A stretch of 64,000 nucleotides of DNA from Methylobacterium sp. PvR107 (GTDB lineage Bacteria > Pseudomonadota > Alphaproteobacteria > Rhizobiales > Beijerinckiaceae). Below the pieces are notes generated by a model. It was not told where the DNA came from, did not search any database, and was given only the letters and a program-made list of their open reading frames with translations. Each line of letters starts with the position of its first letter. Position 1 is the first letter of the stretch. Location: the NCBI RefSeq assembly GCF_017833295.1, contig NZ_JAFIBW010000001.1, positions 1,054,001 to 1,118,000 on the forward strand, read 5' to 3'. Below are positions 1-64,000 of this stretch, piece after piece. The position numbers were made by a program, and so were the translations under genes.

Positions 1-1
1 G

Positions 2-622
2 ACCTCCGGCAACGTCCAGACCGTCGCGGCGGCAGCTGAGGAGCTGGCCGCTTCCGTGGCGGAGATGTCGCAAAGCATCGTCCGCTCGCAGGGCGCCACC
101 GACACCGCCTATGCCTGCGTCCAAGAGGCGGACGGCCATACCAAGCGCCTCGCCGAGACCGCGACCGCGATGACCGGCATCGTCGGCCTGATCCAGAACA
201 TCGCGGGTCAGATCAACCTGCTGGCGCTCAACGCCACGATCGAGGCGGCCCGCGCGGGCGAAGCCGGCCGCGGCTTCGCGGTCGTCGCGTCCGAGGTGAA
301 GGCGCTGGCCGATCAGGCCGCGCGGGCCACCGGGCAGATCAACGGCGAGATCGCCAGCGTGCAGCGCGTCTCGCATGAGGTGGTGGGGGCGCTGAACTCG
401 ATCGGGACGTCGGTCTCGGTGATGCGCGAGACCGTCGTGGCGACCGCGGCCGCCATCGAGGAGCAGAGCGCGGTGACCCGCGATCTCGCTGAGAACATGC
501 AGAGCGCCGCCGGCGCGGTCACGGCGATCACCGGCAATATCGGGGCGATCGTTCAGTCGGTGGCCGACGTTTCGCGGGCAGTGGGAACCACCCGCGACGC
601 CGCCAAGGTGCTGGCGCGCTGA
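2..622 (+). CDS. Methyl-accepting chemotaxis protein, C-terminal part (5' truncated by window)
   Basis: The reading frame is open from base 2, so the gene begins before the window. The visible ~206 residues are the cytoplasmic signalling domain of a chemoreceptor. The hairpin-tip motif [17 protein letters not shown] is intact, followed by [15 protein letters not shown], and these regions contact CheA and CheW in the family. The rest is Ala/Val-rich heptad coiled coil, and the protein ends about 135 residues after the tip with no CheR-binding pentapeptide. Sensor and membrane segments are outside the window, so the ligand is unknown. Family assignment is very secure. Confidence 0.95.
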
Positions 623-684
623 CCGCGACAGGGGCTCGGGTCAGTTCATCCTCCGATCTCACCGACCCGGCGGCGGGATCGTCG

Positions 685-712
685 CTCCGGGGCTGCGAAG
701 CGGAGCCCGGAG
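685..712. terminator. Hairpin between convergent MCP gene and mutS
   Basis: CTCCGGG (685-691) and CCCGGAG (706-712) form a 7-bp perfect stem, with a weaker inner pairing, in the 247-bp gap between two genes that end toward each other. It could end transcription in both directions. There is no T-tract on either side, so intrinsic termination is only a guess. Nothing else was recognised in the gap. Confidence 0.3.
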
Positions 713-869
713 ACCGGACATTCGCGTCGCGCGGGACGCTGCGCTGTCCGCGGCTCTGGATCCCTGTAGCTTGGGCTGGCTGCTACGGTCACCTTTATCC
801 GCTCGCGGCAATGGGCGGCGTTGCGGCTGCGACCACCCCACCCACGGCGGCCGGACGCGGCTCGCCCGC

Positions 870-3587
870 TCAATGCCCCCCTGTCCGCTCGCGCTTCAGC
901 CGGTAGAGCGCGTCGAGCGCCTCCCGCGGCGTGAGCGCGTCCGGCTCGATGGAATCGAGCAGCGCCCCGAGCGGATCCTCGGGCGGCGGCTCCGGCGGCG
1001 GGGGCGGCGCGAGGGCTGCGAAGAGCGGCAGGTCGTCGATTCGCGCGCGCGCCGGGCGACCGCGCTCCGCCTTCTCCAGGCTCTTGAGAATCGCCCCGGC
1101 CCGCGACACGACGCTGCCGGGCAGTCCCGCGAGCCGGGCCACCTGCAGGCCGTAGCTGCGTTCGGCGATTCCGGGAACGACCTCGTGCAGGAACACGACG
1201 CCGTCCCGATGCTCGGCGACCTTGAGGGTCGCGTTCTCCAGCCGGGCCAGACGGTCGCCGAGCGCGGTGAGTTCGTGGAAATGGGTGGCGAACAGAGCCC
1301 GGCAGGCGTTCACCTCGTGCAGGTGCTCCAGGCAGGCCCAGGCGATGGAGAGACCGTCGAAGGTCGCGGTGCCGCGGCCGATCTCGTCGAGGATCACCAG
1401 GGAGCGCCGCGTCGCCTGGTTGAGGATCGCCGCGGTCTCGACCATCTCGACCATGAAGGTCGATTGCCCGCGGGCGAGATCGTCGGCGGCACCGACCCGG
1501 GAGAACAGCCGGTCGACCCGCCCGATCCGCGCCTCGGCGGCCGGCACGAAGGCGCCCATCTGGGAGAGCACCGCGATCAGCGCGTTCTGGCGCAGGAAGG
1601 TGGACTTGCCGCCCATGTTGGGGCCGGTGATCAGCCGGATCCGGCCGCGCGTGTCGCCCGAAAGATCGCAATCGTTGGCGATGAACGGCTCGCCGGCCCG
1701 GCGCAGGGCCGCCTCGACCACCGGATGGCGGCCGCCGACCACGACGAAGCTCAGCGAATCGTCGACCACGGGCCGCCGCCAGTCGAGCTCGACCGCGAGC
1801 TCGGCGTGGCTCGCCGCGACGTCGAGCCCGGCCAAAGCCTCGGCGACCTCGGCGATGGACTCGGCCTTGCCGAGCACGCGGGCCGAGAGGTCGTCGAACA
1901 CGGCGCCTTCGAGCGCCAGCGCCCGGTCGGAGGCGCCGGAGATCTTCGATTCGAGCTCGCCCAGCTCGACGCTGGTGAAGCGCATCGCGTCGACCATCGT
2001 CTGGCGGTGGACGAATTCGCTCTGCAGCCCCTTGAGGCAGGCTTCGCCGACCGATTGCGGCACCTCGATGAAGTAGCCGAGCAGGTTGTTGTGCTTGATG
2101 CGCAGGGTCCGGCAGCCGGTCTGCTCGGCGTAGCGGGCCTGCAGGGCGGCAATCACCTTGCGGGAATCCTGGCCCAGCGTCCGCGCCTCGTCGATCTCCG
2201 GATGGTAGCCCAGCCGCACGAAGCCGCCGTCGCGCCGGCTCAGGGGAAGATCGTCGGCCAGCGCCGCCGCCAGGGTCGCGATCAGTTCCGGATCGGCCTC
2301 GGCGAGGTGCTCGGCGAAACGGACGAGGTCGTCCGGCAAATCCGGGATGGCGGAGAGGCGGGCGCCGAGTTGCGCCGCCACCGCCAGGCCGTCCCGGATC
2401 GCCGCCAGATCCCGCGGTCCCGCCCGGCCGAGGCCGGTGCGCGACAGCGCCCTGGCGAGATCCGGCGCCCGGGCCAGCGCCTCGCGCAGGGCGGCGCGCA
2501 GCGCGCCGTCATCGACGAGATGCGCCACGGCGGCGTGCCGCCGGGCGATCGCGTCGAGCTTGGTCAGCGGTCCGGCAAGGTGCTCGGCCAGCAGCCGCGC
2601 GCCGTTGGACGTCACGGTCCGGTCGATCGTGGCGAGCAGGCTCCCGGTTCGCTCCCCCGACAGGGTCCGGGTGAGTTCGAGGTTGGCCCGTGTCGCCGCA
2701 TCGATCGCCAGGGTCGCGCCCCCGTCCTCACGGGTCGGCACGGCCAGGGTCGGCCGGGCCGCGAGCTGCGTGCGGGCGATGTAGAGGAGCACAGCCCCGG
2801 CGGCGGCGATCTCGGCGCGGGTGAACTGGCCGAAACCCTCCAGCGTCGAGACCCCGTACTGCTCGCGCAGGCGCCGCTCGGCCGCGGCGGGTTCCAGCTC
2901 CGCCTGCGCCAGGGGCACGACGGCGGCCCGGCTCTCCTGCCAGATCCGCGCGAGCGCCGGATCGGCGTGGATCGCCTCTGACAGGACGATCTCCCGCGGA
3001 TCGTGCCGGGCGATGGCGCCGGCGAGATCGCCGCCCGCGATCTCGCTCAAGGCAAAGCGCCCCGTGGAGATGTCGACCGCCGCGAGGCCGTAGGCCACCG
3101 CGCCCTCCCCGGTCTTGCGGCGGCCGATCGCCAGGAGGAGGTTGGCCCTGGCCGGGTCGAGGAGCCGGTCCTCGGTGATCGTCCCCGGTGTCACGAGCCG
3201 CACGACCTCGCGGCGCACCACCGATTTTGGGCCGCGCCTCTTGGCCTCGGCCGGATCCTCGGTCTGCTCGCACACGGCGACGCGGTGCCCGAGCGCGATC
3301 AGGCGGTTGAGGTAGTCGTCGGAGCGCTCGACCGGCACGCCGCACATCGGGATCTCGCTGCCCGCGTGCTTGCCGCGCTTGGTCAGCACGATGCCGAGCG
3401 CCCGGGACGCGATCTCCGCGTCCTCGAAGAACAGCTCGTAGAAGTCGCCCATCCGGTAGAACAGGAGGCAGTCCGGATTGGCGGCCTTGATCTCGATGTA
3501 CTGCACCATCATGGGCGTGGCGCCGGCCGGATCCAGGCCGGGAGCGGGCGTCATGTCGGCGGCGGGGCGGACGGCGGTACGGGCCAT
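870..3587 (-). CDS. mutS: DNA mismatch repair protein MutS
   Basis: A 905-residue MutS. It binds base mismatches and small loops and uses ATP to recruit MutL. The mismatch-wedging Phe-X-Glu sits in GDFYEL (residues 47-52). The C-terminal ATPase carries Walker [11 protein letters not shown] (around residue 655-663) and Walker B/signature [12 protein letters not shown]. Length is slightly above the ~855 residues of E. coli MutS because of an Ala/Pro-rich N-terminus and a Pro-rich stretch near the C-terminus. The start ATG is at 3587, with no better downstream candidate before the conserved N-terminal domain. It is monocistronic and converges on the chemoreceptor gene. Confidence 0.98.
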
Positions 3588-3737
3588 GCCGCCTCTTAGC
3601 AGAGCGCCGCCCGCGAATCAGGACACGCACACCGACGCGGCTGGGGAGAAGCCGCGTCGGCGGTGGATGGGTTCATCGCGGCCTAGGGGCCGGCGCGGCG
3701 AACGCGTCCGCGGCCGGCGTCGGAGACCTGACGGGTC

Positions 3738-4034
3738 TCAGTAGCGCGGGCCATTGGTGGTGCTGCCCAGGTTCTGCTGGTAGCCGCGCAGGGCGGGATT
3801 CTTCGCGTTCGGATTGCCGTGTCGCATGGTGTTGAGCCGGCGCATCCGCCGCTCGTGCCGCGCGGTGTGGTGCCGGTGCATTCTGCGGTGATGGCGATGC
3901 ATCACGACAGACTCGATCATGTCGTGGCCGGCGAGGCCGGGCTGAGGCATGGACGGTGCCGCCTGCGCGGCCCCCGAGCCGGCCATCAGGCCGCCGATGA
4001 GCAGGCCTGCCGTCAGAAGAGAACGCATAGTCAT
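3738..4034 (-). CDS. Small secreted histidine-rich protein
   Basis: A 98-residue protein with a clear Sec signal peptide (about residues 1-25, ending GAAQA). Its middle is packed with His, Arg and Met (HRHHRRMHRHH), and the tail is Asn/Gly-rich. A GGAG sits about 10 bases before the ATG at 4034; a second in-frame ATG two codons in is also possible. The His/Met clustering suggests periplasmic metal or acid binding, but no named family was recognised and this is inference only. An AT-richer 230-bp gap upstream probably holds its promoter. Confidence 0.7.
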   Translation of the reverse strand: MTMRSLLTAGLLIGGLMAGSGAAQAAPSMPQPGLAGHDMIESVVMHRHHRRMHRHHTARHERRMRRLNTMRHGNPNAKNPALRGYQQNLGSTTNGPRY

Positions 4035-4267
4035 GAGCGAGTATCTCCGATTTTACCGTGTGAGCCACCACCTACGAGAATGGTGACGGGTAAGTTCCGG
4101 AGCGTGCAGTAAAAATGAAGCCGTCGATTTCGCCTCTGACGGGGAATAAGTTTTCGCGTGACGCGTGCTGCCGACATTCGGCGCGTGGATAATGATAACT
4201 TTAAAGTGAATTCGGATGCTTCGTGCAATTTGGTGGCTTATGCCTCTGTTGCGTTCGCGCGTGCCGG

Positions 4268-5125
4268 TCAGGACAGGAAACGCGTCAGCTCCACATTGAC
4301 GGAATCCGGCTCCTCGTGGGCGAGCCAGTGGCTCGCGCGCTCGTACCAGCGGATCCGGCCCGCGTCGCAGAAGGCCAGGCTCGCTTCCGCGAGGCCGGAT
4401 TGCAGGGCTGTATCCTGCTTGCCCCAGAGGATCAGGGTCGGGACCCGGACCCGGGCCGGCTCGTCCCGCGGCAGACGCACCAGGGCCCGGTACCAGTTCA
4501 GCATGGCGGTCATCGCGCCGGGCTGAAGCCACGCTTCGACGTAGCGGTCGAGATCGGCAGCCGAGAACGCGCCCGGCCGGCTGGTGGACGTCAACGCGTT
4601 CCGCAGGACGCGGCACCGGTCGGCCGTCAGCAGCCGCTCGGGCAGGCCGGGCAGCTGGAACAGGCCGACATAGACGCTGCGCAGCCACTGGCCCGGATGG
4701 TGCCGCATATACGCGCCGACGATGCCGGGATGCGGCGCGTTAAGGATCGCGAGCCGCTCGATCCGTTCGGGATGGCGGCTGGCCAGCCACCACGCGACGA
4801 GGCCGCCCCAATCGTGGCCGATGAGCCGGAATGTCGCGAAGCCGTAGGCATCGGCCAGGGCCAGCACGTCCCCGGCCAGCCGGTCGAGGTGGTAGGCGGC
4901 GATGCCCTGCGGCCTGTCACTGAGGCCGTAGCCGCGCTGATCCGGCACGATCACCCGCAGGCCCGCCTCGGCGAGCGGCCCGATCTGGTGGCGCCAGCCG
5001 AACCAGAATTCGGGGAAACCGTGCAGCAGGATGGTCGGCGGCCCGCTCTCCGGACCCGCCTCCGCCACGTGCAGGCGCACCTCCGGCAGAGCGACGTGGT
5101 GAAAGTTCACACCTGCAACGTCCAT
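4268..5125 (-). CDS. Alpha/beta hydrolase, epoxide hydrolase-like
   Basis: A 285-residue alpha/beta-hydrolase. It shows the oxyanion motif LLHGFPEFWFGWRHQ, the strand-helix VPDQRGYGLSDRP, the nucleophile elbow GHDWGG with Asp as nucleophile, and a late His in SHWLAHEEP. An Asp nucleophile in GHDWG with HGFPE is characteristic of epoxide hydrolases and haloalkane dehalogenases. The frame extends upstream to 5263, but the added residues are Arg-rich and unlike the family, so the ATG at 5125 was chosen. Substrate cannot be read from sequence. Haloalkane or fluoroacetate dehalogenase activity is the main alternative. Confidence 0.88.
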   Translation of the reverse strand: MDVAGVNFHHVALPEVRLHVAEAGPESGPPTILLHGFPEFWFGWRHQIGPLAEAGLRVIVPDQRGYGLSDRPQGIAAYHLDRLAGDVLALADAYGFATFRLIGHDWGGLVAWWLASRHPERIERLAILNAPHPGIVGAYMRHHPGQWLRSVYVGLFQLPGLPERLLTADRCRVLRNALTSTSRPGAFSAADLDRYVEAWLQPGAMTAMLNWYRALVRLPRDEPARVRVPTLILWGKQDTALQSGLAEASLAFCDAGRIRWYERASHWLAHEEPDSVNVELTRFLS

Positions 5126-5184
5126 CCGCTTCGGCGCTCCCTGCTGATCGGCGGAGAACGCCCGCACCCGTGCGGGTGATCCCC

Positions 5185-5352
5185 TCAGAAACCGAACGCC
5201 GCGCAGGCGCCGGCTTCGGCGGAGAGCTGGTCGCGCAACTGGTCCGGAGAGCTGCGGGTCCACAGGCAGAGCAGCACGAAGGCTGCCCCTTGCAGCAGGG
5301 TCCGGGCGGGCGGCACAGGGGCTTCGGCCTGAAGGCTGGTGGTCGGGGTCAT
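5185..5352 (-). CDS. 55-residue hypothetical protein with a hydrophobic segment
   Basis: A short frame starting at ATG 5352 with a good Shine-Dalgarno (CAGGAG, 8 bases before the ATG). It encodes a Pro/Ala N-terminus, a short hydrophobic stretch GAAFVLLCLW, a charged amphipathic segment and a C-terminal ACAAFGF. It lies between the hydrolase and the patatin gene, all on the minus strand. No family was recognised. The ribosome site and position in an otherwise empty gap support it being real. It may be a small membrane-associated protein. Confidence 0.5.
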   Translation of the reverse strand: MTPTTSLQAEAPVPPARTLLQGAAFVLLCLWTRSSPDQLRDQLSAEAGACAAFGF

Positions 5353-5453
5353 GACGCTGGCTCCTGATTTCGTCTCTCGACGGGAGATCGGCGCCCGGCT
5401 GTCGGGGTTACAGGGGATCGGGCCCCGCGCGTGCGCTGCCGCACCGGGACCTA

Positions 5454-7187
5454 TCAGCGCAGCGGGTCGAGCCAGCGCGCCAGCGTTCCGGCCTCTAGGC
5501 CGGCGCGCGTTTCGCGATAGCCGAGCTCGGCCGATTCCCGGAAACGGGACCACGCCCGCAGGTCGATGCCCGAGAGGGGCGGCTTGAGCACCGCGGTCGC
5601 GTGAGCCGCCGCCATCAGGCTCTGCGCGTCGCTCGAGACCGTCGCGGCGCGCAGCAGCAGCGGCGCGAGGCCCGGCATGGCCAGCGGCGAGCCGATCAGC
5701 CTTCGCACCAGCCGGCCGCGCCAGCCGCGCTGGGGCATGTCCTGGAAGGCCCGGTCGCTGCCGACATCGACGGCGAGAACCGGGCCGCGCTCCAGGCCCG
5801 CGGCGACATCGGCCGGGAGATTGTTCATCATGCCGCCATCGACCAGCACCCCCTCGTCGCACAGGACCGGCGGCAGGAGTCCGGGAATGGCGATGCTGGC
5901 GCGCAGCGCCTTCGGCAGGTCACCCGAGCGATGAACCATCGTGTTCCCGGTGGTCAGGTTCGACGACACGCAGAAGAACGGCAGCCACAGATCCTCGATG
6001 CGCACGCCGCCGTAGCGCGCCGCCAGGCCCGCATCGACCTTGGCCCCCCGGGTCAGGGCATGGAGCGGCAGGGTATAGTCGTTGATCGGGTTGCTGGTGG
6101 CGAAGAACGCCTCGGTCTGCGCCTGGATCTCCGCGAGGGGCCAGCCCATGGCGAGGCTCGCCGCAATGATCGCGCCCATGCTGGTGCCGCCGACGAAGTC
6201 CGGCGCGCAGGCGACCTCGTCGAGCGCCTTCAGGACCCCGAGATGGGCAAGGCCGCGGGCGCCGCCGCCGCCGAGCACCAGCCCCCGGGCCGCGCCGCTG
6301 GCGAGCCGGGCCAGCCGGTGGAGGTCGCCCTGCATGCCGTCGCGGACCTGGATCCGCATCGCGGCCGGCAGTGCCGCGACGGCGGGGTGGAGCGGTTTCG
6401 GGCGCTGCGCGTCCGAATCCTGCCGGACGACAAGGTCCATGCGGATCCAGTCGGAGCGGACCCGCTCCAGGTATTCCGGCACACCCGGCCGCGGCGGCGC
6501 GCCGGGCTCGGCCAGAAGCAGCACATGGTCGCCCCGGCGCTGGCTCTGCCGGCACCAGGGACAGTCGATCTCGTGCGCCGCGAAGATCGTGCGCGCGTGC
6601 CGGCCTTCGAAGCTCTGGAACCAAGCCTCGTCGGCGCCCTCGGGCCAGTTCGTGAGGCAGCCGGTCTCGCCCGGCAGGAGCGCGTCGAAGGCGTCGGCGA
6701 GCTGCCGGGCGAGGATCTCCGGATTCGGTCCTTCCGTCACCGCCAGGATCGTGAAGATCCGCGGCGCGTGATGCACCGAGTAGCCGTCGTAGATCGCGCG
6801 CAGGCGGTCGGCCAGCATGCGGGCGAAGTAGAGGAGCGTCTGCGGATGCTCGGCGATGACCGCCTCGAAGGCCGTGCGGGTCAGCTTCAGCAGGTGCGAG
6901 TCGCGCAGGGCCATCACGGTGGCCGCCCGGGGGGCCTCCGACAGCAGGGCCATCTCGCCGAAGGTCTCGGGTGGGCGCAGGCGCGCGATCCGGGTCGGGC
7001 TGCCGTTGTGGTCGCGGGCCGAGACGCCGACCGCCCCGGAGACGAGGGTGTAGAGCGCGTCTCCCGAGGCGCCCTGCTCGAACAGGATCTGGCCGCCCGG
7101 CACCGCGATCGGGACCATGCGGGCCCGGACCGCCGCGACCGCCGCGGCGTCGAGACCCAGCAGGAACGGGATCTCGGGCGCGCTCAC
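5454..7187 (-). CDS. Cyclic nucleotide-binding domain / patatin-like phospholipase
   Basis: A 577-residue two-domain protein. Residues ~10-130 form a cNMP-binding (CRP-like) domain, with the phosphate-binding cassette around FGEMALLSEAPRAATV. A linker of ~150 residues contains a CPWC pair. The C-terminal patatin domain has the oxyanion loop GGGGARG (306-312), the nucleophile elbow GTSMG (Ser336) and the DGG motif (Asp450), so the Ser-Asp dyad is complete. This resembles the neuropathy-target-esterase class of lysophospholipases, where the nucleotide domain may regulate activity or localisation. No membrane anchor is seen. Substrate is inferred from family only. Confidence 0.92.
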   Translation of the reverse strand: MSAPEIPFLLGLDAAAVAAVRARMVPIAVPGGQILFEQGASGDALYTLVSGAVGVSARDHNGSPTRIARLRPPETFGEMALLSEAPRAATVMALRDSHLLKLTRTAFEAVIAEHPQTLLYFARMLADRLRAIYDGYSVHHAPRIFTILAVTEGPNPEILARQLADAFDALLPGETGCLTNWPEGADEAWFQSFEGRHARTIFAAHEIDCPWCRQSQRRGDHVLLLAEPGAPPRPGVPEYLERVRSDWIRMDLVVRQDSDAQRPKPLHPAVAALPAAMRIQVRDGMQGDLHRLARLASGAARGLVLGGGGARGLAHLGVLKALDEVACAPDFVGGTSMGAIIAASLAMGWPLAEIQAQTEAFFATSNPINDYTLPLHALTRGAKVDAGLAARYGGVRIEDLWLPFFCVSSNLTTGNTMVHRSGDLPKALRASIAIPGLLPPVLCDEGVLVDGGMMNNLPADVAAGLERGPVLAVDVGSDRAFQDMPQRGWRGRLVRRLIGSPLAMPGLAPLLLRAATVSSDAQSLMAAAHATAVLKPPLSGIDLRAWSRFRESAELGYRETRAGLEAGTLARWLDPLR

Positions 7188-7399
7188 CGGTGCACCACCG
7201 GAGGCGTCACCCGGCGCCGCTCTGCCGTCGGTCTCCGCCGCATCGTTCCGACCCCCCCGTTCTTGCCTGTTCGGGCCACCATAGCGCGCTTGAGGTCAAG
7301 CGGGCGCCGGTGACCGAGCCGCGCATCTGAAACGCCGATGCCTTCGCGCCGCGACGGCCATCCGCTACAGCCGGGCGACAACAAGGCCGGGAGGGGCGC

Positions 7400-8152
7400 A
7401 TGTCGGAATCAGGTCGGATCGCGATCGTGACCGGGGCGGGGACTGGGGTCGGCAAGGCCGCGGCCCTGGCGCTGGCCGGCGCCGGCTGGCGGATCGTGCT
7501 GTCCGGGCGGCGGCCGGGGCCGCTCGACGAGACGGCGGCGCAGATCGGCGGTGACCGGGCGCTCGTGGTGCCAACCGATGTGACCGATCCCGATTCGATC
7601 GCCAACCTGTTCGCCCGCACGCGGGCGGAATTCGGGCGACTCGACCTACTGTTCAACAATGCCGGGATCGGCGCCCCGCCGGTCCCCCTCGAGGACCTGC
7701 CGCTGGAGACGTGGCGGCAGGTGGTCGACACTAACCTGACCGCCCTGTTCCTGTGCACGCAGCACGCCTTCCGGATCATGCGCGACCAGGATCCCCGCGG
7801 CGGCCGGATCATCAACAACGGCTCGATCTCGGCGCATGCCCCGCGGCCGAACTCCATCGCCTACACGGCGACCAAGCACGCCGTGACCGGCCTGACCAAA
7901 GCGACCTCCCTCGACGGTCGCGCCTACGACATCGCCTGCGGGCAGATCGACATCGGCAACGCCGACACGCCCATGGGCGGCAAGATGAAGGCGGGCGTCC
8001 GTCAGGCGGACGGCTCGCTCCGGCCCGAGGCCGTCATGGACCCGGACCATGTCGGCCAGGCGGTTCTCACCATGGCGAGCCTCCCGCTCGAAACCAATGT
8101 GCAGTTCATGACCATCATGGCGACCAAGATGCCGTTCGTCGGACGCGGCTGA
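7400..8152 (+). CDS. SDR family NAD(P)-dependent oxidoreductase
   Basis: A 250-residue classical short-chain dehydrogenase. The cofactor motif is TGAGTGVGK (residues 11-19), followed by NNAG, a catalytic Ser in the [11 protein letters not shown] region, and the YxxxK pair Tyr155/Lys159 in YTATKHA. Gly-rich loop and length are typical. A GGAGGG-type ribosome site precedes the ATG at 7400. It stands alone between a divergent lipase gene and the chvE operon, and substrate cannot be assigned. The C-terminal half ([17 protein letters not shown]) resembles uncharacterised SDRs common in proteobacteria. Confidence 0.92.
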
Positions 8153-8160
8153 GCCGCGGG

Positions 8161-8238
8161 CGGCAAGAGCGGCAGGCGGAAAGAGCGGCAGGCGGAAAGA
8201 GCGGCAGGCGGCAAGAGCGGCGGGCGGCAAGAGCGGCC
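8161..8238. repeat. 16-bp tandem repeat, ~4.9 copies
   Basis: Five head-to-tail copies of a 16-base purine-rich unit of the form CGGMAAGAGCGGCRGG begin at 8161, 8177, 8193, 8209 and 8225, the last partial. Units two and three are identical; the others differ at one or two positions. They start just after the SDR stop codon. The remaining bases up to the chvE start at 8451 show no gene or clear signal. Confidence 0.9.
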
Positions 8239-8450
8239 GATCCTTTCCGCTGCGCGGACCGCACGATCCGCATAGCGGCGCCTCTCGGGCCGCCTCGAGC
8301 CGGGGCGCTGCCCGGCCCGTTCGTCCCGGCATGGGTCAAATCGGGGCCCGGCTCCGCGGCCATCCCGTCCCGACAACCGGCGGCCGGCACGAGTCCCGGC
8401 GCGCGGACGCCCCTCGTCCAGCCGCCCCGTGATCGCCGACGCTTCGGCCC

Positions 8451-9563
8451 ATGCCAGTCGCGGCCGTCCACAAGCGGGCGCTGAGATCCGGGATCGCCAA
8501 GCCTATATTTCTCAAGTTCGTCCTGGGTATCTCACTCCTGGGAGCGCTGGCCATGCCGGCGGCGCAGGCGGCCGGCGGCGACGCGATCGGCGTCGCCATG
8601 CCCACCAAGTCGTCACAGCGCTGGATCGACGACGGCAACAATATCGTGAAGCTGTTGCAGGCCAAGGGCTACAAGCCGGATCTGCAATATGCCGACGACG
8701 ACATCCCAACCCAGCTCGCGCAGATTGAGAACATGCTCACGAAGGGCGTGAAGCTGCTGGTGATCGCCTCGATCGACGGAACCACGCTCAGCGATGTGCT
8801 GGCGAAGGCGAGCGAGCGCGGCGTGAAGGTCATTGCCTACGACCGCCTGATCAAGGGCACGCCGAACGTCGATTATTACGCCACGTTCGACAACTACAAA
8901 GTTGGGGTCCAGCAGGCGACCTCAATTGTCGATGCGCTCGGCCTGAAGGACGAGAAGGGGCCGTTCAACATCGAGCTGTTCGGCGGCTCGCCCGACGACA
9001 ATAACGCATACTTTTTCTACGACGGTGCCCTGTCGGTGCTGAAGCCCTACATTGATGCCAAGAAGCTGGTCGTGCGCTCGGGCCAGTTCGGCATGGACAA
9101 GGTGTCGACGCTGCGCTGGGATCCCGCGACCGCGCAGGCCCGGATGGATAACCTGCTCTCGGCCTATTACGGCACCGCGCATCTCGATGCGGTGCTCTCC
9201 CCCTACGACGGCATCTCCACCGCCATCATATCGTCGGTGAAGAGCGTCGGCTACGGCTCCGGCAATGTGAAGCTGCCGGTGGTCAGTGGCCAGGATGCCG
9301 AGCTGCAGGCGGTCAAGTCGATCATCGCGGGCGAGCAGACGGCGACGATCTTCAAGGACACGCGCGAACTCGCCAAGGTGACGGTGGCGATGATCGACGC
9401 GATCGAGGCCGGCCGGCAGCCCGAGACCAACGACGCCAAGACCTACAACAACGGCAAGAAGGTCGTCCCATCGTACCTGCTGACGCCGGTCATCGTCACC
9501 AAGGCCAATTGGAAGCCGGCCCTCGTCGACACCGGCTACTACACCCTCGACCAGCTGAAGTGA
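8451..9563 (+). CDS. chvE: ChvE-type multiple monosaccharide ABC transporter, periplasmic binding protein
   Basis: A 370-residue periplasmic sugar-binding protein. The signal peptide spans about residues 1-40 (cleavage after PAAQA). The mature part begins with the strand [13 protein letters not shown] and contains AYDRLI and SGQDAE, all typical of the ChvE/xylose-arabinose-glucose binding group. In Agrobacterium ChvE delivers aldoses to GguAB and also to the VirA sensor. Here the ATPase and permease follow directly on the same strand, which supports uptake; no virulence sensor is in view. The signal peptide has an unusually long charged N-region, so the start could be misplaced, but no other ATG lies before the hydrophobic core. 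Confidence 0.93.
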
Positions 9564-9622
9564 GCGCGGCGGCCCTTGCCGCGCCGCCCGAACCCGTCTC
9601 CGCGCCGGTGCCGCCGGCGCGG
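9564..9622 (+). terminator. Two hairpins between binding-protein and ATPase genes
   Basis: Stem 1 is GCGCGGC (9564-9570) with GCCGCGC (9578-9584), starting immediately after the chvE stop. Stem 2 is a perfect 9-bp stem, 9600-9608 with 9614-9622. Neither has a U-tract. Hairpins at this place in binding-protein operons often stabilise the upstream mRNA or cause partial termination, giving more binding protein than ATPase. That role is inferred here. Confidence 0.5.
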
Positions 9623-9658
9623 GCGGCATCCTGTGCAGACTGAGCCGGAAGGGGTCGC

Positions 9659-11194
9659 ATGCAGCCCGTCCTCGAAATGCGGGGGATCTCCAAGACGTTT
9701 CCCGGCGTCAGGGCCCTCAACGACGTCAACCTGAGCATCGCACCGGCCGAGATCCATGCCCTGGTCGGCGAGAACGGCGCCGGCAAGTCGACGCTCATGA
9801 AGGTCCTGAGCGGGGTCTACCCGCACGGATCCTACGAGGGCGAGATCACCTACGAGGGGCAGCCCGGCCGGTTCCGCGACATCTCCGACAGCGAGCGCCT
9901 GGGCATCGTGATCATCCATCAGGAACTGGCCCTGGTCCCGTTCCTGTCGATCGCCGAAAACATCTTCCTCGGCAACGAGCCCGGCCGCTTCGGCATCATA
10001 GACCAGGACCGGGTCTATGCGCGGTCCCGGGAGCTGCTGGCCATGGTCGGCCTTGCGGAGAATCCCGACACCCTCGTCACCCATCTCGGCGTCGGCAAGC
10101 AGCAACTCGTCGAGATCGCCAAGGCGCTGTCCAAGAAGGTCAAGCTGCTCATCCTCGACGAGCCGACCGCATCCTTGAGCGAGACGGACAGCGAGGCGCT
10201 GCTGCAGCTGCTCCTCAGCTTCAAGGCCAAGGGCATCGCGTCGATCCTGATCTCGCACAAGCTCAACGAGATCTCCAAGGTCGCCGACCGGATCACCGTG
10301 CTGCGCGACGGCACCACCGTCGAGACCCTCGACTGCGGGAACGGCGGCGTCGACGAGGACCGGATCATCCGCGGCATGGTCGGCCGCACCATGGCCAACC
10401 GCTACCCGGTTCGCGAGCCGCGGATCGGCGACATGCTGATGGAAGTGGAGGGCTGGACGGTCCATCACCCGGTCCATGCGGAGCGGGCGGTCGTGCGCAA
10501 CGTCAGTCTGAACCTGCGCCGGGGCGAGATCGTCGGGATCGCCGGCCTGATGGGATCCGGCCGGACGGAACTCGCCATGAGCGTCTTCGGCCAGTCCTAC
10601 GGCCAGGGCACAAGCGGGACGGTCCGCATCGAGGGCCGGGAGGTCGATGTCTCGACGATCGACAAGGCGATCGCGGCGGGCATCGCCTACGTCACCGAGG
10701 ACCGCAAGCAGCTGGGGCTCGTGCTCGGCGAGGACATCACCAAGAACACCACGCTCGCCAACCTCCCCGGAGTCTCGACGGCCACAATCATCGACGAGGA
10801 TGCGGAGCACCGCGTCGCGAATGCCTATCGCTCGAAGATGCGGATCCGCTCCTTCGGCATAGGGCAGCAGACCGTGAACCTGTCGGGCGGAAACCAGCAG
10901 AAGGTCGTGCTCAGCAAGTGGCTGTTCACCCAGCCCAAGGTGCTGATCCTCGATGAGCCGACACGCGGCATCGATGTCGGCGCCAAGTACGAGATCTACA
11001 GCATCATCAACGAACTGGCCGAAGGCGGCCGCGGCGTCCTGATGATCTCGTCCGAGATGCCCGAGCTGCTCGGCCTGTGCGACCGCATCTACGTCATGAA
11101 CGAGGGGCGGTTCGTGGGTGAGTTCCAGCGCGCCGGGGCCAGCCAGGAAGCGATCATGCGCGCGATCATGCGCTCCAAGGACCTGAACGGATGA
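9659..11194 (+). CDS. gguA: Multiple monosaccharide ABC transporter, ATP-binding protein
   Basis: A 511-residue double ATPase of the RbsA/XylG/MglA type that powers sugar import. The first half has Walker [10 protein letters not shown] (37-45) and Walker B region [14 protein letters not shown]. The second half has a degenerate P-loop ([10 protein letters not shown]), then signature [15 protein letters not shown] and Walker [15 protein letters not shown] weak second Walker A is usual in this family. The gene follows chvE after 95 bases with two hairpins, and its stop overlaps the start of the permease gene by 4 bases, indicating translational coupling. Confidence 0.95.
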
Positions 11195-12420
11195 GCGACA
11201 TCTCTGTGAGCAAGGCCATGATCCGTCTGACCGAACCCGTTCCGGGCACCCAGGCTGCGGGTGAGCCGCAGACCCGGCGCGGGCGCCCCGCGATGGCGCA
11301 GCTGCGCGATTACGGCCTGGTCTTCGCCCTGGCGCTGATCACCCTGTTCTTCGAGTACGCCACCGGCGGCGTGCTGTTCGAGCCGCTGAACCTGACCAAC
11401 CTCATCCTGCAGAACAGCTACGTCGTCGTGATGGCGCTGGGGATGCTGCTGGTCATCGTGGCCGGCCATATCGACCTGTCCATCGGCTCGGTGGTCGGCT
11501 TCGTGGGGGCGCTCGCGGCGCTCCTGATGGTCCGATTCGGCTTCGACCCGCTCACCGCCAGCGTCCTGTGCCTGGCCGTCGGCGCCGCGATCGGCGGGCT
11601 GCAGGGCTACTTCGTCGCCTATCTCGGCATTCCGAGCTTCATCGTCACGCTCGCCGGCATGCTGGTGTTCCGCGGCCTGACGCTGGCCCTGCTGCAGGGC
11701 GCCTCGATCGGGCCGTTCCCGGAGGTGTTCCAGCTTCTCGCCAAGGGCTTTCTGGCCAACTTCGCGGGCCCCTGGACCGCGCTGCTCATCGCGCTCGCCC
11801 TGTCGCTGATCCTCATCGGCCTGAACGGACGCCGCCGGGCCGCGCGGCTCCGCAACGGCGGACAGGCCGAATCCTGGGCGGCGTTCATCTTCCGCAACGG
11901 CATGACCACCATCGTGATCCTCGCCTTCGCGTATCAGATGAGCGCCTATCGCGGCCTGCCCAACGTACTGTTGGTGATGTTCGCACTGGTGATGCTCTAC
12001 CGCTTCGTCACGACCCGGACGACGATCGGGCGGCGGATCTACGCGCTCGGCGGCAACATCAAGGCCGCACGGCTCTCGGGCATCAAGACCGAGCGGCTCA
12101 CCTTCCTGACCTTCGCCAATATGGGCGCGCTGGCCGGGCTCGCCGGCATGATCTTCGCCGCCCGTCTCAACACCGCGACACCGAAGGCCGGTGTGGGGTT
12201 CGAGCTCGACGTGATCGCGGCCTGCTTCATCGGCGGCGCCTCGGCGGCCGGCGGCATCGGCAAGGTCTCGGGCGTCGTGATCGGCGCGTTCATCATCGGC
12301 GTGATGAACAACGGCATGTCGATATTGGGCATCGGCATCGATTACCAGCAGGTGATCAAAGGGATCGTGCTGCTCGCCGCCGTGTGCCTCGACGTCTACA
12401 ACAAGAACAACCGGGCCTGA
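11191..12420 (+). CDS. gguB: Multiple monosaccharide ABC transporter, permease
   Basis: A 409-residue inner-membrane permease with about ten hydrophobic segments. It shows family features such as [13 protein letters not shown] near residue 90 and [22 protein letters not shown] in the C-terminal half. It starts at an ATG overlapping the gguA stop (ATGA at 11191). Together with the binding protein and ATPase it completes one high-affinity sugar importer, as in the chvE-gguAB operons of Rhizobiales. The N-terminus has a ~40-residue cytoplasmic Pro/Gly/Arg stretch before the first membrane span. Confidence 0.95.
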
Positions 12421-12481
12421 GGGCCTACACGACCCGATCCCATCGGCTTCTTATCGGGATGGGACCGGAGCAGCGCCGATA

Positions 12482-12566
12482 CGTTTGTACGAGCAAAGCG
12501 AAGCATTCCAGCGGCGCCTGGCCCGATTGTGAGGTGTCCGGCGTCGCCTCGCTGCGTGCGACAACC
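12482..12566. repeat. Degenerate REP-like palindrome
   Basis: The left arm (12482-12512) closely matches the arm of the palindrome at 42090-42181, sharing GAGC, GCGAAGCA and TCCAG blocks in the same order. The right arm near 12543-12566 is a diverged inverted copy. It sits between gguB and the convergent ispA gene and may fold at both transcript ends. No other feature was found in the 219-bp gap. Confidence 0.5.
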
Positions 12567-12639
12567 GATCGACGGGGCATCCGGCGGTGACCCGGCAGCC
12601 ACTTCGATCCGTCCGAACGGGCATCCCCGGCCGGTTCGG

Positions 12640-13611
12640 TCAGGTCTTGCGCGCCACCGTGAACCGGGCGGCGTCCCGCAGGATGCGGGCCTTCTCGCCC
12701 CAGGAGCCGACCGCGTCCTCGCAGACGCCGACGAGACGGTCGCACTCGGCCCGGGCCCCGTCGATGCCGAGACGGTCGACCAGTGTGGCCTTGCCGGCAT
12801 CCTTGTCCTTGCCGGTCGCCTTGCCCATGGCTTCCGGCGAGGCCTCGCGATCGAGGATGTCGTCGGCGATCTGAAAGGCCTGGCCCAGGGCGACCCCGTA
12901 GCGCAGGAGGGCAGCCCGCTGACCCTCGTCGGCGCCACCGACGATCGCGCCGGCCTCCACCGAGAAGGCCAGGATCGCGCCGGTCTTCATCGCCTGCATC
13001 CGCAGGGTGTCGTCCACATCCATGTTGGCCGCGCCGAACCGGCCCTCGGCGGTGAGGTCGAGGAGCTGGCCGCCGACCATGCCGCCCAGGCCCGAGGCCC
13101 GGGCGAGGCCGAGCACGAGGTCGGCGCGAATCCCGGCATCCGGCTGCCAGGTCGGGTCGGCGACGATCTCGAAGGCGAGCGTCTGGAGCGCATCCCCGAC
13201 CAAGATGGCCGTGGCCTCGTCGTAGGCCTTGTGCACCGTCGGCTTGCCGCGGCGCATGTCGTCGTCGTCCATGGCCGGCAGGTCGTCGTGGACGAGGCTG
13301 TAGCAATGCACCAGCTCGACGCCGGCGCCGGCTGCGAGCGCCGCCGGCTCGGAGCCGCCCAGCATCCGGGCGGTCTCGATGGCGAGGAAGGGCCGGAGGC
13401 GCTTGCCGCCACCGAGCACGGCGTGGCGCATGGCGTCCATCAGGCGCGGTGGCCGGGCGATCTCGCCGGGGACGAGATCCGGGCCGAGGCGATCGACCAG
13501 GAAGGTCTCGACCATCCCGGCGACTTCAGCCAGCCTGTGGGAAAACGCGACGGCCTGCGTGTCAGTCTTGACCGAACCGGTCGGTGCCTGCGTTGAGGGG
13601 GTCGGGGTCAT
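12640..13611 (-). CDS. ispA: Polyprenyl synthetase, probable farnesyl diphosphate synthase
   Basis: A 323-residue trans-isoprenyl diphosphate synthase. The first Asp-rich motif is DDLPAMD (109-115) and the second is DDILD (250-254). GGGKRLRP (67-74) binds isopentenyl diphosphate. The stretch GDALQTLAFEIVAD is very like E. coli IspA, supporting farnesyl diphosphate as product; geranylgeranyl diphosphate is possible. It would feed quinone, hopanoid, carotenoid and undecaprenyl synthesis. The N-terminus is ~25 residues longer than E. coli IspA. It is divergent from mtgA, with only 24 bases between the two starts. Confidence 0.9.
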   Translation of the reverse strand: MTPTPSTQAPTGSVKTDTQAVAFSHRLAEVAGMVETFLVDRLGPDLVPGEIARPPRLMDAMRHAVLGGGKRLRPFLAIETARMLGGSEPAALAAGAGVELVHCYSLVHDDLPAMDDDDMRRGKPTVHKAYDEATAILVGDALQTLAFEIVADPTWQPDAGIRADLVLGLARASGLGGMVGGQLLDLTAEGRFGAANMDVDDTLRMQAMKTGAILAFSVEAGAIVGGADEGQRAALLRYGVALGQAFQIADDILDREASPEAMGKATGKDKDAGKATLVDRLGIDGARAECDRLVGVCEDAVGSWGEKARILRDAARFTVARKT

Positions 13612-13635
13612 CGGGCGCTACGTCCGGTCCTGGCC

Positions 13636-14418
13636 TTGCGAAAACCAATCGAGTGTCAGTTGAGCGGGAACGAGATCGCGGTGGGTGGGGCTGGACGCAG
13701 GCGGGAGGCGGCGGGTCGTGACCTTCCGCTCGCGCGCCCGCGGCGCTCCCGCCCGGTCCGCAAGATCGTCGGGGCGCTGCTTCTGCTCCCCGCCATCGCG
13801 TTCATCGTCATACTGACGCTGGCGCTCGTCTATAGCGCGCTGATGCCGCCGTCGACCCTGATGCTCGGGCGGTGGTTGACGCTTCAGCCTGTCAGCCGCG
13901 ACGCCGTCAGCCTCTCGGAGATCGCGCCGGTGCTGTCGCAGGCGGTGATTGCCTCGGAGGACCAGCGCTTCTGCCTCGACCACGGCGTCGATATCGGGGC
14001 GATCCGCGAGGTGGTCGAGGATGAGGATTCGCCGAGCCGCGGCGCCTCGACGATCGCGATGCAGACCGTCAAGAACGTGTTCCTGTGGCCGGGCCGCTCC
14101 TACATCCGCAAGGCGGTCGAGATCCCGCTGGCTCTGGCGCTCGACACGCTCTGGGGCAAGCGCCGCATGATGGAGATCTACCTGAACGTTGCCGAATGGG
14201 GCGACGGGATCTACGGCGCGCAGGCCGCCAGCCGCCATTGGTTCAACAAGGATGCGAGCCGGCTGACCCGTGGCGAGGCCGCCCTGCTCGCCGCCGTCCT
14301 GCCGAACCCGATCACGCGCAGCGCCGGGCGTCCCTCCCCGGGCGTGCGCCGCCGCGCCGCGCAGATCCAGGCCTTGATGGGTCAGGTGGAGGGCCTCACG
14401 AGCTGCGTGCGGCGATGA
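13636..14418 (+). CDS. mtgA: Monofunctional peptidoglycan glycosyltransferase MtgA
   Basis: A GT51 enzyme of up to 260 residues that polymerises lipid II into glycan strands. One membrane span (about residues 43-67) is followed by the catalytic motif VIASEDQRF (Glu108), then GASTIAMQTVKN and RRMMEIYLNVAEWGDGIYG, the conserved GT51 blocks. There is no transpeptidase domain. The start is uncertain: the frame opens with TTG at 13636, and a GTG at 13681 is a plausible alternative. It faces ispA head to head. Farnesyl units for undecaprenol link the neighbours loosely, but this may be coincidence. Confidence 0.92.
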   Translation: MRKPIECQLSGNEIAVGGAGRRREAAGRDLPLARPRRSRPVRKIVGALLLLPAIAFIVILTLALVYSALMPPSTLMLGRWLTLQPVSRDAVSLSEIAPVLSQAVIASEDQRFCLDHGVDIGAIREVVEDEDSPSRGASTIAMQTVKNVFLWPGRSYIRKAVEIPLALALDTLWGKRRMMEIYLNVAEWGDGIYGAQAASRHWFNKDASRLTRGEAALLAAVLPNPITRSAGRPSPGVRRRAAQIQALMGQVEGLTSCVRR

Positions 14419-14973
14419 CCTGTCCCGGGATCGAAGGGCGCTCGCTGTCCCGCTTGATCGCGGCGAGCATGCGCTGACGGATGAGACCGCGCACCGGGCG
14501 GATCAGGAGCCAAGAGGGCGTGAACGTGAGACGCGCGGCCCGGCTCGCGCAGAAGACCCGCGTCTCGGTGATAAGCCGGGTTTGGCCCTCGGGACCGGGT
14601 CGGACTGCGAAGGCCAGGGCGAGCTTGGCGGGATACGGTGCGTCGCAATCGCGGAAGGCTGTGCCGTCGGCGACCCGCTCCAGGCCGAAATCCACCCGCC
14701 AGAACCGCCCGATCAGACCGTAGACGATCTCATCGTCGCTGCAGTCGAGCCGCGTGACGTCGTGCAGACCGAAGGCCGGTTGCGCCGCACTCACCCCTCC
14801 CAGAAGGCGCATCGGCAGTTCCCGCAGGCCGATCGCGAACCGGAAGACGCGGCCGGTCGATAGGCGACGAGCCCGTCGAGGATCGTCGCGGGATCGGCGG
14901 CGACGTCGCAGGCGTGCACCTCGCTGGACTGATAGGTCGGAAGGTAGCGATCGAGCGGGCGCTTGCCGGTCTC
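14396..14973 (-). pseudogene. Frameshifted conserved hypothetical gene
   Basis: Two overlapping frames appear to be one broken gene. The C-terminal part (14396 to about 14860) encodes RVFRFAIGLRELPM followed by DDEIVYGLIGRFWR and a conserved tail. The N-terminal part (about 14860 to 14973), in another frame, reads LDRYLPTYQSSEVHACDVAADPATIL and then runs to a stop at 14791. A TAG at 14974-14976 precedes the N-terminal part, and no ATG lies between it and the conserved residues. An ATG at 14812 could still express a 138-residue fragment. The protein resembles a small uncharacterised family that I could not name. Confidence 0.6.
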
Positions 14974-15235
14974 CTACCGTGGCAGGCTGAGTCAGTGGAG
15001 CCGTCGCCCCGCGTGATCGCTGGGTCTCGGCGAAGCAGCGAAGCGGAGGCTAATTCAACGGGCGGCCGCGAAGTCCGTGACCCGACTCGAGCCGGTCAGG
15101 CTCTCGTCGTGGCAATCGGAGACACGAACTCCCTCGACCGGATGAACCGCGACGGAAACGACGGCCCGCGGCGGTAGCAGCCGCCGAATCCGGTCTGTAA
15201 GAGATTCGCCAGAACCGAAACCAGAGCCGACACCC

Positions 15236-15886
15236 ATGAGCGACGCCGTCTACGACCTGACCCTGGAGCGCATCGCCTTGCTCCGCCGCATGGTCGTGGC
15301 CTGGGGCGGCGCCGAGCCGGGTGCGCCGACCATTCATCCGGATGCTCCCTACGGCAGCCTCGATCGGGACGGCGACATCGCCAACGTGACCGGCGACGAC
15401 GAGGGGGCCGCGGAAGAGCATCGGGCGCTGGAGAAGGGGCTGGCGGTCTTCGCCCAGAACGCGCAGCTGAAGCCCGGCCGCTACCAGTATCACAACGGTC
15501 TGGCGAAGCTCGACCACGGCACGGTCGGCGACGTCTTCCGGGATGCGCGAACGGGCGAAACGCCGGAGCACATCACCTTCGCGGTGACCGCCGAGCACCT
15601 CGCGCTGATCCCGCATCTCGCCTTCGACTGGGATCCGGCGGGGGACGTGCCGCGGGTGGATCCGGCTCGGCCCTATGGAGACGGGGACACCTACACCGCC
15701 GCCATAGCCCGTCATCTCGCGGCGGTGCCGGAGGTGGCCGCCAACGACGACGAGGACGGGGAAAAGCACCGGATCCGGCTACACCGCGAGATGCAGCCGG
15801 CCCTTCAGATCTTTCTACGGTATGCCGATCTCGGGCCGGGCGACTTCCAGTGCGCGGGATCGCCCGCGGTCTGGAAGCCGGCCTGA
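15236..15886 (+). CDS. Conserved hypothetical protein
   Basis: A 216-residue acidic, soluble protein with no signal peptide or membrane segment. It starts MSDAVYDLTLERIALLRRMVVAW. The middle has many Asp/Glu/Gly residues, and Trp and Tyr cluster near the end. No catalytic motif or named family was recognised. It lies between the broken gene and the convergent argG, only 4 bases from the argG stop. The 260-bp gap upstream shows no recognisable element. Codon use looks like the neighbours. Confidence 0.75.
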   Translation: MSDAVYDLTLERIALLRRMVVAWGGAEPGAPTIHPDAPYGSLDRDGDIANVTGDDEGAAEEHRALEKGLAVFAQNAQLKPGRYQYHNGLAKLDHGTVGDVFRDARTGETPEHITFAVTAEHLALIPHLAFDWDPAGDVPRVDPARPYGDGDTYTAAIARHLAAVPEVAANDDEDGEKHRIRLHREMQPALQIFLRYADLGPGDFQCAGSPAVWKPA

Positions 15887-15890
15887 CGTC

Positions 15891-17129
15891 TCAGCCTTCG
15901 CGCTTCTTGCGCTGCGCCAGGGTACGCAGGCGCAGGGCGTTGAGCTTGATGAACCCCGCCGCGTCGCGGTGGTCGTAGGCGACGGCGCCCTCCTCGAAGG
16001 TCACGAGGTCCTGGTCGTAGAGCGAGTGCGGGCTCTCGCGGCCGATCACGTGGACGCCGCCCTTGTACAGCTTCAGCCGTACCGTGCCGGTGACCTTCTC
16101 CTGGCTCCTGTCGATCAGCGCCTGGATCATCTCGCGCTCCGGCGAGAACCAGAAGCCGTTGTAGATCAGCTCCGCGTATTGCGGCATCAGCTGATCCTTC
16201 AGGTGCGCGGCCCCGCGGTCGAGCGTGATCGACTCGATGGCCCGGTGGGCCGGCAGCAGGATCGTTCCGCCGGGCGTCTCGTACATGCCGCGGCTCTTCA
16301 TGCCGACGAAGCGGTTCTCCACGAGGTCGAGCCGGCCGATGCCGTTGTCATGGCCGAGCTGATTGAGCTTGGCCAAGAGGCTCGCGGGCGACAGCTTCTC
16401 TCCGTCGATCGACACCGCGTCGCCGCGCTCGAAGCCGATCGTGATGATCGTCGGCTGGTCCGGCGCCTCCTCGGGGGAGAGCGTGCGCGAGTAGACGTAA
16501 TCCGGCACCTCGACGGCCGGATCCTCCAGCACCTTGCCCTCCGAGGAGGCGTGCAGAAGGTTGGCGTCCACCGAGAACGGGCTCTCGCCGCGCTTGTCCT
16601 TGGCGATCGGGATCTGGTGCTGCTCGGCGAAGGCGATGAGCTGCTCGCGCGAGCGCAGGTCCCACTCGCGCCACGGCACGATCACCGTCACGTCGGGCTT
16701 GAGCGCGTAATAGCCGAGCTCGAACCGGACCTGGTCGTTGCCCTTGCCGGTGGCACCGTGGCAGACCGCGTCGGCGCCGACGCGTTCTGCGATCTCGATC
16801 TGCTTCTTGGCGATCAGCGGCCGCGCGATCGAGGTGCCGAGCAGGTAGACGCCCTCGTAGACGGCGTTCGCCCGGAACATCGGGAAGACGTAGTCGCGGA
16901 CGAATTCCTCGCGCAGGTCCTCGATGTAGATGTTCTCGGGCTTGATGCCGAGGAGTTCGGCCTTGCGGCGGGCCGGCTCCAGCTCCTCGCCCTGGCCGAG
17001 ATCGGCCGTGAAGGTCACGACCTCGCAGCCGTAGGTGGTCTGCAGCCACTTCAGGATGATCGATGTGTCGAGGCCGCCGGAATAGGCCAGCACGACCTTC
17101 TTCACGGGGCTCTTCGCGGGGACGGACAT
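15891..17129 (-). CDS. argG: Argininosuccinate synthase
   Basis: A 412-residue enzyme that joins citrulline and aspartate using ATP, the penultimate step of arginine synthesis. The N-terminal PP-loop AYSGGLDTS (residues 15-23) is intact, and [13 protein letters not shown] and the C-terminal half match the family. The frame runs on upstream to 17291, but the ATG at 17129 gives the standard N-terminus ([19 protein letters not shown]). It is divergent from the isomerase-like gene across ~200 bases, where its promoter must lie. No arginine genes adjoin it. Confidence 0.98.
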
Positions 17130-17330
17130 GCGGCTTCCGGAACTGAGGCGGGGCGTCTGCGGCTTATCGCGGGTGTCACCGGCCTGCAACCGGCGTGCCG
17201 TCTCGCGCGTAGGCCAGATGCCGGAGGATCGGTCGTGTTTTGCCTCACGGCGGCCTTGCGGCCGTGCAACAAATGACGCGGGCGTTGCCAATCGTCATCG
17301 CCGCAAGAATGCATCGGAGAAGCGAAGTCT

Positions 17331-17957
17331 ATGGCGCGCCAGCCGATTTTGGAGTTCTGGTTCGAATTCGCCTCCACCTACTCCTACCTCGCGGCGATGC
17401 GCGTCGAAGCCGCCGCCGCCGAGGCCGGCGTCGCGATCCGGTGGCGGCCTTTCCTGGTCGGGCCGCTCTTCGCCTCCCAGGGCTGGACGACCTCGCCGTT
17501 CAACCTCTACGCGGCCAAGGGCAAGAACATGTGGCGGGACGTGGAGCGCGAGGCCGCGCGCCTCGGCCTACCGCCCTTGACGCGCCCCGCGCAGTTTCCG
17601 CAGAACAGCCTCAGCGCGGTGCGGGTCGCCATCCTCGGTCAGGACCAGGATTGGCTGGTGCCGTTCTCGAAGAAGGTGTTCACCGCGAGCTTCGCCGAGG
17701 GGCGCTCCATCGCAGAGCCGGCGGCTGTCGCCGAGATCCTCGATTCGCTCGGGCTCGACGGGACACAGACCGTGCGGGCCGCCGCCGCCGAGGCCAACAA
17801 GACCAAGCTGCGGGTCAGCGTCGAGGAGGCGCGCTCCCGCGGGATCTACGGGGCGCCGACCTTTCTGGCCGATGACGGCGAGCTGTTCTGGGGCAATGAC
17901 CGCCTGGAACAGGCCCTGGCCTGGGCGACCGGCGAACGGCCGAAGGGGCTGCGGTAG
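17331..17957 (+). CDS. 2-hydroxychromene-2-carboxylate isomerase family protein
   Basis: A 208-residue DsbA-fold, GST-kappa-like protein. Residues 8-21 (EFWFEFASTYSYLA) match the glutathione-binding start of 2-hydroxychromene-2-carboxylate isomerases, where Ser replaces the usual thioredoxin Cys. Later WRPFLVGPLF and GIYGAPTFLADDGELFWGNDRL are typical. The isomerase acts in naphthalene breakdown, but no degradation genes are near, so the true substrate is unknown. The next gene downstream also has a thioredoxin fold. Confidence 0.9.
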   Translation: MARQPILEFWFEFASTYSYLAAMRVEAAAAEAGVAIRWRPFLVGPLFASQGWTTSPFNLYAAKGKNMWRDVEREAARLGLPPLTRPAQFPQNSLSAVRVAILGQDQDWLVPFSKKVFTASFAEGRSIAEPAAVAEILDSLGLDGTQTVRAAAAEANKTKLRVSVEEARSRGIYGAPTFLADDGELFWGNDRLEQALAWATGERPKGLR

Positions 17958-18046
17958 GACCACGTTCACGCCGATCGGCCATCAAACCGACTCGACCCCC
18001 TGGTTCTGGTCCGGCTCCGCTTCGGCGCGGCCGGAGCGGGATAGCG

Positions 18047-18751
18047 ATGCCCCGGACGTTCTCCATGCCTGTTTCGCGACGCCTTCTCCTCGCCGCAACC
18101 GCCACCCTCGCCACCGGCTTGAAGCCCGTCTGGGCGCAATCCTACGGCCAGCGCGTCGCAGTCACCGGCGATGACGGCAAGGCGGTGGCGAACTCGATCC
18201 TGCCCGGCGAGATCACCGGCCAGATCCCGGCCCTGCGCGGGGTCACCTATGTCGGGCCGCGGGAGGCCGGAACCACGCTCTACGAGTTCTACGACTTCAA
18301 CTGCCCGTATTGCCGGAAGGCTGCCGCCGACGTGGTCGCGCTGCACGACAGCGACCCGGAACTGCGGATCGGCCTTGTCCACAACCCGATCCTGTCACCG
18401 CAATCGGCCCAGGCCGCCAAGGTGATGCTGGCGGTCCAGCGCAGGCTCGGCTCGGAGGCCGCGTGGCGCTTCTATCAGACTCTGCTCGGCAAGCCTGGCC
18501 GCATCGACGGGCCCGGGGCTCTCGCTGCCGCGGCTGCGCTGGGCATCCCGCAGGCGGAAGTCGAGGAGATCGCCGACAGCGAAGAGGTGCGCGCGGCGCT
18601 CAAGAGCCAGATGCGCATGGCGGCGGATCTCGGTCTCTACGCGACGCCGTCCTACGTTGTCGGCAACAGCGGCATCCTCGGCCATCCGGGCGCCCGCGCC
18701 ATGGCCAAGATGATCGCGAGCGTCCGCCGCTGCGACCGGCTCGCCTGCTGA
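18047..18751 (+). CDS. Periplasmic DsbA family thiol:disulfide protein
   Basis: A 234-residue exported thioredoxin-fold protein. A signal peptide (about 1-30, ending PVWA) carries adjacent arginines (SRRLLLAAT). The active site is CPYC (Cys86-Cys89) in EFYDFNCPYCRKA. The cis-Pro region is LYATPSYVVGN, and a C-terminal Cys pair lies in RRCDRLAC. This matches the DsbA/BdbD-like group that oxidises or isomerises disulfides in exported proteins; reductase activity is possible. It is 89 bases after the isomerase-like gene and may share its transcript. Confidence 0.92.
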   Translation: MPRTFSMPVSRRLLLAATATLATGLKPVWAQSYGQRVAVTGDDGKAVANSILPGEITGQIPALRGVTYVGPREAGTTLYEFYDFNCPYCRKAAADVVALHDSDPELRIGLVHNPILSPQSAQAAKVMLAVQRRLGSEAAWRFYQTLLGKPGRIDGPGALAAAAALGIPQAEVEEIADSEEVRAALKSQMRMAADLGLYATPSYVVGNSGILGHPGARAMAKMIASVRRCDRLAC

Positions 18752-18968
18752 GGCGCATCCCGCGTCACACTTCCGCCGTCGTGACGCGCTGCGCGGTGCG
18801 CCTCCCGTGTTGCGCGCGGCCATGCTGGCATGCTAGGCGGTCGCCGCGCCGCGAGGACAGTTCTCGACCCTGTCCGCTGCCGGCGCGATCCCACGTCCCG
18901 AACGGTCACGCACCGCGCTCCTGCCGGAGCGCGCGGAGCGGGCGGGCAACCAGAGAAGAGAGCGACGG

Positions 18969-19541
18969 GTGGCGCAGAACGGTTCCGAGGCTGGTCCCCT
19001 GGTCGCAGGCGTGGCGGGCCGGTACGCTTCCGCCCTGTTCGAGCTCGCGCGCGACGAGCGCCAGGTCGACGCGGTCGCCGATTCCCTCAATCAATTCGAC
19101 GGGCTGCTGAAGGAGAGCGCGGACCTTCGCCGCCTCGTCCGCAGCCCGGTCTTCAGCGCCGAGGAGCAGGAAGCCGCGATCGGCGCCGTGCTCGCCAGGG
19201 CCGGGATCGGCGGTCTCGCCGGCAACTTCATCCGCCTCGCGGCCTCGAACCGTCGGCTCTTCGCCCTCCCCGACATGATCAGCGCCTTCCGCAGCCTGGT
19301 CCAGGATTCGAAGGGGATCGTGCGCGCCCAGGTCCGGGTGGCCGAGAGGCCGTCCGACACCGTGATCGAGGAGATCAAGGCCTCGCTGCGCGACATCGCC
19401 AAGGCCGAGGTCGACGTCGACCTCGTGATCGATCCGAGCCTGATCGGCGGCCTCGTCGTGAAGATGGGCTCGCGCATGGTCGACGCCTCCCTGAAGACCA
19501 AGCTCAACGGTATCCGCCTCGCGATGCGGGCCGCGCGGTAA
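18969..19541 (+). CDS. atpH: F1Fo ATP synthase subunit delta
   Basis: A 190-residue delta subunit (OSCP), the peripheral stalk protein tying F1 to Fo. Conserved features include VAGRYASALFELA near the N-terminus and VDLVIDPSLIGGLVVKMGSRMVDASLKTKL at the C-terminus. The start is GTG at 18969 after a purine-rich stretch. It is first in the operon atpH-A-G-(ORF)-D-C, the usual F1 layout in alphaproteobacteria, where Fo genes lie elsewhere. A 217-bp upstream gap should contain the promoter. Confidence 0.97.
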   Translation: MAQNGSEAGPLVAGVAGRYASALFELARDERQVDAVADSLNQFDGLLKESADLRRLVRSPVFSAEEQEAAIGAVLARAGIGGLAGNFIRLAASNRRLFALPDMISAFRSLVQDSKGIVRAQVRVAERPSDTVIEEIKASLRDIAKAEVDVDLVIDPSLIGGLVVKMGSRMVDASLKTKLNGIRLAMRAAR

Positions 19542-21128
<1,587 letters not shown>

Positions 21129-21136
21129 TGTGAGGC

Positions 21137-21230
21137 CCCTCCCCGCGGGGAGGGATCTTGGGTGGTGCACCGGATGCTTCGGCTTCCTGCACCGCCCGAA
21201 CTTCCGGCTCCTTCCCCCCGAGGGAAGGAG
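21137..21230. repeat. Paired palindromes between atpA and atpG
   Basis: Two GC-rich hairpins flank a third, longer pairing. The left is CCCTCCCC/GGGGAGGG (21137-21154) and the right is a 9-bp stem (21208-21216 with 21222-21230). Between them GGGTGGTGCA pairs with TGCACCGCCC with one mismatch. The whole resembles a mosaic interspersed palindromic element. A similarly built element lies between atpD and atpC. It could tune mRNA stability within the operon. Confidence 0.7.
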
Positions 21231-21261
21231 AGGCCCATAGAACGGACCTGGACCTCACCCG

Positions 21262-22152
21262 ATGGCGAGTTTGAAGGACCTGCGCAACCGCATCACCTCG
21301 GTGAAGGCGACGCAGAAGATCACCAAGGCCATGCAGATGGTCGCCGCCGCCAAGCTGCGCCGGGCGCAGATGGCCGCCGAGGCGGGCCGTCCCTACGCCG
21401 AGAAGATGTCGGCGGTGCTCGGTAACTTGGCCGGCAACCTCGTTGGCGGTGTCGGCGCTCCGCGGCTCCTGTCCGGGACCGGCTCCGAGCAGACGCATCT
21501 GCTCGTCGTCTGCACGGGCGATCGCGGTCTGGCCGGCGCGTTCAACTCGTCGATCGTCCGCCTCGCGGTGCGCGAATACGCGCAGAAGCTCACCGCCGAG
21601 GGTAAGACCGTCAAGATCATGACGGTCGGCAAGAAGGGCCTCGATGCGCTGCGGCGGCAGTATCGCGACCAGATCGTCGAGAGCATGGACATCCGCGGCA
21701 ACCGGCCAGTGGATTACGACTTTGCAGCCAGCATTGCCGACAAGATCCTGACCCGCTTCGAGGCGGGCGAGTTCGACGTCGCGACGCTGTTCTATTCCGA
21801 GTTCCGCTCGGTGATCTCCCAGATCCCGACCGCGCAGCGCCTGATCCCGGCCGAGCTGCCCGAGACCGACGCGACCGCGAAGGCCGCTGCCGGCAACGCC
21901 GCCCTGGAATTCGAGCCCTCCGAAGAGGCGATCCTGGAGACGCTGCTGCCGAAGAACCTGACGGTGCAGATCTACCGGGCCCTCCTGGAAAACGCCGCGT
22001 CCGAGCAGGGCGCGCGCATGAGCGCCATGGACTCGGCCACTCGCAACGCCGGCGAGATGATCAAGAAGCAGACGCTGATCTACAACCGCACGCGTCAGGC
22101 CATGATCACCAAGGAACTCATCGAGATCATCTCAGGCGCTGAGGCTCTGTGA
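21262..22152 (+). CDS. atpG: F1Fo ATP synthase subunit gamma
   Basis: A 296-residue gamma subunit, the rotor shaft inside the alpha3beta3 ring. The N-terminal coiled coil ([20 protein letters not shown], then [16 protein letters not shown]) and the C-terminal helix with [14 protein letters not shown] and [16 protein letters not shown] are the conserved shaft elements. Central sheets include [12 protein letters not shown]. It starts 133 bases after atpA, beyond the palindrome pair. Complete. Confidence 0.99.
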
Positions 22153-22177
22153 TAGGACGGGACGCCGGAGGCGTCGG

Positions 22178-23906
<1,729 letters not shown>

Positions 23907-23917
23907 GGCTGCTCCCT

Positions 23918-24026
23918 CCCCTCCCCCTTCCGGGGAGGGGTCGGGGGTGGGGGTGTTTCAGGATCGAGCGCTGCGGTGCCTCCTGCGCCTCCCCCACCTT
24001 CACCTCCTCCCCGCAAGGGGGAGGAG
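23918..24026. repeat. Paired palindromes between atpD and atpC
   Basis: A 9-bp stem CCCCTCCCC/GGGGAGGGG (23918-23926 with 23932-23940) and a second 9-bp stem (24004-24012 with 24018-24026) bracket G-rich and C-rich stretches that can pair imperfectly. The architecture matches the element between atpA and atpG. There is no T-tract, so it probably does not terminate fully, since atpC lies just downstream. Confidence 0.7.
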
Positions 24027-24058
24027 CGCGCGTTGCGGGTTCGGGAAGCTAGAGACCG

Positions 24059-24460
24059 ATGGCCACCTTCCACTTCGATTTCGTCGGCCCCGAGCGGACG
24101 CTGTATTCCGGCGAGGTGACCGCCGTTCAGCTGCCCGGCACCGAGGGCGAGATGACCGTGATGCCGGGCCACGCGCCCGTGCTGACCTCCCTGCGCGTCG
24201 GCGTCATCGTGGTCACCGAGAGCCAGGGTAGCGGCAAGCGGATCTACGTCCGTGGCGGTTTTGCCGATATCGGCCCGACGTCCGTGACCGTGCTCGCCGA
24301 GCGCGCCGCGCCGATCGAGGAACTGACACACGAATCCCTCGACCGGGACATCGAGGCGATCGAGATGCAGCGCGATGCCACCGAGGATCTGCAGAAGCGC
24401 GAGGAGCTGAACGGTCAGATCGTCCAGCTCCAGGAAACCAAGGCGCTCCTGAAGCTCTGA
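24059..24460 (+). CDS. atpC: F1Fo ATP synthase subunit epsilon
   Basis: A 133-residue epsilon subunit. The N-terminal beta-barrel region contains TEGEMTVMPGHAPVLTSLRVG, and the C-terminal part is a helical hairpin of the inhibitory type. It is last in the operon and ends 7 bases before the convergent cca gene. A 152-bp gap with a palindrome pair precedes it. Complete and as expected. Confidence 0.97.
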   Translation: MATFHFDFVGPERTLYSGEVTAVQLPGTEGEMTVMPGHAPVLTSLRVGVIVVTESQGSGKRIYVRGGFADIGPTSVTVLAERAAPIEELTHESLDRDIEAIEMQRDATEDLQKREELNGQIVQLQETKALLKL

Positions 24461-24467
24461 TCGCGGT

Positions 24468-25706
24468 TCAGCGGGCGCCGTCCAGCGCAAGCGCCAGCAG
24501 CTCGGCCCGCGCCGCCGCGCCCGTCGGGCAGCCGCGTTCCAGCCAGACCTTCCGAGCCGCGGCGAGCCCGCGGCCGATCGCGGGACCGGGCGCGATGCCC
24601 GCCGCGACAAGATCCGCGCCCGCCAGTGGATAGACCGGCGAACCTCCCTCCCCGCGGAGCGCGTCGAGAACAACGCGTGTTTCCCCGGTCAGTGCAGGCC
24701 GCGGCTCACCGGTCACGATCGCCAGGGCATCGCTGAGGGGCGCCAGGCCATGCCGCGCCGCCAGGGCCCGGACAGCGGCGCCGTCGAGCGCGGCACGATC
24801 GTGCAGCTCGGCGAGGACGTCCGCGTAGTCGGTGAGCTGGGCATGCTCGCTCTTCGACAGCCGCAGGCGTACCCGGAGGCGTTCGGCATCGTGGCTGGCC
24901 CCGACCGCGAGGGCCGCGAGGCGCATGATCGGGGGCAGCGTCGCGGCCGAAGCGCGTTGCAGCCGCCCGAACTCGCCGACGCCGCCGGTGATCCTGAGCA
25001 GCAGGCCGGTCGCGCTCAGGGTCGAGACCAGGGCTGCACCGCCGGAGGCCGCCAGAAGCTTCAGGAACTCCGCACGGACGCGCTCGCGCGAGAGCCTGTC
25101 CAGGCTATCGCGTGCGGCCACACAGGCGGCGAGCGCTTCCGCATCCGGTGGCCCGGCGCCGAACCGGGCGTGGAAGCGGAAGAAGCGCAGGATCCGTAGG
25201 GCATCCTCGCGGATGCGGGTCGCGGGATCGCCGATGAAGCGCACCCGCCCGGCTTCCAGATCCGGAAGACCGCCGACGGTGTCGTGCAGCCGGCCGTCCC
25301 GACCGAGCGAGAGCGCGTTGACGGTGAAGTCGCGGCGCTCCGCATCGCGGGCGAAATCGTGACCGAACCGCACGATGGCGTGGCGTCCGTCCGTCTCGAC
25401 ATCCTCGCGCAGGGTGGTGACCTCGATCGGTCCATCCTCGGTGACCAGCGTGACGGTGCCGTGCGCGATTCCGGTCGGAACCGCCTTCAGCCCCGGCCTG
25501 CGTTCTGCGGCGGCGATCACCGCTTCGGGCAGGAGCGTCGTCGCGAGGTCGATATCGGCGGACGGCGTTCCCAGCAGCGCGTCGCGGACGCAACCGCCGA
25601 CCAGGCGGGTCTCGGATCCGGGTGCCTCCAGGGCGGCGAGCGCCTGACGCACCCCGCGGCGGTCGAGCAGGGCCGAGAGGCCGCCGCGTTCGAGATCACG
25701 CCTCAC
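24468..25706 (-). CDS. cca: CCA tRNA nucleotidyltransferase / poly(A) polymerase family
   Basis: A 412-residue class II nucleotidyltransferase that adds or repairs the CCA end of tRNAs. Key motifs are LVGGCVRDALLG with the catalytic DID following, then ERRDFTVNAL and TRIREDALRILRFFRFHARFG. The start is GTG at 25706, whose bases overlap the DUF6111 stop as GTGA; longer frames are unlike the family. Poly(A) polymerase activity cannot be excluded from sequence. It is last in the DUF1285-Nudix-DUF6111-cca operon. Confidence 0.94.
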   Translation of the reverse strand: MRRDLERGGLSALLDRRGVRQALAALEAPGSETRLVGGCVRDALLGTPSADIDLATTLLPEAVIAAAERRPGLKAVPTGIAHGTVTLVTEDGPIEVTTLREDVETDGRHAIVRFGHDFARDAERRDFTVNALSLGRDGRLHDTVGGLPDLEAGRVRFIGDPATRIREDALRILRFFRFHARFGAGPPDAEALAACVAARDSLDRLSRERVRAEFLKLLAASGGAALVSTLSATGLLLRITGGVGEFGRLQRASAATLPPIMRLAALAVGASHDAERLRVRLRLSKSEHAQLTDYADVLAELHDRAALDGAAVRALAARHGLAPLSDALAIVTGEPRPALTGETRVVLDALRGEGGSPVYPLAGADLVAAGIAPGPAIGRGLAAARKVWLERGCPTGAAARAELLALALDGAR

Positions 25707-25960
25707 CGGAAACCACCCGGGACGAGACGGCCGTTCTCCATGTGGGTCGGAACGTAGCCGCCGGCGCGCCGCTCGGAAAACAGGCCTTCGTAGACGAGCG
25801 TGCCGATCACCACCGCCAAGCCGGCGAGGACGAGGCGCCAGAGATGCGCGTCCCAATGCACCCGGCGCAACGGGTTGCGGCCGGCCAGGACGAGATAGAT
25901 CAGGAACAGCGCGAAGGGGATGAGGAAGAGGCCGAACTCTTCGAGGACGCGACGCAGCAT
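25703..25960 (-). CDS. DUF6111 family small membrane protein
   Basis: An 85-residue protein with two predicted membrane spans (FGLFLIPFALFLIYLVLAG and LVLAGLAVVIGTLVYEGLF) and a polar tail ending in a Gly-Phe-Arg segment. It matches my recollection of the alphaproteobacterial DUF6111 group that sits beside cca. It starts 13 bases after the Nudix gene and overlaps cca by 4 bases, so translation is probably coupled. Function is unknown. Confidence 0.8.
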   Translation of the reverse strand: MLRRVLEEFGLFLIPFALFLIYLVLAGRNPLRRVHWDAHLWRLVLAGLAVVIGTLVYEGLFSERRAGGYVPTHMENGRLVPGGFR

Positions 25961-25973
25961 GGCGATCCGTAGC

Positions 25974-26645
25974 CTATCCCGCCGACCGGCGGACGCGACC
26001 TGACTCCGGTTCCGGGTAGAGCCGCTCCCGCAGATTGTTGAGGATTCCGGCGGTGACGCCCCAGATCAGACGCTCTCCGAAGGGGAGTGCATAGAACCAT
26101 CGGGTCCGGCCTTGCCACTCCCGCGACCGCAATCGGTAGCGCTCCCGATCCATCAGCACCGACAGGGGCACCTCGAAAACGTCCGCGACCTCACTGGGGT
26201 TCGGCCGGAACGTCGCCGTCTCGGAGACCAGACCGATGACCGGCGTCACGAGGAACCCGGTGCCGGACAGGTAGGGGTCGATATACCCGAGCAGGCGCAC
26301 CGATTCGGGCGGCAGGCCGATCTCCTCGAAAGCCTCCCGCAGGGCCGCATCCGCCGGTCCCGGATCCGTCGGATCGATCTTGCCGCCCGGCAGCGCGACC
26401 TGGCCGGAATGATCGCGCAGGTTCGCGGCGCGCTGCGTCAGCACGAGGTTCGGCCCGGCGGCCCGGAAGACCACCGGGACCAGCACCGCGGCCCGCCGGT
26501 GCGGCGGCGGCGGGATCACGGCCGCGCCATCCGGATCCAGGCAGTGGTCACCGCGCGGATTGGAGGTCGGATCGTCCGGTCCAGGCGGATGCGGCGACAG
26601 ACCGGACGCGGCCCGGGCCAGGAAATCGGCGAGGGGCTCGCTCAC
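25974..26645 (-). CDS. CoA pyrophosphatase, Nudix hydrolase family
   Basis: A 223-residue Nudix enzyme likely to cleave CoA and its derivatives into phosphopantetheine and 3',5'-ADP. The Nudix region LPGGKIDPTDPGPADAALRE runs into AFEEIGL; the D-rich first half with REAFEEIGL is typical of the CoA-specific subgroup (NudL/PCD1). The start is GTG at 26645 overlapping the DUF1285 stop as GTGA. A Pro-rich linker follows the N-terminal helix. Operon position next to DUF1285 and cca recurs across alphaproteobacteria. Confidence 0.9.
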   Translation of the reverse strand: MSEPLADFLARAASGLSPHPPGPDDPTSNPRGDHCLDPDGAAVIPPPPHRRAAVLVPVVFRAAGPNLVLTQRAANLRDHSGQVALPGGKIDPTDPGPADAALREAFEEIGLPPESVRLLGYIDPYLSGTGFLVTPVIGLVSETATFRPNPSEVADVFEVPLSVLMDRERYRLRSREWQGRTRWFYALPFGERLIWGVTAGILNNLRERLYPEPESGRVRRSAG

Positions 26646-27226
26646 GCGGCGGCGGCCGGAGCGATGCGGTGGAAGACGCCGCCCGCCCAGAGGCCGAGCC
26701 AGGCTTGCCCGTCCACCATACGGTCTTCGGCCAGATCCACGAGGTCGTAGGTGAGCGCCCGGGTGATCAGCGCCCAAAGGCCGCCCCGGACGTGGAGATA
26801 AGGCTTGAGCGCGCCGTCGGGCCCTTCCTCGAAGCGCAGGGCGTGATCCGCGTCGACGCTCACCAGATCGTCCACGTTGGTGCGGAACGCGATGCGCCGC
26901 GCCTCACCCGTGCCATCGACCGCCATCTCGACCGCGATGAAGGCCGCATCCTCGACGGTGATCCCGACGCTTTCCACCGGCGTGACCAGCACAATGCGCC
27001 CGTCCGGCTCGCGCCGCAGGATCGTGGAGAACAGCTTGACCAGCTTGTCGCGCCGGATCGGCGAGCCGTTGTGGTGCCACGTGCCATCGGCCGCAATACG
27101 GATGTCGATCGCGCCGCAATAGGGCGGATTCCATCGCTCGACCGGCGGTAGCCCGCGCCTGGGCAAATCCCCCAGAGCCGCACTGAGGCGGCTCAAGGTG
27201 GGGTCTGAAGGAGGATCCACGGTCAT
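26642..27226 (-). CDS. DUF1285 domain protein
   Basis: A 194-residue soluble protein. It contains PYCGAIDIRIAADGTWHHNG and IRRDKLVKLFSTILRREPDG, characteristic of the DUF1285 family, followed by VTPVESVGITVEDAAFIA. No catalytic role is known. It opens the four-gene block that ends with cca; its stop overlaps the Nudix start by 4 bases. SMP-30 lies 69 bases upstream on the same strand, so a longer transcript is possible. Confidence 0.88.
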   Translation of the reverse strand: MTVDPPSDPTLSRLSAALGDLPRRGLPPVERWNPPYCGAIDIRIAADGTWHHNGSPIRRDKLVKLFSTILRREPDGRIVLVTPVESVGITVEDAAFIAVEMAVDGTGEARRIAFRTNVDDLVSVDADHALRFEEGPDGALKPYLHVRGGLWALITRALTYDLVDLAEDRMVDGQAWLGLWAGGVFHRIAPAAAA

Positions 27227-27295
27227 GCCCGCTACAGATAGCGCTCCACAGCCTCGTCAGCCATGGCCGGAGACACAGGATCCTTCGACGACGAT

Positions 27296-28519
27296 CTAGG
27301 CCGGACCGGCGCCCTGGGTATTCACCGTCACGGCGTAGATCGACTGACTGGCCGCCATGAACAGGCGGTTCCGCTTGGGGCCGCCGAACGTGAGGTTGCC
27401 GCAGACCTCCGGCAGGCGGATCCGCCCGATGAGCGTTCCCGCCAGGCTCCAGACCGTCACGCCGTTGTAGCCGACCGCGCGGCCCGCGTTGCTCGACACC
27501 CAGAGATTGCCATCGACGTCGGTCCGCAAGCCGTCGGGCCCGCATTTGACGCCATCGACGACGCAATCCGCGAAGAGGCGCTTGTTCGACAAGGCGCCGC
27601 CGTTCCCGACATCGAAGGCGTAGATCTCGCCCTTGCCGCCGGGACCCGTATCGCCGGGTCCCTTCCCGGTGGAGCAGACGTAGAGCGTCCGGTGATCGGG
27701 CGAGAAGCACAGCCCGTTCGGATCGGGAACCTGATCGTCGGTGAGGACACGATCGATCCGGCCGGCGGGATCGATGCGATAGACGGCATTGGGCAGGACG
27801 CGCCGCGTCGTCACGGTCCCGGCCGGCTGCCCGAGCCGCGGATTGAGATGGCCCTTCGGATTCGAGGGACCGCCCGCCTCGTCCGGCAACCCTTCGTAGA
27901 GCTGGCCGCCGTAGGGCGGGTCCGTGAACCAGTAGGCGCCGTCGATGTGCTGGACGACATCGTTGGGCGCGTTGAAGGGCTTGCCCTCGAAGCTGTCGGC
28001 CAGCACCGTTGCCGAGCCGTCGAGTTCGTAGCGGACCACCCGGCGGCCGGCGTGCTCGCAGGACAATTGACGGCCCTGGCGGTCGAAACTGTTCCCGTTC
28101 GAATTGCCGCTCGGTGCGCGGAATACGGAGACGTGCCCGTCCTCCTCCAGCCACCGCAACTGGCGATTGTTGGGGATGTCGCTCCACACGAGGAAGCGCC
28201 CGACGGCGTTCCAGGCCGGTCCTTCCGCCCAGAGCGCACCGGTCCAGAGACGGCGAATGGCGCTGTTCGGCACCACATACGACTCGAAGGCCGGGTCGAT
28301 CGTGATCACGTCGGGATCGGTGAAGTAGGTGGTCGGCGCCGCACCTGGCCGGAAGTCCCGCGGTGGATCCGTCACCGTGCTGGGCGGCCCCGGTCGAGCC
28401 CTTGCGCCGCCGGCCGCCGCGATGACGGCTCCGGCCGCCGCGATGACGGCCCGGCGCGACGGCGCGACAGGTGTGCCTGTGGCCCATTTGGCGGATGCGG
28501 TCATTTGCGGATCTGGCAT
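27296..28519 (-). CDS. SMP-30/gluconolactonase-like exported protein
   Basis: A 407-residue six-bladed propeller of the SMP-30/gluconolactonase/LRE group, which hydrolyses sugar lactones. It shows EGPAWNAVGRFLVWSDIPNN (first metal-site glutamate region), NAPNDVVQHIDGAYWFTDPPYG, DPNGLCFSPDHRTLYV and DGNLWVSSNAG. A Tat-type signal is likely: SRRAVIAAAGAVIAAAGGARA near residue 25. The ATG at 28519 is preferred; another ATG lies five codons in. Export of a lactonase suggests periplasmic sugar oxidation. The exact substrate is open. Confidence 0.9.
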   Translation of the reverse strand: MPDPQMTASAKWATGTPVAPSRRAVIAAAGAVIAAAGGARARPGPPSTVTDPPRDFRPGAAPTTYFTDPDVITIDPAFESYVVPNSAIRRLWTGALWAEGPAWNAVGRFLVWSDIPNNRQLRWLEEDGHVSVFRAPSGNSNGNSFDRQGRQLSCEHAGRRVVRYELDGSATVLADSFEGKPFNAPNDVVQHIDGAYWFTDPPYGGQLYEGLPDEAGGPSNPKGHLNPRLGQPAGTVTTRRVLPNAVYRIDPAGRIDRVLTDDQVPDPNGLCFSPDHRTLYVCSTGKGPGDTGPGGKGEIYAFDVGNGGALSNKRLFADCVVDGVKCGPDGLRTDVDGNLWVSSNAGRAVGYNGVTVWSLAGTLIGRIRLPEVCGNLTFGGPKRNRLFMAASQSIYAVTVNTQGAGPA

Positions 28520-28592
28520 GCGGCCCCCCAGCCTTTCCCCGCCCCGATCGGCGGTGCGAGCCAGAGAACTAGGACTGATATCCTGATGGCGG

Positions 28593-29018
28593 TCAACCCG
28601 GACGCCGCCGCAGGATCTTCCAGACGCCGTCGGCCGAGGCCAGGAGGCGTGTGCCTTCGCGAACGTCGCCGCGCATGAACACCAGGGAGCCGGTGCGCTT
28701 GACCACCTGCGGGCGGATCTCGATCCAGTCACCGAGACGCCCGACATCGATGAACTTCATCTCAAGCTGAATGGTCACGCAATTGGCGCCGTCCGCAGCC
28801 CGCATGGCGGTCTCGCCGAGGGCGCGGTCGGCAAAGCTCATCAGCATGCCGCCATGGACAACGCCGATCAGGTTGGCGTGCTTCTGCTCGGCCCGGAACG
28901 CGTAGGCGCCGTCCGAGCCACGGAAGTGCAGCGGGCCGACATGGGCGATGAAGCCGTCGTCCTGCACGACCGTCCAGCCGGCGGCGGACGGGTCGAAGGC
29001 GTTCGTCTCTGTCGTCAT
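28593..29018 (-). CDS. PaaI-like hotdog thioesterase
   Basis: A 141-residue single hotdog domain. The conserved HGGMLMSFADRALG is the PaaI/4HBT active-site helix region, and a following strand reads TIQLEMKFIDVG. These enzymes cleave acyl- or aryl-CoA thioesters. There is no signal peptide. It sits 44 bases downstream of hrpB on the same strand, but functional linkage is not evident. Substrate cannot be predicted. Confidence 0.9.
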   Translation of the reverse strand: MTTETNAFDPSAAGWTVVQDDGFIAHVGPLHFRGSDGAYAFRAEQKHANLIGVVHGGMLMSFADRALGETAMRAADGANCVTIQLEMKFIDVGRLGDWIEIRPQVVKRTGSLVFMRGDVREGTRLLASADGVWKILRRRPG

Positions 29019-29062
29019 GGGATCCTATCCGGATGTCGGGAACGTAAGAAAGGCTGCCGCGA

Positions 29063-31516
29063 TCACGTCCCCCGCGGCTTCGCCCGGCGCGTCGGCGCTT
29101 CGCTGAGCGGATCTTCCGGCCAGGGATGGCGCGGGTAGCGCCCGCGCATCTCGGCGCGCACCGCCGCCCAGGAACCCCGCCAGAAGCCCGGCAGATCGCG
29201 GGTGATCTGGATCGGCCGGTGCGCGGGCGAGAGCAGGTGCAGCACGAGCGGCCGTCCGCCGGCGACGGGATGACGGTCGAGGCCGAACAGCTCCTGGACC
29301 CGGACGGCCAGCACCGGTTCCTCGGCCCCGTAATCCACCGGGATGCGCGAGCCGGTGGGCACCGCGACATGGGTCGGCGCCTCCACGTCGAGGCGGGACC
29401 GGAGCTGCCAGGATACGAGGCCCTGCAGGGCTCCCGCGAGGTCCTCGGCGGTGATCGCCGCGACGGCGATCCGGCCGAGGAGCGCCGGTGCGAGCCACGC
29501 GGCTGCGGTCCTGGTCAGGGCCTCGTCCGACAGGTCCGGCCAGCCATCTCCCTCGGCCGCGTGCAGGAACTGCACCCGGGCGCGCCACTGCGACAGCGCC
29601 GGGGTCCAGGGCAACCTGTCGAGACCGAGCGCGGCGATGCCGTTCGCCAGGATCTCGGCGCTTTCCGGCTCCGACGGGACCGGCAAGGGCTGAGCGCCCA
29701 GATTGACCGCGCCCAGGCGCCGGACAGCCCGGGCCCGGAGGGCGGCGGCCGATGGGTCGAAGGTGATCTCGGTGCGGGATTCGATCCGGCCGGCGAAGAG
29801 CCGCTCGATCGCCTCCGGTTCGATCACGGCCGCGGCGTGGATCCGCGCATGTCCGGCCGCACCGGCCAGGTCGGCGACGACCAGGTGGGTCTCCCGCGCC
29901 AGCGGGCTCGCCGGGTCGAGGCGGCCGGCCCGCCCGCTCGCCATCACGAACTCGCCGTCCCGGCCGCGATTCCGGGCGACCCGGTCGGGATAGGCGAGCG
30001 CCAGGAGCGGGCCGGCCGATGCCGGCCGATCCTGCGGGCCGTCTCCGGCGATCCGCGCCCAGCCCTGCGCGAGCCGGCGCATGTCGGCGGCGCGGCCGCC
30101 GCGATCCAGTCGGAAGCGCTCGACCCGCGCGTCGAGATCGATCCCATCGCCGCCGAGCCCGCGCTCCACCAGTACGGCGGCGAGATCCGCGGCCGCGCGC
30201 GCCTGCCTCGTTTCGGCCGCGACCGTCACCATGCGGGCGAGGCGCGGCGGCAATGGCAGCGCGCGCAGGCGGCCCCCGGTTTCGGTGAGGCGACCGTCCG
30301 CGTCGAGCGCACCCAGATCGACCAGCATGGCGCGGGCCTCCGCCAGCGCCGGCGCCGGCGGTGGATCGAGGAACGCCAGCCTCCGCGGGTCGGCCACGCC
30401 CCAGGCGGCGCAGTCGAGCAGCAGGCCCGCGAGATCCGCCGACAGGATCTCCGGCCGCGAGAACGGTTCGAGGGCCTTGGTGCCGGCCTCGGACCAGAGA
30501 CGCCAGCACAGCCCCGGCTCGGTGCGGCCGGCGCGGCCCCGGCGCTGGTCCACGGAGGCACGGGATGCCCGGGCCGTGACCAGACGCGTCAGGCCGAGGC
30601 CGGGCTCGTAGACCGGCACTCGCGACAGCCCGGAATCGACCACGATCCGGACGCCCTCGATGGTCAGCGAGGTCTCGGCGATGCTGGTGGCCAGAACCAC
30701 CTTACGGGTTCCGGCCGGTGCCGGCGCGACGGCGCGATCCTGCTCGGCCGGAGTCAGCGCGCCGTACAACGGTGCGACCTGAACCTCCGGATCGACCCGA
30801 TCGACGAGAAGCTCGGCGGTTCTGCGGATCTCCGCCTGCCCGGGCAGGAACACCAGGACGGATCCAGGATCCGCCCGCAGGGCGCGCAACGTGACATCGG
30901 TGATCGACTCCTCGATCCGCCGGTTCGGGTCGCGCTCGACGTAGCGGGTTTCCACCGGAAAGGCGCGGCCCTCGGAGGCGACCACCGGAGCCTCGCCCAT
31001 CAGCCGCGCGACCCGGGCGCCGTCGAGCGTCGCCGACATGACGAGGATGCGCAGATCTTCCCGCAATCCGCCCTGCGCGTCGAGCGCCAGCGCGAGCCCG
31101 AGATCGGCGTCCAGGGAGCGCTCGTGAAATTCGTCGAACAACACCGCGCCGATGCCGGAGAGTTCCGGATCGTCGAGGATCATGCGGGTGAACACGCCCT
31201 CGGTCACGACCTCGATCCGGGTGCGCGCCGAGATCTTCGAGCCCAGCCGGACGCGCAGGCCCACCGTGCCGCCGACAGGCTCGCCCAGCGTCTGGGCCAT
31301 GCGGGCGGCGGCAGCCCGCGCCGCCAGGCGGCGCGGCTCCAGCAGGATGACCTTGCGATCGGCAAGCCAGGGGGCGTCCAGCAGATCGAGGGGCACCCGC
31401 GTGGTCTTGCCGGCGCCCGGGGGCGCCACCAGCACGGCGGCGTTGCGCGCGGCGAGCGCATCGCGCAGGGCGGGGAGCGCCGCCTCGATCGGCAATGCGG
31501 TCTGGGGATCGGCCAT
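29063..31516 (-). CDS. hrpB: ATP-dependent RNA helicase HrpB
   Basis: An 817-residue DEAH-type helicase. Walker A is APPGAGKTT (31-39); motif II is DEFH in LFDEFHERSLDADLG; motif III is MSATLD; motif VI lies in RRGRAGRTEPG. The C-terminal third matches the HrpB-specific domain. The frame continues upstream to 31693 but with atypical residues, so the ATG at 31516 (MADPQTALPIEAALPAL) was chosen. Its cellular role is poorly defined in bacteria; in Xanthomonas and Borrelia HrpA/HrpB relatives affect RNA processing. Confidence 0.95.
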   Translation of the reverse strand: MADPQTALPIEAALPALRDALAARNAAVLVAPPGAGKTTRVPLDLLDAPWLADRKVILLEPRRLAARAAAARMAQTLGEPVGGTVGLRVRLGSKISARTRIEVVTEGVFTRMILDDPELSGIGAVLFDEFHERSLDADLGLALALDAQGGLREDLRILVMSATLDGARVARLMGEAPVVASEGRAFPVETRYVERDPNRRIEESITDVTLRALRADPGSVLVFLPGQAEIRRTAELLVDRVDPEVQVAPLYGALTPAEQDRAVAPAPAGTRKVVLATSIAETSLTIEGVRIVVDSGLSRVPVYEPGLGLTRLVTARASRASVDQRRGRAGRTEPGLCWRLWSEAGTKALEPFSRPEILSADLAGLLLDCAAWGVADPRRLAFLDPPPAPALAEARAMLVDLGALDADGRLTETGGRLRALPLPPRLARMVTVAAETRQARAAADLAAVLVERGLGGDGIDLDARVERFRLDRGGRAADMRRLAQGWARIAGDGPQDRPASAGPLLALAYPDRVARNRGRDGEFVMASGRAGRLDPASPLARETHLVVADLAGAAGHARIHAAAVIEPEAIERLFAGRIESRTEITFDPSAAALRARAVRRLGAVNLGAQPLPVPSEPESAEILANGIAALGLDRLPWTPALSQWRARVQFLHAAEGDGWPDLSDEALTRTAAAWLAPALLGRIAVAAITAEDLAGALQGLVSWQLRSRLDVEAPTHVAVPTGSRIPVDYGAEEPVLAVRVQELFGLDRHPVAGGRPLVLHLLSPAHRPIQITRDLPGFWRGSWAAVRAEMRGRYPRHPWPEDPLSEAPTRRAKPRGT

Positions 31517-31673
31517 CGGTGCCGCTGATGGCGCGGAGCGGCGCCGCGCGCAACAGCCCCAGCCATTCGGTGACGGCGGGCCGTGTTCGATACCGATCCG
31601 GCCGCTGGCCCCTGGCCTGCGCACCGGCCAGACGCGAAGCTGGAGCGTATTCAAAATAATCAGGAGTGAAACG

Positions 31674-32312
31674 ATGCGATTCCGCCGGACCATCCTGGCC
31701 CTGGCCGCCCTGCCCCTCGCTGCCTTGCCCCTGGCGCTCGGCGCCGCCCACGCGCAGGACAGGCTACCGACGATCCCGCCGCAGGATTACACCCCCGAGC
31801 AGAAGCAGGCGGCCGAAGCCTTCGCGCAGGCCCGGGGCAAGCCGCCCTTCGGCCCGTTCGAGCCCCTGATGTACTCGCCAGAGGTCATGACGCTGGCGCG
31901 CTCGATGGGCGATTACCTCCGCTTCAAGCCGAAGATCGGCACCACCCTGTCGGAACTCGTGATCCTGATGACCGCACGGCGCTGGACCCAGGATTACGAA
32001 TGGTACGTCCACGCCCCGATTGCCGAGAAGGCGGGGATCTCGGCCGACATCATCGCGGCGATCCGCGACGGGCGCCGCCCGGCCCGGATGAATGACGACG
32101 AGACCATCGTGTACGATTTCACGTCGGAGCTGCAGGACACCAAGCGCGTCTCGGACACCACCTTCGCGCGGGCCGAGGCCCGCTTCGGCAAGCCGGCCCT
32201 CGTCGATCTCGCGGCCATCTCGGGCTACTACACGCTGCTGGCCATGGAGCTGAACGCGGCCCGCTACGCGATTCCCGAAGACGGCCAGCCCCTGCCCCGC
32301 CTGCCGGAGTGA
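31674..32312 (+). CDS. Exported carboxymuconolactone decarboxylase family protein
   Basis: A 212-residue protein with an N-terminal signal peptide (about 1-27, ending AAHAQ). The AhpD/CMD-like core has SELVILMTARRWTQDYEWYVH and later VSDTTFARAEARFGKPALVDL, but no CxxC peroxidase pair. AGGAG lies 9 bases before the ATG at 31674. CMD-family proteins lacking the CxxC may be hydrolases or lactonases. An exported form is less usual. It is divergent from hrpB. Confidence 0.88.
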   Translation: MRFRRTILALAALPLAALPLALGAAHAQDRLPTIPPQDYTPEQKQAAEAFAQARGKPPFGPFEPLMYSPEVMTLARSMGDYLRFKPKIGTTLSELVILMTARRWTQDYEWYVHAPIAEKAGISADIIAAIRDGRRPARMNDDETIVYDFTSELQDTKRVSDTTFARAEARFGKPALVDLAAISGYYTLLAMELNAARYAIPEDGQPLPRLPE

Positions 32313-32318
32313 GCCGGC

Positions 32319-32359
32319 TTATCCACAGCGCCGGGAGAGGCGAATCTCCGTTGTCCACA
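32319..32359. promoter_or_regulatory. Two DnaA-box-like sites
   Basis: TTATCCACA at 32319-32327 matches the strong DnaA consensus exactly, and TTGTCCACA at 32351-32359 differs by one base. Both face the same way, 32 bases apart start to start, with a small GGAGA/TCTCC hairpin between them. They lie in the 146-bp gap after the CMD-like gene. They may be a DnaA regulatory or titration site. A full origin is unlikely, as no AT-rich unwinding region or further boxes are seen. Confidence 0.45.
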
Positions 32360-32458
32360 GGCTAGGGCGGCTCGGAGCGGGGCCGCTGCGGCCGCGTTGA
32401 CGAAGCGTTAACCTTTATGGCTTGTTCTCTTTCCGTTCCCAACGAGGGGGAGAACACC

Positions 32459-32692
32459 ATGCGGAGTGCAGCCGATGCCGTGCGCGACGATCACGCCTGT
32501 CCGGTCGAGGCGATCAGCAGCGCGTATCTGGGCTTCGCCGGCGGTGATGCCGCGATCGCGCTGCGCTGCGCGATCGCCGACGCGTTGTCCGACCTGATGG
32601 AAGCCGAGCGGCGCACCCGCGAGCGCAGCCGCCTGATCTCCCGGGGCTACATCCGCGAGGCGCCCGACTCGGTGCGCAGTCCCGCAAGCTGA
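32459..32692 (+). CDS. 77-residue hypothetical protein
   Basis: A small soluble protein starting at ATG 32459 with a strong purine-rich ribosome site (CGAGGGGGAGAACACC before ATG). The longer frame from 32417 lacks such a site. The sequence has a Cys near residue 14 and another mid-protein, an Ala-rich helix and a very Arg/Glu-rich segment (EAERRTRERSRLISRGYIRE). No family was recognised. The two DnaA-box-like sites lie about 100 bases upstream. Confidence 0.6.
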   Translation: MRSAADAVRDDHACPVEAISSAYLGFAGGDAAIALRCAIADALSDLMEAERRTRERSRLISRGYIREAPDSVRSPAS

Positions 32693-32797
32693 ACAATTGC
32701 TGCAAACGCAGTTCAGTCTGGATGCAGCGCGGCGGCGGCATCATCATTGTCATGATCCGGGACGGTTCGGACCGCCCCCTTCATTTGGAGACAGGTC

Positions 32798-33166
32798 ATG
32801 AAACGCTTCGCTTTGCTTTCGGCCGCCGCGCTGATCGGCGCGGGCACTCTGGCCTCTTCCACCGCGGAGGCGCGCGGCGGCGGCGCCCTCGCGGCCGGCA
32901 TCATCGGCGGCCTCGCGGCCGGCGCCCTGATCGGCGCCGCGACCCAGGCCCACGCGGCTCCCGCCTACGGGTATGATGGTGGCTACGGCTACGCGCCGGC
33001 GCCCGTGGTGGTCCGACCGGCGCCCGTCTACCGCGTCTACGAAGAGGACGCGCCGGTCTACGCCACCCGGCGGACGGTGACCTACGAGCGGGTGCCCGTC
33101 GGCTACGGCCCGGCCCGGCACTGGCATCGGGATTGGGACGGCGGCGACGGCTATCGCGGCTGGTGA
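32798..33166 (+). CDS. Secreted Gly/Tyr/Val-rich small protein
   Basis: A 122-residue protein with a signal peptide (about 1-24, ending TAEA). A Gly-rich, GGLAAGALIGA-type hydrophobic stretch follows, then Tyr/Pro/Val repeats (GYDGGYGYAPAPVVVRPAPVY) and a Trp/Gly end. GGAGA precedes the ATG. Such proteins are common, unnamed envelope proteins in Methylobacterium and relatives. The glycine-zipper-like segment suggests membrane association. Function unknown. Confidence 0.75.
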   Translation: MKRFALLSAAALIGAGTLASSTAEARGGGALAAGIIGGLAAGALIGAATQAHAAPAYGYDGGYGYAPAPVVVRPAPVYRVYEEDAPVYATRRTVTYERVPVGYGPARHWHRDWDGGDGYRGW

Positions 33167-33239
33167 GACGCGCGGATGACTTGCAGGCTGCGGCGAGACC
33201 GGGCTGAATCGGCCCTCCCGCAACCACACCGACGAGTCC

Positions 33240-33938
33240 ATGCTGGTTCACGAAGGCGAGACGCGCACCCCCGAGGCCGACCGGGCGCTCGCCCTGTCCC
33301 TCGCGGCGGTGGCCGGCGCGTTGAACACCGCGGGGTTCTACGCGGTCGGCCTCTTCGCCTCGAACATGACCGGGAACATCTCGGCGATCTCGGACCGCGC
33401 GAGCACGGGCGATCTCGCCCTGGCGGCCCAGGCCTGCCTGCTCGTCGTCCTGTTCGTGCTCGGCGCCGCGACCGCGACGCTCCTGATCCGCCGCCGCCGC
33501 CGGACCGCCGGTCCGGATGCCTACGCGTACGGCGTCTGCGCCGAGGCGGTCCTCCTGGTCGCGGTCGGCCTGCTGGTGCTGCCGCTCCAGGAGCCGGCCC
33601 GCAGCCACGCCCTGGTTCTCGGCCTGAGCTTCGTCCTGGGCCTGCAGAACGCGGCCGTGACCAAGATCTCCGAGTCGCGCGTGCGCACCACCCACGTGAC
33701 CGGCATGATCACCGATATCGGGATCGAGCTCGCCCGCTGGCTCGACCGAGGCGCATCCGTCCCCGATCCGCTGAAGCCCCACGATCCCGAGCGGCTGCGG
33801 CTGCACCTGCTGACCGTCACGGCGTTCCTGGTCGGTGGGGCGATGGGCGTGGTGGCCTATCGTCTCATCGGCGTGGCGCTGCTGTTCGCGGCGGCCGCGA
33901 TCCTGGCCTGCCTCGCCCTCCCCGCTCTCAGGCGCTGA
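33240..33938 (+). CDS. YoaK/DUF1275 family membrane protein
   Basis: A 232-residue inner-membrane protein with about six hydrophobic spans. Conserved features of DUF1275 are FASNMTGNISAI near residue 40, and GLQNAAVTKISESRVRTTHVTG followed by ITDIGIELARW. Substrate is unknown; the family is suspected to be transporters. Its last 11 bases overlap the end of the convergent rod-like gene. It stands alone. Confidence 0.9.
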   Translation: MLVHEGETRTPEADRALALSLAAVAGALNTAGFYAVGLFASNMTGNISAISDRASTGDLALAAQACLLVVLFVLGAATATLLIRRRRRTAGPDAYAYGVCAEAVLLVAVGLLVLPLQEPARSHALVLGLSFVLGLQNAAVTKISESRVRTTHVTGMITDIGIELARWLDRGASVPDPLKPHDPERLRLHLLTVTAFLVGGAMGVVAYRLIGVALLFAAAAILACLALPALRR

Positions 33939-34176
33939 TGTCGAGGATCTGCCCCATCATGCGGTCGGCGGTCCGCGCCACCGCGGCGTTCAGCGCGAAG
34001 GCCGACTTCGATCCGATCAGGTCCGCGGCGGCGCTGGACAGGTCGAGCTGGGCGGCAGGCGGCAGGGCCGTGTCGCCGACCGGGGCACCGCTCGCCGCGA
34101 TGGTCTCGGCGGCTTTCCCGAGCCGATCGGTGGCCCGGGTCATGCCGGTCGCGGCGGTCTGAAGGGCGTCGATCAT
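33928..34176 (-). CDS. Abbreviated flagellar-rod/hook-like protein
   Basis: An 82-residue protein with a GGGAG ribosome site before the ATG at 34176. The N-terminus (MIDALQTAATGMTRATDRL) resembles the start helix of FlgB/FlgC/FlgE axial proteins. The C-terminus (DLSSAAADLIGSKSAF then NAAVARTADRMMGQILDI) resembles their end helix. The central domain of true rod proteins is absent, leaving a short linker. No flagellar genes are nearby. It could be a degenerate rod paralogue or a small helical protein that only looks alike. Confidence 0.6.
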   Translation of the reverse strand: MIDALQTAATGMTRATDRLGKAAETIAASGAPVGDTALPPAAQLDLSSAAADLIGSKSAFALNAAVARTADRMMGQILDISA

Positions 34177-34272
34177 TCCGGAATCTCCCGAGGCCGATCC
34201 TGGCAGGGATTCGGCAAGGGCCGGTTGCGGCGATCGCTCAAATGCGAGCGATCCCGGGCGACGCGCGCCGCC

Positions 34273-34437
34273 TCATCCCTTGGGCGCGCGCACGGTGATC
34301 GCGGTGGCTCCGCCCGAGGGTCGGTCCGCATGGGCGATCATCTGCGCGGCGGTCTGGCAGGCCTGTTCGCTGTTGAACGCGGCGGATCTTCCCGCGGAGC
34401 CCGATCCGGCCAGCATGATGATCCGCACGTACACCAC
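34273..34437 (-). CDS. 54-residue hypothetical protein downstream of tRNA-Leu
   Basis: The frame starts at GTG 34437 with GGAAGGA about 6 bases upstream. It encodes VYVRIIMLAGSGSAGRSAAF, then a Cys/Gln/Ala-rich helix and a tail GGATAITVRAPKG. The longer frame reaching 34596 only translates tRNA sequence and was discarded. It lies 79 bases after tRNA-Leu on the same strand. No family was recognised. Compact size and a decent ribosome site support it moderately; an ATG at 34416 is an alternative start. Confidence 0.45.
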   Translation of the reverse strand: MVYVRIIMLAGSGSAGRSAAFNSEQACQTAAQMIAHADRPSGGATAITVRAPKG

Positions 34438-34515
34438 GCCACGTCCTTCCAACGCGTCGGTCCGACGGCGGCACCGGGCAGAGCGTATCGGGCGGCGGAT
34501 GGTTTGTGAGCGCGC

Positions 34516-34580
<65 letters not shown>

Positions 34581-34602
<22 letters not shown>

Positions 34603-35828
34603 ATGGCCCCTCGGTAGCGGGCGCTGCGGGCCTGATCAAGCGGGGGCGTCCAGCCGTAGAGCCAGGCGTAGCGGTCGCGCATGCCGCCCGGGCCGAGGCG
34701 GGCCATCACGGCGTTGCGCACGAGCGAAACCAAGCCGCCGGCATGGTAGGTCCGGCCGTTGCTCCGCGCCGCCTTCTGGACGCGCCGCACCCGGGCGGTC
34801 CGGGCGTCGGAGAACGCGGCGAGCGCCGTCGGCACATCGGCGTGATCCGCAAGGGCGCGCGTCAGGACGGCCGCATCCTCGATCGCGAGGGCGGCGCCCT
34901 GCGCGAGGTAGGGCAGGACCGGATGGGCCGCGTCGCCGATGAGTGCGATCCGGCCCCGGGCGAGCGGACGCGCCACCGCCCGGTCGGCGAGCGACCAGAC
35001 CAGCCAGGAATCCGGCAGGCGCAGGAGGTCGCGCAACGGTCCGGCGCAGCCGCGGAGATGCCCGCGCAGCACGGCCGGCTCCCCGAGGCGGCCCCAGCCC
35101 TCGTCACCCACCGCCTCGGGGACGACGGCCACGACGTTGAGGAACTGGCCGCTCCGCACCGGATAATGCACCACATGCCGGCCGCGCCCGAGCCAAAGGC
35201 CGGTCGCGGCGCCCCGCAACGTCTCCGGAGCTGCTTCCATAGGCACCAGGGCCCGCCACGCCGCGGCATAGCCCGGGCGCAGCGGTGCCGCATCGAGATG
35301 GGGCCGCAGGCGCGACCGCAGCCCATCCGCCCCGATGGCGAGATCGAAGGCGAGATCCTGGGAGCCGCTCGCCCCCTCCAGGGTCAGCACGGCCTCGGAC
35401 GGCGTCTCGGCGAGCGCCGAGACGGTGCGTCCCATCATCAGGCGGATCGCCGGGCGGCTGCGCAGCGCGTCGAGCAGCAGCGTCTGCAGGTCGGCCCGGT
35501 GGATCACGTAGTAGGGCGCGCCGAAGCGCCTTTGCGCCTCCGCGCCGAAGGCGACGCCGCCGATGCGGCGGCCGCTGTCGAGGGCCCGCACCTCGACCCC
35601 GGGGGGCTCGCTCGCCGCCCGGCGCAGGGCGGCCGACAGGCCCAAAGCGGCCAGGATTCGGCTGGCGTTCGGCGAGATCTGGATCCCGGCTCCGACCTCG
35701 CTGAAGCCCGTGCGGCGCTCGATCACCGTGACGGCGTGGCCGGCATCCGACAGAGCGAGCGCCGCCGTGAGGCCGCCGATCCCGGCCCCGACGATCCCGA
35801 TGCGCAGAGGTCGGAGGTCCGAGGACAC
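34581..35828 (-). CDS. FAD-dependent monooxygenase (salicylate hydroxylase/UbiH-like)
   Basis: A 415-residue class A flavoprotein monooxygenase. The FAD motif GAGIGG is at residues 14-19, then GADGLRSRLR mid-protein and GDAAHPVLPYLAQGAALAIEDA near the C-terminus bind flavin. It resembles 3-hydroxybenzoate-6- or salicylate-hydroxylase types; the aromatic substrate is not predictable. The stop codon TAG lies inside tRNA-Leu, so the last seven codons use tRNA bases. The start ATG is at 35828, 13 bases from the stop of the upstream zf-CHCC gene. Confidence 0.92.
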
Positions 35829-35841
35829 GGCGAGCGCGCGC

Positions 35842-36099
35842 CTACTCCGCCGCGAGCTTGGCGTCGTTCCGCCACACGCAGGCCTGCGGCTCCGCTTCGT
35901 CGGCCTTCAGGCCGGCGCGGTAGCGGTAGAGCGTCGAGCAGTACTGGCAGATGATCTCGGTGTCGGCGCCCATGTCGAGGAAGACATGCGGGTGGTCGAA
36001 CGGCGGCAGCGCGCCGATGCACATGAACTCCTTCACGCCGACCGTGATCGCCGGGACGCCCGGCTCGTTGTGGAAGTGCGGTACCGCCTTGCCTGCCAT
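35842..36099 (-). CDS. Zinc-finger (zf-CHCC) protein, NDUFS6-like
   Basis: An 85-residue protein. The zinc ligands fit a CHCC finger: Cys in EFMCIGALPPFDHPHVFLDMG, His in DHPHV, and the CxxC in IICQYCSTLYRY. This matches the small alphaproteobacterial protein related to mitochondrial complex I subunit NDUFS6. The frame continues upstream, but the ATG at 36099 gives the family N-terminus. It precedes the monooxygenase gene by 13 bases and is divergent from map. Confidence 0.88.
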   Translation of the reverse strand: MAGKAVPHFHNEPGVPAITVGVKEFMCIGALPPFDHPHVFLDMGADTEIICQYCSTLYRYRAGLKADEAEPQACVWRNDAKLAAE

Positions 36100-36295
36100 C
36101 CGGCCCTCGCCTGACCCGAACCCGATTGCGCGGCGACTCTGCCTGCGTGCCCGGGTGTCTCGCGGCCGCTTATGCCGCCAGCCCCGCGACCGGCGCAAGC
36201 CTCGCCCGCCTCTGGCCGGGCACCGCTTGGCCTGCCGGTCCCCAGACCGTACATAGGTGCGACGCCCGATTGATGACCCGCGAAAAGTCCCGACG

Positions 36296-37123
36296 ATGCA
36301 GCAGGAACAGGCCACCGCGCAGGGCACGCGCCGCGCCCCGGAACCGCCGATTCACGGTCCCGAGGGCTTCGAGGGGATGCGCCGGGCCGGCCGCCTCACG
36401 GCCGAGGCCCTCGATCTGCTGATGGAAGCGACCCAGCCGGGCGTCACCACCGAGGCGCTCGATCAGCTCGCCTACGAGTTCGCCATGGATCACGGCGCCT
36501 ATCCGGCGTCGCTGCTCTACCGCGGCTACCCGAAGTCGATCTGCACCTCGATCAACCACGTGGTCTGCCACGGTATCCCGAACGACAAGCCCCTGCGCGA
36601 AGGCGACATCGTCAACCTCGACATCTGCCTGATCCTCGATGGCTGGCACGGTGATTCGAGCCGCATGGCCTATGTCGGCGAGGTCCCCCGCAAGGCGCAG
36701 CGGCTGTGCGAGATCACCTACGAGGCCCTGATGCGCGGCGTCGCGGCGGTGAAGCCCGGCGGCTCGACCAACGATATCGGCCGGGCGATCCAGACCTATG
36801 CCGAGAGCGAGCGCTGCTCGGTCGTGCGCGATTTCTGCGGGCACGGGCTCGGGCGTACCTATCACGACGCGCCCACGATCCTGCATTACGTCGAGGCGAG
36901 CTACGACGTGCCGTTCAGGCCCGGCCAGTTCTTCACGGTCGAGCCGATGATCAATCTGGGGCGCCCCGCGGTGAAGGTGCTGGGCGATGGCTGGACGGCG
37001 GTGACCCGCGACCGCTCGCTCTCGGCTCAGTTCGAGCACACCGTGGGCGTCACCGAGACCGGCGTCGAGATTTTCACGATCTCCCCGAAGGGGCTGCACC
37101 AGCCCGTCAATCCCGCCGCCTGA
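36296..37123 (+). CDS. map: Methionine aminopeptidase, type I
   Basis: A 275-residue enzyme removing the initiator Met from nascent proteins. The five metal ligands are visible: Asp109, Asp120, His183, Glu216 and Glu247, in IVNLDICL, HGDSSRM, CGHGLGR, TVEPMI and QFEHTV. The N-terminus carries ~20 extra residues. ATG 36296 was chosen over an earlier in-frame start at 36257. radC begins 7 bases downstream. Its presence is relevant to Anbu, whose N-terminal Thr must be exposed by Met removal. Confidence 0.97.
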   Translation: MQQEQATAQGTRRAPEPPIHGPEGFEGMRRAGRLTAEALDLLMEATQPGVTTEALDQLAYEFAMDHGAYPASLLYRGYPKSICTSINHVVCHGIPNDKPLREGDIVNLDICLILDGWHGDSSRMAYVGEVPRKAQRLCEITYEALMRGVAAVKPGGSTNDIGRAIQTYAESERCSVVRDFCGHGLGRTYHDAPTILHYVEASYDVPFRPGQFFTVEPMINLGRPAVKVLGDGWTAVTRDRSLSAQFEHTVGVTETGVEIFTISPKGLHQPVNPAA

Positions 37124-37129
37124 CCGACC

Positions 37130-37876
37130 GTGATCGCCGGGGCGGACGACGGTGATGCGGGGCTGTTCGCCGACAGCGCCGTCCCATCGTCCGTCGAGAA
37201 GGAGCCGCCGCATTATCACGGTCACCGCGACCGCCTGCGGGAGAAATTCGCGGCCGGCGGCGGCGACGCACTGCCCGATTACGAATTGCTCGAGCTGGTC
37301 CTGTTCCGGGCGATCCCCCGGCGCGACGTGAAGCCCCTCGCCAAGGCCCTGGTCTCCCGGTTCGGCAGCTTCGCCGAGGTGGTGAGCGCCGAGCCGGCTC
37401 GGCTCCTGGAAGTGGAGGGTGTGAGCGCCGGGGTCGCCTCCGACCTGAAGGTGATCGAGGCCGCAGCCCGGCGCCTCGCCCGGGGTGCTCTCCGCGAACG
37501 CGCGCTGCTCGATTCGTGGAGCGCCCTCCACGAGTACCTGCGCGCCACCATGGCGTTCGCCCCCCGTGAGGAATTTCGCGTGCTGTTCCTCGACAAGCGC
37601 AACCATCTGATCGCCGACGAGGTGCAGGGCCGCGGCACCGTCGACCATACGCCGGTCTACCCGCGCGAGGTCGCCCGCCGGGCTCTGGAGCTTTCAGCGA
37701 CTGCCATCATCCTCGCCCACAATCATCCCTCCGGCGATCCGACGCCGTCGAGCGCCGACGTCGCGATGACCCGCGAGATCGTGAACATACTGGCACCGCT
37801 GAAGATCGTCGTCCACGACCACGTCATCCTCGGCCGAAACGGTCATGCCAGCCTGAAAGGTCTGAAGTTGATCTGA
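37130..37876 (+). CDS. radC: RadC family protein (UPF0758, JAMM domain)
   Basis: A 248-residue protein with N-terminal helix-hairpin-helix-like residues ([14 protein letters not shown]) and a C-terminal JAMM metalloprotease-like core. The metal motif is HNHPSGDP (197-204) with Asp210, and the upstream Glu is in IADEVQGRG. Despite the name, a DNA-repair role is not established. The start is GTG at 37130, 7 bases after map, suggesting co-transcription, an arrangement common in alphaproteobacteria. Confidence 0.95.
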
Positions 37877-37972
37877 TCCTCTGGCCGCCTTGAGCGTTAT
37901 CGCCTGCGTCTATAGCCATGGATGCGTGGCGCGCCTCTTGCCTCAAGAGCGGGAGCGTAGGGGAGGAGCGAG

Positions 37973-39412
37973 ATGGCGGTGACAGCCTTCGACGAGATGA
38001 ACGGTATCGGCACCGGCGCCGCCGATCCGGCCGCCGTTCGCGACGCCTACGGCCAGCTCAAGGCGTGGCTGGATTCGACGCCACCGGAGCATTTCAACAC
38101 CCGCCGCAGCCAGGCCGAGCTGCTGTTCCGCCGGATCGGCATCACCTTCGCGGTCTACGGCGACAACGAATCGACCGAGCGCCTGATTCCGTTCGATATC
38201 ATCCCGCGGGTGATCACCAAGCCGGAATGGGGCTTCCTGGAGCGGGGGCTGAAGCAGCGGGTTACCGCCATCAACCTGTTCCTGAAGGACATCTACGGCG
38301 CCCAGGAATGCATCAAGGCCGGCATCATCCCGGCCGACCTCGTCTACCGGAACGCCCATTACCGCATGGAGATGCGCGGCTTCCGCGTGCCCCACGACCT
38401 CTACGTGCACATCGCCGGCATCGACATCGTCCGCACCGGCGAGAACGACTTCTTCGTGCTGGAGGACAACGCCCGGATTCCATCCGGCGTCTCCTACATG
38501 CTGGAGAACCGGGAGGTGATGCTGCGCCTGTTCCCGGACCTGTTCTCGAAGCACCGGGTCGCGCCGGTGGAGAATTACCCGGACGCCCTGCTCGCCACCC
38601 TGCGCAGCCTCGCGCCGGGCTCGGCGACCCGCGACCCGACCGTCGTGCTGCTCACCCCCGGGCGCTACAATTCCGCGTTCTACGAGCACTCGTTCCTGGC
38701 CGACAAGCTCGGGGTCGAGCTGGTCGAGGCGTCCGACCTCTTCACCAAGGACGACGTGGTCTACATGCGCACCACCGAGGGCCCGCGGAAGGTCGACGTG
38801 ATCTACCGCCGCCTCGACGACGAATTCCTCGATCCCCTCGTCTTCCGCCCGGATTCGGTCCTCGGCGTGCCGGGGCTGATGAACGCCTACGAGCGCGGCT
38901 CGGTGACCCTCGCCAACGCGGTCGGGACCGGCATCTCGGACGACAAGGCGGTCTACAGCTACATGCCGGAGATCGTGAAGTTCTTCACCGGCGAGGAGCC
39001 GATCCTGCACAACGTGCCGACCTATCGCTGCCGCGAGAAGGACGCCTTCGCGTACGTGATGGACAACCTCTCCGACCTCGTGGTGAAGGAGGTCAATGGC
39101 TCCGGCGGCTACGGCATGCTGGTCGGCCCGCATGCCAGCAAGCGCGAGCTCGACGACTTCGCCAAGAAGCTCAAGCACGCCCCGGACGGGTTCATCGCCC
39201 AGCCGACCCTGTCGCTCTCCACCTGCCCGACCTTCGTGGCCTCGGGCGTCGCGCCTCGCCACGTCGACCTGCGGCCGTTCGTGCTGTGCGGTGCCGACCA
39301 GATCCGCATCGTTCCCGGCGGCCTGACCCGGGTAGCGCTGAAGGAAGGCTCCCTGGTGGTCAATTCCAGCCAGGGCGGTGGTACCAAGGACACCTGGGTG
39401 CTCGACGCCTGA
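37973..39412 (+). CDS. Circularly permuted type 2 ATP-grasp protein
   Basis: A 479-residue protein of the CP-ATPgrasp family. It shows FNTRRSQAELLFRRIGITF and VYGDNESTERLIPFDIIPR near the N-terminus, FFVLEDNARIPSGVSYMLEN mid-protein, and VKEVNGSGGYGMLVGPHAS near the C-terminus, as in other members. ATP-grasp enzymes form amide or peptide-like bonds from carboxyl phosphates. It is first in the cluster with alpha-E, transglutaminase and Anbu. A strong GGGGAGGAGCGAG ribosome site precedes the ATG. The product formed is unknown. Confidence 0.93.
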   Translation: MAVTAFDEMNGIGTGAADPAAVRDAYGQLKAWLDSTPPEHFNTRRSQAELLFRRIGITFAVYGDNESTERLIPFDIIPRVITKPEWGFLERGLKQRVTAINLFLKDIYGAQECIKAGIIPADLVYRNAHYRMEMRGFRVPHDLYVHIAGIDIVRTGENDFFVLEDNARIPSGVSYMLENREVMLRLFPDLFSKHRVAPVENYPDALLATLRSLAPGSATRDPTVVLLTPGRYNSAFYEHSFLADKLGVELVEASDLFTKDDVVYMRTTEGPRKVDVIYRRLDDEFLDPLVFRPDSVLGVPGLMNAYERGSVTLANAVGTGISDDKAVYSYMPEIVKFFTGEEPILHNVPTYRCREKDAFAYVMDNLSDLVVKEVNGSGGYGMLVGPHASKRELDDFAKKLKHAPDGFIAQPTLSLSTCPTFVASGVAPRHVDLRPFVLCGADQIRIVPGGLTRVALKEGSLVVNSSQGGGTKDTWVLDA

Positions 39413-39477
39413 GGTTTACGACGTCCGGACGTTCCGAGGCGCGGACATCGTGGTCCGCACGACTTGGCTGAAGACCG

Positions 39478-40425
39478 ATGCTTTCCAGGACTGCCGATAA
39501 CCTCTTCTGGCTCTCGCGCTACGTCGAGCGGGCCGATTTCGTCGCCCGCATCCTCGACGCGGCGCACCGCTTCGCGTCGTTGCCGACGAGCTACGGCGGC
39601 GGCAGCAGCAACGAGTGGGACTCCGCCCTGGCCTCGGCCGGCGACCCGGACGCCTTCAAGACCCACTACAGCGCGGTGAACGCCGACACGGTCTGCGACT
39701 TCCTGGCGTTCAGCCCGCACAACCCGTCCTCGATCCGCTCCTGCATCGAGGCGGCCCGCGAGAATGCCCGCTCGGTGCGCACGGCGCTCACCACCGAGAT
39801 GTGGGACGCGATCAACGGCGCGTGGCTGGAGCTGCGCAACTACGCCGGCAAAGACCTCAACCGGGACGAGTTCGGCCGCTTCCTCGACTGGGTCAAGACC
39901 GTATCGCTGACCTTCGACGGTTCGGCGTTCCGGACGATGCTGCGCAACGACGCCTTCTGGTTCACCCGGCTCGGCACGGCGATCGAGCGGGCCGACAACA
40001 CCGCCCGCATCCTCGACGTGAAGTACCAGATCCTGCTGCCGCACGACGAGACGGTGGGTGGCAGCCTCGACTACTTTCAGTGGACCACGATCCTGCGCGA
40101 GGTCTCGGCGTTCAACGCCTATCACTGGGTCTATCGCGAGAGCATCAAGCCGCTGCTGGTGGCCGACCTGCTGATGCTCAACAAGCAGATGCCCCGCTCC
40201 TTCGCCAACTGCTACGGCGTCATCGTCGAGTACCTGGACCTGATCGCCGATTCGTACGGGCGCCGGGGCCCGAGCCAGCGGCTCGCCGGCAACATGCTGG
40301 CGAAACTCGAGGGCGAGGACATCAACCGGGTGTTCGCCGGGGGGCTGCACGAGTTCGTGGAGGCGTTCATCGCCGAGAACAACAGCGTAGGCGAAGCGAT
40401 CGCCAAGCAGTATCTGGTCGGCTGA
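39478..40425 (+). CDS. Alpha-E domain protein
   Basis: A 315-residue, mostly helical protein of the alpha-E family. Features include MLSRTADNLFWLSRYVERAD at the N-terminus, FWFTRLGTAIERADNTARIL and FNAYHWVYRE. These proteins always travel with CP-ATPgrasp and transglutaminase genes; a helper or binding role is presumed. It begins 65 bases after the ATP-grasp gene. No catalytic residues are apparent. Confidence 0.93.
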   Translation: MLSRTADNLFWLSRYVERADFVARILDAAHRFASLPTSYGGGSSNEWDSALASAGDPDAFKTHYSAVNADTVCDFLAFSPHNPSSIRSCIEAARENARSVRTALTTEMWDAINGAWLELRNYAGKDLNRDEFGRFLDWVKTVSLTFDGSAFRTMLRNDAFWFTRLGTAIERADNTARILDVKYQILLPHDETVGGSLDYFQWTTILREVSAFNAYHWVYRESIKPLLVADLLMLNKQMPRSFANCYGVIVEYLDLIADSYGRRGPSQRLAGNMLAKLEGEDINRVFAGGLHEFVEAFIAENNSVGEAIAKQYLVG

Positions 40426-40446
40426 ACGAGACGGACGGGACAGCGC

Positions 40447-41274
40447 ATGCGCATCCGCGTGGTTCACGAGACCATCTACACCTACGAGCAGCCGGCGCGC
40501 GGGCTCGTGCAGGTCCTGCGGCTGACGCCGCGCGATCATGACGGGCAGTACGTCCGCACGTGGCGGATCGACACCACCGTCGACGGACGCCTGACCGCCC
40601 GCGAGGACGGGTTCGGCAACGTCGTCCACTGGTTCACCCCGGACGAGCCGGCCGACGCCCTGACCATCCGCGTCACCGGCGAGGTCGATACCGACGACAC
40701 GAACGGCGTCGTGCGCGGCACGGTTGAGCGCCTACCGGATCAGTTCTACCTGCGCGACACGGACCTGTGTGCCGCGAGTCCGGAGCTGCACGCCTTCGCC
40801 GAGCGCGTCGCGACGGCGGGGGACGGTGCCGTTCTGGCCCTGCTCCACCGGCTGATGGGCGCCGTCCAGGGCGCCGTGGCCTACGAGCCCGGCCCCGCCA
40901 CCAGTGCCGTCCCGGCCGGCAGGGCCTTCGCGGCCGGGCGCGGCGTCTGCCAGGATCTTGCCCACGTCTACATTGCCGCTGCGCGTCACATCGGCGTCCC
41001 GACACGCTACGTGGCCGGCTACCGGGCCCGGGACGACGGGCAGGCGGACGTCGAGGCGCCCCACGGATGGGTCGAGGCCCTGGTGCCGGATCTCGGCTGG
41101 GTGGCGTTCGACCCCTGCTACGACGTCAGCCCGGCGGACAATTATATCCGCGTCGCGACCGGCCTGGACTATCTCGGCGCGGCGCCGATCCGCGGCAGCC
41201 GTACCGGGGGTGGCACCGAAACACTGGACGTGAAGCTGCGGGTCGAGCAAGGCAGGGCCTCCGCTCAATCCTGA
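40447..41274 (+). CDS. Transglutaminase-like cysteine protease
   Basis: A 275-residue protein. The N-terminal beta domain (MRIRVVHETIYTYEQPARGL) is typical of bacterial transglutaminase-like enzymes. The catalytic triad is Cys168 (GRGVCQDLAH), His206 (APHGWVEA) and Asp222 (WVAFDPC). It could hydrolyse or transfer amide bonds. It lies 21 bases after the alpha-E gene and 44 before Anbu. No signal peptide is seen, so it is probably cytoplasmic. Confidence 0.93.
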   Translation: MRIRVVHETIYTYEQPARGLVQVLRLTPRDHDGQYVRTWRIDTTVDGRLTAREDGFGNVVHWFTPDEPADALTIRVTGEVDTDDTNGVVRGTVERLPDQFYLRDTDLCAASPELHAFAERVATAGDGAVLALLHRLMGAVQGAVAYEPGPATSAVPAGRAFAAGRGVCQDLAHVYIAAARHIGVPTRYVAGYRARDDGQADVEAPHGWVEALVPDLGWVAFDPCYDVSPADNYIRVATGLDYLGAAPIRGSRTGGGTETLDVKLRVEQGRASAQS

Positions 41275-41318
41275 TCGTTCAGACACCGGTCCGCCGACCG
41301 CACGAGGGCCTGAAGACG

Positions 41319-42071
41319 ATGACCTACTGCGTCGGTGTTCTGGTCGAGGAAGGGCTGGTCATGGTCGCCGATACCCGCACCAATGCGGGGCTCGACGACA
41401 TCTCGACCTACCGAAAGCTCCACCATTTCAACGTGCCGGGCGAGCGGGTGATGATGCTCGCCTCGGCGGGCAACCTCTCGATCACCCAGTCGGTGCTCAG
41501 CCTGCTCCAGGAGGGCGTGCCCAGCGAGGACGACGGCGAGCCGCCGCAGAAGCTCGTCGAGGCGCCGACGATGTTCCAGGCGGCGCAGCTCATCGGCCGG
41601 GCGATCCGGCTGGTGCGATCGATCGAGAAGGATGGATTCGAGGCCGCCAATATCCGGTTCTCGATCTCCCTGCTGTTCGGCGGCCAGATCGGAACCGACG
41701 AGATGCGGCTGTACCTGATCTACTCGGCGGGCAACTTCATCGAGTGCAGCACCGACGCGCCGTTCCTCCAGATCGGCGAGCACAAATACGGCAAGCCGAT
41801 CCTGGACCGGGCGGTGAAGTACACGACCGAGCTGTACGATGCCCTGAAGGTCAGCCTCGTCTCGATGGATTCGACCATGCGGTCGAATCTCGGCGTCGGC
41901 CTGCCGATCGACATCGCCTTGACCCGTCGGAATGCGCTGACGCTGGAGGTGAACCACCGGATCGAGGCCGGCGAGGGCTATTTCCACGACCTGCGCGAGC
42001 GTTGGTCGGCGGCGCTTCGGGCCGCGCACCGGGCCATCCCGCGGCCGCCCTATGGGCCTTCCAACTCCTAG
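41319..42071 (+). CDS. Anbu-type proteasome-like peptidase
   Basis: A 250-residue Ntn-hydrolase of the Anbu (ancestral beta subunit) type. After Met removal the N-terminus is Thr1 (TYCVGVLVEEGLVMVADTRT); Asp17 and Lys32 also fall at the catalytic proteasome positions. Anbu forms large rings or helices and sits in gene clusters with ATP-grasp, alpha-E and transglutaminase genes, as here. Peptidase activity has been hard to show for the family. The start ATG at 41319 exposes Thr1; upstream codons belong to another reading. Confidence 0.93.
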   Translation: MTYCVGVLVEEGLVMVADTRTNAGLDDISTYRKLHHFNVPGERVMMLASAGNLSITQSVLSLLQEGVPSEDDGEPPQKLVEAPTMFQAAQLIGRAIRLVRSIEKDGFEAANIRFSISLLFGGQIGTDEMRLYLIYSAGNFIECSTDAPFLQIGEHKYGKPILDRAVKYTTELYDALKVSLVSMDSTMRSNLGVGLPIDIALTRRNALTLEVNHRIEAGEGYFHDLRERWSAALRAAHRAIPRPPYGPSNS

Positions 42072-42089
42072 AGCCGCCCCATCATCGGG

Positions 42090-42181
42090 CGTCTTTGCGA
42101 GCTGAGCGAAGCAATCCAGGGCGGCGCGTCATCGCCGGACTTGGCGCGTCCCTCGATTGCTTCGCGGTGCTCGCAAAGACG
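42090..42181. repeat. REP-like long palindrome
   Basis: The arms 42090-42120 and about 42151-42181 are inverted copies. Thirteen bases (CGTCTTTGCGAGC) and eleven bases (GCGAAGCAATC) pair exactly, separated by a three-base bubble. This matches the GCGAAGCAATCC repeat type seen in many Rhizobiales genomes. It lies between Anbu and the convergent thiE and may protect or end both transcripts. A degenerate relative lies at 12482-12566. Confidence 0.85.
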
Positions 42182-42212
42182 GCATCTGTTACCCTCAGGT
42201 CATCGTCCGAGC

Positions 42213-42851
42213 TTATGAAGCCTCCGCGGCGCTCCAGGCCTTCAGGAGCGCCCGCGTCGCTCCGGCCGGATCCTCGGCGCGCATCAGGCCGCCCATGATG
42301 GCGAAACCCGCCGCGCCTGCCGCGCGACAGGACCCGATCGCCTCGGGACCGAGACCGCCGAGCGCCACCACGGGCAGCCCGGCGCCGCAGCTGTCCGTGA
42401 TTCCCTTGAGACCTAGCGCCGGTCCGTAGCCGGGCTTGCTCGCGGTCGCGTAGATCGGGCTGAGGGTCACGTAATCGGCGCCGGCCTTCGCGGCGGTTGC
42501 GGCCTCGCGCGGCGCGTGCGCCGAGACGCCGATCAGCGCAGCCTCGCCCAACGCGGCCCGCGCCGCAGCGATCGCCGCACGCCCCGAGCCGCCGCCGAGA
42601 TGCACGCCGTCGGCACCGAGGGCGCGCGCCAGTGCGACATCGCCTCCAATCGTCAGGACGCCGTTCATGGCCCGCACGCACTCGGCCACGCGCGTGCCGA
42701 GGCGTCGCCGCGCGTCCGATTCCAGGTCCTTGTCCCGGAACCAGATCCAGCACCCGCCGCCGTCGAGGATCGCCTGCACGGTCTCGACGAGCGGCCGCGG
42801 ATGCCCGTGCCGGTCCGTCACCGCCAGCATCCGTGACGGCAGCGCTGTCAC
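42213..42851 (-). CDS. thiE: Thiamine phosphate synthase-like protein
   Basis: A 212-residue TIM-barrel protein. Visible are [56 protein letters not shown] and [12 protein letters not shown]. Thiamine phosphate synthase joins the thiazole and pyrimidine moieties. The start is GTG at 42851, overlapping the thiG stop by 4 bases. Some motifs ([14 protein letters not shown]) lean toward the TenI-like branch, a thiazole tautomerase, so the precise reaction is less certain than the fold. It is last in thiO-S-G-E. Confidence 0.85.
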
Positions 42852-43651
42852 GAGCCGACGAGGCCGAGCTGCGGGCTCGACGGCTCGGCCCGGCCGCGGC
42901 GGGGGATCCGCCCGGCCAGATGCGCGTCGCGCCCGGCCTCCACGGCCCGGCCCATGGCGCGGGCCATCCGCACGGGATCGTCGGCCTTGGCGATTGCGGT
43001 GTTGATCAGGCAGGCTGAGGCGCCGAGTTCCATGGCGATCACCGCGTCCGAAGCGGTGCCGATCCCGGCATCGACCACCACCGGCACCTTCGCACGGCGG
43101 CAGATCAGCTCGAGATTGGCCGGGTTGGCGACGCCCATCCCGGAGCCGATCAGGGAACCCATCGGCATCACGGCGGCGCAGCCGAGATCCTCCAGGCGCT
43201 GGCAGATGATCGGGTCGTCGTTGCAGTAGGGCAGGACCACGAAGCCGTCGTCCACGAGGTGGCGGCAGGCCTCCAGCAACTCGGTGACGTCCGGGTAGAG
43301 CGTCTCCCGGTCGCCGATCACCTCGACCTTGATCCAGTTGGTGTCGAGCGCCTCGCGGGCGAGTTCGGCGGTCATGATCGCGTCGCGGGCCGTCTCGCAG
43401 CCGGCGGTGTTCGGCAGAAAGCGCTTCCCCTTCAAGATCTTCACCGTGTCCGAGCCGTGTCCCTGGAGCGAGACCCGGCGGATCGAGGCGGTGACCACGT
43501 CGGCGCCGCTCGCCTCGACGGCGTCGCGCATGATCGCCTGGGTCGGGTAGCCGGCGGTGCCGATGAACAGCCGGGACGACAGGCTCACCCCGGCGATGAT
43601 CAGGCTGTCGTCCCCGCTCTCCGGGCGCAGCGGCGTCAGAAACTGGTCCAT
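42848..43651 (-). CDS. thiG: Thiazole synthase ThiG
   Basis: A 267-residue enzyme forming the thiazole ring of thiamine from deoxyxylulose phosphate, ThiS thiocarboxylate and dehydroglycine. Motifs: [37 protein letters not shown] (catalytic Lys region), [11 protein letters not shown] and [18 protein letters not shown] 43651 gives the family N-terminus. thiS ends 2 bases upstream, and thiE overlaps downstream. Complete. Confidence 0.97.
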
Positions 43652-43653
43652 GC

Positions 43654-43866
43654 TCAACCTCCCTGCATGGCGCGGACGATCTCGACGCGGTCGCCCTCCG
43701 CAACCGGGGTCTCGCCCCAGTCCCGACGGCGCAGCACCCGGCCGTTCAGCGCGATGGCGACGCCCTGCGGGCTCTCGATCCCGCTTTCCTCCGCCTCGAG
43801 ACGGAACAGGGCGTCCACGGTCTCGGCGGCGCAGTCGCGCGGCTCGCCGTTGACGAAGAGCTTCAT
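43654..43866 (-). CDS. thiS: Sulfur carrier protein ThiS
   Basis: A 70-residue ubiquitin-fold protein. The start [11 protein letters not shown] and C-terminal Gly-Gly (AMQGG) match ThiS, whose C-terminal glycine is converted to a thiocarboxylate that donates sulfur to the thiazole. It overlaps the thiO stop by 4 bases (ATGA) and lies 2 bases from thiG, so the three are tightly coupled. Confidence 0.96.
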
Positions 43867-45086
43867 GCCGAGACCCTCCGGGGCTCGGGGCGGCCGAACC
43901 GCGCCAGGGTGAAGGGCCGGGCGACATCCGGCAGGACGCCCTCCAGTATCAAGCCGGCTACGGCGTCGGCGGTGATGGGGGCCAGCAGGTAGCCGTTGCG
44001 GTGATGGCCCGTGGCGGCGACGAGACCGGGGGCGATCACGTCGAGGATCGGCGCGTCGTCGTCCGAGGTGGGGCGGTAGCCGCTCCAGACAGCCTCGACC
44101 TCCATCTCTTCGATTCCGGGCAGCACCCGGCGTGCGCCCTCCAGCAAGGCGTAGAGGCCGCCCGCGGTGACGCCGGGCCGGAAGCCGCAATCCTCCACGG
44201 TGGCGCCGACGATGAGCTGGCCGTCGCTCTTCGGCGCCATGTGGACCTGCTCGGTCCAGATCATCCGGCCAAGCGTGCCGGTGCGCGGCGTGGTACGCAG
44301 GGCCAGCGACTGGCCCTTGAGCGGCCGGACCGGCAGAGCGAGCCCCTCCGGCAGCAGGCCGCCCTCCCCGCTCCAGGCACCGGAGGCCAGCACCACGGTC
44401 TCCGCCGCGAGGCCGCGATCCCCGGCCCGAATACCCGCGACACGGCCGCCCGAATAGTCGAGGGCGGTGACGGGCGTCCGCTCCACCAGGGTGACGCCGG
44501 CCCGACGGCAGGCTTCGGTGAGGGCGTGCATGACCAGCCGGGGATCGACCTGGTGGTCCAGCGGGCAGTGGATCCCGGCGGTGACGGAGGGGCGCAGGCC
44601 GGGCTCCAGCCGCCGAACCTCGCTGCCCGGCAGCCAGATCGCGTCGAGCCCGGAGCGGCGCTGCAGATCGAAGCGGAAGCGGAGGCGCTCGACCTCGTCG
44701 CGGCCGACCGCCAGGACCAGGGTGCCATCGGGACGGTAATCGATCGCGCGGCCGGACTCGGCTTCCAGGGCATCGCGGAATCCGGGCCAGAGCCGGAGCG
44801 ACTCCAGGGCGAGCGGCAGGAGCGGATCCGAGCCGGGCTCGTGCTCGGCGGCGGGGGCCAGCATGCCGGTGGCTGCGAGGCTCGCGCCCGCGCCGATCGT
44901 GTCCCGCTCCAGCACGGTCACGGTGCGGCCCGCCCGGGCGAGCCGCCACGCAATCGACAGGCCGATCAGCCCGCCGCCGATGACGGCGATGTCGGTCCGC
45001 GCCGGCAGAGCCACGGGTGCGACACCGCAATCGGGGCTGCGGCGGCGGCCGATCGGTGAAGCGGGGCGGTCGAGGGGCACGGGCAT
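43863..45086 (-). CDS. thiO: Glycine oxidase ThiO
   Basis: Up to 407 residues; a D-amino-acid-oxidase-fold flavoprotein that oxidises glycine to iminoglycine for thiazole formation in aerobes. The FAD site is [21 protein letters not shown]. Other motifs are [19 protein letters not shown] and the C-terminal [17 protein letters not shown]. The ATG at 45086 has no well-spaced ribosome site; the family N-terminus (DIAVIGGG) starts ~30 residues in, so a later GTG is possible. It is the first gene behind the TPP riboswitch. Confidence 0.93.
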
Positions 45087-45163
45087 CTCCGCGGATTGCC
45101 GTCGCGGGAACCGGGCCCTGTGCTTCGGTGAGAAGCTGTGGCCTGCCTTTCGGGCGGCCGCGG

Positions 45164-45274
45164 TCCAATCCCTACGCCGGTATGAGCCGGATCAGGTTCA
45201 AAGGATTTCCGCGCCGCAGGTCCTGACGGACGTGCCAGCGGTTTCTCAGCCCCTTGCCGGGGATCTCCCTGGAA
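45164..45274 (-). promoter_or_regulatory. TPP riboswitch (THI element) upstream of thiOSGE
   Basis: The minus strand carries the conserved blocks GGGGCTGAGAAACC and GAACCTGATCCGG, then ATACCGGCGTAGGGA. The outer stem pairs TTCCA (5', 45274-45270) with TTGGA (3', 45068+100 region, 45168-45164). Thiamine pyrophosphate binding would repress the operon. The element ends about 80 bases before the thiO ATG. Whether control is by termination or by blocking the ribosome site cannot be told. Confidence 0.95.
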
Positions 45275-45462
45275 CGGGACAGATGTGGTCGCCCGCGCCG
45301 CATCGGTCAACCCCGCCGCTGACCGGCAGCGGCCGACGGACGGACATTCGTCGGACGCAGTCACCACCCGGATACCAAGCCGGACGAAAGCCAGCCGCCG
45401 GGCACCGGCCCTTCACGGATCGGGCGAAGACTACACAGCTCTGTCGGGTCGGAGCGGGAAGC

Positions 45463-45969
45463 GTGCGCACATTCGTGGTTGTCTGCACGATCGGCTTCCT
45501 GTCGACGATGGCTTTCCAGAAGCTGCGTGAGCGGACGCGTCCGGATCCAGTTGAACGGGCCTCAGCCGCGGCAACGGCGTCGGTTCTCGACGGAGCGGTG
45601 GCCGGCGTTGCGCTTCAGGCCGGGCGCAACGGGCACTTCTTCGTGAATGCCCTGATGGACGGTCGCGCCCTGTCGATGATGGTCGATACCGGCGCGAGTT
45701 CCTGTGCCTTCTCGGAGGAGGATGCCGAGCGGATCGGAATCCGTGTCCGCGCGGGCGATTTCAGCCGCGTCTGGAACACCGCGAACGGGACGGTCCGAGT
45801 GGCGCCGATCCGGATCGCCGTATTGCAGGTCGGTTCGATCACCGTGCGGGATGTGGACGCGGTGGTGATCCCGCGGGGGCGCCTCAGCTTGAGCCTGCTC
45901 GGCATGTCGTTTCTCAAGCGCCTGCGCGAGTTCAGCGTCAGCGGCGGAACGATGACCCTGCGGGGGTGA
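45463..45969 (+). CDS. Membrane-anchored retropepsin-like aspartic protease
   Basis: A 168-residue protein of the clan AA, TIGR02281-like group. An N-terminal hydrophobic segment (VRTFVVVCTIGFLSTMAF) is a membrane anchor or signal. The active-site motif is MMVDTGASSCAFS. A second conserved block reads LSLSLLGMSFLKRL near the end. One DTG motif implies it works as a dimer, like retroviral proteases. The start is GTG at 45463 with GGAG ~8 bases upstream. It is divergent from the riboswitch operon. Confidence 0.88.
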   Translation: MRTFVVVCTIGFLSTMAFQKLRERTRPDPVERASAAATASVLDGAVAGVALQAGRNGHFFVNALMDGRALSMMVDTGASSCAFSEEDAERIGIRVRAGDFSRVWNTANGTVRVAPIRIAVLQVGSITVRDVDAVVIPRGRLSLSLLGMSFLKRLREFSVSGGTMTLRG

Positions 45970-46424
45970 GGCGCCCCCGAGGTCCGTACCGGTGCCACGC
46001 CCGGACGCCTCGGAGCCGGAGGCCGGTCGCGGGGATCCGCTTCGTCCCATCGCGGGCCTTCCTCGAAGCGATTGCCTGCGACCCGGACCGGTCCGAGGGA
46101 AGCCAGATCGCTGCGGCGCCGCGGATGCCGAACTGCGCCTTTCGACCCGGCATGGAAGCCCGATTTGTTCCTTTGCGGCCGCGCTCGGAAACGCACAACC
46201 TTTCGATCAATATAGATCCCTATAGAAGAATTAATTTTCCGTCTTCATCACCACATCTCTCGGCAATGAGAGCAAAAAATGGAACATAGCTCTCTATTCT
46301 GAGTCGAAATAAGCTGAAATCCTGCTTCCGAAACCCGCCGAGACGCTTTGTTGTGGCCTGTTTCGATGTTACGAACGGACACGCCGTCTTGTCGGCCGCA
46401 AACATAATCTCGAATATGATTGCC
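45970..46424. other. Gene-free 455-bp region, AT-richer on the right
   Basis: No convincing gene is present. The right half, from about 46190, is clearly AT-richer than the surroundings (for example runs near 46205-46240) and leads into the two lower-GC glycosyltransferase genes. A promoter for them probably lies here, but no confident -35/-10 pair could be picked. Confidence 0.6.
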
Positions 46425-47585
46425 ATGAACGCTTTCGGTCAGACCGTCTGTTTGTCGATGATCGTCAAGAATGAAGCGCACGTCATACGACGCTGTCTCG
46501 ATTCGGTTCGGTCGTTCATCGACTACTGGATCGTTGTTGATACCGGATCGACGGACGGGACGCAGGACGTCATCCGGGCGGCGATGGCCGATCGTCCCGG
46601 CCGGCTCGTCGAGCAACCGTGGGTCGACTTCGCGTTCAATCGGACCGAGGCGCTCAAACTCGCGCGCCCGCACGCCGACTACACGCTGATCATCGATGCC
46701 GACGACGAGCTGATCGTTCCCGAAGGCTTCGTTTTGCCGAAGCTCGCTGATGCCGGATACATGTTTACCATTCTTGATGGTAAGACTGAATATTTTCGAA
46801 TACAGATGGTGAGCAATCGCTTCGATTGGCATTATCGGGGTGTGGTGCACGAATTTTTGGAATGCGCGGGCAATCCATCCACGCCGATGCTGCCGGTATC
46901 GATGCGCCGGGGCGATGACGGTGCGCGTCACCGCGATGAAATGTCTGAATATCGCGATCTCACCACAATGGAGAAGGCTCTTTCCATCGAGACCGACCCG
47001 TTCATGGTCGCACGTTACACGTTTTATCTGGCGAGATCCTATCGCGACGTGGGCGATGTCGCCAAGGCTCTCGCGTATTATTTGAAGCGTGCTGATCTCG
47101 GTTATTGGGAAGAAGAGGTTTACCTTAGCCTTCTCAATGCCGGGCTTATCTTGGAAACCCTGGGCAGGCCCGCGGTTGAGATCTTGGCGGTCTATGATCG
47201 TGCAATCTCCGTCTGTCCGGCGCGAGCAGAGGCGCGCCACGCCGCCAGTCGGTATTGCAGGATCTCGGGCAACTTCGCCGCCGGGTACCGCTACGCCGAG
47301 GCCGGCGTGCCGCTGCCAATGCCCAGCGAAGGGCTGGCCTTGAATCCGTGGGTGTATACTTATGGATTGCGAGATGAATTAGCGTTTCACGCTTATCACA
47401 CAGGACAATTTCGGGTCTGCCTGTCCGTGTGCCTGGATATGTTCGAGCGATCGGACGTTCCGGAGGAAGTCCGCTCGCGCGTCTGCACGCTGTCTCGACA
47501 GGCGCTCGCTACGATGCTCGACCCGGTCTGGGGGTTGCAGCACTCTGCCTACAGGTCGGAATTCACGCCTGTTTGGCAAGGTTGA
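46425..47585 (+). CDS. Glycosyltransferase family 2 protein with helical C-terminus (copy 1)
   Basis: A 386-residue protein. The GT2 core has LSMIVKNEAHVIRRCLDS, DTGS (39-42) and the metal/nucleotide site DADDE (91-95). The C-terminal half is helical with TPR-like spacing (FYLARSYRDVGDVAKALAYY then LKRADLGYWEEEVYL). It may glycosylate surface polysaccharide or protein. The ATG at 46425 was chosen because it aligns with the start of copy 2 and gives the same length. Base composition is lower in GC than its neighbours. Confidence 0.88.
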   Translation: MNAFGQTVCLSMIVKNEAHVIRRCLDSVRSFIDYWIVVDTGSTDGTQDVIRAAMADRPGRLVEQPWVDFAFNRTEALKLARPHADYTLIIDADDELIVPEGFVLPKLADAGYMFTILDGKTEYFRIQMVSNRFDWHYRGVVHEFLECAGNPSTPMLPVSMRRGDDGARHRDEMSEYRDLTTMEKALSIETDPFMVARYTFYLARSYRDVGDVAKALAYYLKRADLGYWEEEVYLSLLNAGLILETLGRPAVEILAVYDRAISVCPARAEARHAASRYCRISGNFAAGYRYAEAGVPLPMPSEGLALNPWVYTYGLRDELAFHAYHTGQFRVCLSVCLDMFERSDVPEEVRSRVCTLSRQALATMLDPVWGLQHSAYRSEFTPVWQG

Positions 47586-47785
47586 GCACACGAAGCGGTG
47601 TCGACGCGGTTCCGCCGCATCCGCGGACAGTCCCGAAGGCTCCCCGCAAGTTTAGGTCGATCCGGTCCGCGTCTTTCCGTGCGATTCCAGCGTCTCAGCG
47701 TTGCCTCCTCTCACGATCGCGGTGAAGCCGGCGGCTTTCGTCGTCTATGTCCTCGCAATTTTAAAGTGATCGGCCGGGATGTGAT

Positions 47786-48946
47786 ATGAATAATTTTGGT
47801 CAGACGATTTGCCTGTCAATGATTGTGCGGAACGAAGCTCATGTCATCCACCGATGCTTAGATTCCGTTCGGCCGCTTATCGATCACTGGGTCATCGTTG
47901 ACACCGGATCGACCGATGGCACCCAGGATGTCATCCGTGCAGCGTTGGTCGATCTGCCCGGTGCTCTCGTGGAGCGGCCCTGGGTTGATTTCGCCCTCAA
48001 CCGGACCGAGGCCTTGGCGCTCGCGCGTCCGCATGCCGATTATTCGCTGATCATCGACGCCGATGACGCGTTGATTGATCCGGAGCGGTTTGTGATGCCC
48101 CGGCTTTCTGAGCCCGGATACATGCTCGAGATCGTCGACGGACCCACCCGATACTGGCGGACACAACTCGTCGACAACCGGATGGATTGGCGTTACCGCG
48201 GCGTTCTGCACGAATTTCTGGAATGTCCCGGACATCCGAGTCTGCCGACCCTGCCGCTCGCAATGCGTCGCGGAAACGATGGGGCACGTCACCGCGACGT
48301 CAGGACCGAATCGCGAGACATCGCCGTGCTGGAAGGCGCCCTGGCCGTCGAGGCCGATCCTTTCATGGTCGCTCGGTACACCTTCTATTTGGCGAACTCG
48401 TACCGAGACGGCGGCGAGCCTCGGAAAGCTTTAGAATACTATCTGAAGCGCGCAGATTTGGGATATTGGAACGAAGAGATCTACATCGGCTTGCTCTGTG
48501 CTGCTGACCTCATGGAGGCATTGGACGAGCCCGAAGATGCGGTACTGGCTCTGTACGATCGGATGATCCCGATCTGTCCGGCGCGGGCGGAGGCGCGGCT
48601 CGGCGCCAGCCGCTTTTGCAGGCGGAGAAGGACGTTCGCCGCCGGATTTCGTTACGCCGAAGCGGGGCTCGCCCTGACACTGCCGGCGGCAGGGATCTCT
48701 CTGCATCCGTGGGTGTACAGCTACGGGCTGCGAGAAGAGTTCGCCGCCAACGCCTTTCACGTGGGCCAACTGCGCGCCTGTTTGTCTGCCTGTCTCGACA
48801 TCCTGGAACAGTTGGATGTTCCCGGGGATGTCCTTTCCCGAACAAGCGCGCTGGCGCGTCAAGCCCTCGCCGGAATGATCGATCCGGCCTGGGGTTGCCA
48901 GCCGACAACCTATCGTTCGGAATTCGTCCCGGCCTGGCAATTCTGA
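47786..48946 (+). CDS. Glycosyltransferase family 2 protein with helical C-terminus (copy 2)
   Basis: A 386-residue tandem paralogue of the preceding gene, identical in length and highly similar throughout (FGQTICLSMIVRNEAHVIHR, DTGSTDGTQDVIRAAL, DADDALIDPERF, YLKRADLGYWNEEIYIGLL). The sugar-transfer motifs are intact in both copies. The 200-bp gap between copies carries no gene. The pair likely arose by duplication. Whether they act on the same acceptor is unknown. Confidence 0.88.
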   Translation: MNNFGQTICLSMIVRNEAHVIHRCLDSVRPLIDHWVIVDTGSTDGTQDVIRAALVDLPGALVERPWVDFALNRTEALALARPHADYSLIIDADDALIDPERFVMPRLSEPGYMLEIVDGPTRYWRTQLVDNRMDWRYRGVLHEFLECPGHPSLPTLPLAMRRGNDGARHRDVRTESRDIAVLEGALAVEADPFMVARYTFYLANSYRDGGEPRKALEYYLKRADLGYWNEEIYIGLLCAADLMEALDEPEDAVLALYDRMIPICPARAEARLGASRFCRRRRTFAAGFRYAEAGLALTLPAAGISLHPWVYSYGLREEFAANAFHVGQLRACLSACLDILEQLDVPGDVLSRTSALARQALAGMIDPAWGCQPTTYRSEFVPAWQF

Positions 48947-49066
48947 AGACCGGGGAACCCTGCGCCGCACGCGGGTACAGATCGCGCCGATTCCCGGAGG
49001 CGCTGCCCCTTTCGCCCGCTCAAGAGGGCGGTTCGCCCGCACGATCCACTCGGCGCGTCGCGGCCG

Positions 49067-50326
49067 TCAGCTTGGCTTGCGCGGGCGCAGGAACTTCGGG
49101 CGGAACACCGCCATGGGCTCCGCGAAGCCGTTCAGCTGGTGCTCACCGAGAGGGATCGGATCGCCCCAAAGGAAATCGACAAACGGCTTCGACATCAGCA
49201 GCGGCTCGCCGAGGATGCGGTTCAGCTGCGCGAGGCGGCTTGCGAGGTTCACGTCGCGACCGATCACCGTGAAGTCGAGCCGCGAGCCCGAGCCGACATT
49301 GCCGTAGGCCGCCTCGCCGTGATGGAGCGCAATGCCGGCGGCCACCGGGACCGGGAACTGGTGCAGGGCGTTGGCCTCGTCGAGGGCCGCGAGGGCGTGC
49401 TGGGCGGCCGTGAGCGCGCCCTTGGCGGCGCCGCCGAGATCGTCGCCGGACTCGCGGAAGATCGCCAGCAGGCCGTCTCCGAGATACTTCAGCACCTCGC
49501 CGCCCTCCCGCTCGATCGGCGGCACGAGGCAGTCGAAGAACACGTTGAGCAGGCCGACCGCCTCCTCGGGAGTCATGTCAGCCGTGGTTCGGGTGTAGTC
49601 GCGCATGTCGGCGAAGAGGATCGCCGAGCGGATCCGCGTGACCTGACCCCGTCGGATGTCCCCCGCCAGAATCGCGCGGTGCGGCTCGTCGCCCACGTAG
49701 AGCCGCAGGACGTGGTCCAGCTGCTTGTTCAGGACGCGCATCTCCACCACGGCGGCGAGCGCCGGCATCACGAAGCGCAGGATCGCGATGTCATCCGCGC
49801 CGAAGCCCTCCGGCGCGCGGGTGGCGAAGGTGATGCCGTTCCGGGTGCCGTTGGTGAAGAACAGCGGCGCCACGACGTAGTGGGTGTAGCCGCCGGCCTT
49901 CAGGTCCGGGATGATCGCGTAGGCGTCGTCCGGCGTCTCGGAGAGGTCGAGGATCAGCCACTTCCCGGTCTCGTGGACGGTGTGGAACGGACTGTTGAGA
50001 TAGGCATCGGTCGAGCGCGCGCCGTGCGGGAACAGCCGGACCGTGGTGCCGCCGTCCCGGGTCCAGATCCGGCCGACACCGGCATATTCCGAGTGCAGGG
50101 TGTCGATCGCCGTGGAGGCCCGGTCCACCGGAACGCCGACGGCGATCAGCCGCTCGGCCAAGCCGGCGAGCATCTCCTCGGCGTTGGGCATCCGCGCGCC
50201 CTCGCCGAGCAGCCAGTCACGGATGCCGACAGAGGGCTGGAGCGCGCCGAAGGGCACGTCGTCGGCCTCCGAGCCATCCGCGAAGGCCGTCGGCGATCCG
50301 GGCGTTGGCGGGCGGCGTTCGAGCAT
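49067..50326 (-). CDS. Class III adenylate/guanylate cyclase with N-terminal sensor-like region
   Basis: A 419-residue protein. Residues ~45-200 look like a GAF-like sensory domain (SPFHTVHETGKWLILDLSET). The C-terminal cyclase domain has the metal aspartates in ILFADMRDYTRTT (Asp240, Asp243), KYLGDGLLAIF and FTVIGRDVNLASRLAQLNR, so it appears catalytically complete. No membrane span is present. It makes cAMP or cGMP; the cyclic-nucleotide/patatin protein at 5454-7187 could respond to such a signal, but that is only a thought. It ends toward the glycosyltransferase pair. Confidence 0.92.
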   Translation of the reverse strand: MLERRPPTPGSPTAFADGSEADDVPFGALQPSVGIRDWLLGEGARMPNAEEMLAGLAERLIAVGVPVDRASTAIDTLHSEYAGVGRIWTRDGGTTVRLFPHGARSTDAYLNSPFHTVHETGKWLILDLSETPDDAYAIIPDLKAGGYTHYVVAPLFFTNGTRNGITFATRAPEGFGADDIAILRFVMPALAAVVEMRVLNKQLDHVLRLYVGDEPHRAILAGDIRRGQVTRIRSAILFADMRDYTRTTADMTPEEAVGLLNVFFDCLVPPIEREGGEVLKYLGDGLLAIFRESGDDLGGAAKGALTAAQHALAALDEANALHQFPVPVAAGIALHHGEAAYGNVGSGSRLDFTVIGRDVNLASRLAQLNRILGEPLLMSKPFVDFLWGDPIPLGEHQLNGFAEPMAVFRPKFLRPRKPS

Positions 50327-50405
50327 GGCGCCAGATTGGATGCCGCGCAGCGCCGTGGCAACGCGGTAAGCGGAGAAAGCACCGCGGCCGAAGCCGCGGC
50401 GAGGC

Positions 50406-52385
<1,980 letters not shown>

Positions 52386-52583
52386 GATCAGCCTATTGTT
52401 TCGCGTGCGGCGCGCCGCGGAGGCCCGAGTGAGGCCATCCCACGCCGGCGGCGCCGCTATATGAGAACGGCGCCGGATCGCTCCAGTCGCCTTGAGTCGT
52501 CGGTTTCCGTATGCAAGCCCGAGGCTTGACCGATTGTTAACTATGGCAGGATTTCGCCCGCCACCACCGCCATTGCACAGCGA

Positions 52584-54473
52584 TCACGCGGCCGTCGAGT
52601 CGCTCGACCCCGGGACGTCGGCTTCAGCCTCGGCAGCGATGACGGTCTCCAGCCTCGCCTTCACTTCGCAGAGCCATGCCCATCCGGCATCGGTCGGATC
52701 GTTCTCAAACGCCTGCCGTGCTTCGCGAAGTTCGCTATGTAGCGCTCCTGCCTGCCGGTGCAAGATCATCGCCTGTCTGAGCGCGTCTGCGCGGAGTGCG
52801 GGGTCGGCATGCGGGGCCAGGGTCGCGCGGTCCCGCGAGCGCGCCAGGGCAAGGATCCTGTCGGCCGCGACTGCAAGTCCGGCGCGGTTGATGCGGTTCT
52901 GCAACACTTCGGGGGCAGTCCGCTCGTCCTCGGCCGCACAGGCCAGCAGGACCGACAGTAATCCCCGCGCATCCGGATCCTCGAAGTCGAGATCGCCGAT
53001 CTCCTCACCGAACTCGGCGATCATCTCGGGATGGGCCAGCAGGCTGCCGACGATCACCGCCTCGCGCACCGACGCGGCGCCGGTGAACCCGGCAGAGGCG
53101 GTCATCGAAGGGCTCGGGCTGCCGGTGATGCGCGGCGAGACCGGTTCGCCGGGCCGGACGAAGCGCGGTCGGCCGCGGGGCCCCGGCCCGCTTGCGCGGG
53201 CGCCGCGGGGCGACAGCCCGCGCAGGCGTTCCTCGATGTCGTCGCGGTAGTAGCGACGCACCGTCTCGTCGCGGATCGAAGCCACGGTGGTGCGCAGCGT
53301 CTGGGTCAGACCGGCGCGTCGCTCGGGCGTGTCGATCGGCCCGGCCTCCAGGGCGCGACGCCACAGCAGTTCCGAGAGGGGCAGAGCGGCCGTCAGCACC
53401 TGATCGATCGCCCCGGGGCCGCCCGAGCGCAGCAGGTCGTCGGGATCCTGGCCGCCCGGCAACAGCGCGATCCGAAGCGACCGGCCGGGCTCGAGGAGCG
53501 GCAGCGCGAGGTCCAGCGCCCGGAAGGCCGCGCGCTGTCCGGCCTTGTCGCCGTCGAAGCAGAGGATCGGCTCGTCGGCGTGCCGCCAGAGCAGCCCGAG
53601 CTGGTCTTCCGTCAGCGCGGTACCGAGGGGCGCGACCGTCTCGGGATGATTGGCGAGCGTCATGGCGATGACGTCGACATAGCCCTCGACCGCGATGATC
53701 GAGCTCCGCTCGTGCGCGGCCTTGCGGGCTCCCTGGAGGTTGTAGAGCGTGCGGCCCTTGTGGAAGAGCGGCGTCTCGGGCGAGTTCAGGTATTTGGCGC
53801 GCACCTCCTTGGCGAGCGCCCGGCCACCGAAGGCCACGACCCGGCCGCGGGTGTCGGTGATCGGAAACATCACCCGGTCGCGAAAATAATCGTACGGGAC
53901 CGAGACGCCCTCCCCCGCGGCGAGCAGGCCGAGCTCGACCATCAGCGCCTTGTCGACGCCCTTACCAGCCAGATGATCGCGCAGGGCGTAGCGCTCGCTT
54001 GGCGCGTAGCCGAGGCGGAAGCGCTGTTGGATCTCGCGGCCGAGGGCACGGCGTTCGAGGTAGGCGCGCGCCTCGCTGCCCTGCCCGGATTGTAGCCGGT
54101 CCTCGAACCATCGCGCCGCCATCTCCATCACCTCGATGGCCCCGGCGCGTTTGGTCTCGGATTCCCGGTGGTCCTCGGTCTGTGCGGGTAGGCTCACACC
54201 GGCTTCCCCTGCCAGCCGCTCGACGGCCTCGGGGAAGCTCAGCCCTTCCGTCTCCATTAGGAAGGTGAAGATGTCGCCGTGCTTGGAGGAGGAGAAGCAG
54301 TGATAGAACTGCTTCTGGTCGTTCACGTAGAAGGACGGCGTCTTCTCGGCGTTGAACGGCGACAGGCCGCGCCACTCGCGACCGGCCTTCTTGAGCTGTA
54401 CGCGCCGCCCCACCACCGACGAGGCCGGCAGCCGGGCGCGAATCTCCTCGAGAATATGCGGCGGATAGCGCAC
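52584..54473 (-). CDS. dnaG: DNA primase DnaG
   Basis: A 629-residue primase making RNA primers at the replication fork. The TOPRIM core is present: IIAVEGYVDVIAM and FDGDKAGQRAA. The N-terminal region aligned to the CHC2 zinc ribbon lacks most ligands: Ser38 and Asn41 replace Cys and His (GLSPFNAEKTPSF), Cys59 remains, and Ser62 replaces Cys. This appears usual in alphaproteobacteria. The C-terminal helicase-binding domain is diverged but present. It sits upstream of rpoD on the same strand. Confidence 0.97.
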   Translation of the reverse strand: MRYPPHILEEIRARLPASSVVGRRVQLKKAGREWRGLSPFNAEKTPSFYVNDQKQFYHCFSSSKHGDIFTFLMETEGLSFPEAVERLAGEAGVSLPAQTEDHRESETKRAGAIEVMEMAARWFEDRLQSGQGSEARAYLERRALGREIQQRFRLGYAPSERYALRDHLAGKGVDKALMVELGLLAAGEGVSVPYDYFRDRVMFPITDTRGRVVAFGGRALAKEVRAKYLNSPETPLFHKGRTLYNLQGARKAAHERSSIIAVEGYVDVIAMTLANHPETVAPLGTALTEDQLGLLWRHADEPILCFDGDKAGQRAAFRALDLALPLLEPGRSLRIALLPGGQDPDDLLRSGGPGAIDQVLTAALPLSELLWRRALEAGPIDTPERRAGLTQTLRTTVASIRDETVRRYYRDDIEERLRGLSPRGARASGPGPRGRPRFVRPGEPVSPRITGSPSPSMTASAGFTGAASVREAVIVGSLLAHPEMIAEFGEEIGDLDFEDPDARGLLSVLLACAAEDERTAPEVLQNRINRAGLAVAADRILALARSRDRATLAPHADPALRADALRQAMILHRQAGALHSELREARQAFENDPTDAGWAWLCEVKARLETVIAAEAEADVPGSSDSTAA

Positions 54474-54687
54474 GGGACCTGCGACGGGGTTGGCTCGGCC
54501 GTACAGTCTAGCGTGGCTAAGGGGGTGGAGTCCCGCATCCCGGCCGGATTTGCGACGGACAGGGGATAGCGTGGAGAACGGCCGCTTCGCGGCGTGTCCG
54601 GACCATATCGGTCGGTGCCTTTTGGACCCTTGGAGGCGAGGACGAATAGACGTTCGTAGCGACGCAGCGTCGATCCCAGGCTATGGG

Positions 54688-54966
54688 ATGCCGAGGGCCG
54701 GCTTCGAATGGGATGAGCGCAAACGGGTGCTCAAGCTTCAGACGCACGGCATCGATATTCGCGACGCGATCGGCCTGTTCGATCATCCGCACCTGAGTGT
54801 CGAATCGGTCAGGAACGACGAGGTCCGGAAGGCCAGCCTCGGCAAGATGGATCGGTGCGTGATCGCTTTGGTCTGGACCGATCGAGCCGGCATCATCCGG
54901 ATGATCTCCGCGAGGGCTGCGAGACGCAATGCGAGGCAAGCCGACACGGCGCCTATTGCAGCCTGA
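54688..54966 (+). CDS. brnT: BrnT family toxin
   Basis: A 92-residue DUF497 protein, an RNase-like toxin of the type II BrnTA system. The start FEWDERKRVLKLQTHGIDI and the end IIRMISARAARRNARQ with a VIALVWTDR strand match the family. ATG 54688 gives the family length; the longer frame upstream is not conserved. Its 3' end overlaps the brnA start by 38 bases. It lies on the opposite strand to dnaG and yqeY, in what is normally one operon. Confidence 0.9.
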   Translation: MPRAGFEWDERKRVLKLQTHGIDIRDAIGLFDHPHLSVESVRNDEVRKASLGKMDRCVIALVWTDRAGIIRMISARAARRNARQADTAPIAA

Positions 54967-55237
54967 GCGCTGCCCCGGCGCGACTGGTTTCGACCGGATC
55001 GCCGCGTTGAGCGATGCGGAGATGGCAGACGCGGTCGCCCGGGATCCGGATGCCGCGCCCCTCGATATCGACTGGTCGCGGGCCGAGGTGACCGTGACGC
55101 CCCGCAAGGTCCCAGTCTCGATCCGCCTGGATGCCGATGTGCTTGGTTATTTCAAGCATCAGGGCGCCGGCTATCAGAGCCCGATCAACGCGGTCCTGCG
55201 CAGCTACGTCAGGGCGCGAACGGCCCGCGAGGGTTGA
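54929..55237 (+). CDS. brnA: BrnA family antitoxin
   Basis: A 102-residue antitoxin. The C-terminal ribbon-helix-helix-like part (VPVSIRLDADVLGYFKHQG followed by YQSPINAVLRSYV) is the DNA-binding and dimerising BrnA domain; the N-terminal half would bind BrnT. It overlaps brnT and is translated from the same message. The pair normally represses its own promoter, which should lie upstream of 54688. It ends 7 bases from the convergent yqeY stop. Confidence 0.88.
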   Translation: MRGKPTRRLLQPERCPGATGFDRIAALSDAEMADAVARDPDAAPLDIDWSRAEVTVTPRKVPVSIRLDADVLGYFKHQGAGYQSPINAVLRSYVRARTAREG

Positions 55238-55244
55238 GCGCGCT

Positions 55245-55706
55245 TCAGCCCTTCACGGCCAAGGCCGCCTTCACCAAGCCGCTCGCCTTGCCGAAATCCA
55301 TCCGGCCCGCGAACTGGCCCTTCAGGGCGGCGATCACCTTGCCCATGTCCTTCGGCCCCGCCGCGCCGGTCTCCGCGATCGCCGCGTCGATCGCCGCCTG
55401 CGTCTCGGCCTCGTCCATCTGCTTCGGCAGGAAGCTCTCGACGATCGCGATCTCGGCGCGCTCGGTGGCGGCGAGTTCCGGGCGGCCGCCCTGCTCGTAG
55501 ACGGCAGCCGATTCCGTGCGCTGCTTGATCATCTTCTGGAGCAGCGACAGGATCTCGTCGTCGGAGATCGGCTCCTTGCCGTTGCCGCGGGCCTCGATGT
55601 CCCGGTCCTTGAGGGCGGCCTGGATCATCCGGACGGTGGCGAGCCTGTCCTTGTCGCCGGCCTTCATGGCCTCCTTCATCTCGGTGGTGAAGCGCGCGCG
55701 CAGCAT
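55245..55706 (-). CDS. GatB/YqeY domain protein
   Basis: A 153-residue YqeY-type protein. It starts MLRARFTTEMKEAMKAGDK, with ESAAVYEQGGRPELAATERA mid-protein and GPKDMGKVIAALKGQFAG near the end. It resembles the tail domain of the GatB amidotransferase, but alone its role is unclear. In many alphaproteobacteria it lies between carA and dnaG, as here. ATG at 55706. It is divergent from carA across 192 bases. Confidence 0.94.
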   Translation of the reverse strand: MLRARFTTEMKEAMKAGDKDRLATVRMIQAALKDRDIEARGNGKEPISDDEILSLLQKMIKQRTESAAVYEQGGRPELAATERAEIAIVESFLPKQMDEAETQAAIDAAIAETGAAGPKDMGKVIAALKGQFAGRMDFGKASGLVKAALAVKG

Positions 55707-55898
55707 TGGGGTGAACCTTCCAAAGGTCGAAACGAAGGGCTGGCCTGCGATTTGCGGGTGTTGAGCCCTGCGGGAAGCGAGGCCACATTGACCCCATCGC
55801 GGGCCGCTCGCTAAGAGCGCCGCACACGATCGTGCCGCAAGCCGAGAGCGCCGCAACCCGGCGCCCGCCTTTGGCCGGACATAAGCGAGACTCGACCC

Positions 55899-57131
55899 AT
55901 GCTGCAAGACGCCGCCGCGCATGCCCCCGAGGCTCGGGCTCCCGAGCCCTGGGCCGAACCCGTGGCGACGGCCCTGCTGGTGCTCGCCGACGGCACCATC
56001 CTGGAGGGCTTCGGCATCGGACAGACCGGAATCGCCGACGGCGAGGTCTGCTTCAACACGGCGATGACCGGCTACCAAGAGATCCTGACCGACCCGTCCT
56101 ATGCCGGGCAGATCGTCACCTTCACATTCCCGCATATCGGCAATGTCGGCACCAACGACGAGGATCTGGAAAGCCTGGATGCGGCGCCCGCCTCGGGCGT
56201 CCGCGGCACGGTGATCGCCTCGGCGGTGACGAAGCCGTCGAGCTGGCGCTCGTCCTCCCACCTCGACGGCTGGCTCAAGGCCCGCGGCATCGTCGGAATC
56301 ACCGGCGTCGACACCCGGGCGCTCACGGCCCGCATCCGTGACGAGGGCATGCCGAACGCGGTGATCGCCAATGATCCCCAGGGCCAGTTCGACCGCGCGG
56401 CCCTGAAGGCCCGCGCCGCGGCCCTCGCGCCCATGGAGGGCCTGGACCTCGTGCCCCCGGTGACCAGCAGGGCGCCGTCGGAATGGTCGGAGACCGTCTG
56501 GGCGCTGGGCAACGGCTACGGCCAGCGCGCGCCCGGCGAGGGCCTGAAGGTCGTCGCCATCGATTACGGGGTGAAGCGCAACATCCTGCGGCTGCTCGCC
56601 CAGGCCGGCTGCGACGTCACCGTGGTCCCCGCCACCACGACGGCCGACGAGATCCTGGCGATGAAGCCGGACGGGGTGTTCCTGTCGAACGGCCCAGGAG
56701 ACCCGGCGGCCACCGGCGCCTACGCGGTCCCGGTGATCCGCAGGCTGCTGGATGAGAAGGTGCCGACCTTCGGCATCTGCCTCGGCCATCAGCTCATGGG
56801 CCTCGCCCTCGGCGGCCGGACCGTGAAGATGGGCCAGGGGCATCACGGCGCGAATCACCCGGTGAAGGATAAGACGACCGGCAAGGTCGAGATCGTCTCG
56901 ATGAACCACGGCTTCGCGGTCGATCCGAACAGCCTGCCGGATTCGGCCATTGAGACGCACGTGTCCCTGTTCGACGGCTCGAATTGCGGCCTGACTCTGA
57001 CGGACCGCCCCGCCTTCTCGGTGCAGCACCATCCGGAAGCGTCGCCGGGCCCGCGCGACAGCCACTATCTGTTCGAGCGGTTCGTGACGCTGATGCGCTC
57101 CGGCGAGCCGGAGACCGCGAAGGGCGCCTGA
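55899..57131 (+). CDS. carA: Carbamoyl phosphate synthase small subunit
   Basis: A 410-residue glutaminase subunit supplying ammonia for carbamoyl phosphate in arginine and pyrimidine synthesis. The class I amidotransferase triad is visible: Cys294 in FGICLGHQ, and His/Glu in VQHHPEASPGP. The N-terminal domain includes GEVCFNTAMTGYQEILTDPSY. Slightly longer N-terminus than E. coli CarA. The carB gene follows after one intervening gene. Confidence 0.98.
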   Translation: MLQDAAAHAPEARAPEPWAEPVATALLVLADGTILEGFGIGQTGIADGEVCFNTAMTGYQEILTDPSYAGQIVTFTFPHIGNVGTNDEDLESLDAAPASGVRGTVIASAVTKPSSWRSSSHLDGWLKARGIVGITGVDTRALTARIRDEGMPNAVIANDPQGQFDRAALKARAAALAPMEGLDLVPPVTSRAPSEWSETVWALGNGYGQRAPGEGLKVVAIDYGVKRNILRLLAQAGCDVTVVPATTTADEILAMKPDGVFLSNGPGDPAATGAYAVPVIRRLLDEKVPTFGICLGHQLMGLALGGRTVKMGQGHHGANHPVKDKTTGKVEIVSMNHGFAVDPNSLPDSAIETHVSLFDGSNCGLTLTDRPAFSVQHHPEASPGPRDSHYLFERFVTLMRSGEPETAKGA

Positions 57132-57264
57132 GACCGGACCCCAATCGGGCCGCGCCGAGGCCATAAAATCCGCCAGATCGGACGGCTTAAATGCCCCTAC
57201 GACGGCCTGTGAACGGCGGCGCATCCGCGCCCGCCGGCGGGGGCCCGTCGCAGGGGAATGCCGG

Positions 57265-57642
57265 ATGACCATCGACGAGGCGCGCGACGACTTCTCTCGC
57301 CTGCACCGCAGCTTCACCTTCCATCTCGGGGTCGCCGTGGGCCTGTCCTGGCTGACCGCCCTCTACGCCGCCTTCTACGCCCCCTGGGTGCGCAACATCC
57401 GGGCCCTGATCGATCCGACGGGCGGCCTCGACCGCGTCGAGAGTACGGTCTCCTACCTGTTTGCCATGCCGGCGGTTCTCGCCCTCGCCTGGGTCTCCGT
57501 CTATTTCGGCCGCGAGGCGCTGCGCCGCGCGCAGACGCTCTCCAACGTCGCCGTCGAGTTCGCGGCCGCTGCCGTGGTTGCCTTCGGGATGTTCTACCTG
57601 TCGATCGACCGTGCGCTGGCCGCACTTCACGCCGGATTCTGA
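57265..57642 (+). CDS. Small membrane protein between carA and carB
   Basis: A 125-residue protein with about three hydrophobic segments (near residues 22-42, 62-82 and 97-118: VAVGLSWLTALYAAFYAPWV, YLFAMPAVLALAWVSVYFG, FAAAAVVAFGMFYLSIDRA). No family was recognised. It starts 133 bases after carA on the same strand and precedes carB by 183 bases. Its relation to carbamoyl phosphate synthesis is unknown. Confidence 0.75.
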   Translation: MTIDEARDDFSRLHRSFTFHLGVAVGLSWLTALYAAFYAPWVRNIRALIDPTGGLDRVESTVSYLFAMPAVLALAWVSVYFGREALRRAQTLSNVAVEFAAAAVVAFGMFYLSIDRALAALHAGF

Positions 57643-57666
57643 GCCGGTTTCTCACAAGTGCCATGC

Positions 57667-57685
57667 GCCGGGCGCGTAGCCCGGC
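57667..57685 (+). terminator. Hairpin after the membrane protein gene
   Basis: GCCGGGC (57667-57673) and GCCCGGC (57679-57685) form a perfect 7-bp stem with a 5-base loop, 25 bases after the stop codon. No T-run follows. It may slow or end transcription before carB. Confidence 0.35.
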
Positions 57686-57825
57686 TTCGCGGTTGCACCG
57701 GCCTTCCAATGCGCCCGTGGCCCGTGTAAACGCGGGGCTCAACGACAATCCCGCCACGCGCGTCCGGGAGCAGGGCTGAAACGAGCCGTGCCCGATCGGG
57801 CGCGCTTGGCCTGACAAGGCCTCCG

Positions 57826-61299
<3,474 letters not shown>

Positions 61300-61383
61300 A
61301 CCTCAGGGTTCCGCTGACTTCATTTCGTGGCCCGGAGGGAGTGCTACACTCTCGGCCGGGCCTCTTCATTGTGGCGCGAGACG

Positions 61384-61866
61384 ATGGCGATAGACAAGGT
61401 TCCGATCACGGTGCGCGGGCTCGCAGCCCTCGAAGAGGAGCTGAAGCACCGTCAGCAGGTGGAGCGCCAGCGCATCATCCAGGCGATCGCGGAAGCGCGC
61501 GCCCTGGGCGATCTGTCGGAAAACGCCGAGTATCACGCCGCCAAGGAGGCGCAGTCGCACAACGAGGGCCGCGTCATGGAACTGGAGAGCATGATCGCGC
61601 GGGCCGAAGTGATCGATGTCACCAAGCTCTCGGGCGACAAGATCAAGTTCGGCGCCACCGTGAAGCTCGTGGACGAGGACACGGACGAGGAGAAGACCTA
61701 CCAGATCGTCGGCGAGCCGGAGGCCGACGTGCGGTCCGGCCGCGTCTCGATCACCTCGCCGATCGCCCGCGCGCTGATCGGCAAGGGCGTCGGCGACACG
61801 GTCGAGGTCACGACGCCGGGCGGCGGCAAGTCCTACGAGGTCGTCGCCGTCCAGTACGGCGCCTGA
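61384..61866 (+). CDS. greA: Transcription elongation factor GreA
   Basis: A 160-residue factor that rescues backtracked RNA polymerase. The N-terminal coiled coil carries the tip acidic residues in [17 protein letters not shown]. The C-terminal FKBP-like domain contains [23 protein letters not shown] at 61384 was chosen over an earlier in-frame start. It lies 84 bases after carB; carAB-greA adjacency recurs in bacteria. Confidence 0.97.
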
Positions 61867-61869
61867 GCC

Positions 61870-62370
61870 ATGCCGCCGCGTTCCTGGAGCCGGCTCGCCG
61901 GCCTACTCCTCGGTGCCGTCGCGGGATCCGCGGCGGCGAGCGATTTTCCCGCGACATCGGTCTTCTCCGACGTCCGGGTCGACGTGCGGCCGCTCCGCGA
62001 CAAGGGGGCGGGTCTGCAGGCCGAGGCGCTGGCCGATGACCTGACCGCCGCCCTGCGGAAGAATTTCTCTGGCCGGATCGGCGGTCGCGGGCCGCGCCTC
62101 GTGGTCGTGGTGACGAGCCTGTCGCTGCGGCCCTTTGCCGGCGCCGGCGCCCAGCGGGGTTTCGGCGGCAACTTCCAGACCGACTACATGGAGGGCGAGG
62201 CACTGCTCGTCGGGCCCAAGGGGCAGGTGCTCGGGCGCTACCCGCAGATGACCGCGACGCCGTCGAGCTACGGCGGTGCGTGGTACGATCCGCAATTCGA
62301 GCCACGCCGGCTCGCCGCCATCGCCGACATCTACGCCCAATGGCTCGCCCGCGACCTGCCTCGGGACTAG
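61870..62370 (+). CDS. Exported hypothetical protein
   Basis: A 166-residue protein with a signal peptide (about residues 1-23, ending AAAS). The rest is a mixed alpha/beta sequence containing DVRPLRDKGAGLQAEALADDL and LVVVVTSLSLRPFAGAG, which recalls uncharacterised periplasmic proteins that sum or compare small molecules; no firm family was recognised. It begins 3 bases after greA stops. Cys is absent from the cleavage region, so it is not an obvious lipoprotein. Confidence 0.75.
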   Translation: MPPRSWSRLAGLLLGAVAGSAAASDFPATSVFSDVRVDVRPLRDKGAGLQAEALADDLTAALRKNFSGRIGGRGPRLVVVVTSLSLRPFAGAGAQRGFGGNFQTDYMEGEALLVGPKGQVLGRYPQMTATPSSYGGAWYDPQFEPRRLAAIADIYAQWLARDLPRD

Positions 62371-62421
62371 AAGACGGCCGCCGGCCCCGGTCGGTGGTGT
62401 GGGGCGTATCCGGTGAGGCGC

Positions 62422-64000
<1,579 letters not shown>

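Follow-up and report, generated by a model that had tools for sequence, protein, structure and literature searches.

Anbu, a proteasome β-subunit relative, has been described as part of a four-gene operon (PMC5666114, PMC6376114) and has been studied structurally by Fuchs et al. and Piasecka et al., and by Vielberg et al. as cited in PMC8665760. The sequence-only reading of the DNA analysed here ascribed large self-assembling rings to Anbu. The published particles of relatives are indeed rings, but they are open or lock-washer in form and not closed (PMC5666114, PMC6376114). In PMC6376114, the Anbu proteins assayed had no peptidase activity on three fluorogenic substrates, no complex among the operon proteins was found, and the Yersinia ATP-grasp protein released phosphate from ATP. 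PMC5666114 reports binding of proteasome inhibitors to Anbu, favours protein degradation and opposes a role in peptide synthesis. For Pseudomonas putida on nitrate versus ammonium, log2 fold changes of 4.44 for PP_2685 (proteasome beta) and 3.99 for PP_2688 (CP-ATP-grasp) are given, and the PP_2688 promoter has a 3.7-fold response to nitrogen depletion (PMC8050072). Sigma-54 regulons predicted for alpha-, beta- and gamma-proteobacteria also include COG3484 (PMC12316311).

The window, which is the whole 64 kb stretch of Methylobacterium DNA analysed, carries four genes on one strand between 37973 and 42071, with gaps of 65, 21 and 44 nt (Table 1). The Pfam profile matches and the coordinates confirm that this is a complete Anbu cluster with short gaps, as had been proposed. 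In the ORF list Anbu lies within a longer ORF with an upstream GTG, its own ATG being at 41319 and its stop ending at 42071. The order ligase, Alpha-E, transglutaminase, Anbu is present in 31 of 41 linked Anbu matches of the class sample (192 genomes) and in 55 of 80 named loci, which are the best-scoring 80 of 597 and so are mostly close relatives. Because the order recurs in both sets, the arrangement is not due to chance. The locus is a Methylobacterium copy of the published Anbu operon, and its gene content does not differ in any way from the known set. It had been called under-described, which is true only in a relative sense: the substrate of Anbu is unsettled, as that reading also held, but structural work has already been published. 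A simple consensus scan of 37800–42400 detected neither a sigma-70-like promoter nor an intrinsic terminator.

Table 1. Features of the Anbu operon in the window
Feature	Position	Strand	Details
Sigma-54-type (-24/-12) promoter element TGGCGCGCCTCTTGCC	37927..37942	+	46 nt before the ATP-grasp ATG
CP-ATP-grasp ligase gene (CP_ATPgrasp type 2)	37973-39412	+	479 aa; PF14403 545.6 bits
Alpha-E gene	39478-40425	+	315 aa; PF04168 320.2 bits
Alpha-E first repeat	39499..39942	+	residues 8-155, ER motif E17-R18
Alpha-E second repeat	39958..40416	+	residues 161-313, ER motif E170-R171
Transglutaminase-like gene	40447-41274	+	275 aa; PF08379 81.2 bits, PF01841 70.2 bits
Anbu gene (proteasome beta-subunit relative)	41319-42071	+	250 aa; PF00227 24.8 bits

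The Anbu of the window, the single Anbu match in its genome, has matches to five different Anbu proteins of solved structure (5loy, 5nyj, 5nyf, 5lox and 5nyw). The best of these is 5loy, with an E-value of 1.3e-77 and residues 2-245 aligned, and the PF00227 score is to be read against a cut-off of 22.4 bits. In an alignment of 65 Anbu sequences T1 and K32 are present in all and D17 in 64, the exception being a 107-aa truncated copy. The homology to solved Anbu, the residues T1 (after Met), D17 and K32, and the operon partners identify the protein as COG3484. The transglutaminase-like protein likewise has its C168, H206 and D222, so that every catalytic residue named for the two proteins beforehand is present. 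Among 50 aligned transglutaminases from the fetched loci, some of which adjoin fused clusters, the Cys of the triad is present in 46, and the His and the Asp in 49 each. This Cys-His-Asp triad in the core domain (PF01841) places the protein in the transglutaminase-like superfamily, with a predicted activity. The suggestion that the upstream map gene could act as a partner exposing Thr1 did not survive comparison: Thr1 is directly behind the initiator Met in 65 of 65 Anbu proteins, and the map-radC adjacency is local synteny. Both map and radC are found at 19 of the 80 named loci (best 80 of 597), 13 of these being from Methylobacteriaceae, and in all five same-genus genomes, with none in six genomes from four other genera of the family.

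A solved relative of the window ligase is 3n6x (E 8.7e-200). Residues E164, D165, N166, K372, G378 and G379 are present in 75 of 75 stand-alone ligases and G381 in 74, the window included. From glutathionylspermidine synthetase, we take E164, D165, N166, K372 and the glycine loop to have ATP and metal roles; the profile match and these conserved residues identify the protein as a CP-ATP-grasp of type 2. Of 78 stand-alone ligase loci, 77 have an Alpha-E match within 700 bp and in the same orientation, and the ligase and Alpha-E are the core of the system. The Alpha-E model is all-helical (mean pLDDT 94.0, pTM 0.92), and the helical domain seen in both PF04168 and the model, together with the conserved ER motif, assigns the protein to the Alpha-E family. 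Comparison of its N-half and C-half profiles with hhalign gave a probability of 99.5, an E-value of 1.1e-22 and a score of 134.7 over 147 columns, against 10.4 to 23.0 for 15 column-permuted controls. On these profiles Alpha-E is a tandem duplication.

A second cluster in the same genome (L013) contains a DUF2126-transglutaminase, a fused CP-ATP-grasp/Alpha-E and a transglutaminase. The fused group is without E164 and N166 and mostly without K372 and the glycine loop; lacking these ATP and metal residues, the fused paralogue is inactive-looking. After 3n6x, the solved folds closest to its ATP-grasp half are the glutathione, glutathionylspermidine and trypanothione synthetases. No sigma-54 element was found before the first gene of this cluster. 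The common sigma-54/NtrC targets in Burkholderia cenocepacia include a transglutaminase-domain cluster that also encodes a large protein (PMC5491218), and from the gene names given there it reads as a cluster of the L013 type.

In the class sample, 59 of 59 Anbu genomes have a stand-alone ligase, none of the 116 genomes that lack the ligase family has Anbu, and 17 genomes have the ligase family with no Anbu detected. This tally leaves out a weak second CP-ATP-grasp fragment (G036, 27.8 bits) and a transglutaminase N-domain row below the cut-off (G156). In 18 of the 59 genomes no Anbu shares a contig with the ligase at a distance of 12 kb or less, which may be explained by a contig end in at least three (G036, G127 and G149). 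The phylum sample of 269 genomes has a ligase in 103 of 105 Anbu genomes, the two in which none was detected being of one genus (G272 and G420), and the ligase family with no detected Anbu in 54, two of them below the family's cut-off. Fisher values for this co-occurrence and for the sigma-54 counts below overstate independence because presence and absence follow clades. The distribution suggests a strong one-way dependence, in which Anbu would need the ligase whether or not the genes are linked. This fits Anbu acting on the ligase product, and a non-protein product would fit too.

In the sigma-54 consensus, TGGCACGN4TTGCW, the dinucleotides GG and GC stand at -24/-12 spacing. The element at 37927 has both dinucleotides at this spacing and agrees at 10 of 12 informative positions. 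The pattern TGGCRCGN4TTGC, written after the site had been seen, has this one exact match in the window. When the upstream regions of the window and five same-genus genomes are aligned, the element and the ribosome-binding site are the only well-conserved blocks. More widely, TGGCN7TTGC is present upstream of the ligase in 30 of 103 loci on the sense strand and 2 of 103 on the opposite strand, against 10 of 439 control upstream regions, and 12 of 66 families have a site at -130 to -20. For the named loci (60 usable, from the best 80 of 597) the counts are 31 sense and 0 antisense. This suggests that transcription of the operon depends on a kind of promoter commonly associated with nitrogen shortage. 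The published nitrogen-limitation data agree with such an element at the ligase gene. Sigma-54 control is not universal, since 73 of 103 ligase loci (and 29 of 60 named loci) are without the site and none of 34 unlinked Anbu genes (0 of 22 and 0 of 12) carries it, one of these (G036) having been scanned with only about 50 nt of upstream sequence. The best NtrC site match in the window is 8 of 10 and not convincing; the same genus has 7 or 8, and 10 of 10 was found only in L189 among 18 loci scanned.

Anbu might instead be a general nitrogen-starvation protease, linked to the ligase through shared regulation only. Its induction under nitrogen limitation (PMC8050072) and the two Anbu genomes in which no ligase was detected are in favour of this; however, the ligase is retained even in genomes whose only Anbu is unlinked. 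As none of the unlinked Anbu genes scanned carries the element, the co-occurrence is not explained by sigma-54 control in common, and this explanation is improbable.

An evenly balanced case can be made for a nitrogen-limitation operon whose ligase forms an amide-linked product for hydrolysis by Anbu. The four genes would probably be read from the one sigma-54 promoter, induced by nitrogen limitation. The CP-ATP-grasp enzyme, with Alpha-E as its constant partner, would couple a carboxylate and an amine at the expense of ATP, and the transglutaminase-like cysteine enzyme would trim or transfer the resulting amide. Downstream, Anbu as an N-terminal-threonine hydrolase would act on the amide-linked product, freeing nitrogen or recycling a carrier. 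The 3n6x match, the fold likeness of the paralogue and the Yersinia phosphate release (PMC6376114) argue for the ligase chemistry. Against this explanation stand the lack of peptidase activity and of an operon-protein complex reported in the same paper, the case made in PMC5666114 for protein degradation and against peptide synthesis, the two Anbu genomes without a detected ligase, the many loci without the sigma-54 element and the weak NtrC match. A special case of this explanation, without a protein target, is possible but doubtful: the ligase would make a glutathionylspermidine- or glutathione-like peptide or amine conjugate as a nitrogen carrier or store, with the transglutaminase-like enzyme and Anbu as amidases. 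The synthetases nearest to the paralogue's ATP-grasp half point this way, as do the persistence of the ligase family in the 17 and 54 genomes without detected Anbu and the nitrogen regulation (PMC8050072, PMC12316311, PMC5491218). A large ring-forming threonine hydrolase would nevertheless be an unusual small-molecule amidase. We know of no metabolite for such a pathway.

That ATP-grasp and transglutaminase attach and remove a tag, with Anbu degrading tagged proteins, was proposed from the sequence and is already in print (PMC5666114, PMC6376114, both crediting Iyer et al. 2009). In this form the ATP-grasp enzyme and Alpha-E would attach an amino acid or short peptide, the transglutaminase-like enzyme would edit it and Anbu would degrade the marked proteins. 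The dependence of Anbu on the ligase fits, as do its proteasome homology with T1, D17 and K32 and its binding of proteasome inhibitors (PMC5666114), but the dependence would suit a non-protein product too. The conserved small substrate or tag gene for which a search near orthologous clusters had been proposed was looked for in 98 loci and the window, 22 with only unlinked Anbu, and none recurs, which also separates the locus from Pup- or ubiquitin-like tagging with its nearby small tag protein. The search covered clusters of ORFs with a median of no more than 140 aa that occur in three genomes or more; it yielded ClpS in 5 genomes and three further clusters in 3 genomes each, one of which looks ferredoxin-like by eye. 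This result is compatible with an amino-acid tag, with a very short or fast-evolving tag gene and with a tag gene elsewhere. In addition, Pfam found no AAA+ unfoldase gene among the four genes, map and radC, which sets the locus apart from HslV and 20S proteasome systems, and the negative peptidase and binding results in PMC6376114 count against tagging as well. Protein tagging is on balance unlikely.

The system is split in one group of alphaproteobacterial families: the ligase/Alpha-E pair immediately precedes bpt, which encodes Leu/Arg-tRNA-protein transferase, and Anbu frequently has phasin, clpS and clpA as neighbours. Under nitrogen limitation the pair might mark proteins with an amino acid or peptide that is read by the N-degron route and Anbu, which would make the Anbu system a bacterial conjugation pathway creating degrons. 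This is very improbable. Relatives without the ligase (L192 and L193) keep bpt in the same surroundings, as does L196, whose genome has a ligase elsewhere; a syntenic block has therefore either gained or lost the ligase pair. The adjacency is weakened further by clpS-clpA being away from Anbu in 4 of 10 genomes (L200–L203). The literature search returned no paper on such a link, a weak sign that it is unpublished.

For the preferred reading, of an amide-linked ligase product hydrolysed by Anbu, the one-way dependence tells where to look for the substrate of a widespread proteasome relative with solved structures. The substrate would probably be made by the ATP-grasp/Alpha-E pair, and nitrogen-limited cells are the place to look for it. 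Harmless, genetically tractable methylotrophs are suggested as test organisms by the promoter element, and specific mutants by the fused paralogue, with its inactive look, and by the duplicated fold of Alpha-E.

Glutathionylspermidine synthetase/amidase has an ATP-grasp ligase joined to a cysteine amidase. This ligase-plus-amidase pairing is comparable to that of the window, and the paralogue's ATP-grasp half is similar in fold to 2io7, but the window enzymes are on separate genes, accompanied by Alpha-E and Anbu, and the system is not a member of that family. The domains of the L013 cluster are paralogous to those of the window operon, from which it differs in having no Anbu. In P. putida PP_2685–PP_2688 the Anbu and CP-ATP-grasp transcripts have been measured to rise together (PMC8050072), whereas the window is known from its promoter element alone, with no clear NtrC site. 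The closest system is the Anbu operon as presented in PMC5666114 and PMC6376114, with which the window shares the four genes, their order and the catalytic residues, and from which it differs in lying behind map-radC and in carrying a sigma-54 element.

The stand-alone CP-ATP-grasp ligase, scored here as an open frame of fewer than 780 aa (fused forms having at least 780 aa), was present in all 59 class-sample genomes that carry Anbu, the proteasome beta-subunit relative. Anbu was found in none of the 116 genomes of this sample that are without the CP-ATP-grasp family. Across the 192 genomes, 59 have Anbu, 76 the CP-ATP-grasp family, 75 Alpha-E and 76 the transglutaminase N-domain. One Anbu genome, G127, lacks Alpha-E, its contig being broken within the cluster, and one other, G154, lacks the transglutaminase N-domain. 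The reverse dependence fails, as 17 genomes have the ligase and Alpha-E with no Anbu detected. In the phylum sample of 269 genomes, searched with a profile built from 21 Anbu proteins and sharing 11 Anbu genomes with the class sample, the CP-ATP-grasp family, with no distinction of stand-alone from fused forms, accompanies Anbu in 103 out of 105 genomes and occurs without it in 54, two of these below the cut-off of the family. The two exceptions, G272 and G420 (loci L152 and L153), are of one genus and retain Anbu with no CP-ATP-grasp detected in the genome. In G216, from the same family, the ligase, Alpha-E and Anbu are all present, with the same kind of neighbouring gene beside them; we read the lack of the ligase in G272 and G420 as a secondary loss.

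In 77 of the 78 stand-alone ligase loci, an Alpha-E match lies no more than 700 bp from the ligase and on its strand. Of 65 Anbu matches in the class sample, 41 have the ligase within 12 kb and the other 24 do not, leaving 18 of the 59 Anbu genomes with unlinked Anbu only; contig ends may explain at least three of these (G036, G127, and G149). The gene order in the 41 linked loci is ligase, Alpha-E, transglutaminase, Anbu in 31 and ligase, Alpha-E, Anbu in 8, with 2 others. Together with the one-way dependence and the adjacency of Alpha-E, this makes the ligase and Alpha-E pair the core of the system, to which the transglutaminase and Anbu are attachments.

Features of the Anbu operon, its surroundings and related loci
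Feature	Location	Strand	Identity or remark
map and radC	window 36257-37876		directly upstream of the operon
Predicted sigma-54 element	window 37927-37942		TGGCGCGCCTCTTGCC
CP-ATP-grasp ligase	window 37973-39412	+	Pfam CP_ATPgrasp_2
Alpha-E	window 39478-40425	+	Pfam Alpha-E
Transglutaminase-like enzyme	window 40447-41274	+	Pfam Bact_transglu_N and Transglut_core
Anbu	window 41319-42071	+	Pfam Proteasome, 24.8 bits, slightly above the cut-off of 22.4
Open reading frame	window 44863-45969		C-terminal part resembles a retropepsin-type aspartic protease, judged only by eye, from a DTGAS motif
Fused CP-ATP-grasp/Alpha-E	L013 (G000:C1:6012000-6031000), 7656-10280	minus	874 aa; in the second cluster of the window's genome, with a DUF2126-transglutaminase (1092 aa) and a further transglutaminase
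Truncated Anbu	L094:6730-7050	minus	107 aa, genome G060
Split systems beside N-degron genes	ligase loci L102-L104, L106-L111; Anbu loci L086-L090, L092

The genome of the window is a single contig of 6.36 Mb. Its four operon genes are on one strand with short gaps (65, 21, and 44 nt), as the sequence-only reading had described, and their Pfam identities fit. Matches to solved structures secure the identities of Anbu (5loy, E 1.3e-77) and the ligase (3n6x, E 8.7e-200). Among the matches listed, the closest named records with an Anbu gene are Methylobacterium, and on this similarity the window is assigned to Methylobacterium. Both map and radC are found in 19 of the 80 named loci (the best 80 of 597 matches); 13 of these are Methylobacteriaceae and the remainder are Bosea and a few more Hyphomicrobiales.

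The catalytic residues proposed by that reading are largely conserved. In the alignment of 65 Anbu proteins from 59 genomes, T1 and K32 are invariant and D17 is found in 64, the exception being the truncated copy, with D17 replaced by G, which is probably decaying. The initiator codon (by residue read, ATG in 56, GTG in 8, and TTG in 1) immediately precedes Thr1 in all 65, therefore an ordinary methionine aminopeptidase should suffice. The transglutaminase triad, C168, H206, and D222, is present in 46, 49, and 49 of 50 aligned sequences, which include transglutaminases beside fused clusters and one row gapped at the triad. Stand-alone ligases have E164, D165, N166, K372, G378, and G379 in 75/75 and G381 in 74/75, these being that of the window and the 74 of the other 77 in the class sample that are within fetched loci.

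The predicted model of Alpha-E is confident and all helical (mean pLDDT 94.0, pTM 0.92). The protein is a tandem duplication with one ER motif per half (E17-R18 and E170-R171). Profiles of the two halves align over 147 columns (probability 99.5, E 1.1e-22) with a score of 134.7, against 10.4 to 23.0 for 15 column-permuted controls. The search found no solved sequence relative, the best match being an antibody chain (E 0.35), and in the fold comparison with the PDB no fold stands out. The duplication is not stated in the Pfam description line or in the literature passages on the operon.

The fused form is present in 29 of the 192 class-sample genomes, all 29 of which also have an intact stand-alone ligase. 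It keeps the ligase fold (TM-score 0.87 on 3n6x). An alignment of 26 fused proteins shows no E at position 164; N166 is replaced by R in 24, whereas K372 is retained in 4, G379 in 9, and G381 in 5. From these substitutions, the fused group would appear to have lost the presumed metal and ATP residues and to be a pseudo-ligase, although the loop region may be misaligned. A pseudo-enzyme regulator is a candidate role.

In nine of the 18 genomes where every Anbu gene is unlinked, bpt is next after the ligase and Alpha-E pair on the same strand. Its identity is supported by PF04376/PF04377 in both Pfam-scanned members and by the NCBIfam arginyltransferase in 4/4 scanned. Candidate bpt starts are 9-72 nt past the Alpha-E stop in five of the nine loci, with none listed for the other four. 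When G028 is added to the nine, clpS and clpA are both within about 2 kb of Anbu in 6 of these 10 genomes. In the four fetched genomes of genus g13, which have no Anbu, bpt is close to the transglutaminase, on the other strand. L192 and L193, two relatives that lack the ligase, retain bpt in the same block, therefore its adjacency may represent one or two ancestral events. The gene names motA and motB are tentative, from our own reading of the sequences.

The predicted sigma-54 element fits the textbook consensus at 10 of 12 informative positions. TGGCRCGN4TTGC has one exact match in the 64 kb and four in all when one mismatch is allowed, a count no higher than expected by chance (mean 5.09); taken by itself, the single site is therefore a weak argument. 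The comparative argument for a putative element is strong. Textbook scores of at least 10 occur upstream of the ligase in 26/103 loci, against 3/103 on the opposite strand, 0/103 within coding regions, roughly 1% of shuffles, and 9/439 rough upstream regions of other ORFs. TGGCN7TTGC, a pattern picked after these results were known, occurs in 30/103 sense, against 2 antisense and 10/439 control regions. By family, 12/66 have a site at -130 to -20, against 2/66 with an antisense site at any position in the region; in the window's own family, 11 of the 12 genomes sampled have the site. Of the 80 named loci, 60 were usable, with 31 sense and no antisense sites, but these loci are the top-scoring 80 of 597 matches and so do not form an independent set, and some records (e.g. 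L233 and L235) are apparently genomes already used. Within the genus, the element is the one well-conserved upstream block apart from the ribosome-binding site. It was found upstream of none of the 34 unlinked Anbu genes scanned, and no clear NtrC site was found in the window.

It is most likely that the operon would be expressed from a sigma-54 promoter during nitrogen limitation, that the ligase and Alpha-E would form an amide at the expense of ATP, that the transglutaminase-like cysteine enzyme would transfer or trim this amide, and that Anbu would hydrolyse the product. This order is proposed because of the one-way dependence of Anbu on the ligase, and the putative chemistry because of homology.

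The literature passages on Anbu and nitrogen control contain no account of the extent of the element before the ligase gene and no mention of it in Methylobacterium. The published passages describe the Anbu operon and hypotheses on its role (PMC5666114, PMC6376114), nitrogen-limitation data from P. putida (PMC8050072), predicted sigma-54 regulons that include COG3484 (PMC12316311), a B. cenocepacia transglutaminase-domain cluster under NtrC/sigma-54 control (PMC5491218), a Bradyrhizobium ATP-grasp protein that is predicted to have a sigma-54 site and may differ from the operon ligase (PMC13207237), and marine metagenomes in which these domains are associated with urea-metabolism domains (PMC3597751). 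On the evidence of these passages, nitrogen and sigma-54 control is already known in parts.
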